DNA from: Microbacterium sp. STN6
GTDB lineage: Bacteria > Actinomycetota > Actinomycetes > Actinomycetales > Microbacteriaceae
Length of the DNA: 64,000 nucleotides
Assembly: GCF_026410545.1 (NCBI RefSeq)
Contig: NZ_JAPMIT010000002.1
Coordinates: 434,001-498,000, forward strand
Direction of reading: 5' to 3'
The first letter of the stretch is position 1. Each line of letters opens with the position of its first letter. Positions 1 through 64,000 of the stretch are shown piece by piece. The notes under the pieces were generated by a model. The model was not told the origin of the DNA. It did not search any database and was given only the letters and a program-made list of their open reading frames with translations. The translations under genes and the position numbers were made by a program.

Positions 1-1526
1 AGGTCACCTCGCTCATCGAGCGCGCCACGTACGCCCTGACTGAGCAGCGCGAGGTGCTGCAGGGGGCCAAGCAGGGCTCGCAGGCGGCCCTCGCCGCCCT
101 ACGCGAATACGACGCCCGTCTGGCCGAGCAGAGCGAGCGGCGCAACCGCCTCACGGTGCGGCTCGAGGCGTCGGCCGCCGAGTCCGAGCGGCTTGAGAGC
201 GCGCTGCAGCAGGCCGCCGACGCGGTCGCTGAGGCGGAAGCCGCGGCCGAGAAGGCGAAGGCTGAGCTCGGCACGGCGCAGTCGCGGCCGCGGCCGATGC
301 TCGATGTCAGCGCGCGCGATGCGCTCTATGCCGAACTGGAGAAGGCGAGGGAGACCGAGGTCGAGTCCCGCCTGGCGCTCGAGACCGCCAGGGAACGGGT
401 GCGTGCCGAGGAGGCGCGCGGCGAGAGCCTGGTGCGCCGAATGGAGGCCGACCGGGCGGCAGCTGAGGAGGCCGCCCGCCGGGCCGTGGTGCGCCGCCGG
501 CAGGTGGAGGCCGCAAGCGCCGTCATCGAGGCCCTTCCGCCCGTGCTCGACTCGGTGGACCGCTCGGTGGCGCAGGCTCGCGTCGAGCTCGCCGCAGCCG
601 AGGCCGAGCGTGCGAGCCAGAACGAGGAGCTCGCGGCGCTGCGCCGCGAGGAGGGCGCCGCGCGCGAGCGCCTGCAGGCCATCACCGAGAACGTGCACGG
701 CCTCGAACTGCAGATCTACGAGAAGAAGCTGCACCTCTCCGGGCTGCTCGAGCGCGCCGGCAGCGAGCTCGGCCTGGTCGAAGATGTTCTCGTGGATGAA
801 TACGGGCCGCAGGTGCCGATCTCGCTCGACGGCGAAGCAGAATCGGTGCCGTTCGACCGCGCCGAGCAGCAGGCCCGCCTGGCCAAAGCCGAACGCAAAT
901 ATGCCCAGCTCGGCCGTGTGAACCCGCTGGCGCTCGAGGAGTTCGCGGCGCTCGAGCAGCGGCACAAGTTCCTCACCGAGCAGCTCACCGACCTCACGAA
1001 GACGCGCACCGACCTGCTGACGATCATCGAGGAGATCGACGAGAAGATGCAGTCGATCTTCCAGGCCGCATTCGACGACACGAAGGCCGCGTTCGCCGAG
1101 GTGTTCCCGGTGCTGTTCCCCGGCGGCACCGGGAGCATCGAGCTCACCGACCCGGAGAACCTGCTGACCACCGGCATCGAGGTCTCAGTGAAGCCGGCCG
1201 GCAAGAAGATCGAGCGGCTCTCCCTGCTGTCGGGCGGCGAGCGCTCGCTGGCGGCCGTCGCCCTGCTGATCGCCATCTTCAAGGCGCGCCCCAGCCCCTT
1301 CTACATCATGGATGAGGTGGAGGCGGCGCTCGACGACGCCAACCTGGGCCGCCTGCTCACGATCTTCGAGGACCTGCGCGAGACCAGCCAGCTCATCGTC
1401 ATCACGCACCAGAAGCGCACCATGGAGATCGCCGACGCCCTCTACGGCGTCTCGATGCGCCAGGACGGCGTCTCGGCGGTCGTCGGTCAGCGTGTCGCGG
1501 TCGACGAAGAGCGCCGCTCCGCCTGA
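1..1526 (+). CDS. smc: Chromosome segregation ATPase SMC, C-terminal part (5' end outside window)
   Basis: The frame is open from base 3, so about 508 C-terminal residues are present. They cover the end of the coiled coil and the complete C-terminal ATPase head. A long Glu/Ala/Arg-rich coiled coil is followed by the ABC signature LSGGE, Walker B with the D-loop (FYIMDEVEAALDDAN) and the switch histidine in VITHQ. SMC dimers with ScpA/ScpB condense and segregate DNA. Position directly upstream of ftsY matches the usual actinobacterial rnc-mutM-smc-ftsY order. The family is certain; the N-terminal Walker A head lies outside the window. Confidence 0.97.
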   Translation, partial: VTSLIERATYALTEQREVLQGAKQGSQAALAALREYDARLAEQSERRNRLTVRLEASAAESERLESALQQAADAVAEAEAAAEKAKAELGTAQSRPRPMLDVSARDALYAELEKARETEVESRLALETARERVRAEEARGESLVRRMEADRAAAEEAARRAVVRRRQVEAASAVIEALPPVLDSVDRSVAQARVELAAAEAERASQNEELAALRREEGAARERLQAITENVHGLELQIYEKKLHLSGLLERAGSELGLVEDVLVDEYGPQVPISLDGEAESVPFDRAEQQARLAKAERKYAQLGRVNPLALEEFAALEQRHKFLTEQLTDLTKTRTDLLTIIEEIDEKMQSIFQAAFDDTKAAFAEVFPVLFPGGTGSIELTDPENLLTTGIEVSVKPAGKKIERLSLLSGGERSLAAVALLIAIFKARPSPFYIMDEVEAALDDANLGRLLTIFEDLRETSQLIVITHQKRTMEIADALYGVSMRQDGVSAVVGQRVAVDEERRSA

Positions 1527-1547
1527 GCGTTCTGAGCCGGCCATGCC

Positions 1548-1583
1548 GGCGCATCCGCACCGAATGGCGCATCCGCCCCGAAT
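1548..1583. repeat. 18-bp tandem duplication upstream of ftsY
   Basis: Two head-to-tail 18-base copies (1548-1565 and 1566-1583) of GGCGCATCCGCACCGAAT differ at one base. The second copy runs into the ftsY -10 box. Each contains the word GCATCCGC that recurs across this window. Confidence 0.8.
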
Positions 1584-1588
1584 AGACT
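1583..1588 (+). promoter_or_regulatory. -10 box TAGACT for a leaderless ftsY mRNA
   Basis: TAGACT ends 6 bases before the ftsY ATG at 1595. No Shine-Dalgarno sequence lies between, so transcription probably starts at or next to the start codon. Confidence 0.6.
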
Positions 1589-1594
1589 GGGGCA

Positions 1595-2470
1595 ATGGCA
1601 CAACGCACCCCCTGGTCGCTTTCCGGCGCGCTGCGCGGCCTGTTCGCGAAGAAGACCATCGATGCCGAGACGTGGGACGATCTGGAGGATGCGCTGATCG
1701 GCGCCGACTTCGGTCCCGATGTCACCGATGCGGTGGTCAGCGAGCTGCGGGCCAAGGTCGACCGCTTCAAGACCACAGACCCTGCTGACCTGCAGCGGAT
1801 GCTGCGCGAGAACCTCGAAGAGCGGCTCTCCCGTCTCAACCCCACCCTGAAGCTCACCGAGCGCCCCGCCGTCGTGCTCGTCGTCGGCGTGAACGGCGTG
1901 GGCAAGACCACCACGATCGGCAAGTTCGCCCGGTTCCTCGGCACCTTCAATCGCAGCGTCGTCGTGGGAGCCGCTGACACGTTCCGCGCCGCGGCCGTCG
2001 AGCAGCTCGCCACGTGGGCTGAGCGGGCGGGGGCCGAGGTGGTTCGCCCCCAGCAGCAGGGTCAGGATCCGGCATCCGTCGCCTATCAGACGGTCGAGTA
2101 CGCCAAGAACAACGACATCGACGTGGCGATCATCGACACGGCGGGCAGGTTGCAGACCAAGGGCGGCCTGATGGACGAGCTCGCCAAGATCAAGCGCGTG
2201 CTCGAGCGGCAGACTCCCATCGCCGAGGTGCTTCTCGTTCTCGACGCGACGACCGGCCAGAACGGGCTCGCGCAGGCGCAGGCCTTCATCGAGCACGCCG
2301 GCGTGACCGGGCTCGTGCTCACCAAGCTCGACGGTTCGGCGAAGGGCGGGTTCGTGCTGTCGGTGCAGGAGAAGACGGGCCTGCCGATCAAGCTCGTCGG
2401 CCAGGGTGAGGGCATCGGCGACCTCACCGGGTTCACGCCGCACGTCTTCGTCCAGCAGTTGGTGGGGTAG
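1595..2470 (+). CDS. ftsY: Signal recognition particle receptor FtsY (NG domain)
   Basis: SRP GTPase that docks the SRP-ribosome complex at the membrane and hands it to SecYEG. An N-terminal helical segment is followed by the P-loop GVNGVGKT (about residues 98-105), the insertion-box motif DTFRAAAVEQL, the G3 motif DTAGR and the G4-type motif TKLDGSAKGG. At 291 residues it is short: the acidic A domain of the E. coli protein is missing and only the NG core remains, as in many Gram-positive FtsY proteins. Membrane attachment presumably uses the N-terminal amphipathic helix (inference). The partner Ffh is encoded two genes downstream. Confidence 0.97.
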   Translation: MAQRTPWSLSGALRGLFAKKTIDAETWDDLEDALIGADFGPDVTDAVVSELRAKVDRFKTTDPADLQRMLRENLEERLSRLNPTLKLTERPAVVLVVGVNGVGKTTTIGKFARFLGTFNRSVVVGAADTFRAAAVEQLATWAERAGAEVVRPQQQGQDPASVAYQTVEYAKNNDIDVAIIDTAGRLQTKGGLMDELAKIKRVLERQTPIAEVLLVLDATTGQNGLAQAQAFIEHAGVTGLVLTKLDGSAKGGFVLSVQEKTGLPIKLVGQGEGIGDLTGFTPHVFVQQLVG

Positions 2471-2476
2471 GGCTTC

Positions 2477-2986
2477 ATGGCGATCGAGCACGACTTCTTC
2501 GGCATTATCGATGCGGATGCCGCGGGTGCCCTCACCTGGGCCGACACCCTCGAGGTGGCCGACCAGAGCGTCGAGGTCGAGCTGAGCGCGGCCAACCAGG
2601 CGCGGGTCAGCGAGCACGCGCTGGATCAGGCTGCGGCGATGCTGCACGCGCTCGAACCGTTCGATGCGAAGGCGAGGGATGCGCTCGTCGCCGAGCTCTC
2701 CGAGCGCGGCTCCGTCACGACCGACTACGTCGACCAGCAGGTACAGGTGCTTGGCGAGAGCCTGATCGACGTGCTTGTGCACAATTCGGGGGATGTGCCG
2801 CTCGATGTTCTGCGCTCGCTGCAGCTCGTTCGCGTGCTGCTGAAGCCCGAGAACGATGACGACGAGGAGACGTTCGCCGAGTTCGAGTACTCGCTCAGCC
2901 CGGACGACACCGACGACATGATCATGGTCGGATTCAACATCGGGGGAGAGGTCGTGGCGACCGACACCCGCGAGGGCTGGAGCTGA
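2477..2986 (+). CDS. Conserved hypothetical protein, DUF2004-like
   Basis: This 169-residue acidic soluble protein starts with MAIEHDFFG and has a central acidic stretch (ENDDDEE) followed by a region ending in MVGFNIGGEVVATD. There is no signal peptide, membrane segment or catalytic motif that I recognise. It starts 6 bases after ftsY, so it is translated from the same message. I recall DUF2004-type proteins with this N-terminus next to SRP genes in Microbacteriaceae, but the family name is from memory and the function is unknown. Confidence 0.75.
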   Translation: MAIEHDFFGIIDADAAGALTWADTLEVADQSVEVELSAANQARVSEHALDQAAAMLHALEPFDAKARDALVAELSERGSVTTDYVDQQVQVLGESLIDVLVHNSGDVPLDVLRSLQLVRVLLKPENDDDEETFAEFEYSLSPDDTDDMIMVGFNIGGEVVATDTREGWS

Positions 2987-3036
2987 TCGGTGCGGGTGGC
3001 GGGGCGCGCGGTCAGCGCGGCCCCATCCGCTCACGT

Positions 3037-3042
3037 TAAACT
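3037..3042 (+). promoter_or_regulatory. Possible -10 box TAAACT for ffh
   Basis: TAAACT ends 9 bases before the ffh ATG at 3052, and no Shine-Dalgarno sequence lies in between. The spacing is slightly longer than for the other leaderless starts here. Confidence 0.45.
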
Positions 3043-3051
3043 GGCTGCACC

Positions 3052-4635
3052 ATGGCTACTTTCGGAACCCTGTCTGACCGTCTCGCAGACACCTTCAAGC
3101 ACCTGCGCACCAAGGGCAAGCTCTCGGCCTCCGACGTCGACGGCACCGTGCGTGAGATCAGGCGAGCGCTGCTGGACGCCGACGTCGCGCTCGACGTGGT
3201 CAAGCAGTTCACCGCCACGGTGCGCGAGCGCGCCCTCGGCGACGAGGTCAACAAGGCGCTGAACCCGGCGCAGCAGGTCGTGCAGATCGTCAACGAGGAG
3301 CTCGTCGGCATTCTCGGCGGCCAGCAGCGCAGGCTCGAGTTCGCCAAGAAGCCGCCGACGGTCATCATGCTCGCCGGCCTGCAGGGCGCGGGCAAGACCA
3401 CGCTCGCGGGCAAGCTGGCCAAGTGGCTGGCGAAAGACGGCCACACGCCGATGCTCGTCGCGGCCGACCTGCAGCGACCCAACGCGGTCACCCAGCTTCA
3501 GGTCGTTGGCGAGCAGGCGGGGGTGCCCGTCTTCGCACCCGAGCCGGGCAACGGCGTCGGCAACCCGGTCAAGGTTGCCAAGGACGCCGTGAAGCAGGCC
3601 GAGCGGCAGCAGTACGACACGGTCATCATCGACACGGCCGGCCGTCTCGGCGTCGACGCCGAGCTCATGAAGCAGGCCGCGGACATCCGCAAGGCGACCG
3701 ACCCAGACGAGGTGCTCTTCGTCATCGACGCCATGATCGGTCAGGACGCGGTCACGACCGCGAAGGCGTTCCAGGACGGCGTCGACTTCACCGGCGTCGT
3801 GCTCTCCAAGCTCGACGGTGACGCCCGCGGTGGCGCGGCGCTCTCGGTCGCGTCGATCACCGGCCGACCCATCATCTTCGCCTCCACCGGTGAGGGGCTC
3901 GACGACTTCGAGCCGTTCCACCCGGATCGCATGGCGAGCCGCATCCTCGACCTCGGCGACGTGCTGACCCTGATCGAGCAGGCGCAGGAGGCGTTTGACG
4001 AGGATGAGGCGCGCAAGGTCGCCGAGAAGTTCGCGACCGACACGTTCACGCTCGACGACTTCCTGAAGCAGATGCAGCAGCTGCGCAACATGGGCTCCCT
4101 CAAGAAGATGATGGGGATGCTGCCGGGCGCCGGCGCCATGAAGCAGCAGCTCGACAACTTCGACGAGAAGGAGATCGTGCGCACCGAGGCGATCATCCAG
4201 TCGATGACGACGGCCGAGCGCACGAACCCGAAGCTGCTGAACGGCTCGCGCCGCCTGCGCATCGCCCGAGGCAGCGGCATGACGGTGACCGACGTGAACC
4301 AGCTCGTCACGCGCTTCGAGCAGGCGGCAAAGATGATGAAGACGGTCGCCAAGGGTGGCGTGCCGAACGTGCCAGGTATGGGGCCGATTCCCGGCGCCGG
4401 CTTCGCGGGAGGCCGCGGCAAGCAGAAGGCCAAGAAGAAGGGGTCGCGCTCGGGCAACCCCGCCAAGCGCGCCGCCGAGAACGCCGCGCTGGCCTCCGGT
4501 GCCAGGACAGAGCCAGCGGATGCCGGCGGCTCCGGCTTCGGGCTTGGTTCGTCGGCGGGCAGCGCGAAGGGCGGGGCGAAGGGTGCTCCCACGGAAGAGG
4601 AACTCGCCTCGCTGCAGAAGCTGCTCGGCCGCTGA
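3052..4635 (+). CDS. ffh: Signal recognition particle protein Ffh (SRP54)
   Basis: GTPase and signal-sequence-binding subunit of SRP. The N domain (about 1-90) is followed by the G domain, with P-loop GLQGAGKT (about 109-116), DTAGR and SKLDGDARGG. The methionine-rich M domain (about 325-430) carries a KKMMGMLPG-type finger-loop region and the RNA-binding SRRLRIARGSG motif. At 527 residues it is longer than usual because of a Lys/Arg then Gly/Ala/Ser-rich tail (about 440-515), which looks unstructured. The tail may add non-specific RNA affinity (inference). No 4.5S RNA gene is visible in this window. Confidence 0.97.
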   Translation: MATFGTLSDRLADTFKHLRTKGKLSASDVDGTVREIRRALLDADVALDVVKQFTATVRERALGDEVNKALNPAQQVVQIVNEELVGILGGQQRRLEFAKKPPTVIMLAGLQGAGKTTLAGKLAKWLAKDGHTPMLVAADLQRPNAVTQLQVVGEQAGVPVFAPEPGNGVGNPVKVAKDAVKQAERQQYDTVIIDTAGRLGVDAELMKQAADIRKATDPDEVLFVIDAMIGQDAVTTAKAFQDGVDFTGVVLSKLDGDARGGAALSVASITGRPIIFASTGEGLDDFEPFHPDRMASRILDLGDVLTLIEQAQEAFDEDEARKVAEKFATDTFTLDDFLKQMQQLRNMGSLKKMMGMLPGAGAMKQQLDNFDEKEIVRTEAIIQSMTTAERTNPKLLNGSRRLRIARGSGMTVTDVNQLVTRFEQAAKMMKTVAKGGVPNVPGMGPIPGAGFAGGRGKQKAKKKGSRSGNPAKRAAENAALASGARTEPADAGGSGFGLGSSAGSAKGGAKGAPTEEELASLQKLLGR

Positions 4636-4653
4636 CCGGCGGCGGTCGACGCG

Positions 4654-5397
4654 CTAGGCGGGCTTCTGCCCGACGCTCCCCGCCGACGTGCCCTTCTGCG
4701 ACATGCCCTCCTGTGCCGTGTTTTCCTCTGCCGCGCCGTCCTCGCCGGGGCGCACGAATCCTGTCTCGTACGCGAGGATGACGGCCTGCACGCGGTCGCG
4801 CACCCCGAGCTTGGCCAGCAACCGCGCGATGTGCGTCTTCACGGTGGCGTCGCCGAGAAAGAGCCGGGCCGCGATCTCCGCGTTCGACAGTCCCAGCGTG
4901 AGCAGGCGCAGCACCTCCTGCTCTCGGCCGCTGAGGGCCTGGATCGTCGGTGACATGGCGGAGCCCGGTGCGGGCGACCGCACGAAGCGTTCGATGAGCC
5001 TGCGCGTGACGGATGGGGCGAGCAGCGTATCCCCGCGGGCGACCGCCCGCACGGCAGCAACCAGCTGCTCGCGCGGAGCATCCTTCAGAAGGAAGCCGCT
5101 CGCGCCCGCCCGCATGGCGTCATAGACGTAGTCGTCGAGATCGAACGTCGTCAGAACCAGCACGCGGGGCGCATCGGCGGTCGACGCGATGCGCCGCGTC
5201 GCCTCGATGCCGTCGAGCACCGGCATCCTGATGTCCATGAGCACCACGTCGGGCCGCGTCTGCGCAACACGGGCGATCGCCTGGCGCCCGTCGGCGGCCT
5301 CCGCGACGACCTCGATGCCCGGTTCGAGCTCGAGGATCAGCCGGAATCCGGTTCGCACGAGCTCCTGGTCGTCGGCGAGCAGCACCCTGAGAGTCAT
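4654..5397 (-). CDS. NarL/LuxR-type two-component response regulator
   Basis: The N-terminal receiver domain has the acidic pocket LLADDQ and phospho-acceptor Asp about residue 55 (VVLMDIRMP), plus the conserved Lys in FLLKD. A C-terminal LuxR helix-turn-helix is recognisable from LSGREQEVL and LSNAEIAARLFLG...VKTHIARLLAKL. A roughly 40-residue Gln/Glu/Gly/Ser-rich tail after the HTH is unusual. Its ATG overlaps the stop of the sensor kinase gene by 4 bases, so the two are translationally coupled. It converges on ffh with 18 bases between stops. The target genes are unknown; the nearby membrane and lipoprotein genes are candidates. Confidence 0.93.
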   Translation of the reverse strand: MTLRVLLADDQELVRTGFRLILELEPGIEVVAEAADGRQAIARVAQTRPDVVLMDIRMPVLDGIEATRRIASTADAPRVLVLTTFDLDDYVYDAMRAGASGFLLKDAPREQLVAAVRAVARGDTLLAPSVTRRLIERFVRSPAPGSAMSPTIQALSGREQEVLRLLTLGLSNAEIAARLFLGDATVKTHIARLLAKLGVRDRVQAVILAYETGFVRPGEDGAAEENTAQEGMSQKGTSAGSVGQKPA

Positions 5398-6524
5398 GCG
5401 TCACGCTCCAGCGGGATGCGCACGTTCACGCGGAAACCGCCGTCCGCGCTCGGGCCGCTCTCAAGCGAGCCGCGCACGGCGGCCACGCGCTCCGCCATGC
5501 CGATGAGGCCGTAACCGCGGGGGCCCACCCGGCTTCGCATCGTGCCGGCTCCGTTACTCACCTCGAGCGTCAGCGTCCCCCCTGCCCTCGCGATGAGGAT
5601 GCGCGTTGGCGCCGGCCCCGCGTGCTTGACGACATTGGTCAGCGACTCCTGCACGATGCGAAAGACGGCGGCTTCGACGGTCGCGGGCAGCGGCTCGATG
5701 TGCCCGACGCTCACCTCGAGCTGCAGCCCGGCGTCACGGGCCGAGTCGATGAGCGCGTCGAGCGCCGCCAGGCCCGGCAGCGGATGCGCGACATCATCGT
5801 CGGTCCGCAGAAGATCCAGCATGTGCCGGATCTCGGCAAGCGAACCGCGGGCGCTCGCTCGGATCGCCGTCAGCGGGGCTCGGGCGAGTTCGGGCCGTGC
5901 GTCGAGAGCGGCCGCAGCGGCATCCGACTGAACCGCGATCACGCTCAGGCTGTGGGCCACGACGTCGTGCAGCTCCCGGGCGATGCGCACCCGTTCCTCG
6001 GCGACGGCGATACGTGCGACGTCGTGCTGATGCTGCTCCGCGTGCCGCACGCGGGAGCGCCACAACCGGCTCGCCCGCCCGAGCAGCCACAACCCGCCGA
6101 ACAGCAGCACGATGAAGAGGTAGTCGACGCCGTCACGCACCCGCTCCTCGATCATCATGCCCGCGACCATCGCGACGCCGGCGACGGCCGCCTTGCCTTC
6201 CGCGTATACGGCTGCGGCCGAGTAGGTGATCACGCCGTACACGAGCAGGGACCACAGCGAGCCGGGGGGCTGCGCGAGCACCGATTGCGTGAGACCGGCG
6301 AGCAGAGCGAGAGCGACCGCGATGAACGGCTCCCTGCCCCGCCAGAGCAGGGCGAGTGCCGTTACCACTGCGACGGGCAGGGTCACCCGGACCGGCCCCT
6401 CATCCGGGTTGCCGGTGAGCACGCTGAGCACGGCTACGACGAGCATGAGCGCCGCCAGAGCGATGTCCGGCGCGGCGAACCCGGCGACGCGCAGCCGCCA
6501 CAACGCCACGATGCGCTCGTGCAT
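5394..6524 (-). CDS. DesK/NarL-partner type sensor histidine kinase
   Basis: This 376-residue kinase has about five or six hydrophobic segments in residues 15-150, a short coiled linker and a HisKA_3 dimerisation box ERVRIARELHDVVAHSL with phospho-His about residue 186. An HATPase_c domain follows, with the N-box ESLTNVVKHAG and G-boxes including GYGLIGMAERV. There is no large extracellular sensor domain, so it probably senses within the membrane, as DesK/LiaS-like kinases do (inference). It is the first gene of the operon with the LuxR-type regulator and has its own leaderless promoter. Confidence 0.93.
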   Translation of the reverse strand: MHERIVALWRLRVAGFAAPDIALAALMLVVAVLSVLTGNPDEGPVRVTLPVAVVTALALLWRGREPFIAVALALLAGLTQSVLAQPPGSLWSLLVYGVITYSAAAVYAEGKAAVAGVAMVAGMMIEERVRDGVDYLFIVLLFGGLWLLGRASRLWRSRVRHAEQHQHDVARIAVAEERVRIARELHDVVAHSLSVIAVQSDAAAAALDARPELARAPLTAIRASARGSLAEIRHMLDLLRTDDDVAHPLPGLAALDALIDSARDAGLQLEVSVGHIEPLPATVEAAVFRIVQESLTNVVKHAGPAPTRILIARAGGTLTLEVSNGAGTMRSRVGPRGYGLIGMAERVAAVRGSLESGPSADGGFRVNVRIPLERDA

Positions 6525-6530
6525 GCGCTC

Positions 6531-6536
6531 ACTCTA
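6531..6536 (-). promoter_or_regulatory. -10 box TAGAGT for the sensor kinase gene (leaderless)
   Basis: Read on the minus strand, TAGAGT is followed by 6 bases and then the ATG at 6524. There is no Shine-Dalgarno sequence. Confidence 0.55.
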
Positions 6537-6734
6537 TTGCCGCGCCGCGGGCAGTGGTGTCGCCCATCCGGGTGAATTCCTCTCCTCGCCTCGGGCTACA
6601 CACGCGGCACAAGGGTGAGCCGATCGAGCGCCCGGAACACCCGCCTGGCCGACGCGCCGGGGTCAGCGCCGAATCCATGCTGAACCGTGGACGGGCCACC
6701 AGCGCCCGGCACGCTCACCTCGAAAGGTCTCATC

Positions 6735-7421
6735 ATGCACACACGTCGCCACGCGGCGCTTCGCGTCATCGGCACGGTCGGTCTCATCGCGGGGCCGGCA
6801 AGTCTCATCGTCACCACCGTCATTCAATGGGTACTGCAATCCTCGCCAAACGCCTCAGGGCCAGCGGATGTCGCGCAGGCCCAGCCTGCGCTCTGGGCCG
6901 TGGCGGGCCTCCTCGCTGTACTCGGCCCGGCCGCCTGGATCGGCGGCATGCCCGCGGTCGTCGACCTCGCACCCAATCGGGGATGGGTGATGACGGTCAT
7001 CGGCGGTGTGGTGACCGCATTCGGCCTGGCCGCCGGCATCGGGCACCTCGCCCTCTTCTTCGGCCTGAGCGCCGATCTGGCCGCCGCCGGCGTCGGCGCA
7101 CACGCCGTCGACGCTGTTCAGGGTGCCGACGACGCCGGTCTTCTCGGCACGGTCCTGCTCATGGTCTTCCTCGTCGCCTTCTCGGCAGGCCCGATCCTGC
7201 TCGCACTCGGGCTGCGCCGGGCGCGCAGCGTGCCGGTGTGGGTGCCGGTCGCCGCCATCATCATGACGGTCGCGAGCTTCGCGGGCGGCATCCCCGCCGG
7301 CATCATCCAGTTCGCCGCACTACTCGCCACCTTCGTGCCGATCATCGTCGCGCTCTGGCGTGCTCCGCGTCTCGCCGCGGATCCTCGCCGCCCGGTGATC
7401 GACGCCGTTGCGCAGGCATAG
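6735..7421 (+). CDS. Multi-pass membrane protein of unknown function
   Basis: This 228-residue protein has about six hydrophobic segments, near residues 8-30, 50-68, 84-108, 133-160, 168-190 and 195-212. It ends in a short polar tail. I recognise no enzymatic motif; the layout resembles DUF4386-like small membrane proteins, but that is only an impression. I chose ATG 6735 over an upstream in-frame GTG because GAAAGG lies 7 bases before it. It is divergent from the two-component operon and may be one of its targets. A strong hairpin follows the stop. Confidence 0.75.
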   Translation: MHTRRHAALRVIGTVGLIAGPASLIVTTVIQWVLQSSPNASGPADVAQAQPALWAVAGLLAVLGPAAWIGGMPAVVDLAPNRGWVMTVIGGVVTAFGLAAGIGHLALFFGLSADLAAAGVGAHAVDAVQGADDAGLLGTVLLMVFLVAFSAGPILLALGLRRARSVPVWVPVAAIIMTVASFAGGIPAGIIQFAALLATFVPIIVALWRAPRLAADPRRPVIDAVAQA

Positions 7422-7432
7422 GCCGACGCAAT

Positions 7433-7475
7433 CGGCGGGGGCGGCTGCACATGCCCTGTGCATCGGCCCCCGCCG
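7433..7475 (+). terminator. Large GC hairpin after the membrane-protein gene
   Basis: A 10-bp perfect outer stem (CGGCGGGGGC / GCCCCCGCCG, 7433-7442 with 7466-7475) encloses a second 6-bp stem (TGCACA / TGTGCA). It lies 11 bases after the stop. There is no U-tract, so it may be an actinobacterial L-shaped terminator or an RNA-stabilising hairpin. Confidence 0.55.
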
Positions 7476-7561
7476 GTGTGCATGCGGCCGTGAGGCGGGT
7501 ACAGCTGGAGGGATCAGGCGTGCGATCAGCGCCCCCTCGGGCGCGGAGATGGAGGCTCCAC

Positions 7562-7903
7562 ATGCTGCGCACCAGTCGTGCAGTGACGATCTCAGCCGTC
7601 GCTTTGGCCCTCTCTGCCGCTCTCGTCGGCTGCACGGGGCCCGCTCAGACTCCCAGGGACACACCGATGAGCTCGGGCGGGGCGACATCGAACGGCACCT
7701 GGAACGGCGGCCCCGTGAACCGCGATCAGGCCGGCCAGATCGCCGTGAGCAAGTACGGCGGCACCGTGAAGAACATCGACAGCGACACGTTCCAGGCCGC
7801 CGAGGTCTGGGAAGTGGAGCTGCAGAACAGCAATGAGGGCCGCATCGAGGTGAAGATCTCGAAGACGAACGGCTCCATCCTGAAGACCGAGAAGGATGGC
7901 TGA
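7562..7903 (+). CDS. Small lipoprotein with a PepSY-like domain
   Basis: At 113 residues, it has a type II signal peptide (MLRTSRAVTISAVALALSA) ending in the lipobox LVGC, so the mature protein should be acylated and anchored outside the membrane. A Ser/Thr/Gly/Pro linker leads to one compact domain with a PepSY-like pattern (RDQAGQIAVSKYGG, then VWEVEL and a final IEVKISKTNGSIL). PepSY domains are often linked to protease inhibition or sensing at the envelope. ATG 7562 is chosen because GGAGG lies 6 bases upstream and the signal peptide starts there. It converges on the ligase gene. Confidence 0.8.
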   Translation: MLRTSRAVTISAVALALSAALVGCTGPAQTPRDTPMSSGGATSNGTWNGGPVNRDQAGQIAVSKYGGTVKNIDSDTFQAAEVWEVELQNSNEGRIEVKISKTNGSILKTEKDG

Positions 7904-7924
7904 CGCTCAAGGCGGGCCCGAATG

Positions 7925-9058
7925 TCAGGCGAGGCCCGTGCGCAACTCGCGGCTGAGCGAGGCGACGACGGCCCGCAGGTCGCCGTCGTTCTCGGCCGCC
8001 GTGCGCAGCTGTCGCTGATAGCTGGCGCCCGCGGCGAGAATGTGTTCGACCTCGGCGAGTTCGTCGGTGCAGCAAAGGTCGCGTGCGACATCCGTCAGCT
8101 CGTCGAGTATGCGGCGGATGTCGTCGACCACCGGCCGCTGCGCGCCCGCCGGATCGACGATGACGCGTGCGTCGAGCCCGTAGCGGGCCGCCCGCCACTT
8201 GTTCTCGCGCACGAACCAGGGCTGCAGCATCATGAGGTCCTCGCCCGCGTCGAGCCGGCGCGACAGGTACTCGACCAGGCACTGGATGAGCGCGGCGACC
8301 GCGCCGATCTCCTCGGCGGTCGAGAGCCCGTCGCAGGCGCGCATCTCGATGGTGCCCCACTTCGGTGATGGCCTGATATCCCAGCGCACCTCGGAGAAGT
8401 CGGTGATGATGCCGGTCGTCACCAGGTCATCGACGTACTGCTCGTAGTTCGCCCAGCTTCCCAGCTGCCACGGCAGGCCCGCGGTCGGCAGCTGCTGGAA
8501 CATGAGCGCCCGATTCGAGGCATAGCCGGTGTTGACGCCGCCCCAGAACGGGCTCGACGCGCTCAGTGCCTGCAGGTGCGGGTAGTACGTGAGCAGCGCG
8601 TTGACGAGGGGGAGCGCCTTGTCTCTCTCCTCGACGCCCACGTGCACGTGGATTCCCCAGATCAGCATCTGCCGGCCCCACCACTGCGTACGCTCGAGCA
8701 GGCGGTCGTAGCGTTCGTTCGAGGAGGCCTCCTGGTCGAACCACTGCGCGAACGGGTGGGTGCCCGCACACATGAGCTCAACGCCAAGCGGGTCGGTGAC
8801 GGCCTGGATCTCGGTGATCAGCTCGCGCAGATCGGCGACGGCCCCGCCGACGGTGTGGTGCACCCTGCTGCCGAGTTCGATCGTGTTCAGCAGCAGCTCA
8901 TGCGTGATCTGCGGATGCTCGCTGCCGTCATCCCGTCTCAGGGCGCCCAGCACGTCGTCGGCACTCTGCACGAGCGCCCCGGTCTCGCGGTCCACGAGCG
9001 TCAGTTCCCACTCGACGCCGAGCGTGGACCGTTCTGACGAGGCGAATTCGAGCTGCAT
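7925..9058 (-). CDS. YbdK-type carboxylate-amine ligase (glutamate-cysteine ligase family 2)
   Basis: 377 residues, the usual length for the YbdK/GCS2 family, whose members join a carboxylate (typically glutamate) to an amine using ATP. The N-terminus has the family pattern TLGVEWELTLVD, and further conserved pieces include CAGTHPFAQW, WGIHVHVGV, ALSASSPFWGG and TIEMRACD. I placed the start at ATG 9058, four bases after the upstream stop; the longer open frame upstream lies over the neighbour's 3' end. The physiological substrate is unknown. An ergothioneine EgtA-like role is possible, but no egt genes are nearby. Confidence 0.88.
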   Translation of the reverse strand: MQLEFASSERSTLGVEWELTLVDRETGALVQSADDVLGALRRDDGSEHPQITHELLLNTIELGSRVHHTVGGAVADLRELITEIQAVTDPLGVELMCAGTHPFAQWFDQEASSNERYDRLLERTQWWGRQMLIWGIHVHVGVEERDKALPLVNALLTYYPHLQALSASSPFWGGVNTGYASNRALMFQQLPTAGLPWQLGSWANYEQYVDDLVTTGIITDFSEVRWDIRPSPKWGTIEMRACDGLSTAEEIGAVAALIQCLVEYLSRRLDAGEDLMMLQPWFVRENKWRAARYGLDARVIVDPAGAQRPVVDDIRRILDELTDVARDLCCTDELAEVEHILAAGASYQRQLRTAAENDGDLRAVVASLSRELRTGLA

Positions 9059-9062
9059 CCCT

Positions 9063-9902
9063 CTAGGATGCCGCGGGTTCGAGATCGTCGCCGTCCCGGC
9101 GTACGACTCCGGTTGCCGCCACCGGCGCGAGCTCCGTCGTGGCGAACACGCGTGGCGAGCCCGCGCCGGGCGAGGTTGTGGCAAGGTGCGCCGCGATGCC
9201 GGCCTGGTCGAGCGGGCGGTCCGACGCGGCGATCACGACGTTGCCGCCTCGCGCCCCGTCGACCACGTCTTCAGGCGCGATGGCGGTCACGTTCGCGAAG
9301 AGCGACTGCAGGGTCACGAGCGCGTCCCTCGTGAAGTCGAGGCCCTGCGTGGTCAGCGTGTTGACGATCACCACGCCGCCGGGCGCGAGGCAGCCGCGCA
9401 CCATCGAGTAGAACTCGGCCGTCGAGACGTGACGCGGTGCGACGCTGCCCGAGAAGACGTCGACGACGACGAGGTCCCATGCTCCGGCATCCGCTTCTCG
9501 TCGCGCTTCGACGACGTCGCGCGCGTCTCCGATGACGAAGTCGGTCGCGAGCGCGGCGTTGAGCGGCAGGTGTTCGAGCACGAACTCGAGCAGCTCGGCA
9601 TGCAGCTCGACCACGCGCTGGGACGAGTCTGGCCGGGTCGCGGCGATGTAGCGCGGCACCGTCAGGGCGCCGCCGCCGAGATGCAGGGCATTGACGGGGC
9701 GGATCACGCTGAACGCGGCATCGACGATCGCAGCGATCGAGCGAACGTACTCCAGCTGCAGGTCGCGAGGGTTCGCCAGGTTCACGTGCGACTGCGTCAT
9801 GCCGTCGATCACGAGGGAACAGCCGCCGTTGGTGCCACGCCCGGGAACGATCGACGCGCTCACGCGCTCGGTCTCAAGCCTCACCACGGCTGCACTCTGC
9901 AT
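9063..9902 (-). CDS. Spermidine-synthase-like methyltransferase-fold protein
   Basis: 279 residues with a Rossmann-type AdoMet/dcSAM fold: ALHLGGGALTVPRYIAA (motif I), RVVELHAELLEFV, FVIGDARDV and WDLVVVDVFSG with PGGVVIVNTL. The sequence matches the spermidine-synthase-like clade common in actinobacteria. True aminopropyltransferases carry extra catalytic Asp/Tyr residues that I cannot confirm here, so polyamine synthesis is uncertain. The start ATG is preceded by a leaderless-type -10 box. The YbdK-type ligase follows after 4 bases, so the two form one operon. Confidence 0.8.
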   Translation of the reverse strand: MQSAAVVRLETERVSASIVPGRGTNGGCSLVIDGMTQSHVNLANPRDLQLEYVRSIAAIVDAAFSVIRPVNALHLGGGALTVPRYIAATRPDSSQRVVELHAELLEFVLEHLPLNAALATDFVIGDARDVVEARREADAGAWDLVVVDVFSGSVAPRHVSTAEFYSMVRGCLAPGGVVIVNTLTTQGLDFTRDALVTLQSLFANVTAIAPEDVVDGARGGNVVIAASDRPLDQAGIAAHLATTSPGAGSPRVFATTELAPVAATGVVRRDGDDLEPAAS

Positions 9903-9908
9903 AGACGA

Positions 9909-9914
9909 ACACTA
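9909..9914 (-). promoter_or_regulatory. -10 box TAGTGT (leaderless) for the spermidine-synthase-like gene
   Basis: On the minus strand TAGTGT is followed by 6 bases and then the ATG at 9902. Confidence 0.55.
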
Positions 9915-9983
9915 TTGGCTCTGAGCATCTGTCACCGCCATTGTTGCTGCGGGACGCGCCGAGGAAGCGGGCCGGCAGGCGGA

Positions 9984-10013
9984 TTAGCAACGCGACCGGA
10001 TGTCTGGCAGAAT
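9984..10013 (+). promoter_or_regulatory. rpsP promoter (TTAGCA - 18 - CAGAAT)
   Basis: A -35-like TTAGCA (9984-9989) and a -10-like CAGAAT (10008-10013) are 18 bases apart. The -10 context GGCAGAATGG is identical in front of rplS. The predicted start near 10020 leaves a leader of about 125 bases. Confidence 0.5.
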
Positions 10014-10018
10014 GGGAC

Positions 10019-10117
10019 GTCGAGTTCTGCGCGCTCCGACCCTCTAATCAGAGCACGCGAAGAACCCCAAAGACCTCCTGCCGAGTGTGCCCCCACGCCC
10101 ACGGCAGTCAGTTCGAC
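10019..10117 (+). promoter_or_regulatory. Structured 5' leader of rpsP
   Basis: The leader can form one stem from GTTCT.CGCG.CTC with GAG.CGCG.AGAAC, a second hairpin CTGCCG/CGGCAG (10078-10107), and a long-range GTCGA/TCGAC pairing (10019-10023 with 10113-10117) that would close both. Such a leader is a plausible target for feedback by a ribosomal protein, but I know of no match to a described family. Confidence 0.4.
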
Positions 10118-10144
10118 TCAACACCTCATGAATCCAGGAGAATT

Positions 10145-10579
10145 GTGGCTGTCAAAATCCGTCTGAAGCGGCTCGGCAAGATCCGCGCACCGTACTACCG
10201 CATCGTCGTCGCCGACTCGCGCACCAAGCGCGACGGCCGCGTGATCGAGGAGATCGGCAAGTACCACCCCACCGAGGAGCCCTCGTTCATCGAGGTCGAC
10301 TCCGAGCGTGCGCTCTACTGGCTGGGCGTCGGCGCGCAGCCGAGCCCGCAGGTCGAGGCCATTCTCAAGCTGACCGGCGACTGGGGAACGTTCAAGGGCG
10401 AGAAGAACCCGAAGAACACCGTCAAGGTCAAGGAAGAGAAGGCGGGCTTCGTCGCCGACGAGAAGAAGAAGCCGGTGCTGAAGCCCAAGGCCGACAAGCC
10501 GGCCGCCAAGGCCGAGGCCCCGGCTGAGGTCGCAGCCGACGCTGAGACCGCTGACGCTGCAGAAGCAGAGCAGGCGTAG
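10145..10579 (+). CDS. rpsP: 30S ribosomal protein S16
   Basis: 144 residues beginning (M)[18 protein letters not shown], the S16 signature, through [11 protein letters not shown] and [14 protein letters not shown]. After about residue 100 there is a Lys/Ala/Glu-rich tail typical of actinobacterial S16 and absent from the 82-residue E. coli protein. The start is GTG 10145 with AGGAG four bases upstream; the in-frame sequence further upstream is the leader. It is the first gene of rpsP-khpA-rimM. Confidence 0.97.
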
Positions 10580-10581
10580 CG

Positions 10582-10818
10582 TTGCTCGCATCCGCTCTCG
10601 AGCACCTCGTCAAGGGCATCGTCGATAGCCCCGACGACGTGCACGTAGTCAGTAAGAACTCCCCACGCGGCGAGGTTCTCGAGGTTCGTGTGAACCCCGA
10701 GGACCTCGGCCGGGTGATCGGGCGGTCTGGTCGCACCGCGAAGGCGCTGCGCACCCTGGTCTCCGCCCTCGCCGACGGCCAGCGTGTGCGTGTCGACGTC
10801 GTCGACACCGACGCCTGA
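10582..10818 (+). CDS. khpA: KH-domain RNA-binding protein KhpA (YlqC family)
   Basis: 78 residues, the usual family size. The KH core has the RNA-binding GxxG loop in VIGRSGRTAKALRTL. In other bacteria KhpA with KhpB (Jag/EloR) binds many RNAs and influences cell elongation; its position between rpsP and rimM is conserved. The start codon is TTG at 10582, two bases after the rpsP stop, so translation is probably coupled. Confidence 0.93.
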   Translation: MLASALEHLVKGIVDSPDDVHVVSKNSPRGEVLEVRVNPEDLGRVIGRSGRTAKALRTLVSALADGQRVRVDVVDTDA

Positions 10819-10819
10819 G

Positions 10820-11401
10820 GTGGCGGCGAAGAAGAAGGCCTCGACCCAGCTTCGGGTCGGCCGGCTGACCAAGCCGCACGGCCTCAAGGGCGGAATCAAG
10901 CTTGAGCTTTTCACCGACGAGCCCGAGCGCCGGTTCGTACCGGGCGCATCGTTCTCGCTCCAGGTACCCACGGGCTCGAAGTGGCACGGCAAGTCGATTG
11001 TGATCGATGAGCTGCGCTGGTACAACGGCCACCCCGTCGGCTTCTTCCGCGGCGTCACCGACCGCAGCGAGGCCGAGAGCCTCATCAAGGCCATCCTCTG
11101 GATCGACCAGGACCCGACGCAGCTGCCCGCCGAGGAAGACGCCTGGTACGACCACCAGCTCGTCGGCCTCGTGGCGATGCGCGACGGCGACCCGGTCGGC
11201 ACGGTGGCTCGCGTCGACCACCTGCCCGCGCAGGATCTCCTGGCCATCACGACGGATGCCGGTGAGGTTCTCGTTCCGTTCGTGAAAGCCATCGTGCCCG
11301 CCGTCGACATCGCTGCCGGCACCGTGACGCTCACGCCTCCGCCCGGCCTCCTCGAGGAGCTGCCCGACGGCGATGACGAGGAGTCTCCCTCCGCAGAGTG
11401 A
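10820..11401 (+). CDS. rimM: 16S rRNA processing protein RimM
   Basis: RimM binds S19 and assists 30S head assembly. It has an N-terminal beta-barrel (LRVGRLTKPHGLKGGIKL) and a C-terminal PRC-barrel (WYDHQLVGLVAM ... GEVLVPFVKAIVPAVD). GTG 10820 follows the khpA stop by one base and gives 193 residues, with a short basic N-terminus (AAKKKAST). An acidic tail (DGDDEES) ends the protein. It converges on the PLDc_N-like gene. Confidence 0.95.
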   Translation: MAAKKKASTQLRVGRLTKPHGLKGGIKLELFTDEPERRFVPGASFSLQVPTGSKWHGKSIVIDELRWYNGHPVGFFRGVTDRSEAESLIKAILWIDQDPTQLPAEEDAWYDHQLVGLVAMRDGDPVGTVARVDHLPAQDLLAITTDAGEVLVPFVKAIVPAVDIAAGTVTLTPPPGLLEELPDGDDEESPSAE

Positions 11402-11431
11402 TCGCCGAGGCGCCGTCGACTCGGTTTACAA

Positions 11432-11830
11432 CTAATCCGGCTCCGTCTCAGAGCGCTTGCGACGCTCCTCGATCTCTGCTTCCAGCTGACGGATGCGCTC
11501 CTGCGCCTCGTAGTAGGCGAACTCCTTCTCGAGCTCTTCCAGCTGCTGCTCGGTGCTGAGCCGCGAGCGCGGGGGCAACCCTGCCGGCCTCGCGTCGGGC
11601 GTCGCCACTCCCGCCGCGTGCGGCGCCGGCGCCTGGCTCGTGCCGCCGCGCCCGGCGTACTCGCGGCCGATCGCGAACCAGAGGATGCTGCCGACGAGCG
11701 GGATCAGGATCACGAGAAGCACCCAGACGATCTTCGGCAGGTGCAGCACCTGCCAGTCGGGCCGCGTGATGATGTCCGCGAGCGCCGCGATGAGAAGCAC
11801 AAGAGGCAGCACTGCCAGCACGATGTACAT
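11432..11830 (-). CDS. PLDc_N-type membrane protein with C-terminal coiled coil
   Basis: 132 residues. Two transmembrane helices (about 2-19 and 33-53) frame the PLDc_N-like segment, with the typical phrase [24 protein letters not shown] split here as VWVLLVI and [11 protein letters not shown]. After a Pro/Ala/Gly linker comes a charged coiled coil ([25 protein letters not shown] read in part). Such proteins are widespread in actinobacteria with no known function. It is divergent from trmD and has its own leaderless -10 box. Confidence 0.82.
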
Positions 11831-11837
11831 GGCGCAC

Positions 11838-11875
11838 AGTCTATTCACAGGTGCTCGCCAGGCCGCGAATACAAT
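11838..11875. promoter_or_regulatory. Overlapping divergent promoters for the PLDc_N gene and trmD
   Basis: On the minus strand TAGACT (11838-11843) lies 7 bases before the PLDc_N ATG. On the plus strand TACAAT (11870-11875) lies 6 bases before the trmD ATG, and a -35-like TTCACA (11844-11849) abuts the minus-strand -10. Both messages look leaderless and the two promoters share about 40 bases. Confidence 0.5.
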
Positions 11876-11881
11876 CGGGGC

Positions 11882-12661
11882 ATGCGCATCGACGTGGTCA
11901 CGATTTTCCCCGAGTACTTCGACGCGCTCGACATCTCGCTGCTCGGCAAGGCGCGCAGGTCCGGGCTGATCGACGCCCGCGTGCATGACCTTCGGGAGAG
12001 AGCGCACGACCGGCATCGCACGGTCGACGACACCCCGTACGGCGGCGGCGCCGGCATGGTCATGAAGCCCGAGCCGTGGGGCGAGGCCCTTGACGCGATC
12101 CTCGGCGACACCAGCCTCGGCGACACCATCCTCGACGCAGAGAGCATCGCGGACAGCTCCGCTACCGCACCCCTCCTCATCTTCCCGTCGCCCGCAGGCG
12201 AGGTGTTCACGCAGGCGATGGCGCGCGAGCTTGCGACCGAGAGCCACCTCGTGTTCGCGTGCGGACGCTACGAGGGCATCGATCAGCGCGTGATCGACCA
12301 CGCGGCATCCGTGGCGCGGGTTCGCCTGGTGAGCCTCGGCGACTACGTGCTCAACGGGGGAGAGGTCGCGGTGCTCGCCATGGTCGAGGCGATCGGCCGG
12401 CTCATTCCGGGCGTCGTGGGCAACCCCGCGAGCCTCGTCGAGGAGAGCCACGAAGACGGCCTGCTCGAGTACCCGGTGTACACGAAGCCGGCGAGCTGGC
12501 GCGGCCTTCAGGTTCCCGATGTGCTGCTCAGCGGCGATCATGGCCGCGTGGATGCATGGCGCAGGCAGCAGCAGCTCGAGCGCACGGCACGCGTGCGGCC
12601 CGACCTGCTGGAACGCGGCGAGGGCGAGCCGAAACGCGCAGACCGCGCTCAGCCTCGGTGA
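11882..12661 (+). CDS. trmD: tRNA (guanine-N1)-methyltransferase TrmD
   Basis: Methylates G37 of tRNAs using AdoMet and prevents +1 frameshifting. At 259 residues it is of normal length. It begins [17 protein letters not shown] and carries the trefoil-knot SPOUT core: [28 protein letters not shown] and [16 protein letters not shown] followed by PGVVGN. A short acidic insertion around residues 80-95 (GDTSLGDT...) looks like a loop. ATG 11882 is chosen because the family motif starts there and a -10 box lies directly upstream. Confidence 0.96.
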
Positions 12662-12662
12662 C

Positions 12663-12668
12663 TACTCT
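12663..12668 (+). promoter_or_regulatory. -10 box TACTCT (leaderless) for the 12675 gene
   Basis: TACTCT, directly after the trmD stop, ends 6 bases before the ATG at 12675. Confidence 0.5.
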
Positions 12669-12674
12669 GGGCCC

Positions 12675-13166
12675 ATGCTGCTTCGTCGGGTGATCTACCG
12701 GTGGCAGGTTGTGGCCGCCGTCGTGCTGCCGCTGTGGCTGGTCGTCGGCACCGCGATCTTCGGCAGCTCTGCCGGCGACACGCTGTCACTGCTGCTCTTC
12801 GCGCCGCTGCTCGCGCTTGGCATGCTGGCGGTCGCCGGCCTCATCTTCGCCCGCAAGTCGGTGCGTTCATCGAAAGCGGTGTCGTGGGCGGATGCCGGTG
12901 TGCTTCTCCTCTGGCACGCATCCATCGTGGCCACCGGCCTTCGGCTGCCCGGCGTTTCCTGGTACGGAGTGCTGATCGTCGTGGCGGGCCTCGCGGCGTT
13001 CTGGCTCGCCGTATGGCAACTCGTCACGGAGACGCGCCGGCGCGTCTCGGGCGTCATGGACGCGTTCACGCAGGCGGCAGCCGGTGCGGCGGGCTCCGCC
13101 GAGCACCGGTCGCCCTCGGTCGACGCCAGCGGCCCGGTGATCGTCGTCGAGGAGCATCGCCCGTAG
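12675..13166 (+). CDS. Small four-helix membrane protein of unknown function
   Basis: 163 residues with four hydrophobic segments (about 10-30, 36-56, 68-88 and 92-115) and a cytoplasmic-looking tail rich in Ala/Ser/Glu. I recognise no family motif. It sits between trmD and rplS, where many actinobacteria have no gene. A leaderless-type -10 box separates it from trmD transcription. Confidence 0.72.
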   Translation: MLLRRVIYRWQVVAAVVLPLWLVVGTAIFGSSAGDTLSLLLFAPLLALGMLAVAGLIFARKSVRSSKAVSWADAGVLLLWHASIVATGLRLPGVSWYGVLIVVAGLAAFWLAVWQLVTETRRRVSGVMDAFTQAAAGAAGSAEHRSPSVDASGPVIVVEEHRP

Positions 13167-13214
13167 TCGGTGCCCACCGATCCGCACGTACGCCGCGCGC
13201 TGGGGGCGCCCGCT

Positions 13215-13303
13215 TTGCCAAGCGGCGCGCATCCATGGCAGAATGGTCGATTGTGCCATGACTGGGTTCTGCCACAGGGGAACTATGCAGTTCGCATGAG
13301 CAC
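13215..13303 (+). promoter_or_regulatory. rplS promoter and structured leader
   Basis: TTGCCA (13215-13220) and CAGAAT (13239-13244) are 18 bases apart, within the same GGCAGAATGG context as rpsP. The predicted start near 13251 is followed by a closing stem GTGC.CATG/CATG.GCAC (13253-13260 with 13295-13303). This encloses GTTC/GAAC and AACT/AGTT hairpins that share bases and so could be alternatives. The remaining leader to the ATG at 13367 shows nothing distinct. Confidence 0.45.
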
Positions 13304-13366
13304 CGTCTTCCTCAACCTACTGACTACACGCAGTCGACCCGTGGCGGCTGCAGAGAGCGAATCATC

Positions 13367-13717
13367 ATGAACCACATTCTCGACCAGGTTGACGCGGCCT
13401 CGCTGCGCGCAGACATTCCTGAGTTCCGCGCAGGCGACACCGTCAAGGTTCACGTCAACATCATCGAGGGAACCCGCTCTCGTATCCAGGTCTTCCAGGG
13501 CGTCGTCATCGGCCGTTCCGGCCAGGGCGTGCGCGAGACCTTCACGGTACGCAAGGTGAGCTTCCAGGTCGGCGTGGAGCGCACGTTCCCCGTGCACTCG
13601 CCGATCATCGACCACATCGAGGTCGTCACCCGCGGTGATGTGCGCCGAGCCAAGCTGTACTACCTGCGCGAGCTGCGCGGCAAGAAGGCCAAGATCAAGG
13701 AGAAGCGCCAGGCGTAA
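13367..13717 (+). CDS. rplS: 50S ribosomal protein L19
   Basis: 116 residues, normal length. It begins with the [16 protein letters not shown] helix and contains [40 protein letters not shown] and the end KLYYLREL. It lies at the 30S-50S interface. The family is unambiguous. It is transcribed from its own promoter with a leader of about 115 bases, and a hairpin follows the stop. Confidence 0.98.
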
Positions 13718-13744
13718 GCCGCACAGCGCGCCCTGTCGTTTCGA

Positions 13745-13781
13745 CCGAGCTCCCGCCACCTAGAATGGTGCGGGAGCTCGG
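13745..13781 (+). terminator. Hairpin after rplS whose loop is the lepB -10 box
   Basis: CCGAGCTCCCG pairs with CGGGAGCTCGG, and CACC with GGTG, with one bulged C between the two stem parts. The six-base loop is TAGAAT, an excellent -10 sequence lying 23 bases before the lepB ATG. There is no U-tract. As RNA it would act on transcripts read through from rplS. As DNA the loop could serve as the lepB promoter. Confidence 0.55.
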
Positions 13782-13789
13782 GCGGTTAA

Positions 13790-14533
13790 ATGACAGACGA
13801 AACGACATCGACGCGCACACGCAGCGCGCGTGACAAGCGCAAACGCAGCGCAAAACTCTTCGTACGCGATGTCGTCATCATTTTCGTCGTCGCCGTTCTC
13901 GCCTCGTTCCTGATCAAGACCTTCCTGGTGAGGTCGTTCTACATTCCCTCGGGTTCCATGGAGCACACGCTCGAGATCAACGATCGCATCATCGTCAACG
14001 AGCTGGAGCCGTCTCTCGTGCCCATCTCTCATGGCGACGTCGTCGTATTCAAGGACCCGGGCGGGTGGCTGCAGCCGACGATCGCCCCCGAGCGCAATCC
14101 AATCGTCGCGGGTGTCGATTGGGCGCTGTCGATCGTCGGGCTCTCGGCGCCCGACAGCGAGGACCACCTCGTCAAGCGCGTCATCGGCCTGCCGGGCGAC
14201 CACGTGGCCTGCTGCAACGCGCTCGGCCAACTCACGATCAACGGCGTGCCGATCCGCGAACCGTACACGATCATTCCGCCCGGCGAGACGAACGCCGCCC
14301 GTGTCACCTTCAACGTCACCGTGCCGAAGGGCGAGCTCTGGGTGATGGGGGACAACCGGTACAACTCGCAGGATTCCAGCCTCAACCAGAACCTGCCAGG
14401 CAAGGGCTTCGTTCCGATCAAGGATGTCGTGGGGCGCGCCGTCGTCATCAGCTGGCCCGCCACACGCTGGACGTGGCTCGACAACTATCCCGGGGTCTTC
14501 GCCGACGTCGAGGAGAAGAGCGGCAGCAGGTGA
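13790..14533 (+). CDS. lepB: Signal peptidase I
   Basis: 247 residues. A charged cytoplasmic N-terminus is followed by one transmembrane helix (about 27-45) and the S26 protease domain. Box B is IPSGSM with nucleophile Ser56 and the likely oxyanion Ser54; the general base is Lys129 in VKRVIGLPGD; box E is GDNRYNSQDS. It cleaves Sec and Tat signal peptides outside the membrane. The rnhB start overlaps its stop as GTGA, so the two are coupled. A Cys pair (HVACCN) lies in the beta-domain. Confidence 0.96.
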   Translation: MTDETTSTRTRSARDKRKRSAKLFVRDVVIIFVVAVLASFLIKTFLVRSFYIPSGSMEHTLEINDRIIVNELEPSLVPISHGDVVVFKDPGGWLQPTIAPERNPIVAGVDWALSIVGLSAPDSEDHLVKRVIGLPGDHVACCNALGQLTINGVPIREPYTIIPPGETNAARVTFNVTVPKGELWVMGDNRYNSQDSSLNQNLPGKGFVPIKDVVGRAVVISWPATRWTWLDNYPGVFADVEEKSGSR

Positions 14534-15177
14534 TCGTCGAACCGACCCTCACGCTCGAGACGCAGCTGCACGAGCGCGGAATCCGCCACATCATCGGGTG
14601 CGACGAGGTGGGGCGCGGCGCTCTCGCGGGGCCGGTCGCGGTGGGCATGACGGTCATCGACGTGTCGGTCGGGGCGTTTCCCGAGGGCCTGCGCGATTCG
14701 AAGCTGCTGAGCGAGAAGCGCCGCGAGCAGCTCGCGCCCCTGTGCGCGTCGTGGGTCGTGCACTCGGCGGTCGGCCTCGCCTCGGCAGACGAGGTCGATG
14801 CGCTCGGCATCATGGCGTGCCTCGGGATCGCGGGCAGGCGCGCGCTGCTCGCCCTGCACGAGGCGGGCGCCCCCATCGCCGACTCCACGATCCTGCTCGA
14901 CGGCAACCACGATTACCTGAACCCGGCGCTCACGAGCGCGCTCCCGGTGATTGTGCGCGTGAAGGGCGACCGGGACTGCGCGTCGGTCGCCGCGGCATCC
15001 GTCATTGCCAAGGTTCACCGCGACCGGCTCATGATCGGCCATCACGACACCCACCCCGACTACGGCTGGGCGAGCAATAAGGGGTACGCGAGCGCCGAGC
15101 ATCTGGCGGCGATCGAGCGCCTCGGGCCGAGCCCCCTGCACCGCCGCACCTGGCTGCATGCGCGGCCTGCGAGCTGA
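14530..15177 (+). CDS. rnhB: Ribonuclease HII
   Basis: 215 residues, normal size. It removes RNA from RNA-DNA hybrids and single ribonucleotides from DNA. The first active-site motif is IIGCDEVGRGALAGPV (Asp25, Glu26); a later acidic residue is in ILLDGNHDY, and KGDRDCASVAAASVIAKVHRD is the conserved family block. GTG 14530 overlaps the lepB stop by 4 bases; the longer open frame upstream is lepB in another frame. Confidence 0.96.
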   Translation: MIVEPTLTLETQLHERGIRHIIGCDEVGRGALAGPVAVGMTVIDVSVGAFPEGLRDSKLLSEKRREQLAPLCASWVVHSAVGLASADEVDALGIMACLGIAGRRALLALHEAGAPIADSTILLDGNHDYLNPALTSALPVIVRVKGDRDCASVAAASVIAKVHRDRLMIGHHDTHPDYGWASNKGYASAEHLAAIERLGPSPLHRRTWLHARPAS

Positions 15178-15191
15178 GCGGTGATCCGGCA

Positions 15192-15197
15192 TAGACT
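15192..15197 (+). promoter_or_regulatory. -10 box TAGACT upstream of the DUF2469 gene
   Basis: TAGACT ends 9 bases before the ATG at 15207, with no Shine-Dalgarno sequence. Confidence 0.45.
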
Positions 15198-15206
15198 TGT
15201 CGGCAA

Positions 15207-15530
15207 ATGGATGAAGACGAGTTCGACGACTACGACCGCGAGGTCGAGCTGGCCCTGTATCGGGAGTACCGCGATGTCGTCTCACAGTTCAAATACGTGA
15301 TCGAGACGGAGCGCCGGTTCTACCTGGCCAACGAAGTGGAGTTCGTGCGCCGCGACACCGAGCACGACTTCTACTTCGAGCTGACCATGAACGACGTGTG
15401 GGTGTGGGATGTGTACCGTTCCGACCGGTTCGTGAAGAGCGTGCGCGTGCTCACCTTCAAAGACGTGAACATCGAGGAGCTTTCCTCGAAGGACTTCGAG
15501 CTGCCCAAGGAGCTCGCGCTCGACGAGTAG
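15207..15530 (+). CDS. DUF2469 family protein
   Basis: 107 residues, acidic at both ends. It starts MDEDEFDDYDREVELALYRE and contains VETERRFYLAN-like and VWVWDVYRSDRFVKSV blocks that mark the DUF2469 family, a small actinobacterial protein almost always next to rnhB. There is no signal peptide or membrane helix. Function is unknown. The family assignment is from memory of the sequence pattern and context. Confidence 0.9.
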   Translation: MDEDEFDDYDREVELALYREYRDVVSQFKYVIETERRFYLANEVEFVRRDTEHDFYFELTMNDVWVWDVYRSDRFVKSVRVLTFKDVNIEELSSKDFELPKELALDE

Positions 15531-15562
15531 GCGCTCAGCGCCCGGCGCGTACTGCGGGCCGC

Positions 15563-16978
15563 TCAGCGCAGCTCTTCCTGCGCCCGCTTGGGCAGGAGCC
15601 AGACCAGGGCGACGCACGCGGCGACGATACCGCCGACCACCACGATGCTCACGATGAAGGCGAACGGACCGGAATGGGTCGCCGCCTCGCCGAAATAGAC
15701 CGAGGTCACGACAGCGCTCCCGATCGCCGCGGCGAGTTGCTGAACCGCGCTGAGCGAACCGCTGGCGCTACCCGCCTCCTGTGGGGCCACATCGCCGATG
15801 GCGACGTCGTAGATGCTGCTGAAGCACGAGCCCATGCCGAGGCCGAGCACGAGAATCGACGGAATCGTCCAGTAGGCGTTGACAGCATCGCCGAGGGCAA
15901 GGGTCGTGATGAAGAGGCCGGCCGCGCCGGCGAACGTGAGGGTGAGCCCGATGACGACCAGACGGCGCCCCAACGCCTCGATGAGGGGCCGGGCCAGAAA
16001 CGACGCGACGATGATGCCGGCCATCAGCGGCGAGAGCGCGAGCGAGGCCTGCAGTGAGGTCAGCCCGAGGGAGAGCTGGAAGAACAGGGAGATGACGTAC
16101 GCGAAGCCGTTGACGGCTGCGAAATAGCCGAGCCCCAGGATCAGGCCGGAGGTGAAGCCGCGGTTGCCGAGCAGGCTCGGCAGAATGAGCGGGTTTCTGG
16201 CCCGTCGTTGGCGAAGGCAGAAGCCGAGGAACGCAGTGACGCCGACCGCGAGGCTCGTGATTGCAAGCGTTCCCCAGCCCGAGTCGGATCCTTCGATGAG
16301 GCCGTAGATCAGCCCGAGCATGGTGAGGCCGAGAAGGCCGGCACCGACGCCGTCGACCAGCTGCGAGGCATCCGGCCGGTCCTTCGGAAGCACGCGCATG
16401 GCGGTGAGGAAGCCCGCGACGCCGAGTGCGATGTTGATGAGGAACACCGGCCGCCAGGTGAGCCCGGCGATGTCGGCGTCGATGATGACGCCGGCCACGA
16501 TCGGGCCGAGCACGGCGGAGGCGCCGAGCACGGGGCCGAAGACGCTGAAGACGGTGGGCAGCTGGGAGCGGTTGAGCGACGTGATGAGGATGCTCATGCC
16601 CTGCGGGATCAGAAACGCCCCGAACGAACCCTGAAGGATGCGCGCGACGATCAGGGCGCTCGGGTCGAACGCGAGTCCGCAGGCAAGGGAGGCGAGGGTG
16701 AAGCCGGCGATGCCGATGAGGAACAGTCGGCGTTTGCCGTATCGGTCGCCGAGCCGGCCGCCGACGACGAGCAGTACGCCGAGGGCGAGCGCGTAACCGG
16801 CACCGAGCCACTTCACGAGCGATTCGCCACCGCCGATCTCGCGCACGATGGTGGGTGCGGCAATGCTCGTAATGGTCGAGTCCATGAGGTCGAGCACGTC
16901 GGCGAGGATCACGACCAGGAGGATCGCCAGCTGGCCTGCGGAAAGCCGGGATCCCGTCTCTCGCGTCGTTGTAGTCAT
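15563..16978 (-). CDS. MFS drug-efflux transporter, DHA2 (EmrB/QacA-like) type
   Basis: 471 residues with about 14 hydrophobic segments. The TM1 end has LDLMDSTITSIAAPTI, motif A is GGRLGDRYGKRRLF, and motif C-like glycines occur in VFGPVLGASAVLGPIVAGV. These mark proton-driven drug exporters of the 14-TM family. ATG 16978 has GAAAGG six bases upstream; longer frames overlap the regulator gene. The divergent TetR gene shares a 103-base intergenic region with an inverted repeat, so the regulator probably represses this exporter. The substrate cannot be read from sequence. Confidence 0.93.
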   Translation of the reverse strand: MTTTTRETGSRLSAGQLAILLVVILADVLDLMDSTITSIAAPTIVREIGGGESLVKWLGAGYALALGVLLVVGGRLGDRYGKRRLFLIGIAGFTLASLACGLAFDPSALIVARILQGSFGAFLIPQGMSILITSLNRSQLPTVFSVFGPVLGASAVLGPIVAGVIIDADIAGLTWRPVFLINIALGVAGFLTAMRVLPKDRPDASQLVDGVGAGLLGLTMLGLIYGLIEGSDSGWGTLAITSLAVGVTAFLGFCLRQRRARNPLILPSLLGNRGFTSGLILGLGYFAAVNGFAYVISLFFQLSLGLTSLQASLALSPLMAGIIVASFLARPLIEALGRRLVVIGLTLTFAGAAGLFITTLALGDAVNAYWTIPSILVLGLGMGSCFSSIYDVAIGDVAPQEAGSASGSLSAVQQLAAAIGSAVVTSVYFGEAATHSGPFAFIVSIVVVGGIVAACVALVWLLPKRAQEELR

Positions 16979-17004
16979 GATGAGCCTTTCTGACGAACAT
17001 GAAT

Positions 17005-17070
17005 CGTAACGAACAACGTTCGGCAGCTTAGGACAACGGTTCTCTTCTGTCAAACGGCGTTCGTTACGTA
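17005..17070. promoter_or_regulatory. Inverted pair of operator-like sites between MFS and tetR
   Basis: Site 1 (17005-17022) contains CGTAACGAACAACGTTCG and site 2 (17053-17068) contains AACGGCGTTCGTTACG. Each is close to the reverse complement of the other, about 15 of 19 positions. Each also has its own dyad: CGAAC-AAC-GTTCG in site 1 and AACG-G-CGTT in site 2. They fit two TetR-dimer sites covering both divergent promoters. Confidence 0.6.
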
Positions 17071-17074
17071 CACT
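17047..17074 (+). promoter_or_regulatory. tetR promoter (CTGTCA - 16 - TACACT), leaderless
   Basis: CTGTCA (17047-17052) and TACACT (17069-17074) flank operator site 2. TACACT ends 7 bases before the tetR ATG. Binding at site 2 would block this promoter, which predicts autorepression. Confidence 0.5.
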
Positions 17075-17081
17075 GATCGAT

Positions 17082-17843
17082 ATGAATGCTTCCGAGAAAC
17101 CCGAGCCGGTGAGCCGACGCAACCGCCCCGCGAAAGCGCCCCTGTCCCGTCGCGCCATCGTCGATGCCGCGCTCCGGATCGCTCGGGAGCGCGGCATCGA
17201 GGCCGTCACTATGCGCAGGGTCGCCGAGGCGCTTGACACCGCGGCAGGATCCCTCTATGTCTACGTCGCGAACCGCGACGAGCTCGTCGCCTACATGCTC
17301 GAGAGCGTGTTCGGCGGCATCGACTACGAGACCGATTCCGCCTCACCATGGCAGGATCGCGCTGTCACACTCGTCGGTCGTCAGATCGCCGCGTTCTCTC
17401 AATACCCGGGCCTCGCGCTGAGCCTGGCCGGAGCAATCCCCGTCGGCGAGAACGCCGTGGCAGCAGGCGAGCGGATGCTGTCGCTCCTCGTCGAGGCAGG
17501 AATCGAGCCGCAACGCGCCGCCTGGGGGGTCGACCTGATCGGCCTCTACGCCACCGCGGCCGCCGTCGAGTCGACCGCGCACGTGAGCCGCGACGCACAC
17601 GACCTGGTGGAGCGCGACTACCTCTCGGTCGCGAGGGAGCGGTACGCAGCGATGGATCCTGAGCGGTATCCCACCATGTCGGCGATGGTTGACCTGCTGC
17701 TGAGCGGGGATGGCGAGCAGCGCCAGGAGTGGGCGGTTCGGGTGCTCCTTGCCGGGATCGTCGCCACGGCGGTCCCTGGCTCCTCCTCCACAGCCGTCAC
17801 CGCCCCCGTGCCGCGCACCGATCGGCATTCGGCGCGATCCTGA
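17082..17843 (+). CDS. TetR family transcriptional repressor
   Basis: 253 residues. The N-terminal helix-turn-helix is clear (LSRRAIVDAALRIARERGI, VTMRRVAEAL, AAGSLYVYVANRDEL). The helical ligand-binding domain resembles the TetR_C class of drug-responsive regulators. A basic stretch (SRRNRPAKAPLSRR) precedes the HTH. It is divergent from the MFS exporter, with two operator-like sites between. The inferred role is repression of the exporter and of itself until a ligand binds. Confidence 0.92.
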   Translation: MNASEKPEPVSRRNRPAKAPLSRRAIVDAALRIARERGIEAVTMRRVAEALDTAAGSLYVYVANRDELVAYMLESVFGGIDYETDSASPWQDRAVTLVGRQIAAFSQYPGLALSLAGAIPVGENAVAAGERMLSLLVEAGIEPQRAAWGVDLIGLYATAAAVESTAHVSRDAHDLVERDYLSVARERYAAMDPERYPTMSAMVDLLLSGDGEQRQEWAVRVLLAGIVATAVPGSSSTAVTAPVPRTDRHSARS

Positions 17844-17849
17844 GCCTGC

Positions 17850-17882
17850 CTGCTGCCCCACTCTCGATGTGGGAGGCAGCAG
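17850..17882 (+). promoter_or_regulatory. Hairpin covering the yraN ribosome-binding site
   Basis: CTGCTGCC (17850-17857) pairs with GGCAGCAG (17875-17882) and CCAC with GTGG, leaving a 7-base loop and a 2-base bulge. The right arm ends immediately before the yraN ATG and contains its Shine-Dalgarno GGGAGG. It can act as a tetR-end hairpin or hold yraN translation down in read-through mRNA. Confidence 0.55.
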
Positions 17883-18239
17883 ATGGCGGCGAAAGATGTG
17901 CTGGGCAGGCGCGGTGAAGAGATCGCGGCCGCGTACCTGACGGAACGCGGTTACCGGGTCATCGCCCGCAACTGGCGATGCAGGCAGGGCGAGATCGACG
18001 TCATCGCCAGCCAGGGCTCCGAGCTCGTGTTCGTCGAGGTCAAGACCCGAAGCTCGCTGGCGTTTGGGCATCCGTTCGAGGCCATCACGCTCGGCAAGGT
18101 CGCCCGGCTACGGCGTCTCGCCGCGGCATGGTGCGATCAGTCAGGGGCGCGGGCCGCGCGCATTCGCATCGACGCCATCGCGGTGATCGCACCGCGCGGC
18201 GACGAGGTTCGCGTCGAGCATCTGCGGGGCGTGTGCTGA
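17883..18239 (+). CDS. YraN family (UPF0102) nuclease-like protein
   Basis: 118 residues, normal length. The restriction-endonuclease-like core is visible as LGRRGEEIAAAYL, ARNWRCRQGEIDVIA and LVFVEVKTRSS, which give the E...D...ExK catalytic pattern. A Holliday-junction-resolvase-like role has been proposed for the family; its function remains unproven. Its stop overlaps the comM start (TGATG). The comM-dprA-xerC context suggests DNA uptake or recombination. Confidence 0.92.
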   Translation: MAAKDVLGRRGEEIAAAYLTERGYRVIARNWRCRQGEIDVIASQGSELVFVEVKTRSSLAFGHPFEAITLGKVARLRRLAAAWCDQSGARAARIRIDAIAVIAPRGDEVRVEHLRGVC

Positions 18240-19810
18240 TGGCAATCGGGCGCACCTTCGCCGTCGCGCTGCACGGACTCGCCGGCTCTCTGGTCGAGGT
18301 CGAGGCCGATATCGCGAACGGGCTGCCGGCCTTCGTGCTCATCGGGCTGCCGGATACGGCGCTCGCCGAAGCGAGGGATCGTGTGCGGGCCGCCGCCGTC
18401 AATTCGGGGTGCCCGATCACGGGCCGCAAGCTCACGGTCAACCTGTCGCCCGCGGCCCTGCCCAAGCATGGTTCCGGGTTCGACCTCGCGATCGCCATGG
18501 CGAGCCTCGCGGCATCGGGCGACGTGCCGGCTGAATCCGTGCACCGCGTCGTTCACATCGGCGAGCTCGGGCTCGATGGCCGCCTTCGACCGACGCTCGG
18601 CGTACTGCCTGCCGTTCTCGGCGCCGAGAGGGCTGGCTTCAGAACCGTCATGGTGCCGACCGCGAACGCCCAGGAGGCCGAGTTGGTGTCCGGCGTGAGA
18701 GTCGTACCGGTCGACTCGCTGCGTGACGCCGCCGTGTGGCACGGTGGTGAACTCGAGCCCGCGCGCCCGGACGAGGTCTCCCACGTCACGCACGACGCGC
18801 CAGAGCCTGCCGCAGACTCGCGAGATGACGGCGCTGATCCGAACCACGTTGATGCCGATCTGCACGACATCGTCGGCAACGACGACGCGGTGCAGGCGCT
18901 GCTGGTCGCGGCCGCCGGCGGCCACCACCTCTTCATGCTTGGCCCGCCCGGCGCGGGCAAGACGATGCTGGCCTCGCGGTTGCCCGGGATCCTTCCCGAC
19001 CTCGACACCGAGGCGGCACTCGAAGTCACGTCCATGCGCTCACTGACTGGCAGGCAGATCGGCGCCAGACTCTCGCGGCGACCGCCGTTCGAAACCCCGC
19101 ATCACACCGCGAGTGCTGCGGCCATGATCGGGGGAGGCAGCGGGCAGATCAGGCCGGGGGCCGCGGCCAGGGCCGCGCACGGTGTGCTGTTTCTCGACGA
19201 GGCGCCGGAATTCGCAGCGGCCGTTCTCGACTCTCTGCGCCAGCCTCTCGAGTCCGGGCAGATCACCATCCATCGGGCCAACGCCGTCGCGAGCTTTCCC
19301 GGTCGGTTCCAGCTGGTTCTCGCCGCAAACCCCTGCCCGTGCGGGCAGTACGGCGCGCCGGACTCGGAGTGCACGTGCCCGCCATCCGTTCGCCGCCGAT
19401 ATCTCGGCCGGCTCTCCGGCCCGCTGCTCGACCGCATCGATATCCAGCTGCGCCTGCGTCGCGTGACTGCTGTGCAACTGCGGCTCGCCGACGAGGAGGG
19501 CCGCTTGACGAGCGAGGAGGCCAGGGCCCGGGTCGTCGCCGCCCGCGCTCTGGCCGGGGAGCGGCTGAGCGGCACACCATGGTCGCTCAACTCGCAGGTG
19601 TCGGGCCCGTGGCTGCGGGAGCGGAAGCGGCGACTCGGGCATGTGACCACCGCATCGCTCGACCGGGCGCTGGAGCGGGGAGGCATCACCATGCGCGGGT
19701 ACGACCGCGTGCTGCGCCTCGCCTGGACCCTGAGCGATCTTGACGGTGTGGAAAGACCAGGCTCCGAGCACATTGGGGCAGCCCTGTATCTGAGAAGAGG
19801 AATCACATGA
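18239..19810 (+). CDS. ComM/YifB family Mg-chelatase-like AAA+ ATPase
   Basis: 523 residues, normal length. The N-terminal ChlI-like domain (LVEVEADIANGLPAFVLIGLPD, NLSPAALPKHGSGFDLAIA) precedes the AAA+ core with Walker A GPPGAGKT and Walker B GVLFLDEAPEF. The ANPCPCG motif with further cysteines follows, then a C-terminal Mg_chelatase_C region. In Gram-negative species ComM is a branch-migration helicase acting in natural transformation. Here it lies in a translationally coupled yraN-comM-dprA chain: its start overlaps the yraN stop and its stop overlaps the dprA start. Confidence 0.94.
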   Translation: MAIGRTFAVALHGLAGSLVEVEADIANGLPAFVLIGLPDTALAEARDRVRAAAVNSGCPITGRKLTVNLSPAALPKHGSGFDLAIAMASLAASGDVPAESVHRVVHIGELGLDGRLRPTLGVLPAVLGAERAGFRTVMVPTANAQEAELVSGVRVVPVDSLRDAAVWHGGELEPARPDEVSHVTHDAPEPAADSRDDGADPNHVDADLHDIVGNDDAVQALLVAAAGGHHLFMLGPPGAGKTMLASRLPGILPDLDTEAALEVTSMRSLTGRQIGARLSRRPPFETPHHTASAAAMIGGGSGQIRPGAAARAAHGVLFLDEAPEFAAAVLDSLRQPLESGQITIHRANAVASFPGRFQLVLAANPCPCGQYGAPDSECTCPPSVRRRYLGRLSGPLLDRIDIQLRLRRVTAVQLRLADEEGRLTSEEARARVVAARALAGERLSGTPWSLNSQVSGPWLRERKRRLGHVTTASLDRALERGGITMRGYDRVLRLAWTLSDLDGVERPGSEHIGAALYLRRGIT

Positions 19811-21069
19811 CGTTGTTCGGTCTCGACCGGGACCAGGCCAGACGGCTCGTCGAGGCGGTGATGCCCCAGGAGGATGCGGGGGCGAATGAGGATGCAGGGG
19901 CGGAGGTCGATGACTCGTGGGTGGCCGACGCTTTCGCCCGGGGTGCCTGGTCCACCATCGCCGAACCGGGTGATGCGGATGCCGGCGCCCTGATCGAGTC
20001 GCTTGGCGCCGCCGGCGCGTTGTCGCAGCTGATCGCCGACGCGCGGGAGGAGGCGGTTCTCGACGCGGTGCGCGAGGTTTCGCCGGAGGCCGCGGAGCGA
20101 AGCCGAGGTGGCCTCGCCGAGGCGCTCGCGCGCTGGAGGCCGCGCGTCACATCGCCCGCGGCCGTACGCGCCTTCGAGGACGCCGCTCGTCTCCACGGCC
20201 GCCTGCTCACGCCCTCGCATCTGCTGTGGCCGAGCGCGCTCGACGACCTGGGGCTGCACCGCCCGCAAGCACTCTGGATGCGCGGCTCGCTTGCCGCGTG
20301 CGCTCAGCTGGCCAGCGCGGTCTCCCTCGTCGGGGCGCGGGCCTGCACCGGTTACGGCGAGCACGTTGCGGCGGAGGCCGCGGCGGGGCTTGTCGATCGC
20401 GGCTTCGCCATTGTGTCCGGCGCGGCGTACGGCATTGACGGCATGGCTCACAGAGCCGCGCTGGCGAGCAAGGGCACGACGGTGGCGTTTTTGGCCGGCG
20501 GCGTCGACCGGTTCTACCCGAGCGGTCACGACTCGTTGCTGCGCCGCATCGCCGAGGAGGGCGTCGTGTTCTCAGAGATGCCGTGTGGCGCCGCACCCAC
20601 CCGATGGCGTTTTCTGCAACGCAACAGGCTCATCGCCGCCGCGAGTGCTGCGACGATCGTGCTGGAGGCGGGGTGGCGATCGGGGTCGCTCAACACCGCG
20701 GGGCACGCCGCCGCCCTGGGGCGGCCGCTCGGCGCCGTACCGGGGCCGATCACGAGCCCGGCATCCGCAGGCTGCCATCGTCTGATCAGGGAATACGACG
20801 CAGTGTGCGTGACCTCGCCGGCCGAGATGGCGGAGCTTGCGGGCGGAGCGGATGCCCTGCCCGGGCTGGCGCCGAGCAGGGCGCGGGCCGGCCGCACAGC
20901 CGACGAGACGCGCGTTCTCGATGCCATGTCGAAACGGGCGGCGCGCGAGGCGACCGACATCTCTCGGCGCTGCGGAATGTCCCTCGGCCAGGTCAGCGCG
21001 GTTCTCGGAATGCTTCAGCTGGATGGCGTGGTGCGCGAGCGACCGGGTGGCTGGGTGCGCCTGTCGTGA
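19807..21069 (+). CDS. dprA: DNA-processing protein DprA (Smf)
   Basis: 420 residues. The Rossmann-like DNA_processg_A domain contains SLVGARACTGYGEHVAAEAA, IVSGAAYGIDGMAHRAAL and the ERNRLIAA-type motif (here LQRNRLIAAASAAT), then EAGWRSGSLNTAGHA. A C-terminal winged helix (DATDISRRCGMSLGQVSAVLGMLQLDGVV) ends the protein. DprA loads RecA on incoming single-stranded DNA during transformation. An N-terminal region of about 130 residues rich in Ala/Glu is variable. ATGA overlap with comM. Confidence 0.95.
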   Translation: MTLFGLDRDQARRLVEAVMPQEDAGANEDAGAEVDDSWVADAFARGAWSTIAEPGDADAGALIESLGAAGALSQLIADAREEAVLDAVREVSPEAAERSRGGLAEALARWRPRVTSPAAVRAFEDAARLHGRLLTPSHLLWPSALDDLGLHRPQALWMRGSLAACAQLASAVSLVGARACTGYGEHVAAEAAAGLVDRGFAIVSGAAYGIDGMAHRAALASKGTTVAFLAGGVDRFYPSGHDSLLRRIAEEGVVFSEMPCGAAPTRWRFLQRNRLIAAASAATIVLEAGWRSGSLNTAGHAAALGRPLGAVPGPITSPASAGCHRLIREYDAVCVTSPAEMAELAGGADALPGLAPSRARAGRTADETRVLDAMSKRAAREATDISRRCGMSLGQVSAVLGMLQLDGVVRERPGGWVRLS

Positions 21070-21087
21070 GTGCGAGCCGCCTCGTGG

Positions 21088-21093
21088 CAGTCT
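21088..21093 (+). promoter_or_regulatory. Possible -10 box CAGTCT (leaderless) for xerC
   Basis: CAGTCT ends 6 bases before ATG 21100. The first T of the consensus is replaced by C, as in the CAGAAT boxes of rpsP and rplS. This supports the ATG over the in-frame GTG at 21070. Confidence 0.4.
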
Positions 21094-21099
21094 GGGCGT

Positions 21100-22038
21100 A
21101 TGGGAACCCAGCTGAGCGCGGCGTTCGAGGAGTTCGCCGTTCACCTGCGTTCCGAACGCGGTTTTTCGCCGCAGACCGTGCGCGCATACCGTTCAGACCT
21201 TGCCGGATTCACCGCATTCGCGGCCGCGCGGCAGATCACCACGGTCGATGAACTCTCGCTCGACGTGTTTCGCGACTGGCTGTGGGAGTGCTCCAAGCAG
21301 GGGCTGGCGAAGTCGACCCTCGCCCGACGCTCGGCGACGGCACGGAGCGTGAGCCACTGGCTCAGCAGAACGGGCAAGAGCGACCTCGACGGCGTGGCAC
21401 GGCTGCGGTCGCCGCGCCCCGACCGCACCCTGCCGCGCGTTCTGACGCGCGCGCAGATGGACGACATGATCGCCGACCTGCACCGGCGTGCGCACGACGC
21501 CTCCGTTTCGCCCGACATGCACGGGCGGGCGCAGGCGTTGCGTGACCTGGCCGTCGTCGAGCTGCTCTACGCCTCCGCGCTGCGCGTCTCCGAACTGACC
21601 TCGCTCGACATCGACGACCTCGATCTCGATCGACTCACCGTACGCGTACTCGGCAAGGGATCGAAAGAGAGGGTCGTTCCCTTCGGGGTGCCCGCCCAGG
21701 CCGCGATCGTGGACTACATGCGCCAGGGGCGGCCGGCGCTCGCGGCGAGCCACGCGACATCCGCTGCGCTGTTTCTCGGAGCCCGCGGAGGGCGCCTCGG
21801 CGGCAGGAGCGTGTACGAGCTGGTGTCTCGACTGATCTCGAAGTATCCCGGGGGAGGGCCCGCCGGCCCGCACGCGTTGCGGCACACGGCGGCGACGCAC
21901 CTTCTCGACGGCGGGGCCGACCTTCGCGCGGTGCAGGAGATGCTCGGCCACGCGAGCCTCGGAACGACCCAGATCTACACGCATGTCTCGGTCGAGCGCC
22001 TGAAGGACACCTACGCGCAGGCACACCCACGGGCGTGA
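21100..22038 (+). CDS. xerC: Tyrosine recombinase XerC
   Basis: 312 residues. The N-terminal SAM-like core-binding domain begins [26 protein letters not shown]. The catalytic domain has Arg I in ASALRVSEL, Lys in [12 protein letters not shown], HxxR in [12 protein letters not shown], the second His in [14 protein letters not shown], and the nucleophile Tyr within the same IYTH motif. XerC/XerD resolve chromosome dimers at dif. No dif-like site was found nearby. A GTG at 21070 would add 10 residues; ATG 21100 is preferred because a -10 box lies directly upstream. Confidence 0.94.
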
Positions 22039-22094
22039 GGCCGGCGCCCGCTTCGCGACACGGGCCAGCGTCCGCTGCTCAGCACGGACTCGGG

Positions 22095-22180
22095 TCAGTT
22101 GCCCAGCGAGCCTGCGTGCGTTGCGCAGCGGGCGCCTGCCAGTTGTGTAAAGAGCGCCTGCGTCAGTTGTGCAACGGGAG
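22095..22180. repeat. Degenerate ~23-bp tandem repeat at the M23 gene 3' end
   Basis: About three to four imperfect copies of a unit resembling GCCTGCGTCAGTTGTGCAACG lie head to tail. The last copy includes the stop codon (22163-22165) and final codons of the M23 gene on the minus strand. Confidence 0.5.
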
Positions 22181-22828
22181 CAGCACTGCTCGCGGCACAC
22201 CCCCAAGGTAGAGAAGCGGAGAGACGTAGCGACCGTTCACGCGCACGCCGACGTGCATGCAGTGCAGGTTGCAGTGCCCGCCCGTGGCGAGTGTGCCGAT
22301 GCGGTCGCCGCGGGTCACGGTGCTGTCCTTCGCCAATGCGCTCGTCACGGGCTCGAAGCTCACCAGAACGGCGTCGTCGAGCTCGAGCGTGACCACGGGT
22401 CGGCCGGCGACCTGGCCGGTGAAATAGATTGTGCCGGCCTCGGGGGCGAGCACCGCATCGCCGGGTGCCGCCATGAGATCGATGCCGCGATGCCCTGCCG
22501 AGTACCGCGTCTCGGGCGCCTCGAACCCGCGAAGCACCCGCCAGGGCGGGGCGAGTGGCCACGCCCAGCGCGCACTCGCGCCATGGGAAGCAGGAGACGG
22601 CGGCGTCAGGGTCTGCGCGTCGGCGGCTGTTTCCCGAGCATCCGCGGCGACAGCGGTTGCCGACGCGTCCGCCGCGGCCGACGGCACGCCGGCAAGCACG
22701 AACGCGACGCTGACGACGGCGATCGCCCATGCCACGCGGCGCCACGAGCGGCGACCGAGCGACTGACGCGACTGACGCGACTGACGCGGCTGACGTGGCT
22801 GACGCGGCTGACGCGACTGACTGGACAT
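22163..22828 (-). CDS. M23 (LytM-type) peptidase-like envelope protein with altered zinc site
   Basis: 221 residues. A polar (S/P)RQ-repeat N-terminus (2-23) precedes a signal or anchor helix (about 32-54). The LytM domain follows: HRGIDL gives His113 and Asp117, and PGDAVLAPEAGTI is the next family block. At the third-ligand motif, where canonical enzymes have HxH, the sequence is CMH (190-192). Related actinobacterial proteins often have C-x-H here. The protein may be a weak or inactive endopeptidase that regulates other hydrolases. The start has a CAGACT -10 box 7 bases upstream. Confidence 0.85.
   Translation of the reverse strand: MSSQSRQPRQPRQPRQSRQSRQSLGRRSWRRVAWAIAVVSVAFVLAGVPSAAADASATAVAADARETAADAQTLTPPSPASHGASARWAWPLAPPWRVLRGFEAPETRYSAGHRGIDLMAAPGDAVLAPEAGTIYFTGQVAGRPVVTLELDDAVLVSFEPVTSALAKDSTVTRGDRIGTLATGGHCNLHCMHVGVRVNGRYVSPLLYLGGVPRAVLLPLHN
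22762..22824. repeat. Seven 9-bp tandem repeats encoding (S/P)RQ
   Basis: Seven units of ACTGACGCG or a close variant sit at the 5' end of the M23 gene. On the minus strand they encode an RQ(P/S) array before the hydrophobic helix. The array is in frame, so gain or loss of units would change the length without a frameshift. Confidence 0.85.
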
Positions 22829-22835
22829 GCGGTCG

Positions 22836-22841
22836 AGTCTG
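22836..22841 (-). promoter_or_regulatory. -10 box CAGACT (leaderless) for the M23 gene
   Basis: On the minus strand CAGACT lies 7 bases before the ATG at 22828. Confidence 0.4.
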
Positions 22842-22943
22842 CGCCAGCACGAGACCCGGTGGCGGCGCCCGTTCTGATCAGTGCAGGGCGGCTGCGCGCA
22901 TCCGCGTGTGCAGGAGCAGAGGTGAGAAGCGGAGCCCGAGCAA

Positions 22944-22952
22944 TGATAAGAT
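22944..22952 (+). promoter_or_regulatory. Extended -10 promoter (TGATAAGAT) for rpsB-tsf
   Basis: TAAGAT (22947-22952) is preceded by TG one base upstream, an extended -10. No good -35 is visible. The predicted start near 22959 gives a leader of about 216 bases. Confidence 0.45.
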
Positions 22953-22958
22953 TTACCT

Positions 22959-23174
22959 CGCATCTCGTTCATCGAGGTGACTACGCGTGCCCACAAACGT
23001 GCGCCGCATCCACCGGTCCCACATCTTCCGAGCCTCTCGGGAACCAGCAGCATCAGGCTGCGTGTGGGCGGATGCGGACCGGGGCACCAGGATGTGCGGG
23101 CCGACCGGCCCGTCGCAGAGAACCGAGTGATGGTGTGCGGGATGCCCGCGCGTCATCGGAACAGGAGTACGGCA
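22959..23174 (+). promoter_or_regulatory. Long folded leader of rpsB
   Basis: This is most of the 346-base gap 22829-23174. It can form an outer stem CCGGTCC/GGACCGG (23013-23019 with 23076-23082) extended by CACA/TGTG and enclosing AGCCT/AGGCT. Two further hairpins follow: GGGCC/GGCCC (23098-23111) and GCGGG-ATG-CCCGC (23137-23149). Ribosomal protein S2 represses rpsB-tsf in other bacteria, so an S2-binding leader is a reasonable hypothesis. No reading frame here looks real. Confidence 0.45.
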
Positions 23175-24173
23175 ATGGCCGTCGTCACCATGCGCCAGCT
23201 GCTCGACAGCGGCGTTCACTTCGGGCACCAGACCCGCCGCTGGAACCCGAAGATGAAGCGCTTCATCCTCACGGAGCGAAGCGGCAGCTACATCATTGAC
23301 CTTCAGCAGTCTCTCGCGTACATCGACAAGACGTACGACTTCGTCAAGGAGACGGTCGCCCACGGCGGCACCATTCTCTTCGTCGGTACGAAGAAGCAGG
23401 CGCAGAACGCGATCGCCGAGCAGGCGCAGCGCGTCGGCCAGCCGTTCGTCAACCAGCGCTGGCTCGGTGGCCTGCTCACCAACTTCCAGACGGTCTCCAA
23501 GAGGCTTGCCCGCATGAAGGAGCTCGAGGAGCTCGACTTCGAAGGCACCACGAGCGGCTTCACCAAGAAGGAGCTCCTCATCAAGAAGCGTGAGCTCGAC
23601 AAGTTGCACAAGTCGCTCGGCGGCATCCGCAACCTGACGAAGACGCCGAGCGCGCTCTGGGTGGTCGACACCAAGAAGGAGCACCTCGCAATCGACGAGG
23701 CCAAGAAGCTCGGCATCCCCGTCATCGGCATCCTCGACACGAACTGCGACCCCGACGAGGTGCAGTACCCGATCCCGGGTAACGACGACGCGATCCGTTC
23801 CGTCGCACTGCTGACGCGCATTGTCGCGGATGCTGCTGCCGAGGGCCTCATCCAGCGCCACCAGAAGCCGGAAGACGCCGAGGGCGCGGTCGAGCCTCTC
23901 GCCGAGTGGGAGGCCGAACTGCTGAAGGCCTCTGAGGGCGAGAACGCGGCCGACAAGGCGAACGCCGACGAGGCCGCAGCCGCCGACGCCGACGTGCAGA
24001 CCGGGGTCGAGACCGCGAAGGTTGCGGCTCCCGCGGAGGAGGCCGCTGAGGCCGCCGAGACGCCCGCCGTCGTCGAGGTCGAGGCCGTCGAGCACGCCGC
24101 GACCGAGTCTGAGGCCGACGTTGCCGGTGCCGCTGCTGACCAGCAGGGTGACGCCGCCGCCGAGTCCAAGTAA
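23175..24173 (+). CDS. rpsB: 30S ribosomal protein S2
   Basis: 332 residues. The S2 core is unmistakable: [51 protein letters not shown] and [19 protein letters not shown]. After about residue 255 there is a long Ala/Glu/Val-rich acidic tail of about 75 residues, as in other actinobacterial S2 proteins but absent from E. coli. ATG 23175 has AGGAG 7 bases upstream; the in-frame sequence before it is the leader. It is followed 30 bases later by tsf. Confidence 0.97.
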
Positions 24174-24203
24174 GTCTTCGATACTCAAGGGAGTACATAC
24201 GTA

Positions 24204-25031
24204 ATGGCAAACTTCAGCATTGCCGACATCAAGGCGCTGCGTGAGCAGCTCGGGACCGGCATGGTCGACACCAAGAAGGCGCTCGAGGAGGCCGACGGCG
24301 ACGTCGAGAAGGCCACCGAGATCCTGCGCCTCAAGGGTGCGAAGGGCAACGCCAAGCGCGCCGACCGCTCCACCAGCGAGGGACTCGTCGCCGCGCGCGA
24401 CAAGGACGGCGTCGGCTACATGATCGAGCTCGCCTGCGAGACGGACTTCGTCGCGAAGAGCGATAAGTTCATCGCGCTGGCCGACGGCGTTCTCTACGCG
24501 GTCATCGAAGCCGGCGCGACAACACTCGACGAGGCGCTCGCGGCACCGGCGGCCACCAAGACCGTCGCGGAGGTCATCGGAGACGAGGCCGCCATCCTGG
24601 GCGAGAAGGTCGAGTTGCGCCGCGTCGCCGCCGTCACCGGCGAGAAGTTCGCGATCTACCTGCACAAGACGTCGAAGGACCTGCCCCCGCAGGTCGGCGT
24701 CGTGCTCGGCTACAGCGGTGATGACGCCGAGACCGCGCGCAGCGTGGCTCAGCACATCTCGTTCGCCAACCCGAGCTACCTCGCCCGCGAGGACGTGCCG
24801 GAGGCCGACGTCGAGAACGAGCGCCGCATCGTCGAGGAGATCTCGCGCGGCGAGGGCAAGCCTGAGGCGGCGCTGCCGAAGATCATCGAGGGTCGCCTGG
24901 GCGCGTACTTCAAGCAGGTCGCCCTGCTCGAGCAGGACTACGCCAAGGACAACAAGCTCAGCGTCAGCAAAGTACTTGCCGATGCGGGCCTGACCGTCTC
25001 GGGCTTCGCCCGGTTCAAGGTCGGCGCCTAA
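24204..25031 (+). CDS. tsf: Elongation factor Ts
   Basis: 275 residues, normal length. It exchanges GDP on EF-Tu. The N-terminal UBA-like helix bundle (IKALREQLGTGMVDTKKALEEADGD) is followed by the ETDFVAKSDKF signature and two core subdomains (PSYLAREDVP, EQDYAKDNKLSV). It shares a transcript with rpsB, with AAGGGAG 10 bases before the start. A strong terminator follows the stop. Confidence 0.97.
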   Translation: MANFSIADIKALREQLGTGMVDTKKALEEADGDVEKATEILRLKGAKGNAKRADRSTSEGLVAARDKDGVGYMIELACETDFVAKSDKFIALADGVLYAVIEAGATTLDEALAAPAATKTVAEVIGDEAAILGEKVELRRVAAVTGEKFAIYLHKTSKDLPPQVGVVLGYSGDDAETARSVAQHISFANPSYLAREDVPEADVENERRIVEEISRGEGKPEAALPKIIEGRLGAYFKQVALLEQDYAKDNKLSVSKVLADAGLTVSGFARFKVGA

Positions 25032-25039
25032 CAGCAATG

Positions 25040-25078
25040 AAAGGAGTCCGGATCGCACAGCGCGATCCGGACTCCTTT
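25040..25078 (+). terminator. Strong intrinsic terminator after tsf
   Basis: A 17-bp perfect stem (AAAGGAGTCCGGATCGC with its complement) surrounds a 5-base loop. It is followed by TCTC, and three T's end the right arm. This is the clearest terminator in the window and it separates rpsB-tsf from pyrH. Confidence 0.9.
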
Positions 25079-25118
25079 TCTCTGCCTGACGGCACGGGCC
25101 GCCCGCTCCGCCGTCGGG

Positions 25119-25124
25119 TATCTT
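25119..25124 (+). promoter_or_regulatory. Possible -10 box TATCTT for pyrH-frr-cdsA
   Basis: TATCTT would start transcription near 25131 and give a leader of about 32 bases holding the purine-rich ACGGGGG ribosome-binding site. No clear -35 is visible. Confidence 0.4.
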
Positions 25125-25162
25125 GAACACGATCGACATCTCACGTACGGGGGCAACAGCCA

Positions 25163-25879
25163 ATGTCAGAAGCACCGAAACGACGCAGGGTTCTCCTCAA
25201 GCTCTCCGGTGAGGCATTCGGTGCCGGCTCCCTGGGCGTCAATCCCGATGTCGTCAGCTCGCTCGCCCGTGAGATCGCCCAGGCGGCGACCGACGTGGAG
25301 ATCGCGATCGTCGTCGGAGGCGGCAACTTCTTCCGCGGAGCCGAGCTCAGCCAGCGTGGCATGGACCGAGGACGCGCCGACTACATGGGCATGCTCGGCA
25401 CCGTCATGAACGCGCTCGCTCTGCAGGATTTCCTCGAGCAAGCCGGTGCTGCGACGCGTGTGCAATCCGCTATCGCCATGACCCAGGTCGCCGAGCCTTA
25501 CATTCCCCGCCGAGCGGAACGGCACCTCGAGAAGGGCCGCGTCGTCATCTTCGGCGCCGGTGCAGGGCTGCCCTACTTCTCGACCGACACCGTCTCGGCC
25601 CAGCGGGCACTCGAGATCGGTGCCGACGTCGTACTTGTCGCCAAGAACGGAGTCGACGGCGTCTATTCGGCCGACCCGCGCACCGACCCGAAGGCCGTGC
25701 GCATCGATCGCATCACCTACCAGGAGGCGCTGCAGCGCGGGCTCAAGGTCGTGGACTCGACCGCGTTCAGTCTCTGCATGGATAACGGTATGCCGATGCA
25801 GGTCTTCGGCATGCAGCCGGCAGGTAACGTGACAGACGCCCTGCTGGGCCGCGAGATCGGCACGCTGGTCTCCAACTAG
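25163..25879 (+). CDS. pyrH: UMP kinase
   Basis: 238 residues, normal size; hexameric bacterial UMP kinase of the amino-acid-kinase fold, making UDP from UMP and ATP. Motifs are [38 protein letters not shown] and [21 protein letters not shown]. Gene order pyrH-frr-cdsA is conserved. It has its own promoter after the tsf terminator. Confidence 0.97.
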
Positions 25880-25956
25880 ACTGGGCCTGACGCAGGCCGC
25901 GCCCGAAGACGAACCACGACTGACGGCGAATCTGTTCGAGCAGAAGGAGTACTTAC

Positions 25957-26511
25957 GTGATCGCCGATGTGCTTTCCGAGACGACCGAGCGCATGACGAA
26001 GACCGTGGAGAGCGCGAAGGAAGACTTCAGCACGGTCCGCAGTGGTCGTGCGAACCCGCAGCTGTTCCAGAAGGTCCCCGTCGACTACTACGGCACGCCT
26101 ACTCCGCTCGGCCAGCTCGCGTCGATGCAGAATCCCGAGGCGCGCATGATCATTGTCACGCCATACGACAAGTCGGCGCTCAAGGACATCGAGAAGGCCC
26201 TCGTCGCCGCGCAGAACCTGGGCGCCACGGTCGGCAACGACGGGGAGATCATCCGGGTCACCCTGCCCGAGCTCACAGAGGAGCGACGGCGCGAATTCGT
26301 GAAGATCGTGCGCGGCAAGGGTGAAGACGCGCGCGTGGCGCTGCGCAACATCCGCAGAAAGGCGAAGGACGACCTCGACGCGCTCAAGGGCGAAGTAGGC
26401 GACGACGAGATCGCCCGGGCTGAGAAGGAGCTCGAGCAGATCACGAAGACGCACGTCGACCAGGTCGATGACGCTCTCAAGCGCAAGGAAACGGAACTCC
26501 TCGAGGTCTAG
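25957..26511 (+). CDS. frr: Ribosome recycling factor
   Basis: 184 residues, normal size. With EF-G it splits post-termination ribosomes. The coiled three-helix arm starts [22 protein letters not shown] and continues with [29 protein letters not shown] and [15 protein letters not shown]. The start is GTG with AGAAGGAG upstream. It lies in the pyrH-frr-cdsA unit. Confidence 0.97.
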
Positions 26512-26524
26512 GGGCCCGCTCGAC

Positions 26525-27559
26525 ATGCAGCAGGATCCCTCAGACCACGAGCCGCAGGCGGGCGGCCCGTCGAGGCGCCGCCACGAGCGCGGAGATCTCG
26601 GCGCATCGATGAAGGCCACCCGGCAGGACTTCGAGCGCCAGGTGAAGGCGACGCGCGGCGATATCGAGCGCCAGATGCAGGCGACGAAGGCCCAGTTCGA
26701 CGCCACCAGTGAGCGCATACAGGCCCGAACCGGCCGCAACCTGATTCTTGCGATCCTCATCGGCGTGGGCCTCGGGCTCCTCATCGTCGCGAGCCTCATC
26801 ATCGTCAAAGAGCTCTTCCTGGTGCTCGGCCTCGCTCTTCTCGGCTTCGCCTCGTTCGAGCTCGCCGGTGCACTGCGCGGGGCCGGATGGCTGGTTCCGC
26901 GCATTCCCACGGTGGTCTCCGCCCTTGCTGTGGTGCCCGCCACCTATTACGGCGGATCCACCGGCCAGCTCGTCAGTGTGGGCGCAGGCATCGTCTTCGT
27001 GTCGCTCTGGCGGCTTGCCGAGCTCACGATGCGATCGCACCGCGCATCCGCTGCCTCTGTGATGCGCGACCTCGGCGCGGGTGTGCTCATTCAGATCTAT
27101 GTGGTGTTCCTCGGCAGCTTCGCCATTCTGCTCCTCGCCCAGGAGCACGGACAGTGGTGGCTGCTGGGTTCACTGATCGTGGTCGTCGCGGTCGACACGG
27201 GCGCATACGTGAGCGGGCTGCTGTTCGGCAAGCACCCCATGGCGCCGGTGATCAGCCCGAAGAAGACCTGGGAGGGCTTCGCGGGCGCCGCCGTGGCGAG
27301 CATCATTGCGGGCATCCTGCTGGCGACACTCATGATGGGCGAGCCGGTCTGGTTCGGGTTCATCCTGGGCCCGGTTCTGCTGCTGACGGCGACCATGGGC
27401 GATCTTGCCGAGTCTCTGATCAAGCGCGATCTCGGGATCAAGGACATGAGTTCCTGGCTGCCGGGCCACGGCGGGTTCCTCGATCGGCTCGACTCGATTC
27501 TGCCCTCTGCCGCCGCCGCTTTCGCCCTCTTCGTCGTCTTCGCCGGTCTCAAGGTTTGA
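26525..27559 (+). CDS. cdsA: Phosphatidate cytidylyltransferase with an unusual N-terminal 11-residue repeat
   Basis: 344 residues. The C-terminal half is a classical CdsA: about eight membrane helices, SPKKTWEGFAGA, and the signature GDLAESLIKRDLGIKDMS...PGHGGFLDRLDS. It makes CDP-diacylglycerol for phospholipid synthesis. Before the first helix there are about 74 polar residues. Residues 30-62 are three successive 11-residue repeats of type KATRQDFERQV. Such 11-residue periodicity can form membrane-surface or coiled-coil helices; most CdsA proteins lack it. ATG 26525 follows frr by 13 bases. Confidence 0.94.
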   Translation: MQQDPSDHEPQAGGPSRRRHERGDLGASMKATRQDFERQVKATRGDIERQMQATKAQFDATSERIQARTGRNLILAILIGVGLGLLIVASLIIVKELFLVLGLALLGFASFELAGALRGAGWLVPRIPTVVSALAVVPATYYGGSTGQLVSVGAGIVFVSLWRLAELTMRSHRASAASVMRDLGAGVLIQIYVVFLGSFAILLLAQEHGQWWLLGSLIVVVAVDTGAYVSGLLFGKHPMAPVISPKKTWEGFAGAAVASIIAGILLATLMMGEPVWFGFILGPVLLLTATMGDLAESLIKRDLGIKDMSSWLPGHGGFLDRLDSILPSAAAAFALFVVFAGLKV

Positions 27560-27563
27560 CACA

Positions 27564-28115
27564 ATGGGTGACGTGAGCACGTTTCCAATCGCACGCAGGC
27601 CCCGGCGAGGGTACGACATCGACGACGTCGAGGCGTTCCTCGCGCGGGCCAGGAGCGCGTACGACGGCGAGTCGGGCGGCAGCCTGAGCGCCGAGGAGAT
27701 CAGACACACGGCGTTCACGCTTCGCCGGCGCGGCTACGTCACGTCCGCCGTCGACGCGGCGCTCGAACGGCTTGAGGATGTCTTCGCCGCCCGGGAACGG
27801 GAAGAGGCGGTGCGTGAGCTCGGTCGCGATGGCTGGCTCGAGCAAGCCCGTACGACGTCAACCGAGATCGTGGCCCGCCTCGAGAGGCCGGAGCACGCGC
27901 GGTTCGGCCGTGTCAGCATCCTGAGCCATGGTTACAGCGTGGGGGAGGTCGACGCCTTCTGTGACCGGCTGCTCGACTATTTCCGCCAGGGCACCACGTT
28001 GACGACGACGGATGTGCGAACGGTTGTCTTCACGCCGAAGCGGGGCGGCTATCGCGAATGGCAGGTCGACGCAGTGCTCGACTCTGTGACCGATGTCATG
28101 CTGGCCGTTCGCTGA
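27564..28115 (+). CDS. Protein with two DivIVA-like motifs
   Basis: 183 residues, soluble. Two copies of a DivIVA-type motif pair occur. The first has GYDIDDVEAFL and, about 25 residues later, RHTAFTLRRRGYVTSAVDAAL. The second has GYSVGEVDAFC and VRTVVFTPKRGGYREWQVDAVL. DivIVA proteins bind curved polar membranes in actinobacteria, but this one lacks the long coiled coil. It starts 4 bases after cdsA, so it is co-translated with lipid synthesis. Function unknown; a polar adaptor is a guess. Confidence 0.8.
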   Translation: MGDVSTFPIARRPRRGYDIDDVEAFLARARSAYDGESGGSLSAEEIRHTAFTLRRRGYVTSAVDAALERLEDVFAAREREEAVRELGRDGWLEQARTTSTEIVARLERPEHARFGRVSILSHGYSVGEVDAFCDRLLDYFRQGTTLTTTDVRTVVFTPKRGGYREWQVDAVLDSVTDVMLAVR

Positions 28116-28148
28116 ATCGTCAGGTCGTGCCTTGGTCTCACGGCCATC

Positions 28149-28838
28149 ATGCGTTATCGTTTTGTGATCGTGGGTAGGCATTCGGGAGTCATCGCGCCCC
28201 TCACACCGGCTAATCCGGTGGGGGTGACACGCAGAAGACCCCGGGTGCGGTCTCGAATTTCGCTCGTCTTGTTCTCGTTCTTCGCAGCGAGCGCGTTCCT
28301 GCTCGTGAACGTCGTCGATCCGTACGCCGGAGCCACGGCGTCTCCCACTTTTGACGCGTCGACCCGCTTCGGCGGGGCCGAGACGCAGAGCTTCGTCGCC
28401 GGTGACGACCTTCAGGAGCCCGTGGTTTCCCGCGAGGGCTACACCATGAAGGAGGCCCCGAAGCCTCCGCCACCGCCGCCCGCGCCCGCCGCACCGGCGA
28501 AGGCCACCCGCGCCGCTCCTGCCGTCGGCGCGCCCGACCCCGGCAGCGCTCAGGCGTACGCACACGACCTGCTCGCCTCGCGCGGCATGGGGGAAGACCA
28601 GTACGCGTGTCTGGTGGCGCTGTGGAACCGCGAGTCGCACTGGAACGTGTACGCGTACAACGCCAGCAGCGGCGCATACGGGATCCCGCAGGCGCTGCCC
28701 GGCAGCAAGATGGCCTCGGTCGGTGCCGATTGGCAGACCAGCTATCAGACGCAGATCACGTGGGGTCTCAGCTACATCGGACGCTGGGGCGACCCCTGCG
28801 GCGCATGGGCGCATTCGGAGCGCACCGGCTGGTACTGA
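28149..28838 (+). CDS. Secreted/anchored transglycosylase-like protein
   Basis: 229 residues. A basic N-terminus is followed by one hydrophobic helix (about 40-58), then a variable segment with a proline run (PPPPPPAPAAP). A C-terminal domain of about 90 residues follows, with CLVALWNRESHWNVYAYN, SGAYGIPQALPG and GLSYIGRWGDPCGAWAH. This matches the lysozyme-like SLT fold of actinobacterial cell-wall transglycosylases, with the Glu of NRESHW as likely catalytic acid. It probably cleaves peptidoglycan at the cell surface. Confidence 0.85.
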   Translation: MRYRFVIVGRHSGVIAPLTPANPVGVTRRRPRVRSRISLVLFSFFAASAFLLVNVVDPYAGATASPTFDASTRFGGAETQSFVAGDDLQEPVVSREGYTMKEAPKPPPPPPAPAAPAKATRAAPAVGAPDPGSAQAYAHDLLASRGMGEDQYACLVALWNRESHWNVYAYNASSGAYGIPQALPGSKMASVGADWQTSYQTQITWGLSYIGRWGDPCGAWAHSERTGWY

Positions 28839-28864
28839 TCCGGGCCGAGCGGCGCGCATCCGCT

Positions 28865-28870
28865 TAGGCT
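28865..28870 (+). promoter_or_regulatory. -10 box TAGGCT (leaderless) for the antiporter gene
   Basis: TAGGCT ends 6 bases before the GTG at 28877, with no Shine-Dalgarno sequence. Confidence 0.6.
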
Positions 28871-28876
28871 GTCCGT

Positions 28877-30607
28877 GTGGAATACGCGGCGGTAGGGGTA
28901 TTCGCGATCGTCGTCATCGTCGCGGTTTCAGCGTTCTCGAAGCAGCTCGGCATCGCCGCGCCCCTGCTGCTCGTCGTCGCAGGCCTCGGCTTCTCCTTCA
29001 TTCCGGGTGCGCCGACCGTCGACATTCCGCCCTGGATCATTCTCGACGCGGTGCTGCCGCCGCTGCTCTACGCGTCGGCCGTTCAGGTTCCTCTCGTGGA
29101 CTTCCGGCGCAACGTCGGCAGAATCAGTGCGCTCTCCGTGCTGCTTGTCATCGTCACGTCGTTCGGTGTCGGGTTCGTGATGTATGCGCTCATCGGCGGC
29201 CTCGACCTGGGGGCGGCCATCGCGCTCGGCGCCGTCGTGAGCCCGACGGACGTCGTCGCGGCGACGACCATCGCCAGGCGCCTTGGTCTGCCGGCGCGAC
29301 TCATCACGACGCTCGAGGGCGAGGGGCTCGTGAACGACGCCTCGGCGCTCGTCATGCTGAAATCGGCGATCGCGGCGAGCGGCGCGGGCCTCAGCCTGCT
29401 GAGCGTGGCGGGCGAGTTCGCGCTCTCGGTCTCTGTGGCCATCGTGATCGGCCTGGCGGCCGGTGTGCTCACGGTGTGGGTGCGTTCCACACTGCGTGAC
29501 CCGATTCTCGACACCGCCATCTCGTTCACGGTCCCGTTCATCGCCTTCATCCCCGCCGACATGCTCAACGCTTCCGGCCTGCTCGCCGCCGTCGTCGCCG
29601 GCATCTACTCGGGCCATCGGGGTGCGTCGCTCTTCACCGCACAGACGCGGCTGAGCGAGCGGCTCAATTGGCGAACAGTGCAGTTCCTGCTCGAGAACGG
29701 CGTCTTCTTGCTCATGGGGCTCGAGCTGAAGGCCGTGATCACGAAGGTGCCGGATGACGAGTTCGGCATCGGCCTGAGCGTGCTTTTCGGCTTGCTCGTG
29801 TGCGTAGTGCTTCTCGTGGTGCGCGCCCTGTTCGTCGTGCCCATCGTGCTGCAGCTGCAGCGGGCGCAGCGGCGGGCGAGCCGCAACGACGGCTTGATGA
29901 ATGCGTGGCTGGGGCGCATCCGCAGGCGGCCTGACCCCACCGATGACCGGGGGCGGCGACGAGCACGGCGAAGCCGGCGTTTCGCGGCACGGCGCGAGGC
30001 GGACAACGAGAGCCTGCAGGCGGATTCGGTGGACTGGCGCGGCGGCGTCGTACTCACGTGGGCCGGCATGCGCGGTGTCGTTACGCTCGCAGCGGCGCAA
30101 TCGCTGCCCGCCGACACCCCGTATCGCCCGCAACTCGTGCTGATCGGGTTCACCGTGGCGGTGTTCACGCTCCTTGTTCAGGGCGGAAGCCTGCCCATGC
30201 TCATCAAGCGCATCGGAATCAGAGGCTCGGATGTCGCGGCCGACCGCCGCTCTCTCGCCGCCCTCGTCGACGAGATGAGCGCCGCTGGCCTCGCCGCTCT
30301 CGACGAGGAGATTCCCGAGAACAACGACGAGAAGGCGGACCCCGAGGTGATCGAACGTGTCAGGCAGGACACCCTCCTGCGCAGTGCCGCCGCCTGGGAA
30401 CGCGCCGAGCGCGCGGAGTCGGACGACCCCGAGGCGGGCCCCCATCACCAATACCGAGCACTGCGGATGCGCGTGCTCGCTGCCGAGCGCGAGGCCGTCA
30501 TCGAGGCGCGAAGCCGCGGCAGCTACCCGTCGCGGGTGCTGACCCGTGCGCAGAACCTTCTCGATGCCGAGGAGGCCCGCGTCTCCCAGGGCGTCGACGG
30601 AGCGTGA
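28877..30607 (+). CDS. CPA1-family Na+/H+ antiporter (NhaP-like)
   Basis: 576 residues. About 11-12 membrane helices lie in the first 430 residues, with the CPA1 motif pair GAVVSPTDVVAATTIA and EGEGLVNDASALVMLK supplying the ion-binding acidic residues. A basic cytoplasmic insertion (RRRPDPTDDRGRRRARRSRR region) interrupts before the last helices. A C-terminal cytoplasmic domain of about 120 residues contains WERAERAESDDPEAG. It exchanges cytoplasmic Na+ or K+ for protons. The GTG start is preceded directly by a -10 box. Confidence 0.92.
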   Translation: MEYAAVGVFAIVVIVAVSAFSKQLGIAAPLLLVVAGLGFSFIPGAPTVDIPPWIILDAVLPPLLYASAVQVPLVDFRRNVGRISALSVLLVIVTSFGVGFVMYALIGGLDLGAAIALGAVVSPTDVVAATTIARRLGLPARLITTLEGEGLVNDASALVMLKSAIAASGAGLSLLSVAGEFALSVSVAIVIGLAAGVLTVWVRSTLRDPILDTAISFTVPFIAFIPADMLNASGLLAAVVAGIYSGHRGASLFTAQTRLSERLNWRTVQFLLENGVFLLMGLELKAVITKVPDDEFGIGLSVLFGLLVCVVLLVVRALFVVPIVLQLQRAQRRASRNDGLMNAWLGRIRRRPDPTDDRGRRRARRSRRFAARREADNESLQADSVDWRGGVVLTWAGMRGVVTLAAAQSLPADTPYRPQLVLIGFTVAVFTLLVQGGSLPMLIKRIGIRGSDVAADRRSLAALVDEMSAAGLAALDEEIPENNDEKADPEVIERVRQDTLLRSAAAWERAERAESDDPEAGPHHQYRALRMRVLAAEREAVIEARSRGSYPSRVLTRAQNLLDAEEARVSQGVDGA

Positions 30608-30632
30608 GCCGGGCGTCGGGCCACGGCGCACG

Positions 30633-30638
30633 TAGACT
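30633..30638 (+). promoter_or_regulatory. -10 box TAGACT (leaderless) for the 30646 gene
   Basis: TAGACT ends 7 bases before the ATG at 30646. Confidence 0.55.
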
Positions 30639-30645
30639 TGATGCC

Positions 30646-30951
30646 ATGCCGCGCAGCAATCGACCCCGGGGCCGCCGCGCGCCTGGCCCGACCGAGGAGA
30701 GCGCCCTCGAACACGCTCTGACCGGCTGGCGGCGCACCGAGGAGCGACGCGGCGGTACCTGGAACGTGCAGCCCGTCTCGGTCGTGCAGGCCGTCAAGAC
30801 GTACCAGTGCCCCGGCTGCGGCCTCGAGATCGCGCCCGAGACCGCGCACGTCGTCACGTGGCGCGCCGACGGGCTGATGGGCGAGGCCGCCGACCTCGCC
30901 GCCCGCAGGCATTGGCACACGCACTGCTGGAAGATCGGCGGGGGACGGTGA
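30646..30951 (+). CDS. Small Cys/His protein, probable metal-binding ribbon
   Basis: 101 residues. The N-terminus is basic and Pro/Arg-rich, followed by WNVQPVSVVQAVKTYQCPGCGLEI and, after about 30 residues, RRHWHTHCW. The CxxC plus HxHC arrangement suggests one zinc site. Similar small actinobacterial proteins are sometimes annotated as ATP/GTP-binding without support; I see no P-loop. The downstream hydrolase start overlaps the stop (GTGA), so both are translated together. Confidence 0.78.
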   Translation: MPRSNRPRGRRAPGPTEESALEHALTGWRRTEERRGGTWNVQPVSVVQAVKTYQCPGCGLEIAPETAHVVTWRADGLMGEAADLAARRHWHTHCWKIGGGR

Positions 30952-31694
30952 GCGTGCACATCGCGAACGAAGACGACGGGAGCGTGCCGATCCGCGGCGG
31001 CGTCGAGCTGCCCGCCAGGCGCGAGGACATCGAACTGCGCACCGGCGACGGCCTGACGCTCGTGGGCGAGCTCGCCCTCCCACTCGATGCAGAGCCGGTG
31101 GCCACCCTCGTCACGCTGCACCCGCTGCCGACCGGCGGCGGCTTCATGGATTCGCACATTCTGCGCAAGGCGGCCGCGCGCCTGCCTGCCCTCGCAGACC
31201 TGGCGGTGCTGCGATTCAATACGCGCGGCACGCACTCGCCCCGCGGCACGAGCGAAGGCCGCTTCGATGAGGGCGTGGGGGAGCGGTACGACGTGGCGGC
31301 GGCCATGCAGTTCGTCGCCGAGCGGCATCTGCCGCATCCGTGGCTCGTTGGCTGGTCGTTCGGCACGGAACTCGCCCTCAAGTACGGGCTGGAGCACCCG
31401 ATCGACGGCGCGATTCTGCTCTCGCCGCCGCTGCACAGAACGACGGATGCCGAGTTGGCTGCGTGGTCGGGTTTCGGCGGGCCTCTCGTCGCCGTCATCC
31501 CCGAGTTCGACGACTATCTGCGACCGCCCGAGGCGCGTGAACGTTTCGCGGCGGTGCCGAATGCGCGGCTCGTCGAGGTCGCCGGCGGGCGGCACCTGTG
31601 GGTGGGGGAGAACCTCACGCGGCGAGTGCTGACGGAGATCGTCTCGGTCGTGAACCCCGGCGCGCTGCCGCTGCCGACGGAGTACACGGGGTAA
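30948..31694 (+). CDS. Alpha/beta hydrolase
   Basis: 248 residues. The hydrolase core shows LVTLHPLPTGGGFMDSHI (oxyanion strand), VLRFNTRGTHSPRGTSEG, the nucleophile elbow GWSFGTE, and a late His in GGRHLWVGEN. An acidic residue in VIPEFDDY is the likely third triad member. It resembles the short dienelactone-hydrolase-like class. GTG 30948 overlaps the preceding stop; another GTG at 30954 is possible. The substrate is unknown. Confidence 0.85.
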   Translation: MSVHIANEDDGSVPIRGGVELPARREDIELRTGDGLTLVGELALPLDAEPVATLVTLHPLPTGGGFMDSHILRKAAARLPALADLAVLRFNTRGTHSPRGTSEGRFDEGVGERYDVAAAMQFVAERHLPHPWLVGWSFGTELALKYGLEHPIDGAILLSPPLHRTTDAELAAWSGFGGPLVAVIPEFDDYLRPPEARERFAAVPNARLVEVAGGRHLWVGENLTRRVLTEIVSVVNPGALPLPTEYTG

Positions 31695-31707
31695 GGCCGG
31701 GGCGTCT

Positions 31708-31780
31708 GGTCTCGATACGCGCGCCGCAGTGTGGGGATGCCGGTCTCGATACGCGCGCCGGAAGGGCGCGCTACTCGACC
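31708..31780. repeat. REP-like palindromic element with a second left arm
   Basis: GGTCTCGATACGCGCGCCG occurs at 31708-31726 and again at 31742-31760. The second copy faces GGGCGCGCTACTCGACC (31764-31780), forming an imperfect palindrome with a short GGAA-like loop. The ends GGTCTCGATA...TACTCGACC match a palindrome that I recall as frequent between genes in Microbacteriaceae. Confidence 0.7.
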
Positions 31781-31781
31781 C

Positions 31782-31820
31782 GAATTGCAGAAACGATGCA
31801 CTGCATCGTTTCTACAATTC
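31782..31820. terminator. Near-perfect 39-base palindrome between convergent genes
   Basis: Two 19-base arms (GAATTGCAGAAACGATGCA and its complement, 18 of 19 paired) flank one central base. The right arm contains the stop codon and last Leu codon of the PerM-like gene on the minus strand. It lies just after the hydrolase gene and could terminate both transcripts. No U-tract. Confidence 0.65.
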
Positions 31821-32876
31821 GTTCTGGTGGGGGATCACGACCTGCTTGATGATGAGCAGCACGGCAGCGGCGACGGGAATCGCGATGAGTGCGCCGAGGA
31901 TGCCGAGCAGAGAGCCGCCCGCGAGGGCGGCGATCACGACGAGAGAGCCCGGGACCTGAACGGCGCGGTTCATGATGTTCGGGCTCAGGATGTACGCCTC
32001 CACCTGCATGTAGATCACGTAATAGATGGCCGCCGCGATGGCGGTCGTCAGCGTGTTCTCGTGCAGGCCGGGGAACGGGATGAGACACGTGAGAACGATG
32101 ATGACTGAGCCGGTCAGCGTACCGACGAGCGGCAGCAGCGAGAACAGGAACGCGATGAAGGCGAGCACGGCCGTGAACGGGGCGTGGATGATCGACAGGA
32201 AGATGAAGCTCAGGACGCCGTTGCAGAGGGCGAGCGCGAACTGGCCCATCACGTAGCGACCGACGGACTTGGAGATCTGCTCGGCGAGATCGGCGAACCG
32301 CGCGCGCTTGGTGGCGGGCACCAGCTGGTAGAGGCCGCGCTTGATCGAGGGAAGCGACGCCGTGAAGTAGATGGTCAGAATGCCGATGATGATCGCCCCG
32401 AACACCCCGCTGATCACCGCGAAGCCGACCGCGAGCACGCCGTTGGCGAGGCCTGTGATCTTCGATGGGTCCGTGACGAACGCCGTGACGCTGTCGATGA
32501 ACGACGAGACGTTGGCCGAGCCGAACTGGTTGTTGAGCGCGCCGATCCAGTCCTGCTTCTGAATGGTGTTGACGATGCCGGGGATCTGCCGCACGAGCTC
32601 GGAGACCTGGGAGGTGATGATCGGCACGATCGCGAAGACGATGCCGACGACGGCCCCGATCACAACGACGAGCACCGTGACGATGGCTGCCCAGCGCGGA
32701 AAGCGGAGCTTTTCGAGCAGTGTCACGGCCGGGTCGAGCCCGAGGGAGAGGAACAGCGCCGCACCGATGTACGTGATGATCGTCGAGAGGCTGACGATCG
32801 ACGCCAGAATGAGGATGCCGAGCCCGACGCCCAGGGTGCCGACCAGACCGAGCCGGAACGCATTCTGGATCTTCAT
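31812..32876 (-). CDS. AI-2E/PerM family membrane transporter
   Basis: 354 residues with about eight hydrophobic segments, a polar coiled region (ITSQVSELVRQIPGIVNTI) after the third, and the family C-terminus with FLFSLLPLVGTLTGSVI and LSPNIMNRAVQVPGSLVVIAALAGGSLLGILGA. Members include the putative autoinducer-2 exporter TqsA and several Na+/H+ antiporters, so the substrate is open. The gene starts 24 bases after the hendecad-repeat protein gene and is its operon partner. Its last codons lie in a palindrome. Confidence 0.9.
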   Translation of the reverse strand: MKIQNAFRLGLVGTLGVGLGILILASIVSLSTIITYIGAALFLSLGLDPAVTLLEKLRFPRWAAIVTVLVVVIGAVVGIVFAIVPIITSQVSELVRQIPGIVNTIQKQDWIGALNNQFGSANVSSFIDSVTAFVTDPSKITGLANGVLAVGFAVISGVFGAIIIGILTIYFTASLPSIKRGLYQLVPATKRARFADLAEQISKSVGRYVMGQFALALCNGVLSFIFLSIIHAPFTAVLAFIAFLFSLLPLVGTLTGSVIIVLTCLIPFPGLHENTLTTAIAAAIYYVIYMQVEAYILSPNIMNRAVQVPGSLVVIAALAGGSLLGILGALIAIPVAAAVLLIIKQVVIPHQNEL

Positions 32877-32900
32877 CTGGTGGTCCCCCTACCCGGCTGT

Positions 32901-34580
32901 CTATTCCGGCTCTGCTGTCACCTTCTCGGCCTGCGTGAGCACGCCGCGCAGGTTCTCGAAGTACCCGGCGACGGCGTCTCGCTCGATCCTAATCTGGGCG
33001 AGGCGATCCTCGGCGTCCGCCACGAGCTCGCGTGTGCGTTCCTCGGCCTGCTCGATCAGTTCGGCCGCACGGTCCTCCGCCTCATGCACGATGCGCGTGG
33101 CCTCGTCTTCGGCCGCCTTGCGGGCCGTAAGTACCTCGGCACGAGACGCCTCCCGCAGCGAGTTCGCCTCTTCTCGGGCCGCCGTGGCCTGACTCTGCGC
33201 CTGCGAGAGCTGCTCGCCGGCCTCGTCGAGGTACTTCTGCATCTGCGCGACGGCCTCCTGATGCTTGGCCAGGTGCTCCTTCTCGGCTTCGTCGCGCCGC
33301 GCCTTCAGCTCGATGTCCAGATCGATGCGTGCCTGTTCGGCATCGCGCTGCTGCTTGTCGACCTCATCGAGCACCGTCGTGCGCCGCGTGGCGAGTTCCT
33401 CGTCGAGCGCGTGGCGCGCTTCGGCGCTCGAGCGCTCGAACTCGGTTCGTTCCGTATCGATCTCTGAGGCGAGCGCGGCGCGCGCCTCGTTCATCTCTGC
33501 CGCGAGGTCGGCCCTGGCCTTGGCGGCCTCGGCCGCGAGGTCCGCGCGGGTCTGCTCGGTCTCGGCCGTCAGCGCGGCGGTGCTCTGCTCGCGCTCCGTG
33601 GCCAGCGCGGCCCGCGCCTGTTCCGTCTCGCTCGAGACGGCGGCTCGCGCCTGCTCCGTCTCGCTCACGAGATCGGCCCGGGCCTGTGCGATCTCGCTCG
33701 CGAGATCGGCCCGGGTCTTCGCCGCTTCCTTCTCGAGGTCGACACGTGTCTGCTCCGCGTTCTTCTCCGTGTCCAGACGCGTCTGCTCCACCCACGCAGC
33801 CAGGTCGTTTCGTGCCTTCTCCTGCTCGGTTTCGAGCTGGATGCGCGACTGCTCCGACTCGTGAGTCCATTGCGAGCGGGCCTCGGCGAGTTCGCGCTCG
33901 ACGCCGGCACGCACCTGTTCCGTCTCGCGGCCGAGGTTCTCTGCCTCCTGGCGGGCGGCGGCGGCTTCGCGGGAGGCGACGACGGTCATCTCCGCCGCCT
34001 CGCGCTCGGCCTCGGCGCGCAGCGCCGCCGCCTCTCGCTTGCTCGTCGCCCGCAGCTCCGCGGACTCGGTGGCGACGGCGCCGCGAATCGAGGCGGCCTC
34101 GCGGACCGCATCCTGAATCAGCGCCTCCTTCTCGGCACGCGCTGCCTGAAGCAGTTCATTCGCCTCGATGCGCGCATCCTCGACCGTGGTCTCCGCGCGC
34201 GCGTTCGCGTCGGCCATGACCCGCCTGGCCTGGGCGAGCGCCGTCTCGCGGATCTTATCGACCTCGGCGCCCACCTGGCTGCGCAGCTTCTCGGCGTCGA
34301 TGTCGGCCTTCGCGATGAGACGCGTTGACTGCTCCTCGGCCACGCGAAGCGTGTTCTCGAGCTTGGTGCCAAGCCCCGAGAATGTGGGGCTGCCCACCTC
34401 TTCGATCTCGGCGTTGAGCTCGTCGATGCGCGCGCCGAGCCGCTTGATCTCCTTCGCTGATTCGGCGTTCTGGGTGTTCGAGGCGATCAGCTCACGGCGC
34501 AGATCCTGCACGGCACGGTCGACCTCGTCTTTGTCGTACCCCCGGAAGACCTGGGTGAATTCTGCGTCGTCGGTAGCCAC
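32901..34580 (-). CDS. DivIVA-like coiled-coil protein built of 11-residue repeats (FilP/Scy-like)
   Basis: 559 residues. A short DivIVA-type N-terminus (FTQVFRGYDKDEVDRAVQDL) leads into an almost uninterrupted helix rich in Ala, Glu, Arg and Gln. From about residue 223 to 409 it reads as 17 consecutive 11-residue units with consensus (A/T)RxxLxxExEQ, for example ARADLVSETEQ and ARAALATEREQ; weaker 11-mers continue on both sides. Hendecads form straight or right-handed coiled coils, as in intermediate-filament-like FilP and Scy of Streptomyces. GTG 34580 has GGAGAG upstream. The role is probably cytoskeletal and polar (inference). Confidence 0.85.
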   Translation of the reverse strand: MATDDAEFTQVFRGYDKDEVDRAVQDLRRELIASNTQNAESAKEIKRLGARIDELNAEIEEVGSPTFSGLGTKLENTLRVAEEQSTRLIAKADIDAEKLRSQVGAEVDKIRETALAQARRVMADANARAETTVEDARIEANELLQAARAEKEALIQDAVREAASIRGAVATESAELRATSKREAAALRAEAEREAAEMTVVASREAAAARQEAENLGRETEQVRAGVERELAEARSQWTHESEQSRIQLETEQEKARNDLAAWVEQTRLDTEKNAEQTRVDLEKEAAKTRADLASEIAQARADLVSETEQARAAVSSETEQARAALATEREQSTAALTAETEQTRADLAAEAAKARADLAAEMNEARAALASEIDTERTEFERSSAEARHALDEELATRRTTVLDEVDKQQRDAEQARIDLDIELKARRDEAEKEHLAKHQEAVAQMQKYLDEAGEQLSQAQSQATAAREEANSLREASRAEVLTARKAAEDEATRIVHEAEDRAAELIEQAEERTRELVADAEDRLAQIRIERDAVAGYFENLRGVLTQAEKVTAEPE

Positions 34581-34635
34581 TGTCTCTCCGTCGTTCGTGA
34601 TGCAGGCCACGGTGTCTTGCCTGCAAACCTTCTTG

Positions 34636-34730
34636 ATTTTAGTCGGCACGGATGCTCGGGCGCGCGTTAAGAGGTGCAGCGGGCGGGCGCTCAGCGCGTT
34701 TAGGAGGCTCTCAGGCCTGCCGAGTAGTGT
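34636..34730. promoter_or_regulatory. Divergent promoter region of the coiled-coil and three-pass protein genes
   Basis: On the minus strand TAAAAT (34636-34641) could serve the coiled-coil gene, with a leader of about 49 bases. On the plus strand TAGTGT (34725-34730) could serve the 34772 gene, with a leader of about 35 bases carrying GAAGGG. No convincing -35 boxes are visible. Confidence 0.35.
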
Positions 34731-34771
34731 GGAATGTCTTTGTCAGCAAAGAAAATCCACGAAGGGTTCAG

Positions 34772-36670
34772 GTGCGTTTCGTCCTCGCAATCGTGGCGTT
34801 CGTCGTCGCCGCGGCCATGATCGTCCTGGGCATAGCCCAGCGAACCGTGTTCGCGCCTCCGAGCAGCCTCAGCACGTCGACGACGGTGCGGGGCGATGCG
34901 GCGTTCACCGTCATCGACGGGGCGGTTCTCAACGCGCATCCCAATCAGCAGACGCTGAAGGTGAGCGGCTCGAAGCAGGTCTTCGTTGCATACGGCCGCA
35001 CGGCAGACGTGCGCGCCTGGCTGGGAAGTGAGCCATACGCTGCGCTGCACTACGACCAGAAGGCGAACCGGCTGACGTCAAAGGTCGTCACTGCGAAGGC
35101 CAACCCCGGCGCCGGTGACGCACCGAAGGCAACGTCGACGCCGAAGGCGACGTCGACCGCCTCGCCGGCGCCGACGACGAGCCCCACGACCGCCGAGAAG
35201 AGCTCTGGCGCGTCGTCGACGGCGACGAGCGAGAAGAAGGCCGGGCCCGACCCCGTCGGCAGCGACCTCTGGCTCGAGGAATACACGGGACCCGCCGCCC
35301 GTACGGTGCACCTGGGTGTCCCGAAAGACGTGAGCGTGATCATCGCAAGCAACGGAACGAACCCGGCGCCCGCCTCCATCTCTATTCGCTGGCCGCTCAG
35401 TCAGGGCACGCCCCTGGCCGGTCCGCTCATCGCCGGCGGCATCCTGCTTCTCATCCTGGGCATCGTGCTCTACATTCTCGGCTTGCGGCATCTGCGCCGA
35501 TCCCGCGGCCCCCGCCGTCGCAGCGGCCCCAAGATGCCCAAGCTGCCTAAGGCGCCCAAGTTCAGGCCGAGCCGCCCCGTCGAGCCGGCCAACCGCGGGC
35601 GTCGGGCCATCCGTCGTCGTGTGGTGGCAGTCGTGGGAGCGTTCGCGCTCACCTCGCTCGCCCTGACCGGGTGCTCTGCTGAGTACTGGCCCGATTTCTC
35701 GTCTGGCGCGGCTCCGGCGCCGACCGCGACGGTGCTCAACAGCGACGTGGCGAAGCTGGGTAAAGACGTGGTGCCGCCTGCCGTGACCCCGGCGCAGGCG
35801 CAGATCATCGTTGCGAAGATCTCGACCATCGCCGCGAAGGCCGACGCCAACCTGGACGCCTCTGAATTGGCGCCGCGGTTCACCGGGTCCGCGCTTGCCC
35901 TGCGCACGGCCAACTACGCGCTGCGTAAGGCCGACCCGTCGGTTGCTGCGGCGCCGATCATCAGCGCGAACATCGAGCTCACGCTTCCGCAGGCGACGAA
36001 ATCGTGGCCTCGCACGGTCGAGGTAGTCGTCACGAACCCCGGAGCGAAGAAGCAGCCGCCGATTCTGCTGGTGCTCGAGCAGAAGAGCCCACGCGCGAAC
36101 TACATGGTGAACTACGACGTGCAGCTCGAGCCGGCCGCGCAGATCCCGGCCGTCGCGCCGAAGACCATCGGCACATCGCTCGCACCACCCGATTCGAAGC
36201 TGCTGAAGCGCGCCCCCGCCGACATTCCGGCGGCGTATGCCGACGTGCTCCTGCACGGCAGCGACAGTAAGTACTACTCGCTTTTCGACGAGTCCAAAGA
36301 CAACCTCATACCCAAGGTCGGTGCGAAGACGAAGGCGCAGAAGGTGCAGGATCTCTCGAGCACCGCGAGCCTCGAGTTCAGCGGAAAGCAGGGCGACGGG
36401 CCGCTTGTGGCCATGCCGACGAACAACTCGGGCGCCCTCGTGACCTTCGACCTCAGCGAGACCGAGACGCTCAAGGTGGTGCAGGGCGGTGCCGAGGTCA
36501 CACCCGGGCCGACCGCAACCGTGCTCTCGGGAGTGAAGACGAGCAAGACCGGCGTGGTCTCGACATACGCATACCAACTGGTCTTCTACGTGCCGCCCAG
36601 CGGATCAGACAAGAAGATCACTCTCCTGGGATACAACCAGGGGATGGTCACGGCCTCGGAGTTGAAATGA
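34772..36670 (+). CDS. Three-pass envelope protein with an internal lipobox
   Basis: 632 residues, family not recognised. Helix 1 (about 3-22) is followed by an outside domain with a Thr/Ser/Ala/Pro linker (about 110-150) and a beta-rich stretch. Helix 2 (about 207-232) leads to a basic cytoplasmic segment (RRSRGPRRRSGPK, PKLPKAPK). Helix 3 (about 284-300) ends in SLALTGC, a lipobox-like sequence with Cys301. A second outside domain of about 330 residues follows. It looks like a membrane protein fused to a lipoprotein. GTG 34772 has GAAGGG five bases upstream. Confidence 0.75.
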   Translation: MRFVLAIVAFVVAAAMIVLGIAQRTVFAPPSSLSTSTTVRGDAAFTVIDGAVLNAHPNQQTLKVSGSKQVFVAYGRTADVRAWLGSEPYAALHYDQKANRLTSKVVTAKANPGAGDAPKATSTPKATSTASPAPTTSPTTAEKSSGASSTATSEKKAGPDPVGSDLWLEEYTGPAARTVHLGVPKDVSVIIASNGTNPAPASISIRWPLSQGTPLAGPLIAGGILLLILGIVLYILGLRHLRRSRGPRRRSGPKMPKLPKAPKFRPSRPVEPANRGRRAIRRRVVAVVGAFALTSLALTGCSAEYWPDFSSGAAPAPTATVLNSDVAKLGKDVVPPAVTPAQAQIIVAKISTIAAKADANLDASELAPRFTGSALALRTANYALRKADPSVAAAPIISANIELTLPQATKSWPRTVEVVVTNPGAKKQPPILLVLEQKSPRANYMVNYDVQLEPAAQIPAVAPKTIGTSLAPPDSKLLKRAPADIPAAYADVLLHGSDSKYYSLFDESKDNLIPKVGAKTKAQKVQDLSSTASLEFSGKQGDGPLVAMPTNNSGALVTFDLSETETLKVVQGGAEVTPGPTATVLSGVKTSKTGVVSTYAYQLVFYVPPSGSDKKITLLGYNQGMVTASELK

Positions 36671-37647
36671 GTCAGGTTCCCCCGTCAGCAGCCAGCCTTC
36701 GTGGTGCCGTCGACCTCTCGGCGCTCGTGAACCGTCCGGCCGACGGCGCCGCGGCACAGCCGGGAGCCGGTGCGGTGCAGGGTGGTGCCTCCGGCAGCGT
36801 TCCCGTGCCCGGCCTCGTCTTCGAGGGCACAGACACGAACTTCACCGAGTTCCTCGAGTTGTCGATGACGGTGCCGGTGATCGTCGACCTGTGGGCGACC
36901 TGGTGCGAGCCGTGCAAGCAGCTGTCTCCCGTGCTCGAGAAGCTCGTTGCCGAGTACGCCGGCCGCTTCGTGCTCGTCACGATCGATGTCGATGCGAACC
37001 CGCAGCTCGCACAGGCGTTCCAGGCCCAGTCGGTGCCGACGGTCGCCGCCATCATCGGCGGACGCCCCGTCGGCCTGTTCGCCGGAGCCCTGCCAGAGCA
37101 GCAGGTTCGCGACGTGTTCGAGCAGGTGCTGCAGCTCGCGGCTCAGAACGGCGTCACCGGAACCGCCCAGGCCCCGGGTGACGATGAGACGGATGCCGCG
37201 GCCCCCGCCGATGCCGAGGAGGCCCCTGCACCGCTGCCCCCGCACCACCAGGAGGCATACGACGCCATCGATCGTGGTGACTACGAGGCCGCCATGGCCG
37301 AGTACCGCACGGCGATCGCTCAGGACCCGCACGACCGGCTCGCCGTCGCCGGGCTCGCCCAGGTGGGGCTGCTCGCTCGGCTCTCCGGCCACACGGCCGA
37401 GGAGATCCGCGACGCCGGCGCGGCCGCACCGCGAGACGTCGACGCCCAGCTGCGCGTCGCCGATCTGGACCTCTCCGGCGGCCACATCGAGGACGCCTTC
37501 GCTCGCCTGCTCGACGCCTTCAGCGCCGCGGATGTGGCCGGACGCGACCAGATCCGCCAGCGCCTGCTCGACTTTTTCGAGATCGTCGGAGTGGATGACC
37601 CGCGCGTGATCTCCGCCCGGTCTAGGCTGGCCTCGCTGCTGTACTGA
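36667..37647 (+). CDS. Thioredoxin-domain protein with TPR-like tail (CnoX/YbbN type)
   Basis: 326 residues. An Ala/Gly/Pro-rich N-terminus of about 45 residues precedes a thioredoxin fold with VIVDLWATWCEPCKQLSPVLEKL and cis-Pro in AQSVPTVAAI. After an acidic linker the C-terminal half is helical (HHQEAYDAIDRGDYEAAMAEYRTAIAQ, LRVADLDLSGGHIEDAFARLLD), as in the CnoX/YbbN chaperedoxins. The active site here is WCEPC, a real redox pair. There is no signal peptide, so it is cytoplasmic. ATGA overlap couples it to the three-pass protein. Confidence 0.92.
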   Translation: MSQVPPSAASLRGAVDLSALVNRPADGAAAQPGAGAVQGGASGSVPVPGLVFEGTDTNFTEFLELSMTVPVIVDLWATWCEPCKQLSPVLEKLVAEYAGRFVLVTIDVDANPQLAQAFQAQSVPTVAAIIGGRPVGLFAGALPEQQVRDVFEQVLQLAAQNGVTGTAQAPGDDETDAAAPADAEEAPAPLPPHHQEAYDAIDRGDYEAAMAEYRTAIAQDPHDRLAVAGLAQVGLLARLSGHTAEEIRDAGAAAPRDVDAQLRVADLDLSGGHIEDAFARLLDAFSAADVAGRDQIRQRLLDFFEIVGVDDPRVISARSRLASLLY

Positions 37648-37716
37648 CAGCACGAGAAGCGGCACGAGCATCCGTCGCCGTTCTTCGAATCGCACCCACC
37701 AGGGAGGTTCTCGGCT

Positions 37717-38502
37717 GTGACGCGCATGCTGATCGTCGGAGGCACGGGCAGGGTCGGCACGGCGGTCGCAGCGCAGGCGGTCGAGCGCGGTCACGAGGTG
37801 GTTGCCCTCAGCAGGCACGCGCCGGCCGAGGGTTCTGCCATCCCCGGCGTGCGCTACGTGCAACTCGATCTGCTCACCGCCGTCGACTTCGATGAGGCCA
37901 TGGAGGGCGTCGACGTTCTCGTCGACACGACGGACGGCGTCAGCCGCGCATCCGGTCGCGTCTTCACACAGGGCTCGGCCAACCTGCTGCACGCGGCCGC
38001 GCGCTGGGGCATCGCCCGTGCCGTGCTTCTCTCCATCGTGAACGTCGACCGTTGCAACCTGCGCTACTACCGCACGAAGACCGCTCAGGAGAGCGCCTAC
38101 CGCGAGTCGGTGCTCGAGACGCGCATCGTGCGCGCGACGCAGTTCCATGACCTGGTGACCGGCGTGTTCCGCACCGGCGCGAAGGGGGGCATCGTGCCCG
38201 CGTTCGGCGGCGTGCGGCTGCAGCCGATCGCCATCGACGACGTCGCGAGCATTCTCGTCGACACGGCCGAGGGAGCGGGCAGAGCCGAGACAACGTTCAC
38301 CGTCGGCGGCCCCGAGGTGCTGTCGTTCCGCGAGATGGCCGCGCAGTGGAAGGCGGCGACGGGCTCGCGCGGCCTTGTGCTGCGCCTGCGCATGCCGGGC
38401 GCGATCGGCGCGTTCTGGCGTTCGGGCGGCGCGCTCATCCCCGAGCACGCCGTCGGCCTCATCACCTATCGGCAGTGGCTTCAGGCGCGCGAACGAGCCT
38501 GA
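37717..38502 (+). CDS. NAD(P)-binding atypical short-chain dehydrogenase (NmrA-like)
   Basis: 261 residues. The Rossmann motif is LIVGGTGRVGTAV, followed by VQLDLLTAVDFDEAMEGVDVLVDTT and SIVNVDRCNLRYYRTKTAQE, where YRTK replaces the YxxxK dyad of classical members. Such proteins act as NADPH sensors or oxidoreductases. The GTG start has AGGGAGG upstream. It converges on glgB with one base between the stops. No pathway link is visible. Confidence 0.85.
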   Translation: MTRMLIVGGTGRVGTAVAAQAVERGHEVVALSRHAPAEGSAIPGVRYVQLDLLTAVDFDEAMEGVDVLVDTTDGVSRASGRVFTQGSANLLHAAARWGIARAVLLSIVNVDRCNLRYYRTKTAQESAYRESVLETRIVRATQFHDLVTGVFRTGAKGGIVPAFGGVRLQPIAIDDVASILVDTAEGAGRAETTFTVGGPEVLSFREMAAQWKAATGSRGLVLRLRMPGAIGAFWRSGGALIPEHAVGLITYRQWLQARERA

Positions 38503-38503
38503 C

Positions 38504-40726
38504 CTATCGCGGGTTCGCCGGCGTCAGCCAGAGAGCCCCGAGCGGCGGCAGCGTCAGCAGAGCGGATGCCGGCCTGCCCGCCCATGGCTCGTCGGTCGCC
38601 GTGACGCTCCCCATGTTGCCCACGCCGGAGCCGCCGAAGGCGGCGGCATCCGTGTTCAGCAGCTCGGTCCACTCGCCGGCCTGGGTAAGCCCGACCCGGT
38701 AGCCCTCGTGCGGAACTCCCGCGAAGTTCACGACGACGACGAGAGGAGTGCCGTCGTCACCGCGGCGCAGGAACGAGACGACGTTGCCTCGGGCGTCGCC
38801 GCCGTCGATCCACTCGAAGCCGGCCGCTTCGTTGTCGAGCTGCCAGAGCGCCGGGGTGGCCCGGTAGAGACGATTGAGCTCGGTGACGAGTTCGAAGAGG
38901 CCGCGGTGGATGGGCTGCTCGAGGATCCACCAGTCGAGCCCGCGTTCCTCGCTCCACTCGCTCGGCTGGCCGAACTCCTGCCCCATGAACAGCAGCTGCT
39001 TGCCCGGGTGCGACCACATGAATGCGAGGTAGGCGCGGATGTTCGCGATCTTCTGCCAGTGGTCGCCCGGCATCTTGCCGAGCAGAGAGCCCTTGCCATG
39101 CACGACCTCGTCGTGGCTGATAGGCAGCATGAAATTCTCGCTGAACGCATACGCGAACGAGAATGTGATCTCGTTGTGGTGGTACGAGCGGTACATCGGG
39201 TCCTCGTGCATGTACTGAAGCGAGTCGTGCATCCACCCCATGTTCCACTTCAGGCCGAAGCCGAGGCCGCCGCTCGAGGTGGGTGCCGTGACGCCCGGCC
39301 AGCTCGTGGACTCCTCGGCGATCATCACGGTGCCCGGGTTGCGCTTATATGCCGTCGCGGTCACCTCCTTGAGCAGCTCGATCGCCTCGAGATTCTCGCG
39401 GCCGCCGCGGATGTTCGGCTCCCACTCGCCCTCGGCCCTCGAGTAGTCGAGGTAGAGCATCGATGCCACGGCGTCGACCCGCAGGCCGTCCACATGGAAC
39501 TCCTCGAGCCAGTACAGTGCGTTGGCGACGAGGAAGTTGCGCACCTGGCGCTGGCCGAAGTCGAAGACGTATGTGCCCCAATCCTGGTGCTCACCGCGCC
39601 TCGGGTCCGGATGCTCGTAGACCGCCTCGCCGTCGAAGCGGGCCAGCGCCCAGTCGTCCTTGGGGAAGTGACCGGGGACCCAGTCCATGATCACGCCGAT
39701 TCCCGCCTGGTGAAGTCGATCGACCAGGTAGCGCAGGTCGTCGGGGTGACCGAAGCGGCTGGTCGGCGCGTAGTAGCCGGTGACCTGATAGCCCCACGAT
39801 CCGCCGAACGGGTGCTCGGCCAGCGGCAGGAATTCCACGTGCGTATAGCCGAGTGCGCCCACGTAGTCGACGATCGCATCCGCTGCCTCGCGGTAGCCCA
39901 GGCCGGGCCGCCAGCTGCCCAGGTGCAACTCGTACACGCTCATGGGGCCGCGGTGCGGGTCGCTCGCGGCGCGCTCGGCCAGCCACGCGGCATCCTGCCA
40001 CTCGTAATCACTTGTGCCGATAACGGATGCGGTGGCCGGCGGCACTTCGGTGTAGCGCGCGAGGGGGTCGGCCTTGCGCACCCAGCGCCCGTCGCGGGTG
40101 AGCAGCTCGAACTTGTACGCCCCCGAGGTCACGCCGGGCACGAAGAGTTCCCAGACGCCGCTGCCGCCCATGGAGCGCATGGCGTGGCGCGCGCCGTCCC
40201 AGTCGTTCAGGTCGCCGATGACGCGCACGGCGCGTGCGTGCGGCGCCCAGACCGAGAATGCTGTGCCCTCGGCTGTCGCCTCGACGCCACGCTGCTCGAC
40301 GACGTGCGCGCCGAGGACGCGCCAGAGCTGTTCGTGACGGCCCTCGCCGATGAGGTGCAGGTCGAGCTCGCCGAGCGTCGGCGGATACCGGTATGGGTCG
40401 TCGGCAACCCACTCCGTGCCGGCCTCGTAGCGAGCCTCGAGCACGTAGTCCTGGGGGCCGAGAACGCTGACGCCCTGCCATATGCCGTAAGCGACATGTG
40501 CCAGTTCGATATGGGCGCCCGTTGCCAGAACGGCTCGCACCGCGAGCGCGAGAGGGCGCAGCGCACGGATGACCATGACGCGATCCTCGACGCCGTCGGC
40601 CGCCACCGGGTGCTGCCCGAGCACCGAGTGCGGGTCGTGGTAGGTGCCGGCAGAGACCGCCCGCAGCACGTCATCGGTCACGGGAGCGGCAGCGATGGCC
40701 GCGTCTCCCTCGGGAATCCCGCTCAT
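38504..40726 (-). CDS. glgB: 1,4-alpha-glucan branching enzyme
   Basis: 740 residues. An N-terminal CBM48 tandem (including [23 protein letters not shown]) precedes the GH13 barrel: [29 protein letters not shown] with the nucleophile Asp, [12 protein letters not shown] with the acid Glu, and [17 protein letters not shown]-terminal beta domain ends the enzyme. It introduces alpha-1,6 branches. ATG 40726 overlaps the glgE stop (ATGA) and has an ideal AAGGAGGAG site inside the glgE end. GlgE and GlgB together make branched glucan from maltose-1-phosphate. Confidence 0.97.
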
Positions 40727-42741
40727 CGTGGCTCCTCCTTCACGTGCAGAATGTGCACGGGTTCGCCGAACGCGTCCAGGCGCACATAGTTGTCGGCGCC
40801 CCACTCCCAGACGGCGCCGGTGACCAGTTCCTCGACCGTGAATCGACTCTCGGGCGCCAGCCCGAGCGCCTCGAGGTCGAGGTGCACGATCGTCTCGCGC
40901 ACCGAATGCGGGTCGACGTTGGCGACAACGATGATGGTATCGGCGGCTCCCGTCTCGCTGACCTCGGCATCGAGATGCTTCGAGTACACGAGAACCGCGT
41001 CGTCGTCGCTGGAATGCAGCACGAGGTTACGCAGTTGGCAGAGCGCCGGGTGCCGGCGACGGATGTGGTTGAGCAGGCCGAGGCCCTGCGCGAGCGAGCG
41101 CCCTTCGCGCTCGGCGGCCGCCCAGTCGCGCGGGCGGTACTCGAACTTCTCGTTGTCGATGTACTCCTCCGCGCCGTCGCGCGCGACCGACTCGAACAGT
41201 TCGAAGCCCGAGTACACGCCCCAGGTCGGCGCGGCGGTGGCGGCGATCGCCGCACGGATCCAGAACGCCGGCGGCCCACCGAACTGCAGGTACTCGGTGA
41301 GGATGTCCGGCGTGTTCACGAACAGGTTGGGCCGCAGGAAGTCTGCGGTCTCGTTCGCCAGCGAGTCGAGGAACTCTTCGAGCTCCTCCTTCGTGTTGCG
41401 CCAGGTGAAGTAGGTGTACGACTGCTGGAACCCGACCTTGGCGAGCGTGTGCAGAATGGCGGGCCGGGTGAACGCCTCGGCCAGGAACACCACGTCGGGG
41501 TGATCCCGGCCCACCGTGTGGATCAGCCACTCCCAGAAGTCGAGCGGCTTGGTGTGCGGGTTGTCGACGCGGAAGATGCGGATGCCGGCGTCGATCCAGT
41601 GCCGCACGATGCGCAGCACCTCGGCGCGGATTCCGGCGGGGTCGTTGTCGAAGTTGACGGGGTAGATGTCCTGGTACTTCTTGGGCGGGTTCTCGGCGTA
41701 GGCGATCGTGCCGTCGGGCAGGGTGGTGAACCACTCGGGATGCTCGGTGACCCAGGGATGGTCGGGGGAGGCCTGCAGGGCGAGATCCAGGGCGACCTCG
41801 AGACCGGCCTGCTTCGCCCGGCCGAGGAAGAGGCGGAAATCCTTCGTGTCGCCGAGGTCAGGGTGGATCGCGTCGTGCCCGCCCTCGGCCGCGCCGATCG
41901 CCCACGGCGAGCCGGGGTCGAGCGGGCCGGCATTCAGCGTGTTGTTGGGGCCCTTGCGGCCGGTGCGCCCGATGGGATGGATGGGCGGCAGGTACACCAC
42001 GTCGAAGCCCATCGCGGCGATCGCGGGCAGGCGCTTCGCCGCGGTGCGGAAGGTGCCGGACGTCCACGAGCCGTCGGCCGAGCGCACCGCACCCTCGGAG
42101 CGCGGGAAGAACTCGTACCAGCTGCCCACTCCGGCTAGCTGGCGTTCCACCCGGATCTCCAGCGGCTTCGAGAGCGAGTCGGGGCCGGCGAGGGGGCGCA
42201 CGCGCGCGATCTGCCCGAGGCGCGGATCGTCGATGAGGGCCAGGCGGGCGGCGGCGTCGCCACCGGCATCCGCCAGCGCAGCCCCGATCTCCGCGAGGGT
42301 GCGGCGTTCGGCGGCCGGGCGCGATCGCTCGCGTGACGCCTTCGCCAGCAGGTCCGAGCCGATCCGGTACATGAGCTCGACGTCGACGCCGGCCGCGACC
42401 TTGATCGCCGCATCGTGCTGCCACGTCGTGAGCAGGTCTGCGTAGGCCCGGATGCGGTACCGCCAGGTGCCGGGCGCGTCGAGGCGCACCGTCGTGCGCC
42501 AGCGGTCGTCCCCGGGCTGCGTGAGGGTGAGCGGATGCCGCGTGACCGCTCCCGTCGGATCGGTGAGCAGAAGCATCACGCCGATGAGGTCGTGCCCCTC
42601 GCGGAAGGCCGTGGCCTCGAACGGGACGACCTCGCCGGCGAACGCCTTCGCGGGCCAGCGGCCGCCGTCGACTGCGGGCGACGGGGCGAGCACGGGGATG
42701 CGCCCGATGCGTGGTTTCCAGTCGTCGTCGTTGCTGCTCAC
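40723..42741 (-). CDS. glgE: Alpha-1,4-glucan:maltose-1-phosphate maltosyltransferase
   Basis: 672 residues, GH13_3. N-terminal domain N carries [19 protein letters not shown]-type sequence. The barrel has [25 protein letters not shown], nucleophile Asp in [16 protein letters not shown], general acid Glu in [10 protein letters not shown] and the GlgE signature [13 protein letters not shown]. It extends glucans with maltose from maltose-1-phosphate. GTG 42741 is supported by a -10 box 7 bases upstream. No TreS-Pep2 or GlgM gene is in the window, so the source of maltose-1-phosphate is not visible here. Confidence 0.97.
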
Positions 42742-42748
42742 ACCCTTG

Positions 42749-42828
42749 ACCGTAATGCCCCGGCGCGCGCTTGGCATCCCGCAGCGGGGCATCCGCGTCG
42801 TGAAGAGCGCCGGGCTTCCGCATAGGCT
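42749..42828. promoter_or_regulatory. Divergent leaderless promoters of glgE and glgP
   Basis: On the minus strand TACGGT (42749-42754) lies 7 bases before the glgE GTG. On the plus strand TAGGCT (42823-42828) lies 6 bases before the glgP GTG, with a weak -35 (GTGAAG) 17 bases upstream. The 93-base region could place synthesis and breakdown of glucan under shared control. No clear operator is seen. Confidence 0.5.
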
Positions 42829-42834
42829 GAGTGT

Positions 42835-45396
42835 GTGAAAGCGATCCGCACATTCACCGTCCGCGCCCCGATGCCCGAGCGCCTCGCCGGCCTCGCCAAG
42901 CTGGCGGGCAACCTGCGCTGGTCCTGGCACGAGCCGACCGCGCGGATCTTCGCGCAGATCTCACCGGAGGTCTGGGAGGGCAGCAGGCAGGACCCTGCAG
43001 CCGTTCTCGCCTCGGCCGACCCGAGCAGGCTCGCCGAGCTGGCCGCAGACGACGACTTCGTCGAGAGGGTCGACGCGCAGGCCGCCGACCTCGACGACTA
43101 CCTGACGAAGCCGCGCTGGTACCAGACGCTCGACACCGAGAGCACGCCGACCTCTATCGCGTACTTCTCGCCGGAGTTCGGCATCGCATCGGCGCTGCCG
43201 CAGTACTCGGGCGGCCTCGGCATCCTCGCCGGCGACCACCTGAAGAGCGCCTCCGATCTGGGGGTGCCGCTCGTGGGCATCGGCCTGTTCTACCGCGCGG
43301 GCTACTTTCGCCAGACCATCTCTGCCGCCGGGTGGCAGGAGGAGAGCTACCCGGCCCTCGATGCCGCCGGGCTCCCGCTCGCGGAGGTTCGCGAGACGGA
43401 CGGCTCGCGACTGCGCGTGGCGCTCGCCCTGCCTGACGGCCGCACGCTGAACGCCCGTATTCTCGAGGCCGCCGTCGGTCGAGTGCCTCTGCTGCTGCTC
43501 GACACCGACATCGAAGACAACGACGCCGACCTGCGCGACGTGACCGACCGGCTGTACGGCGGCCAGGGCGAGCACCGGCTGCGGCAGGAGCTGCTGCTCG
43601 GCGTGGGCGGCGTGCGGGCCCTGGCGGCGTGGTGCCGCATCAGGGGCGCCGAGTGGCCGGAGGTGTTCCACACGAACGAGGGCCACGCCGGGTTCCAGGG
43701 GCTCGAGCGCATCGCCCGGCTCATCGGCGACGGCCACGCGTTCGACGAGGCGCTGCAGCTCGTGCGCGCCAGCACCGTCTTCACGACGCACACGCCGGTG
43801 CCGGCCGGCATCGACCGCTTCGAGCGCTCGCTCGTCGAGACCTACGTCTCCGGCGACATGCTGCCCGGCGTCGGCGCGGCCCAGGTGTTGCCGCTCGGCA
43901 CCGAGGACTACGAGGGCGGCTCGCCCGACGTGTTCAACATGGCGGTCATGGGCCTGAGGCTCGCGCAGCACGCCAACGGCGTCTCCCGGCTGCACGGCGA
44001 GGTCTCGCGCCGCATGTTCGGCGGACTCTGGCCCGGCTTCGACGAGAACGAGGTGCCGATCGACTCGGTCACCAACGGCGTGCATCCGCCCACCTGGACC
44101 GACCCGATGCTGCGCGCGCTCGCCTCAGAGCGCCTCGGCACCAGCGACACGAGCAGCGCGCCGTGGGGCTCCGGCGAGGTCACCGACGCCGAGCTCTGGG
44201 AGGTTCGCGGGCGGATGCGCCGCCAGCTGGTCGGCGACGCCCGCAGGCGCGTTGCGGCCGCGTCGCTCGAGCGCAGCGGCATCGTCCCCGCGTGGGTCGA
44301 CGAACTGCTCGACGAGCGCACGCTCACGATCGGCTTCGCCCGCCGCGTGCCCACCTACAAGCGCCTGACGCTCATGCTGCACGATGAGGAGCGGCTGCGC
44401 GCCATCCTCACCGACCCCGAGCGCCCCGTACAGCTCGTCATCGCAGGCAAGGCCCACCCCGAGGACGAGGAGGGCAAGCGCCTCATCCAGCAGGTCGTGC
44501 GCTTCGCCGCCGACCCTGTGCTGCGCACGCGCATCGTGTTCCTGCCCGACTACGACATCGGCATGGCCAAGAAGCTCTACCCTGGCTGCGACGTGTGGCT
44601 GAACAACCCACTTCGGCCGCTTGAGGCCTGCGGCACCTCTGGCATGAAGGCGGCGCTCAACGGTGTGCTCAACCTCTCGGTGCTCGACGGCTGGTGGAAC
44701 GAGTTCTACGACGGCGAGAACGGCTGGGCGATCCCGTCGGCGGTCGCCGCAGACGCCGAGGAGCGCGACGCGCTCGAGGCAGGCGCCTTGTACGACCTCA
44801 TCGAGCAGCACATCGTGCCCCGGTTCTATCACCGTGACGCCGAATCGGTGCCGGTGCGCTGGGTGCAGGCCATCCGGCACACGCTGGCGACGCTGTCGCC
44901 GGTGCTGAGCGCCGACCGCATGGTGCGTGAGTACCTTGAGCGTCTGTACCGGCCGGCGGCCGTGCTGTCGCGCCGGCTGCGCGAGGACGACGCTCAGCCG
45001 GCCGTCGCTCTGGCGGCCTGGAAGCAGCGGGTGAGCGCGGCATGGCCCGGCGTCGAGGTGCTCGACGTCGAGTCGAGCGGGGCGGATGACGGCAGACTCG
45101 GCGACAAGATCCGTGTGCGGGCCCGGGTGCGTCTCGGCGACCTCGCCGCCGACGACGTGGTGGTGCAGGCGGTGTACGGGATCACGGGTGCCGACGGCCT
45201 TCTGCACGACGCCCACGTGCGCCGGCTTCAGGTCGTGCCGGACAGCGAGTTCCCCCCGGGATCCGGCGAGTTCGCGTTCGAGGGCAGACTGCGGCTGCGT
45301 CATCCCGGAACGTTCGGTTACACCGTGCGCGTGCTGCCGGCAAACGAGCTGCTCGTGAGCCCGGCCGAGATGGGGCTCGTCACGCTTGCGCAGTGA
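42835..45396 (+). CDS. glgP: Alpha-glucan phosphorylase (GlgP, DUF3417-containing type)
   Basis: 853 residues. The N-terminal DUF3417-like region (LAKLAGNLRWSWHEPTARIF) is followed by the GT35 body: YFSPEFGIASALPQYSGGLGILAGDHLKSASD split here into parts, VFHTNEGHAGFQGLER, TTHTPVPAGIDRF and TIGFARRVPTYKRLTL. The PLP-binding block is EACGTSGMKAALNGVLNLSVLDGWW, quoted in pieces, with Lys in GMKA. It releases glucose-1-phosphate from glucan. Its end overlaps the convergent glgX end by 17 bases. Confidence 0.96.
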   Translation: MKAIRTFTVRAPMPERLAGLAKLAGNLRWSWHEPTARIFAQISPEVWEGSRQDPAAVLASADPSRLAELAADDDFVERVDAQAADLDDYLTKPRWYQTLDTESTPTSIAYFSPEFGIASALPQYSGGLGILAGDHLKSASDLGVPLVGIGLFYRAGYFRQTISAAGWQEESYPALDAAGLPLAEVRETDGSRLRVALALPDGRTLNARILEAAVGRVPLLLLDTDIEDNDADLRDVTDRLYGGQGEHRLRQELLLGVGGVRALAAWCRIRGAEWPEVFHTNEGHAGFQGLERIARLIGDGHAFDEALQLVRASTVFTTHTPVPAGIDRFERSLVETYVSGDMLPGVGAAQVLPLGTEDYEGGSPDVFNMAVMGLRLAQHANGVSRLHGEVSRRMFGGLWPGFDENEVPIDSVTNGVHPPTWTDPMLRALASERLGTSDTSSAPWGSGEVTDAELWEVRGRMRRQLVGDARRRVAAASLERSGIVPAWVDELLDERTLTIGFARRVPTYKRLTLMLHDEERLRAILTDPERPVQLVIAGKAHPEDEEGKRLIQQVVRFAADPVLRTRIVFLPDYDIGMAKKLYPGCDVWLNNPLRPLEACGTSGMKAALNGVLNLSVLDGWWNEFYDGENGWAIPSAVAADAEERDALEAGALYDLIEQHIVPRFYHRDAESVPVRWVQAIRHTLATLSPVLSADRMVREYLERLYRPAAVLSRRLREDDAQPAVALAAWKQRVSAAWPGVEVLDVESSGADDGRLGDKIRVRARVRLGDLAADDVVVQAVYGITGADGLLHDAHVRRLQVVPDSEFPPGSGEFAFEGRLRLRHPGTFGYTVRVLPANELLVSPAEMGLVTLAQ

Positions 45397-47440
45397 CGGT
45401 GCGGTAGAGCTGCATCGACGCACCGGCCACCTCGACCGTGGTGCCGGGCGCCAGCTGCGCCCCCTCCTCGAGGTTCGGCTCGTCGTCGGCGCTGTCCCAC
45501 ACGAGCGAGTACGACGCAACGCCCGGCGCCGCCGGCAGCGTCACCGTCACGTCATCCTCGATGCCGTGCACGATGAGCAGCACGCGGTTGAACTCCTCGT
45601 CCTCCGGAGTGCTCGCCACGAGGTACTGCAGCGTGCGGTTCTCGGGCGAATCCCAGTCGGCGGGGTCCATGGTGCCGCCGCCCTGGTCGTACCACGTCAT
45701 CTCGCTCGCGCTCGGAACGCTCTGCCCGGCAACCGCGTACCGCTTCGGTCGCAGCGCCGGGTTCGCCTGACGCAACGCGATGAGGCGCTTCGCGTGCCGC
45801 TGCAGCTGCTGCTGCTCGCGGCTGAGCAGCCAGTTGATCCACGTCAGCTCGCTGTCCTGGCAGTAGGCGTTGTTGTTGCCGCGCTGGGTGCGCCCGAACT
45901 CGTCGCCGGCCGTGATCATGGGCACGCCCGCCGAGAACAGCAGGGTGCCCATCAGGTTGCGCATCGACCGGCGGCGCGCCTCATTCACGACCTCGTCTGA
46001 GGTTCCGCCCTCGACCCCGTGATTGAACGAGCGGTTGTTGTCTGTGCCGTCGCGGTTGCCCTCGCCGTTGCCCAGGTTGTGCTTGTGGTCGAACGCGGTG
46101 AGGTCGGCGAGGGTGAACCCGTCGTGCGCCGTGACGAAGTTGACGGAGGCGAGCGGCCCGCGCTCCGCGGCGAAGGTGCCGGCCGAGCCAGCCAGGCGCG
46201 TCGCGAAGCCGCCGATTCCCGTCGGAGCGTCGCCCGTGTGCCTGGCCTGCGCAATGTCGGTGAGCCAGAAAGCGCGCACCCGGTCGCGGTAGCCGTCGTT
46301 CCATTCCGAGAAGCCCGCGGGGAAGTGCCCAGTCTGCCACCCGCCCAGCCCCACATCCCATGGCTCGGCAATCATCTTGAGGCCCGAGAGCGCCGGGTCG
46401 TGCAGAATGCCCTCAAGCAGCGGATGCTCTGGCGTGAACTCGGCGTTCGCCCCGCGCCCGAGCGTGGTCGCCAGGTCGAAGCGGAACCCGTCCACGTGCA
46501 TCTCGGTGGCCCAGTAGCGCAGTGAGTCGAGCACGAGCCTGACGGGGGCGGGATTCGCGAAGTCGACGGAGTTGCCGCATCCGGTCACATCGATGTATGC
46601 GCCGTCGTCCTGCTGACGGTAGTACGTGGAGTTGTCGATGCCGCGGTAGTTGTACAGCGGGCCGCCTGGACCTTCCTCGGCGGTGTGGTTGTACACCACG
46701 TCGAGAATGACCTCGATGCCCGCCTCATGCAGCAGGCGAACCATGCCCTTGAACTCGCGCAGCACCGCCTCCGGTCCCTCGGCGCGGGCCGCTCGCGATG
46801 CGTACGCGCCGTGCGGGGCGAAGAACGCCAGCGTGTTGTAGCCCCAGTAGTTGGTGAGGCCCTGCTGGGTCAGCCGCTGCTCGGAGACGAACGCCTGAAC
46901 GGGCAGAAGCTCGAGCGCGGTGACGCCGAGTTCGGTGAGGTGAGCGATGGTGGCTTCATGCGCGATCCCGGCATAGCTGCCGCGCAGATGCTCGGGCACA
47001 TCCGGGTTCAGCATGGTCATGCCCTTGACGTGCGCCTCGTAGATCACCGTTCGGTCGAGCGGGGTCGAGGGCCTGCGTGAGTCGCCCCAGTCGAAGCCGT
47101 CCTCCATGACCACCGAGAGCAGGTCGGAGCCGTGACCCGGCACGAGGCCCTTGGTGTACGGGTCGATGAGGAGCGCCTCGGGGCTAAAGGCGTTTCTGGC
47201 GCCCTTCGGACCCGAGGCGCGGATCGCGTAGCGGCGGCCGGGAGTGAGCGAGCGCGAGCGCCCCACCCACACGTCGCCGCCGTCGCGGTGCATCGGCACG
47301 GTCTTCACGAGCCAGTTGGGGTCGGCATCGTCGTAGAGGCAGAGTTCCATCGCGTCGGCGCTCGCCGAATAGACCCGCAGCTCGCCGCCGTTCTGCGTCA
47401 GATGCACGCCGAGGTTACGCAGAGGATCGGCGGCGGGCAT
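45380..47440 (-). CDS. glgX: Glycogen debranching enzyme GlgX
   Basis: 686 residues. The N-terminal CBM48-like domain (LGVHLTQNGGELRVYSASADAMELCLYD in part) precedes the GH13_11 barrel: EAHVKGMTMLNPDVPEHLRG, EVILDVVYNHTAEEG, FRFDLATTLGR with nucleophile Asp, and KMIAEPWDVGLGGWQTG with acid Glu. It removes alpha-1,6 branches left by GlgP. ATG 47440 is chosen over GTG 47464 because TACTCT lies exactly 7 bases before it. Confidence 0.96.
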   Translation of the reverse strand: MPAADPLRNLGVHLTQNGGELRVYSASADAMELCLYDDADPNWLVKTVPMHRDGGDVWVGRSRSLTPGRRYAIRASGPKGARNAFSPEALLIDPYTKGLVPGHGSDLLSVVMEDGFDWGDSRRPSTPLDRTVIYEAHVKGMTMLNPDVPEHLRGSYAGIAHEATIAHLTELGVTALELLPVQAFVSEQRLTQQGLTNYWGYNTLAFFAPHGAYASRAARAEGPEAVLREFKGMVRLLHEAGIEVILDVVYNHTAEEGPGGPLYNYRGIDNSTYYRQQDDGAYIDVTGCGNSVDFANPAPVRLVLDSLRYWATEMHVDGFRFDLATTLGRGANAEFTPEHPLLEGILHDPALSGLKMIAEPWDVGLGGWQTGHFPAGFSEWNDGYRDRVRAFWLTDIAQARHTGDAPTGIGGFATRLAGSAGTFAAERGPLASVNFVTAHDGFTLADLTAFDHKHNLGNGEGNRDGTDNNRSFNHGVEGGTSDEVVNEARRRSMRNLMGTLLFSAGVPMITAGDEFGRTQRGNNNAYCQDSELTWINWLLSREQQQLQRHAKRLIALRQANPALRPKRYAVAGQSVPSASEMTWYDQGGGTMDPADWDSPENRTLQYLVASTPEDEEFNRVLLIVHGIEDDVTVTLPAAPGVASYSLVWDSADDEPNLEEGAQLAPGTTVEVAGASMQLYRTVTAQA

Positions 47441-47447
47441 GCGATCT

Positions 47448-47453
47448 AGAGTA
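47448..47453 (-). promoter_or_regulatory. -10 box TACTCT (leaderless) for glgX
   Basis: On the minus strand TACTCT is followed by 7 bases and ATG 47440. The box lies between glgX and the divergent cysteine desulfurase gene. Confidence 0.55.
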
Positions 47454-47507
47454 ATTGAGTGCACGGGCGGCGCATGACCGCATCGTGTGCCCAGTCAGGG
47501 AGGCATC

Positions 47508-48755
47508 GTGACGGTCTATCTCGACCACGCAGCGACGACACCCATGCTGCCGGAGTCGATCGAGGCGTACGCACGGGCGATGGCGCTGGTCGGCAATCCC
47601 TCCTCGATCCACAGCCAGGGCCAGCAGGCGAGGCGCATGCTCGAGGAGGCGAGGGAGCGCGTGGCGGCCACGCTCGGCTGCGACGCGATCGAGGTGGTAT
47701 TCACGTCGGGCGGCACCGAGTCGATCAACCTGGCCGTCAAGGGGCTCTACTGGGCGCGTAACCGCGCGCAGCCGGGCGTATCGAGACCCCGCATCCTCGC
47801 ACCAGGCGGCGAGCACCACGCCACCCTCGACACCGTGACGTGGCTGGAGCAGTCCGAGGGCGCCGCGGCCGAGTGGCTGCCACTGGACGAGCTGGGGCGC
47901 ATCCGTCTCGATGCGCTTGAAAGCGCCCTGGAGCGCGAGCCTGCCTCGATCGCGCTCCTCACCCTGTTGTGGGCGAACAACGAGGTGGGAACGATTCAGC
48001 CGGTCGAGCGCATCGCGGCGCTCGCCGCCGGGCGCGGGGTGCCGATGCACGTCGACGCGGTGGCGGCGTACGGGCATGTCGGGATCGACGTGCGACAGCT
48101 GCGCGCGGCGAGCGGTCCGGGCGCCGCGGGGCTCGTGGCCCTCAGTGTCTCGGCGCACAAGATCGGAGGGCCCGTGGGCATCGGCGCGCTCGTGCTCAGC
48201 CGGCAGGCGAGCGTTGTGCCGCTGCTGCACGGGGGCGGCCAGCAGCGGCAGGTGCGCAGCGGAACCCAGGACGTCGCCGCCGCGGTCGCGTTCGCGGTGG
48301 CCGCCGAGGCGGCTGAGGCCGCGCGCGAGGCCGAGACGGCGCGGCTGGCCGCCCTGCGGGACCGGCTGGTGGCCGGCGTACTGCGGGCGGTGCCCGAGGC
48401 GCGGCTGAGCGGCGTTGGCGACGGGGGCGCGGATGCGGCATCCGCTCGGTTGGCGATGAACGCCCACTTCACGTTCCCAGGGGCGCAGGGGGATTCGCTG
48501 CTGTTCCTGCTCGACGCGGCCGGGGTGTCGGTGTCGACGGGTTCGGCGTGCCAGGCGGGCGTGCCCGAGCCGTCGCACGTGCTGCTGGCGATGGGCAGGA
48601 GCGAGCGGGATGCGCGCAGCGCCCTGCGCATGACGCTGGGGCGAACGACGACCGATTCCGACGTGGATGCGTTTCTGGCCGCGCTGCCGCAGGCGTACGC
48701 GAGGGCGTCGCGCGCCGGACTCTCGGAGCGCACCACGCGCCTCGGCGCCCGCTGA
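47508..48755 (+). CDS. Cysteine desulfurase (NifS/IscS family, class V aminotransferase)
   Basis: 415 residues. PLP fold: YLDHAATTPMLPESIEAY, FTSGGTESINLAVKG, PGGEHHATLDT, LLWANNEVGTIQPV, the Schiff-base Lys in SVSAHKIGGPVGIGAL and the catalytic Cys in STGSACQAGVPEP. It strips sulfur from cysteine and hands a persulfide to partners. MnmA, which needs such a donor, is encoded 1.2 kb downstream. GTG 47508 has AGGGAGG four bases upstream. A run of Ala/Glu residues (VAAEAAEAAREAETA) is a lineage-specific insertion. Confidence 0.95.
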   Translation: MTVYLDHAATTPMLPESIEAYARAMALVGNPSSIHSQGQQARRMLEEARERVAATLGCDAIEVVFTSGGTESINLAVKGLYWARNRAQPGVSRPRILAPGGEHHATLDTVTWLEQSEGAAAEWLPLDELGRIRLDALESALEREPASIALLTLLWANNEVGTIQPVERIAALAAGRGVPMHVDAVAAYGHVGIDVRQLRAASGPGAAGLVALSVSAHKIGGPVGIGALVLSRQASVVPLLHGGGQQRQVRSGTQDVAAAVAFAVAAEAAEAAREAETARLAALRDRLVAGVLRAVPEARLSGVGDGGADAASARLAMNAHFTFPGAQGDSLLFLLDAAGVSVSTGSACQAGVPEPSHVLLAMGRSERDARSALRMTLGRTTTDSDVDAFLAALPQAYARASRAGLSERTTRLGAR

Positions 48756-48809
48756 CGGGCGAGCGTTTTCGGATCTGGCCCCTCTGGCGGGCCGCTGCCG
48801 GCCCCGTTC

Positions 48810-48908
48810 TGCGCACAACTCCTGCAGTTTGCCCGGCGTACGAGCCCGGCGCTGCGGGACGAGGCGGCCCCCGGCACGCCGCTCCCGGGGCAGCAGGAGT
48901 TGTGCGCA
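48810..48908. repeat. 99-bp inverted-repeat element (16-bp perfect ends)
   Basis: TGCGCACAACTCCTGC (48810-48825) faces its exact complement at 48893-48908. Inside, CGGCGT/ACGCCG and a near match TGCCCGG/CCGGGGCA extend the fold, so the whole element can form a long hairpin. It lies in the gap after the cysteine desulfurase gene and may be a mobile palindromic repeat or a terminator. I recall similar CGCACAACTCCTGC words in Microbacteriaceae. Confidence 0.75.
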
Positions 48909-48928
48909 CGGCTCACCGCCGAATCGGG

Positions 48929-48975
48929 TTGTGGAGCCCGTGCGTCACGTGTAAGGTCTGTCTTACGGGTGTAAG
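48929..48975 (+). promoter_or_regulatory. Promoter and operator-like palindrome of the ArsR-type gene
   Basis: TTGTGG (48929-48934) and TAAGGT (48952-48957) are 17 bases apart. The palindrome GTAAG-GTCTGT-CTTAC (48951-48966) overlaps the -10, and another GTAAG half-site lies at 48971-48975. This predicts autorepression by the encoded winged-helix protein. Confidence 0.6.
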
Positions 48976-48995
48976 GGTGCGAGAGGGGTCGGCCG

Positions 48996-49460
48996 ATGAA
49001 TGCGACGCAGCTGATCGCTCGCCTCAGCGCCATCGCCAGCCCGCACCGCTTTCGCATCATCGCGGCACTTGCGGGCGAGACGCTGCACGTGAGCGAACTC
49101 GCGCGCCGTCTGCAGATGTCGCGTGCGCTTCTCTACATGCACCTGCAGCGGCTCGAAGAGCAGGGGTACGTCAGTGGGCACCTGGAACTCTCCGACGACG
49201 GGAAGGCGCTGAAGTTCTTCGAGGTCGTGCCGTTCGACCTCTCCCTCGACGTTCCCGCGATCGTCGCGGCCGTCGAATCGGAGTCCCAGTTCGAGGCCCA
49301 GCCCGAAGCCGAATCTCGGTCTGACGCCGCATCCCGATCCGCATCCCGGTCTGATCCCGCATCCCGGGCCGCTGTGAGCCACGAACCCGAACCCGAATCC
49401 GAATCCGGTTCGGCCCCTGAATCCCGATCCGCATCACCCACCTCAGAAAGCAGGAATTGA
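48996..49460 (+). CDS. ArsR-like winged-helix regulator with low-complexity tail
   Basis: 154 residues. Residues 1-90 form a winged helix (LSAIASPHRFRIIAALAG, HVSELARRLQMSRALLYMHLQRLEEQGYVSG). No Cys pairs of metal-sensing ArsR proteins are present, so it probably does not sense metals. From about residue 103 the tail is a repeat-like run of Ser, Arg, Pro, Ala and Glu, encoded by short DNA repeats of the CCGCATCCCG type. It is followed one base later by a small membrane protein, so the two form a unit. An operator-like palindrome overlaps its own promoter. Confidence 0.85.
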   Translation: MNATQLIARLSAIASPHRFRIIAALAGETLHVSELARRLQMSRALLYMHLQRLEEQGYVSGHLELSDDGKALKFFEVVPFDLSLDVPAIVAAVESESQFEAQPEAESRSDAASRSASRSDPASRAAVSHEPEPESESGSAPESRSASPTSESRN

Positions 49461-49461
49461 C

Positions 49462-49704
49462 ATGGACTGGTGGAATTCTCTGTATGTGCTCGTTCCCGTC
49501 GTCGCGATAGCGGGCGGCATCACCTACTCGATCATGAAGGCGAAGTACCGCGCGATGGAACGCACCGCGGAGTTGAGCGGCGCATCCGACCTCAAGGCCG
49601 TTGTCGAGCAGAACACCGCCGTGAATCGCCAGCTGCTCGAGAAGCTCGAGGGCCTCGAGGGCCGGCTAGCGAATGTCGAGAAGACGCTCAACGAGATCCC
49701 GTAG
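49462..49704 (+). CDS. Small membrane protein with a cytoplasmic coiled coil
   Basis: 80 residues. One transmembrane helix (about 7-25) is followed by a polar coiled coil (MKAKYRAMERTAELSG, then VVEQNTAVNRQLLEKLEGLEGRLANVEKTL in part). The layout resembles PspB-like phage-shock proteins, but the sequence is not close enough to call it. It is coupled to the ArsR-like gene with only one base between. The role is unknown; membrane-stress sensing is a guess. Confidence 0.8.
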   Translation: MDWWNSLYVLVPVVAIAGGITYSIMKAKYRAMERTAELSGASDLKAVVEQNTAVNRQLLEKLEGLEGRLANVEKTLNEIP

Positions 49705-49714
49705 CGCGTGCTCG

Positions 49715-49777
49715 CCCGCCGAGCGCTCCCGCCGAGCGCTCCCGCCGAACGCTCCCGCCGAGCGCTCTCGCCGAACG
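49715..49777. repeat. 13-bp tandem repeat array
   Basis: Four near-identical copies of CCCGCCGAGCGCT and one partial copy lie head to tail directly after the small membrane protein gene. The last copy merges with the inverted-repeat element at 49771. Confidence 0.8.
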
Positions 49778-49860
49778 AAAACGACGGAGAAAGTGCGCGA
49801 TTGAGTCGATTCCCACGGGGGAATCACGATTTCGCTCGAAATGACCGTCGTTTTCGTTCG
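49771..49860. repeat. 90-bp inverted-repeat element with 16-bp perfect ends
   Basis: CGAACGAAAACGACGG (49771-49786) faces its exact complement at 49845-49860. The interior contains a second hairpin, GATTCCC/GGGAATC, around 49808-49826. Its A-rich arms differ from the GC-rich surroundings, so it looks like an inserted palindromic element. It lies upstream of mnmA. Confidence 0.75.
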
Positions 49861-49890
49861 CGCGGGGCGGCGCGGGGCGGCGCGGGGCGG
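49861..49890. repeat. Three 10-bp tandem repeats
   Basis: CGCGGGGCGG is repeated three times exactly, directly after the inverted-repeat element and just before the mnmA promoter. Confidence 0.9.
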
Positions 49891-49905
49891 GCGTCGGCCT
49901 CGACC

Positions 49906-49911
49906 TAGACT
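49906..49911 (+). promoter_or_regulatory. -10 box TAGACT (leaderless) for mnmA
   Basis: TAGACT ends 7 bases before the mnmA ATG at 49919. Confidence 0.6.
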
Positions 49912-49918
49912 GGAACGC

Positions 49919-51040
49919 ATGAAGGTTCTTGCGGCAATGAGCGGCGGTGTCGACTCGGCGGTGGCGGCGGCCCGAGCGGTCGACGCCGGGCACGAGGTGG
50001 TCGGCGTGCACCTGGCGCTGAGCCGCATGCCGGGCACCCTGCGCACGGGCAGCCGCGGCTGCTGCACCATCGAAGACTCCATGGACGCCCAGCGCGCCGC
50101 CGACCTCATCGGCATCCCGTACTACGTGTGGGACTTCTCCGAGCGCTTCAAGCTCGACGTCGTCGACGACTTCATCGCGGAGTACTCCGCTGGCCGCACC
50201 CCCAACCCCTGCATGCGCTGCAACGAGAAGATCAAGTTTGCCGCGCTCATGGAGAAGGCGCTCGACCTCGGCTTCGACGCCGTCTGCACGGGCCACTACG
50301 CAGACATCAGAGCGGATGCCGCGGGTCGCCCCGAACTGCACCGTGCAAGTGCCTGGGCCAAGGACCAGTCGTATGTGCTCGGCGTGCTCACGGCTGAGCA
50401 GCTCGAGCACGCCATGTTCCCGCTCGGCTCCACGCCGTCGAAGGCGGAGGTGCGGGCCGAGGCGGCCGAGCGCGGGCTGAGCGTCGCCAAGAAGCCGGAC
50501 TCGCACGACATCTGCTTCATTCCCGACGGCGACACGCGCGGCTGGCTGGCCGAGCACGTGGGAACGGCGCCCGGCGAGATCGTCGACCGGGCAGGCAACA
50601 CGGTCGGCACGCACGAGGGGGCGCACGCGTACACGGTGGGGCAGCGGCGCGGCCTCCAGTTGGGTGTGCCGGCACCGGATGGCCGCCCCCGCTTCGTGCT
50701 CGAAGTGCGCCCGGCCGAGAACCGCGTCGTGGTCGGCCCGAAGGAGGCGCTCGATATCGCGCAGATCGCGGGACGGCGCTTCACCTGGGCGGGGGCCGCG
50801 CCCGAGCATCCGCTCGAGGAATTCGCGTGCGACGTTCAGATTCGCGCGCACGCCGACCCGGTGCCCGCCCGGGCCGTCGTCGCGGCCGGCGAAGACGGAG
50901 TCGACGAGCTCGTGATCACGCCCGAGAGCCCGTTGAACGGCGTGGCGCCCGGCCAGAGCGCCGTCGTCTACGTGGGCACGCGCGTGCTCGGGCAGTGCAC
51001 GATCGATCGCACGGTGAGCGCCGTGCCCGTGCCGGCCTGA
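49919..51040 (+). CDS. mnmA: tRNA-specific 2-thiouridylase MnmA
   Basis: 373 residues, normal length. It thiolates U34 of Lys, Glu and Gln tRNAs with ATP. The PP-loop is [14 protein letters not shown]; the two catalytic cysteines are in [12 protein letters not shown] and [11 protein letters not shown]; the tRNA-binding middle and C-terminal barrel ([15 protein letters not shown]) follow. Sulfur presumably comes from the cysteine desulfurase encoded upstream. ATG 49919 is fixed by the -10 box and the [10 protein letters not shown] start; the frame remains open further upstream through GC repeats. Confidence 0.96.
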
Positions 51041-51079
51041 GGTCGCACCGTACCCACTGTCAGTGTCGGTGGCGCTCCC

Positions 51080-53353
<2,274 letters not shown>

Positions 53354-53415
53354 CCCTCGTTCAGGCAGCACTCGCCGAGGGAGTAGAACGACGTGAATAT
53401 CCCTCGTCTTTGGGG

Positions 53416-53421
53416 TAAGAT
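53416..53421 (+). promoter_or_regulatory. Possible -10 box TAAGAT for the DUF1023-like gene
   Basis: TAAGAT lies in the 140-base gap after ligA. Start near 53428 would give a leader of about 65 bases. A purine-rich GAAAGGGA lies 12 bases before the GTG. Confidence 0.35.
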
Positions 53422-53493
53422 CGACACGTTCGCGCCCGCCGGGTGTGATCACGATAGTGCCTTGTCGTCACCCTCGAAAGGGACCCTGTCGGA

Positions 53494-54891
53494 GTGCTGG
53501 TCGGCGTTGCGGCGATACTCGCGGTGACCTCCATAGTCGGAGGCGCCGTCGAGACCCCAATTGCGCCCTCAGACCTGTCCGCCAGCACGCAGATCGTCGC
53601 CTCCGCCGCCTCGTCAGCGCTGCTGCCGCTCGACGCCGCCGGCCACATCGTCGCCCTCGACCCCGGTGCCCAGGCGCACGCCCTCGCCGACCCGTCGATC
53701 GCGGGCGGCGGCGACGCCACCTTCAGTTCCAAGACCATGCTCGGAATCCTCGGTCAGCTCGACCCGGCTCGCGTCTCCGGTTATGTCGCCGCTCACGAAG
53801 AGGCGGTCTCCACGCTCATCACCGCGCCGCCCGTTGCGACCTCGGTCACGGCGTATTGGTCCGGCATGAACTCTGACCAGCAGAAGGCGCTCATCGACGG
53901 CGCCCCGCGTCTCATCGGCAACCTCGACGGCGTGCCCTTCCAGGCGCGCAGCCGCGCCAACCGGCTGCAGCTGACCCGGGCCATCTCCGACACGAGGGCG
54001 CGGCTCGCCGGTCATGCGGGCAAGGGCGTGAAGCTGCAGCTTCGTCACACGCTCGACACGCTGCTGCGGGTCAAAGAGGCCCTCAAGGCACCCGCGGGCA
54101 GCCCCGAACGTTCCCTCGTCATTCTCGACGTCGGCACGAACACCCGCGCGGCCATCGCCGTGGGCGACGTCAGCACGGCCCGCTATGTGAGCTATCTCGT
54201 GCCCGGCATGTACTTCTCGGTCGACCAGCAGCTCGACGACTGGGTCTCGACGGCAGAGAACCTGTACACCGAGCAGCGCCAGTGGCTTCGCCGGTCATTC
54301 GGATGCCGGGCGTGCGCCGGCACGCCCGGTGTCGCTGCCGTCGCCTGGATCGGCTACCAGACCCCCGAACTGCTCAACGTGGGCGGGCTGGCCCTTGCGC
54401 AGGAGGGGGCGGACTACCTCGAGCACGGTCTCGAGGGCCTGCGTGCCCTGCGCGCGGGCGATGAGCCATACGTGACCGTCATCGCGCACTCCTACGGATC
54501 GACGGCCGCGCTCATGGCGCTGCAGCGTGGTTCCGTGTCCGTCGACGCGCTGGCACTGGTCGGCTCGCCCGGCAGCGCGGCGCAGTCCGTTCACGGTCTC
54601 GATGTCGCCGGCGGCAACGTGTACGTGGGCCAGGCCGGCTTCGACCCCGTCGTGCACACGGCCTTCTTCGGCAGCGACCCCGGAGCATCCGCCTATGGTG
54701 CAATCGCTTTCGGGGTGGAGGGTGCGAAGGATCCATTCGGCGGCGCAGCCCTCGCCGGCTCCACCGGTCACAACGGCTACTTCACGGCGGGCAGCGAGTC
54801 TCTGCGCAACCTCGCCCTCATCGGCATCGGGCAGGGTGGCCTGGTGACGCCCGCCACGGGCAGCGCGACGCAGCTGGCCGCCGGCCGCTGA
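53494..54891 (+). CDS. Alpha/beta hydrolase of the DUF1023-like class, probably exported
   Basis: 465 residues. A hydrophobic N-terminus (LVGVAAILAVTSIVGGAVE) suggests export, although no basic residue precedes it. A helical region of about 170 residues (SDQQKALIDGAPRLIGNLDGVPFQARSRANR) with the DUF1023-like pattern precedes the hydrolase core. The nucleophile elbow is VIAHSYGSTAALMAL, and TGHNGYFTAGSESLRNL supplies a candidate His. Function and substrate are unknown. GTG 53494 is the only start after the upstream in-frame stop at 53455. Confidence 0.8.
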   Translation: MLVGVAAILAVTSIVGGAVETPIAPSDLSASTQIVASAASSALLPLDAAGHIVALDPGAQAHALADPSIAGGGDATFSSKTMLGILGQLDPARVSGYVAAHEEAVSTLITAPPVATSVTAYWSGMNSDQQKALIDGAPRLIGNLDGVPFQARSRANRLQLTRAISDTRARLAGHAGKGVKLQLRHTLDTLLRVKEALKAPAGSPERSLVILDVGTNTRAAIAVGDVSTARYVSYLVPGMYFSVDQQLDDWVSTAENLYTEQRQWLRRSFGCRACAGTPGVAAVAWIGYQTPELLNVGGLALAQEGADYLEHGLEGLRALRAGDEPYVTVIAHSYGSTAALMALQRGSVSVDALALVGSPGSAAQSVHGLDVAGGNVYVGQAGFDPVVHTAFFGSDPGASAYGAIAFGVEGAKDPFGGAALAGSTGHNGYFTAGSESLRNLALIGIGQGGLVTPATGSATQLAAGR

Positions 54892-54954
54892 GCGCTCGCG
54901 AATGGCGCCGGTCGCTGAGCGTTCGCGAATGGCGCCCGGCGTTCGCGAATAGAA
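54886..54954. repeat. 27-bp tandem repeat between the hydrolase gene and gatC
   Basis: Two full copies (54886-54912, 54913-54939) of a unit containing CGCTGAGCGCTCGCGAATGG and a third truncated copy lie head to tail. The first carries the hydrolase stop codon, and the third runs into the gatC -10 box. Confidence 0.75.
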
Positions 54955-54955
54955 T
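54950..54955 (+). promoter_or_regulatory. -10 box TAGAAT for gatCAB
   Basis: TAGAAT predicts a start near 54962, with a leader of about 28 bases and a GGAGA ribosome-binding site before ATG 54990. Confidence 0.5.
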
Positions 54956-54989
54956 TGGGGCATCCCACCCGCTGACACGACGGAGACGC

Positions 54990-55286
54990 ATGCCTGAGAT
55001 AAGCGCCGAGCAGGTCGCGCATTTGGCCGAACTCGCCCGAATCGACCTGAGCGCAGACGAGATCGAATCGCTCACGCGAGATCTGGGCCAGATCGTCGAC
55101 TCGGTGGCGAAGGTGAGCGAGGTAGCCGGGGACGACGTGCCGGCGACAAGTCACCCGGTTCCTCTGGCCAACGTCTTCCGCGACGACTCGCCGCGGCCCT
55201 CACTCACCGTCGAGCAGGCGCTCTCAGGGGCTCCCGACCGCGAGGGCGACCGGTTCAGGGTGCCCGCGATCCTGGACGAGGAGTGA
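54990..55286 (+). CDS. gatC: Asp/Glu-tRNA amidotransferase subunit C
   Basis: 98 residues, normal size. The pattern [41 protein letters not shown] is GatC throughout (shown in part). It stabilises GatA-GatB. With them it converts Glu-tRNA(Gln) and Asp-tRNA(Asn) to the amide forms. First gene of gatCAB. Confidence 0.95.
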
Positions 55287-55288
55287 CC

Positions 55289-56836
55289 ATGACCGACCTG
55301 ACCAGCCTCTCGGCCGCCGACCTCGCGGCGCTCCTCACCTCGCGCGAGGTGTCCTCCGTCGAGGCCACCCGCGCGCACCTCGACCGCATCGACGCGGTCG
55401 ACCCCGACATCCACGCATTCCTGCACGTGGCGGCAGAGGGCGCGCTCGCGAGCGCTTCCCGCGTCGATGAGCGCAGGGCGGCGGGCGAGAGTCTCGGCGA
55501 GCTGGCCGGCGTACCCATCGCCATCAAAGACGTGCTCACGACGAACGACATGCCCTCGACCGCGGGCTCGAGAATCCTCGAGGGCTGGGTGCCGCCGTAC
55601 GACGCGACCGTCGTGCGCCGGCTGCGCGAGGCGGACCTCATTCCGCTCGGCAAGACCAACATGGACGAGTTCGCGATGGGCTCATCCACCGAGCATTCGG
55701 CCTACGGCCCCACGCACAACCCATGGGATCTCGACCGCATCCCGGGCGGCTCCGGTGGCGGCTCGGCCGCGGCCGTCGCCGCCTTCGAGGCGCCGCTCGC
55801 CCTCGGCAGCGACACCGGCGGTTCCATCCGCCAGCCCGCCGCCGTGACGGGCTCCGTCGGCGTCAAACCCACGTACGGCGCGGTCAGCCGCTATGGCGCC
55901 ATCGCCCTCGCGTCGTCGCTCGACCAGGTCGGCCCCGTCTCGCGCACCGTGCTCGACGCCGCCCTGCTGCACGATGTCATCGCGGGCCACGACCCGCTCG
56001 ACTCGACGTCGCTTGACGAGACGTGGCCGTCCATGGCCCAGGCGGCCCGCGCGGGCCGCACCGGCGACGCGCTGAAGGGCGTTCGCGTCGGAATCGTCAG
56101 GCAGCTGGCGGGAGAGGGCTTCCAGGCCGGCGTGAAGCAGCGCTTCGATGAGGCGGTCGCCCTTCTCACCGCTGCGGGCGCCGAGGTCATTGAGGTGAGC
56201 GCGCCCAGCTTCGAGTACGCTGTCGCCGCTTACTACCTGATCCTGCCCGCCGAGGCCTCAAGCAACCTGGCGCGCTTCGACTCCGTTCGCTTCGGCATGC
56301 GCGTGATGCCCGCCGACGGCCCGGTCACGAGCGAGCGGGTCATGTCCGCCACGCGCGACGCTGGCTTCGGCCCCGAGGTCAAGCGCCGCATCATCCTCGG
56401 CACGTACGCCCTGAGCGCCGGCTACTACGACGCCTACTACGGCAGCGCGCAGAAGGTGCGCACGCTCATTCAGCGCGACTTCAACGACGCGTTCGGCAAG
56501 GTCGACGTGCTCATCAGCCCGAGCGCGCCGACCACGGCGTTCCGTCTCGGCGAGAAGCTGAACGACCCGATGGCGATGTACCTGAACGACATCACCACGA
56601 TCCCGGCGAATCTCGCCGGCATCCCGGGCATGGGTCTGCCCATCGGCCTCGCGCCGGAAGACGGCCTGCCCGTCGGCATGCAGATCATGGCGCCCGCCCG
56701 GTCGGATGCGCGCCTGTACACGATCGGTGCGGCCCTCGAGCGGCTGCTGGAGGAGACGTGGGGCCACACGCTCATCAGCCGTGCCCCCGACCTGACGGCC
56801 ACCGAGATGTTCGCAAGTGAAGAGGGAGCGATCTGA
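55289..56836 (+). CDS. gatA: Asp/Glu-tRNA amidotransferase subunit A
   Basis: 515 residues. Amidase-signature enzyme that releases ammonia from glutamine. The catalytic Lys is in [12 protein letters not shown], the cis-Ser in [13 protein letters not shown], and the nucleophile Ser in [16 protein letters not shown] 55289 has GAGGAG five bases upstream; a GTG at 55283 overlapping the gatC stop would add two residues. Its stop overlaps the gatB ATG. Confidence 0.97.
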
Positions 56837-58341
56837 TGGCTGCCAAGGCCGCGCTGATGGATTACGAGAGTGCCCTGGCGAAGTTCGAGCCCGTGCTCGG
56901 CTTCGAGGTGCACGTCGAGCTCAACACGAAGACCAAGATGTTCTGCGGCTGCGCCAACGAGTTCGGCCAGGGCGCCAACACGAACACGTGCCCCACGTGC
57001 CTCGGGCTGCCCGGCGGGCTGCCGCAGGTGAACGGCAAGGCGATCGAGTCGTCGATCCGCCTCGGCCTCGCGCTCGGCTGCGAGATCGCCGAGAGCTCGC
57101 GCTTCGCCCGCAAGAACTACTTTTACCCCGACACCGCGAAGGACTTCCAGACGTCGCAGTACGACGAACCCATCGCGTTCGAGGGGTCGCTGACGATCGA
57201 GCTCTCCAGCGGCCGTCAGGTCACGATCCCCATCGAGCGCGCGCACATGGAGGAGGACGCTGGCAAGCTCACGCATGTCGGCGGCGCCACGGGCCGCATC
57301 CAGGGAGCCGAGCACTCTCTCGTCGACTACAACCGCGGCGGAGTCCCGCTCGTCGAGATCGTCACCAAAATGATCGAGGGCGGCGAAGCGGATGCGCCGG
57401 AAATCGGCCGTGCCTATGTCGCCGCCGTGCGTGAGATCGTGAAGGCGCTCGGCGTCTCGAACGCACGCATGGAGGAGGGCAACGTGCGCTGCGACGCCAA
57501 CGTGTCGCTGCGCCCGCGCGGCTCGAACGTGCTCGGCACCCGAACCGAGACCAAGAACGTGAACTCGTTGCGCTCGGTCGAGCGGGCCGTGCGATACGAG
57601 ATCCAGCGCCAGGCCGCCATCCTCGACGCCGGTGGCACGATCGTGCAGGAGACCCGGCACTGGCACGAAGACACGGGAACCACGAGCGCGGGCCGGCCGA
57701 AGAGCGACGCCGACGACTACCGGTACTTCCCCGAGCCGGACCTCGTGCCCGTCGCGCCCAGCCGCGAGTGGGTCGAGGAGCTGCGCGCAACGCTTCCCGA
57801 GCCGCCCGCCCAGCGCCGCGCGCGTCTGCGTGAGGCGTGGGGCTTCACAGCCCTCGAGATGCAGGACGTCGAGAACTCGGACCTGCTCGATGCGGTCGAG
57901 GCGACGGTGGCGCAGGGGGCGAGTGCGGCATCCGCTCGCAAATGGTGGACGGGTGAGATCGCCCGGCTGGCCAACGCGCAGGGTGTCGCTGCCGAGGCGC
58001 TCGTGGCGCCGAAGCACGTGGCCGAGCTGGTCGCGCTCGTCGACGCCGGCACGCTGACCGATCGGCTGGCCCGCCAGGTGCTCGAAGGCGTGATCGCGGG
58101 GGAGGGATCGCCCGAGCAGGTCGTCGCCACCCGCGGTCTCGCCGTCGTCTCGGACGACGGGCCGCTCATCGCCGCGATTGACGACGCCCTCGCCGCGCAG
58201 CCGGACGTGCTCGCCAAGATCCAGGACGGCAAGGTGCAGGCCGCCGGCGCCATCATCGGAGCCGTCATGAAGGCGATGCGCGGGCAGGCGGATGCCGCAC
58301 GGGTTCGCGAGTTGGTGCTGGAGCGTGCGGGGCAGCAGTAG
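56836..58341 (+). CDS. gatB: Asp/Glu-tRNA amidotransferase subunit B
   Basis: 501 residues, normal size. The kinase-like core begins [23 protein letters not shown] and carries [30 protein letters not shown] and [13 protein letters not shown]. The C-terminal GatB/YqeY tail binds tRNA. It phosphorylates the tRNA-bound Glu or Asp and transfers ammonia. The start overlaps the gatA stop as TGATG. Confidence 0.97.
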
Positions 58342-58342
58342 C

Positions 58343-59929
58343 GTGACGCTCCGCGACGTGCACGCCGACGCTCCGCTTCTCGCGCGACTCGCAGACGACC
58401 TGCGCGCCGCACGGTTCACGGTGGACGGCCTCGCCGAGCTGTGGGGAGCCGAGGCGGGTGCGGCGCTGCATCGCGGCAGGAGGCTGCCCGCGGTTCGCGC
58501 GCTCGAGGCCGCCCGCGATGGGCATGGGCGCCTGGGTTCCAGGGCGGCCCTCGCCGCGCTGTTCGTGCTCGGCATCGCGGTCGACCGGGTGGAGGCCGAG
58601 GCCGCGCTCGCCTCGCTCGGTGTCGACGGCGCCGCGGAACTCGGACTCCTCACGCTCAGCGAGGGCAGTTCGGTGGCCGCCGCGCTCGACCTGCGACCGT
58701 ACGCGTTCACGGATGCCGCGGGCAGCGCCGAATGGTGGGTCGCATCAGACCTGGGCGAACTCGCCCTCGGCCGCGCCATCGAGACCGGGCACGTTCTCGG
58801 CATCGGCGGCGCCTCGACCACGCTCGCCGGCCTGCTCATGCCGACACCGGTGCGCACGGCGCTCGACCTGGGAACGGGCTGCGGCATCCAGGCCATGCAC
58901 GCCCGCCGCTTCGCCGAGCGCGTGGTCGCCACCGACATCTCCGCGCGGGCCCTCACGATCGCCCGCTTCAACGCCCGGCTGAACGGCATCGACGGCATCG
59001 AGCTGCGCGCTGGCAGCCTGTTCGAGCCGGTGGCCGGCGATCGGTTCGACCGCATCGTCAGCAACCCGCCGTTCGTGATCACCCCGCGCGTCGCCGGCGT
59101 TCCAGCGTACGAGTACCGAGATGGCGGCATGACCGGCGACCAGCTCGTCGAGCGGGTGCTGCGTGAGGCGGCCGACCACCTGAACCCGGGCGGCGTCGCG
59201 CAGCTGCTCGCGAACTGGGAGTACCACCCGGGCGAACCCGGCCTCGACCGCGTGCGCGGCTGGCTCGGCGCCTCCGGCCTCGATGCCTGGGTCATCGAAC
59301 GCGAACTGATGGATGCGCCCACGTACGCCGAGACCTGGATCCGCGACGGCGGCACGCGAGACGACGCCCCCGAGTTCGAGCGCCTCTACGCGGCGTGGCT
59401 CGACGACTTCGAGGCGCGTGGTGTCGAATCCGTGGGGTTCGGTTACGTGACGCTGCGGCGGCCGGTGGCAGCTGAGCAGGGCCCGCCCGCGAGAGCCGCC
59501 GAAGGCGGCGCATCCGCTCGCCTTCAGCGCTACGAGAGGCTGCACGGTGCGCTGGGCGGGCACGACGCCGGTCTCGGCGCGCACATCGAAGCGGCGCTCG
59601 CGGCCCACGACTGGCTCGCTGCGCGGGACGATGACGCCCTGGGCCGCGCCACTCTCGCCGTCGCGCCCGATGTCACCGAGCATCGGCACTACTGGCCGGG
59701 CAGCGACGACCCCACCGTGATCGAGCTGCGCCAGGGCGGCGGGTTCGGGCGCACCGTCGACGCCGACACCGCGCTGGCGGCGCTCGTGGGCGCCTGCGAC
59801 GGCGAGCTCACGGTTCAGGCCATCGTCGCCGCGCTCGCGGACCTGCTCGAGGCCGACGCGTCTGCGCTGCGCGACGCCCTGCTGCCCCGGGTGCGCGACC
59901 TCGTGGCGTGGGGCATCCTCACGCCCTGA
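58343..59929 (+). CDS. Class I methyltransferase with N-terminal extension (NPPF motif)
   Basis: 528 residues. An N-terminal region of about 150 residues (LARLADDLRAARFTVDGLAELWG) precedes an AdoMet domain with ALDLGTGCGIQAMHARRF and the catalytic IVSNPPFVI. NPPF is found in N6-adenine and glutamine methyltransferases and in RsmC-like rRNA enzymes. The C-terminal part, with LVGACDGELTVQAIVAALADLL, looks like a winged helix. Actinobacterial members of this layout are of unknown target; an rRNA or protein-glutamine target is possible. GTG 58343 follows gatB by one base. Confidence 0.85.
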   Translation: MTLRDVHADAPLLARLADDLRAARFTVDGLAELWGAEAGAALHRGRRLPAVRALEAARDGHGRLGSRAALAALFVLGIAVDRVEAEAALASLGVDGAAELGLLTLSEGSSVAAALDLRPYAFTDAAGSAEWWVASDLGELALGRAIETGHVLGIGGASTTLAGLLMPTPVRTALDLGTGCGIQAMHARRFAERVVATDISARALTIARFNARLNGIDGIELRAGSLFEPVAGDRFDRIVSNPPFVITPRVAGVPAYEYRDGGMTGDQLVERVLREAADHLNPGGVAQLLANWEYHPGEPGLDRVRGWLGASGLDAWVIERELMDAPTYAETWIRDGGTRDDAPEFERLYAAWLDDFEARGVESVGFGYVTLRRPVAAEQGPPARAAEGGASARLQRYERLHGALGGHDAGLGAHIEAALAAHDWLAARDDDALGRATLAVAPDVTEHRHYWPGSDDPTVIELRQGGGFGRTVDADTALAALVGACDGELTVQAIVAALADLLEADASALRDALLPRVRDLVAWGILTP

Positions 59930-60052
59930 CTCGCAGAATCTGCGGGCAACGCTACCGCGACTCCCATGACTCGGGCCGACTTGCGGGTTCTCCGGGTCCT
60001 CGCCCACGATGTGGCCCGATCCTCGCGTGCGGTCGGCGTGCGTGAGCGCGCC

Positions 60053-60697
60053 TCAGCCGAGGCCCGCGATGAGGTTGATCGTGGTCGCCAGCACGACGAC
60101 GCCGAAGAGGTAGCTGAGCAGCGTATGGCCGAACACGGTCTTGCGCATCTCGGTTGTGCGCAAGGCGGTGTCTGAGATCTGGTAGGTCATGCCGAGGTCG
60201 AAGGCGACATACGCGAAGTCGGTGTACTGCGGATCCTCCGGCTGGTTGAAGTCGATGCCGCCGACGGGGTGCTGGTAGTAGAGCCGGGCGTAGCGCAGCG
60301 TGTAGAGGGTGTGGATGAGCGCCCACGACAGCGCCACACTGGCCAGTGCGAGCGCAGCGACCCCGGCCCGGGCGGGCCCGTTCTCGGCCGTCGCTCGCAC
60401 GAGCACGATACCGACCGCGGCGAGGCTCACGACGCTCGCGGCGAGCGCAAGAGCATCGCTGACGGCGCGGTTCGGGTCCTCGCGGGTGGCATGCTGCCGC
60501 GTGGCGCGGGAGTCGAGCCGCCACACGATGAGCCACACCCACACCAGATAGGTGAGGCAGGCGGCGGCCCATCCGGCCACGGGCGCGTACCACCACGAGG
60601 TGAGCAGGCCGGTCACGAGCGCGACGACGACGCCGGCCACCGCCATTGCGATGAGGCGGTGCTGGGAGCGGGTGCCGAGGCGCGGGGTCGATCTCAC
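60053..60697 (-). CDS. DUF1345 family membrane protein
   Basis: 214 residues with about five helices (about 15-33, 37-60, 82-102, 110-130 and 188-212). The family blocks are HTLYTLRYARLYY, GGIDFN, YTDFAYVAFDLGMTYQISDT and LLSYLFGVVVLATTINLI. Function is unknown. The start is GTG 60697; a weak CACGAT lies 6 bases upstream on the minus strand. Confidence 0.88.
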   Translation of the reverse strand: MRSTPRLGTRSQHRLIAMAVAGVVVALVTGLLTSWWYAPVAGWAAACLTYLVWVWLIVWRLDSRATRQHATREDPNRAVSDALALAASVVSLAAVGIVLVRATAENGPARAGVAALALASVALSWALIHTLYTLRYARLYYQHPVGGIDFNQPEDPQYTDFAYVAFDLGMTYQISDTALRTTEMRKTVFGHTLLSYLFGVVVLATTINLIAGLG

Positions 60698-60753
60698 ATG
60701 ATGATCGTGCCACCCGGCATCCGCGTACCCCTGCCGACGCTCCGCAGCGCACG

Positions 60754-60759
60754 TAGGCT
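60754..60759 (+). promoter_or_regulatory. -10 box TAGGCT (leaderless) for the thioesterase gene
   Basis: TAGGCT ends 6 bases before ATG 60766. A weak -35 CTGCCG (60731-60736) lies 17 bases upstream. GGAGG is also present in the 6-base gap, but too close to the ATG for a normal Shine-Dalgarno spacing. Confidence 0.5.
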
Positions 60760-60765
60760 GGAGGC

Positions 60766-61347
60766 ATGAGCGATGACGAGGCTGCCCGGCAACCAGGCGG
60801 CACGTCGGCAGGCGACGCCTCGGCAGGCAGTCGCGTCGTCACCTGGCAGGATCCGTTCGCCGGCGCCCGGCTCATGCCCGCCATGACCGGCCTCGAGTTC
60901 GTGCGCGGCATGATCGACGGTTCCACGCCGGCCCCCGCCATCGCCGACCTGGCACGGATGCGCGTTGTCGCCGCCGACGTCGGCAGCACCACGTTCGAAT
61001 GCGACCCGCACATCTCGCACTACAACCCGATCGGCACGGTGCACGGTGGCCTCATCGCCACCATCCTCGACTCGGCGGTCGGTTGCGCCGTGCACACCAC
61101 CCTGCCGAAGGGGCAGGGCTACACCTCGGTCGACATCCGTGTCAGCTTCCTGCGGCCCGTGCGCTTGGAAACGGGCACGCTCACGTGCACGGCCACCGTG
61201 ACGAAGGCGGGCAGGCGCGTCGCCTTCGCCGAGGCCACGCTGACGGATGCCGCGGGCACGCTCTATGCGACCGCGAGCAGCTCTCTGCTCGTGCTCGACC
61301 TCGACACAGCCGGCGAGACGGTCAGCGGCGCCGACTCGGCGCGATAG
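60766..61347 (+). CDS. PaaI-type hotdog-fold acyl-CoA thioesterase
   Basis: 193 residues. The hotdog core has HYNPIGTVHGGLIATILDSAVGCAVHT with the catalytic HGG and Asp, and GYTSVDIRVSFLRPVRLETG, then VTKAGRRVAFAEATLTDAAGTLYATASSS (read in parts). An N-terminal extension of about 40 residues precedes it. It probably hydrolyses small or aromatic acyl-CoA thioesters. It converges on the acyl-CoA ligase gene, which acts on the same type of bond in the opposite direction. Confidence 0.9.
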   Translation: MSDDEAARQPGGTSAGDASAGSRVVTWQDPFAGARLMPAMTGLEFVRGMIDGSTPAPAIADLARMRVVAADVGSTTFECDPHISHYNPIGTVHGGLIATILDSAVGCAVHTTLPKGQGYTSVDIRVSFLRPVRLETGTLTCTATVTKAGRRVAFAEATLTDAAGTLYATASSSLLVLDLDTAGETVSGADSAR

Positions 61348-61364
61348 CGCGACAGCCTGCGCCG

Positions 61365-63062
61365 CTACGCCTCCTGCTCGTCGGCGAGCAGCAGGTCGCG
61401 CACCTGCCTGCGCACGACCTTGCCGATCATCGACTTCGGCAGTTCGTCAAGCTGCACCACGCGGCGCGGCGCCTTGTACGCCGCCATCCGCTCTTTCGCC
61501 CATGCGCGGATCGCCTCGGCGTCGAAGGAGGCGCCCGGCTCCATCACGACGGCCGCCACGACCTCCTCACCACTGTGCGGATGCGGCAGGCCGACCACGC
61601 TCACATCGGCGATGCCGTCGTACCCGCGCAGCTCGTCCTCCACCTCGCTCGGCGTCACATTGAAGCCGCCCGTGATCACGAGATCCTTGATGCGGTCGAC
61701 GATGGTGACGAAGCCGTCCTCGTCGACGCGCGCCACGTCGCCCGTGCGGAACCAACCGTCGTCGGTGAGGGCCGCCCGCGTCTCGTCCGGCCGCTTCCAG
61801 TAGCCCTGGAACACCTGGGGGCCCCGAGCGATGAGCTCGCCCTCCTCACCCGGGCCGCGCACGATATTCGGGTTCTCCGCGTCGACGACCCTCACCTCGG
61901 TGCTCGGTAGCGGCAGGCCAACGGTACCGGCCCTGCGCGCGTCGCTCACCGGGTTCGCCATGAGCACGGGTGAGCACTCGGAGAGCCCGTAGCCCTCGAC
62001 GAGGTAGCCGCCGGTAGCCTGCTCCCACGGCTCCACGAGGTCGGCCGGCAGCGGCATGGCACCCGAGATGCCGATGGCAACACCGGCAAGGCTGACCTTC
62101 TTCTCGTTGGCTGCGGCGAGCAGCCTGGCGCAGATGGGCGGCACGGCGGGCAGGAACGTGGGGGGCCTCTTCCGGAGCACGGGCAGCACCAGGTCGGGAT
62201 CGAACTTGGGGAACAGCACGAGCCGCGCGCCCATGCTCATTGCGAACGTCAGGCACAGCGTGAGCCCGTACGCGTGGAACAGGGGAAGCACCGCGTAGAC
62301 CACGGAGGTGCCGCGCGGGATCTGCGGCACCCACGCGCGGGCCTGCTCTGCGTTGGCCGTGAGGTTCGCGTGCGTGAGCACGGCCCCCTTCGGCGCGCCG
62401 GTGGTGCCGCTCGTGTACTGGATCAGCGCCACGTCGTGCGGCTCGGGCCTGGCGACGGAGCGCTTGATGCGCCGGCTTTCCACCAGCTTCTGCCACGCCA
62501 CGGTGCCGCGTGCCGGCCTGGTCAGCTGCTTCCTGGCCCGACGCGCGGCCGGCACTGGCAGTCGCAGGGCGAATCGCTTGCCCCACGGCATGGCCCGCGT
62601 GATGTCGACGCCGACGACCGTGTCGACGGCCAGATCCGAGGGCAGATCCTGCACGGTCGGTGCGACCTGGTCCCACACGATGGCGATGCGCGCCCCATGA
62701 TCCTCGAACTGGTGCCGAAGCTCCCGCGGCGTGTAGAGCGGGTTGTGTTCAACCACGATCGCGCCGAGACGCAGAACGGCATAGAAGGCGACCACGTGTT
62801 GCGGGCAGTTGGGCAGCACAAGCGCCACCCTGTCGCCCTTGCGCACCCCGAGCCGCCGCAGCCCCTCCGCTGCACGCTCGATCTGGTCGCCAAGCTGGCG
62901 GTAGGTGGTCGTCGCACCGAAGAACTCGAGAGCGACGTGCGAGCCGTATTGGTGTGCCGATTCCTCGATCAGGTGTGCCAGAGAGGCGGTCTGCTGCCCG
63001 ATGTCGTGCGGTACGGATTCGGCATAGCTCGCCAGCCAGGGGCGATCGTTCGTGCTGCTCAC
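61365..63062 (-). CDS. Long-chain fatty-acid--CoA ligase (AMP-forming)
   Basis: 565 residues, ANL superfamily. Motifs are the P-loop-like YTSGTTGAPKGAVLTH (A3), VEGYGLSECSP (A5), WFRTGDVARVDEDGFVTIVDR (A7/A8) and the catalytic Lys in PKSMIGKVVRR. It activates carboxylic acids to acyl-AMP and then acyl-CoA. The start GTG is followed directly from a TAGGCT box whose first three bases are the stop codon of the upstream gene. Confidence 0.95.
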   Translation of the reverse strand: MSSTNDRPWLASYAESVPHDIGQQTASLAHLIEESAHQYGSHVALEFFGATTTYRQLGDQIERAAEGLRRLGVRKGDRVALVLPNCPQHVVAFYAVLRLGAIVVEHNPLYTPRELRHQFEDHGARIAIVWDQVAPTVQDLPSDLAVDTVVGVDITRAMPWGKRFALRLPVPAARRARKQLTRPARGTVAWQKLVESRRIKRSVARPEPHDVALIQYTSGTTGAPKGAVLTHANLTANAEQARAWVPQIPRGTSVVYAVLPLFHAYGLTLCLTFAMSMGARLVLFPKFDPDLVLPVLRKRPPTFLPAVPPICARLLAAANEKKVSLAGVAIGISGAMPLPADLVEPWEQATGGYLVEGYGLSECSPVLMANPVSDARRAGTVGLPLPSTEVRVVDAENPNIVRGPGEEGELIARGPQVFQGYWKRPDETRAALTDDGWFRTGDVARVDEDGFVTIVDRIKDLVITGGFNVTPSEVEDELRGYDGIADVSVVGLPHPHSGEEVVAAVVMEPGASFDAEAIRAWAKERMAAYKAPRRVVQLDELPKSMIGKVVRRQVRDLLLADEQEA

Positions 63063-63068
63063 CCTTCG

Positions 63069-63074
63069 AGCCTA
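63069..63074 (-). promoter_or_regulatory. -10 box TAGGCT (leaderless) for the acyl-CoA ligase gene
   Basis: On the minus strand TAGGCT ends 6 bases before GTG 63062. Its TAG is at the same time the stop codon of the TIGR03086-like gene. Confidence 0.55.
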
Positions 63075-63638
63075 CGCGGCGATGCGGTCGTCCCTGCCGG
63101 TCAACGCGAGCAGGCGCGTCTGCAAGGGCGCGTCGTCGGTCACCGCGACGGGCGAGGCGAAGAGCCCGCTCGCCTCGAGCGTGTCCTTCTGCGGTTCGAA
63201 CAGGGTCCAGGCCGCCTCGACGAGCGCGGCGGGCAGCGCCTCATCCGCCCCCATCGCCCGCGCGAGATCCCACGTATGCACGATCACGTCGGACGCCTGT
63301 TCGCGCAGGTAGTCGAGCGCCTCGACCGTATCGTACGAGAGCTGCACCTTCTCGCCCAGGTCGACGCGTGACCATGCGTCAAGGGCGATGGCCGAGTAGC
63401 GCTGCCACTCGGCGACGAGGTCGGGGCCCAGGCGCAGGATGCGCAAGCGCGCCTCGCCCACGCTCCGCCCGTCGAGCAGCAACGGAACCCACTGCTGCTC
63501 CTCGATCACGTGCGAGACAAGCGCGCGCACATCCCATTCGGTGTCGGGCGTCGGAGCCTCCCAATCCGTGACCTTCTCGACGCGCCGGGCGAACTCGGCG
63601 TGCGCGTCACGCTGCACGTTCAGCCAGTCGATGCTCAC
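63072..63638 (-). CDS. TIGR03086-like metal-binding protein (DinB/mycothiol-dependent isomerase superfamily)
   Basis: 188 residues, all helical. The N-terminal MSIDWLNVQRDAHAEFARRV and WDVRALVSHVIEEQQW supply the first His. The second metal-binding region is ASDVIVHTWDLARAMG. This layout is that of actinobacterial DinB-like proteins related to mycothiol-dependent maleylpyruvate isomerase. Substrate unknown. GTG 63638 has GAGGAG upstream. The acyl-CoA ligase gene follows nine bases after its stop codon. Confidence 0.85.
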   Translation of the reverse strand: MSIDWLNVQRDAHAEFARRVEKVTDWEAPTPDTEWDVRALVSHVIEEQQWVPLLLDGRSVGEARLRILRLGPDLVAEWQRYSAIALDAWSRVDLGEKVQLSYDTVEALDYLREQASDVIVHTWDLARAMGADEALPAALVEAAWTLFEPQKDTLEASGLFASPVAVTDDAPLQTRLLALTGRDDRIAA

Positions 63639-63767
63639 AATGGTCTCCTCACGTTCGGTGGGTGGGGGCAGGCGCTCAGCTGATCGTTCGCAGCTGTGTC
63701 ACAACCAACGCACGCGGTCGCCGCTCTGTTCCCGGCTCTGCACGCCATGCGCTGCTCGCGGGCCGTG

Positions 63768-64000
63768 TCACCGCGCCGACTTCGATACCTGCTGCCAGAG
63801 TGCCTCGGCGATGGGAGTGTTCCCGCTCGTCGCCTCCCAGCACCGGCCCACCGTGTCGGCCTGGTCGAGGGCGGCAACGATGAGAGCCGCGACGTCGGCG
63901 CGGGGTATCGAGCCGCGAGCGACGTGAGCGCCGAGCTCGACATGCCCCGTTCCGGGCTCGTTCGTCAGGGTGCCGGGGCGCAGGATCGTCCACTGCAGAC
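63768..64000 (-). CDS. NAD(P)-binding (atypical SDR) protein, C-terminal part only
   Basis: The frame runs in from beyond the right edge and stops at 63768-63770. The 76 visible residues read LQWTILRPGTLTNEPGTG, then VARGSIPRADVAALIVAALD and WEATSGNTPIAEALWQ. The sequence ILRPGTLTNEPGTG followed by a SIPRADVA block is typical of the C-terminal half of NAD(P)H-binding SDR_a5/NmrA-like proteins. The Rossmann half lies outside the window. The 129 bases between this gene and the next (63639-63767) show nothing recognisable. Confidence 0.85.
   Translation of the reverse strand, partial: LQWTILRPGTLTNEPGTGHVELGAHVARGSIPRADVAALIVAALDQADTVGRCWEATSGNTPIAEALWQQVSKSAR

Follow-up and report, generated by a model that had tools for sequence, protein, structure and literature searches.

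In the related bacteria examined, the lengths of these coiled-coil rods mostly vary in whole steps of 11 residues, as though a lineage-specific number of identical units had been fitted between one type of head and one type of C-terminal cap. The rod at the centre of this analysis is encoded within a stretch of 64,000 nucleotides from Microbacterium sp. STN6, here called the window. Its gene (32901..34580) is located on the reverse strand, starts with GTG at position 34580 and specifies a protein of 559 amino acids. On the basis of its head, rod type and architecture, the protein is filed in the FilP family. It adds a new member to a family already published, for which hendecads and a wide variation in length are known from the available part of PMC9858780. 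An exact quantisation by 11 residues, near-constant ends and a single variable array were not found stated in the accessible portions of the literature, which included Results text of PMC9858780; the study of Walshaw et al. (2010) on Scy may bear on this point.

All parts of the protein are encoded on the reverse strand. The head (residues 1-68; 34377..34580) contains the motif FRGYDKDEVD followed by a heptad coil, and 56 residues separate its RGY from a GLG element. Model TIGR03544 matched the head with 24.7 bits, above the cut-off of 22, so that its earlier characterisation as DivIVA-like was corroborated. The Pfam DivIVA model gave 24.9 bits with the whole rod protein, below its 28-bit cut-off, and 28 in a six-frame search. 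The head is followed by a near-constant proximal hendecad coil (residues 69-222; 33915..34376; GLGTKLENTLRVAEEQ ... IRGAVATESAELRATSKREAAALRAEAEREAAEM), a variable array of 17 hendecad units (residues 223-409; 33354..33914), a constant distal coil (residues 410-533; 32982..33353; EQARIDLDIELKARRDEAEKEHLAKHQEAVAQMQKYLDEA ...) and a C-terminal cap (residues 525-552; 32925..33008; RLAQIRIERDAVAGYFENLRGVLTQAE). A motif similar to that of the cap is present at the C-terminus of FilP; the cap as a feature of the FilP family is a proposal of this analysis and was not taken from the literature. Homology to apolipoproteins, to which Pfam (32.8 bits, cut-off 90) and PDB matches (apolipoprotein A-IV) pointed, was rejected and the similarity read as common 11-residue amphipathic repeats. 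An AlphaFold monomer model (pTM 0.23) contained a break at residues 312-325. Since this break adjoins residues devoid of alignment cover (305-315), the monomer model decides nothing about the array.

The preliminary description had reported 17 uninterrupted hendecads at residues 223-409 with the consensus (A/T)RxxLxxExEQ, and this array was recovered exactly at 33354-33914, with all units in one frame. Position 2 is occupied by R in 16 of the 17 units, position 8 by E in 14 and position 5 by L in 11. The identity of the array at lag 11 amounts to 0.43, compared to a maximum of 0.21 among 20,000 permutations, and the array is far beyond chance. Weaker units continue on both sides, as had been claimed (lag-11 z of about 6 in residues 60-222 and of 5 in residues 410-545), and lags 11, 22, 33, 55 and 66 are the top five for the window rod as a whole. 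A 51-residue repeat, which Walshaw reportedly assigned to the FilP/Scy class in 2010, did not extend over the whole rod; lag 51 emerged only in residues 410-545 (z 3.5).

Formal analysis of hydrophobic periodicity also sustained the earlier view that the rod is made of hendecads rather than heptads. The array has a period of 3.67 (11/3), and the hendecad power exceeded the heptad power in all 43 measurable arrays, that of the window included, so that a heptad periodicity did not prevail in any of them. In the window array alone the power was 9.2 at 11/3 versus 4.1 at 7/2, i.e., the heptad term is non-negligible, and some stretches of 55 residues (e.g., 279-333) are weak or mixed in periodicity. 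Moreover, the window protein shows two shifts of its hydrophobic phase by approximately half a residue, one close to residue 200 and the other after about residue 433. Among 45 family proteins, the head coil was better described by heptads in every case (period 3.50), the proximal coil (3.66) and the 45 residues leading up to the cap (3.68) in every case by hendecads. The distal coil is weaker in this respect (3.63; hendecad better in 38 of 45). The core positions of the array are 9 (V/L/I/T), 1 (A/T) and 5 (L), corresponding to the hendecad positions a, d and h, of which d carries a small residue. R2 and L5 served to fix the register, which leaves only positions 1 and 9 as independent observations; A or T fills position 1 in 52% of 1046 units. 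This core agrees with the hendecad packing rule given in the accessible text of PMC9858780.

The length of the rods was expressed as head-to-cap distance, i.e., the distance from the GLG of the head, anchored by a profile, to the conserved R of the cap, located by its motif. The sample from the bacterial family comprised 60 loci of 52 genera, selected from 124 matching genomes (where 53 or 61 proteins are given, that of the window is among them). Outside the family, 40 loci were picked to spread over families, namely 37 order matches and three from Scy-bearing genomes. A further 80 named loci, which belong to Microbacteriaceae, are the best 80 of 188 and hence close relatives; on their account the family sampled here is taken to be Microbacteriaceae. 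The distance was left unmeasured in one of 61 family, six of 40 outside and three of 80 named loci. It ranged from 198 to 1048 residues overall and from 252 to 1048 within the family. Of 60 measurable family proteins, 54 fell into two classes, 22 being 3 mod 11 and 32 being 7 mod 11, while six belonged to other classes. The named close relatives (best 80 of 188) were all 3 mod 11 (77/77 measurable) and showed ten distinct lengths between 355 and 938. Outside the family, 34 proteins could be measured, and in 31 of them, originating from 13 families, the distance came to exactly 18, 23, 26, 27, 29, 30, 31, 34, 39, 44 or 47 units of 11 residues, with FilP corresponding to 18 x 11; the other three proteins break the rule. 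For 53 family proteins the preference modulo 11 yielded p=1.6e-37, and p=4e-29 for their 43 distinct lengths, values that ignore relatedness. Thirty-nine of these 43 lengths fall in the two main classes, and none of the other moduli from 5 to 19 was significant for the 53 proteins. Relatedness is taken into account on a tree of the PerM-like protein encoded next to the rod gene, on which 45 tips of known length required at least 38 changes of length but only six changes of the mod-11 class. The classes 0, 7 and 3 can be read as successive steps of +7 (or -4), equivalent to one heptad or one stutter; as 7 and 11 have no common factor and every class is reachable, this reading is suggestive only. 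In a number of loci (L083, L085, L086, L088, L090, L091 and L092) RGY and GLG of the head are 63 residues apart (nine heptads) and not 56 (eight). Changes by an entire repeat thus seem to occur in the head as well; FilP, having a spacing of 55 as opposed to 56 in the window protein, does not fit this pattern.

The variation in length sits in the middle hendecad array, the very array noticed in the preliminary description. Within the 53 family proteins, the proximal block was found in 46, and in 45 of these its offset from GLG is 80, the exception (L084) being 22 residues shorter; the distal block was found in 48 and invariably lies 135 residues before the cap. Both offsets hold in 77 of 77 named loci (best 80 of 188). 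The head, the first 150 residues of the rod and the last 135 are near-constant in length within the family, and the middle array ranges from 51 to 793 residues. At the DNA level, a 33-bp tandem period was seen in parts of the window gene, and the array of Leifsonia shinshuensis (L210) contains tandem repeats of 66 and 99 bp that are up to 91% identical. Given tandem repeats of this type, in-register recombination is a sufficient cause of the quantisation; selection for coil register is compatible with the data beside recombination. It is conceivable that the quantisation is purely mutational and arises when similar 33-bp repeats recombine unequally or slip, with no selection on length or coil phase. 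The DNA repeats speak for such a process, and wherever the end blocks could be located the variation is confined to the repetitive middle. On the other hand, multiples of 11 recur in the outside proteins across 13 families and down to FilP, and a single length, 443, is shared by 56 of the 77 measurable named loci (mainly Cryobacterium and Agromyces; best 80 of 188), whereas Leifsonia rods reach up to 938. The uniformity at 443 residues next to the long Leifsonia rods suggests constraint in some lineages. We give the purely mutational account a substantial chance, albeit somewhat below even.

Two further alternatives concern the identity of the protein and its putative partner. The protein could be a second DivIVA, i.e., a polarity determinant rather than a rod resembling intermediate filaments. 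Its head is indeed DivIVA-like, and all 61 family proteins have F, M, L or V directly in front of RGY, while FilP has R. However, the Wag31 model NF050102 scored only 28.2 bits with the rod protein (cut-off 260), compared to 115.7 bits with the other DivIVA protein of the genome, which is itself below the cut-off. In addition, a profile built from 38 heads (A1) gave best-domain scores of 64-65 bits with three FilP proteins versus 19 with that other DivIVA protein, the head thus being far closer to FilP. On these profile scores an identity as second DivIVA was rejected, and we hold it to be highly improbable. The other alternative is that a PerM-like (AI-2E) protein acts as a dedicated membrane partner anchoring the rod. 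Directly downstream of the rod gene, on the same strand and separated by 24 nt, lies a gene for such a membrane protein of 354 amino acids (31812..32876; PF01594, 166 bits). The pairing noted in the preliminary description is real in the sense of adjacency and is conserved in 52 of 60 family loci. PerM also lies downstream in 79 of 80 named loci (best 80 of 188), the remaining one, L275, being ended by a contig end; it follows the broken rod frames of L224 and L253, lies next to an additional rod gene copy in L084 and also accompanies the rod gene in two other families (L173, L188, L203). Yet unrelated flanking genes are kept as well, a SCO2278-like gene in 60, a thioredoxin gene in 58 and a hydrolase gene in 52 of the 60 family loci. 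PerM is missing from eight of these 60 stretches, three of which (L056, L061, L078) have both flanks intact, and in 22 genomes it is kept in the syntenic block with the rod gene undetected beside it. Outside the family, it is absent from 34 of 37 fetched stretches, some of which were ended by contig ends, and from all three stretches of Scy-bearing genomes. As each gene is lost without the other and the flanks are kept as well, we do not take the pairing to indicate a complex. With synteny extending over the entire block, the pairing was rejected as proof of function; the case for a functional pair is weak, and a dedicated PerM partner appears unlikely.

The assignment to the FilP family also bears on the relatives named earlier. 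FilP and Scy had been put forward as nearest analogues; FilP stands, and by its head is even to be regarded as a homologue, but Scy could not be retained as an equal relative. Scy as nearest relative was rejected since its model NF041483 found no match in the window genome at E<=0.001. The FilP sequences used here stem from three Scy-bearing genomes, whose affiliation with Streptomyces (group f37) is deduced from above-cut-off Scy matches. With FilP as phmmer query, the rod protein was matched at 6.9e-6, and the other DivIVA protein of the genome gave no match at E<=10. An 80-residue C-terminal profile found its best FilP match (34 bits) at the FilP C-terminus and scored 11.5 bits (E 0.065) with the DivIVA protein. 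A 28-residue profile of the cap core missed FilP even without filtering and with E<=10 allowed; among the 40 outside loci it reached at most 12.7 bits. As the core profile misses FilP, a homology of the cap would rest on the longer, coil-rich profile and the motif.

Besides the rod gene, the window contains on the forward strand a gene (27564-28115) for a DivIVA domain repeat protein of 183 amino acids (TIGR03543, 193.6 bits, cut-off 154.2), in which four GY motifs were recognised by eye. It lies near an amino-acid-kinase-family gene (25163-25879) and 4.8 kb from the FilP-like gene. According to the available part of PMC9858780, the PolyDIV group lies near UMP kinase, and the 27564-28115 protein fits this group as far as it is described there. 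On the other side of the rod locus, glgB (38504-40804, reverse strand), of which an antisense frame at 38375-40789 had served as locus marker, is clustered with genes for GlgE, alpha-glucan phosphorylase and a CBM48/alpha-amylase protein (38504-47464).

The head sequence was matched in 124 of 150 family genomes (E<=0.001); at the order level the head was detected in 158 of 198 genomes by a looser profile, so that paralogues may be included. The other 26 family genomes gave no head-sequence match at E<=0.001. In four of them the head profile produced weak matches (21-26 bits, DivIVA itself scoring 19 bits) away from the locus, and the PerM-like protein was matched in all 26, in G103 weakly (6.8e-8); the 22 genomes with PerM in the syntenic block but an undetected rod gene are among these 26. 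Mapped on a quick tree with 75 PerM rows, the pattern of rod presence needs three changes, at least one of which is forced. In the rod-less blocks L135 and L141, the head profile matches another frame beyond the hydrolase gene, which is probably the PolyDIV gene. In L125, where the rod gene was undetected, about 2.1 kb separate PerM from the SCO2278-like gene; the two are adjacent in L124 of the same genus. Small genomes of 1.3-2.2 Mb (e.g., G046, G059, G083, G127 and G130) revealed three head-domain matches in frames of approximately 350-430 residues, some of them about 1.1 kb apart in a tandem-like arrangement. The rod frame stops early in Cryobacterium breve ERMR7:08 (L253) and in L224, after 187 and 244 residues counted from where the match begins, respectively, and is intact in another C. 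breve (L282). These stops may reflect sequencing error or decay.

We consider it likely, if far from certain, that the protein is a FilP-family coiled-coil rod which assembles near the growing pole, has its length set by the number of hendecad units and supports polar wall growth. This reading draws on the observed architecture, the homology of the head to FilP, the hendecad periodicity, the quantised lengths and the near-constant ends. The coiled-coil rise is 0.1485 nm per residue, and the protein would form a parallel dimeric rod of about 80 nm, as estimated from residue count. Its plan would comprise a heptad DivIVA-like head, a near-constant proximal coil, a near-straight hendecad array whose unit number sets how long the rod is, a distal coil of constant length and a conserved cap. 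By homology to FilP, the rod ends may be the assembly points from which filaments or a meshwork arise near the growing pole. There, the rod may work in contact with the DivIVA protein of the genome and contribute mechanically to polar wall growth. Its length would evolve mainly by whole units of 33 bp or 11 residues in the middle array, keeping head and cap in coil register. In B. subtilis DivIVA, the position before RGY is in touch with the membrane; as a hydrophobic residue occupies this position in the family proteins, a membrane-touching head is possible. The most likely role is that of a FilP-like filament or scaffold for polar wall growth. Three FilP-family proteins, one of them from Janibacter, form filaments in vitro (PMC2680258, available part). 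For Streptomyces FilP, the accessible text of PMC6599971 gives a rod calculated at about 40 nm and measured at 37 nm, and a subapical position to which the protein is recruited by DivIVA. An experiment on a FilP-family member from Microbacteriaceae was not found in the literature.

FilP serves as a model of bacterial cytoskeletons that resemble intermediate filaments. Extending the present reading to the family at large is tentative: FilP-family proteins might be length-tuned spacers that hold head and cap at a lineage-specific distance by whole hendecads, with a head possibly touching the membrane, the coil phase kept across actinobacterial families and the unit number determining how widely the striations or meshes of the polar cytoskeleton are spaced. 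From residue count, such spacers would measure approximately 29 to 156 nm. The same rod occurring in about forty lengths (43 distinct lengths in 53 proteins) amounts to a ready-made natural series for comparing lengths. Should the filament repeat or the mechanics of the cell scale with the number of units, the length of the rod could be tested directly as a design variable. The FilP-family rods are also an unusually clean case of repeat expansion obeying a coil-register rule.

FilP orthologues are widespread in actinobacteria, simple ones included, as stated in the available part of PMC4255298. Martinez-Goikoetxea and Lupas (2023; PMC9858780, in the sections accessible) place micrococcales FilP sequences in a FilP/Scy group with hendecad expansion and lengths from <200 to >1000. 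What the window protein has in common with FilP of Streptomyces is the DivIVA-like head, the junction GLG..(L/V)E..LR.AEE, a hendecad-rich rod and a similar C-terminal motif. What separates them is the head-to-cap distance (198 residues in FilP versus 465 here, with a long hendecad array), the length class (0 mod 11 versus 3 mod 11), the residue before RGY, which is R in the former and hydrophobic in the latter, and the neighbour genes in the stretches fetched. In addition, the autocorrelation of FilP contains lags of 18, 51 and 73, and FilP is thus no pure hendecad rod. Scy of Streptomyces shares the long hendecad rod and the autocorrelation at lags 11 and 22, but lags 18, 29 and 40 are prominent in this protein, and the available text of PMC9858780 describes it as N-terminally truncated. 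DivIVA/Wag31 and GpsB have the head motif and the fold family in common with the rod protein, and the head profile A1 matches crystal structures of GpsB (8.8e-5) and DivIVA (2.5e-4). By contrast, the head profile scores DivIVA far lower than FilP, and the C-terminal profile gives DivIVA only 11.5 bits.
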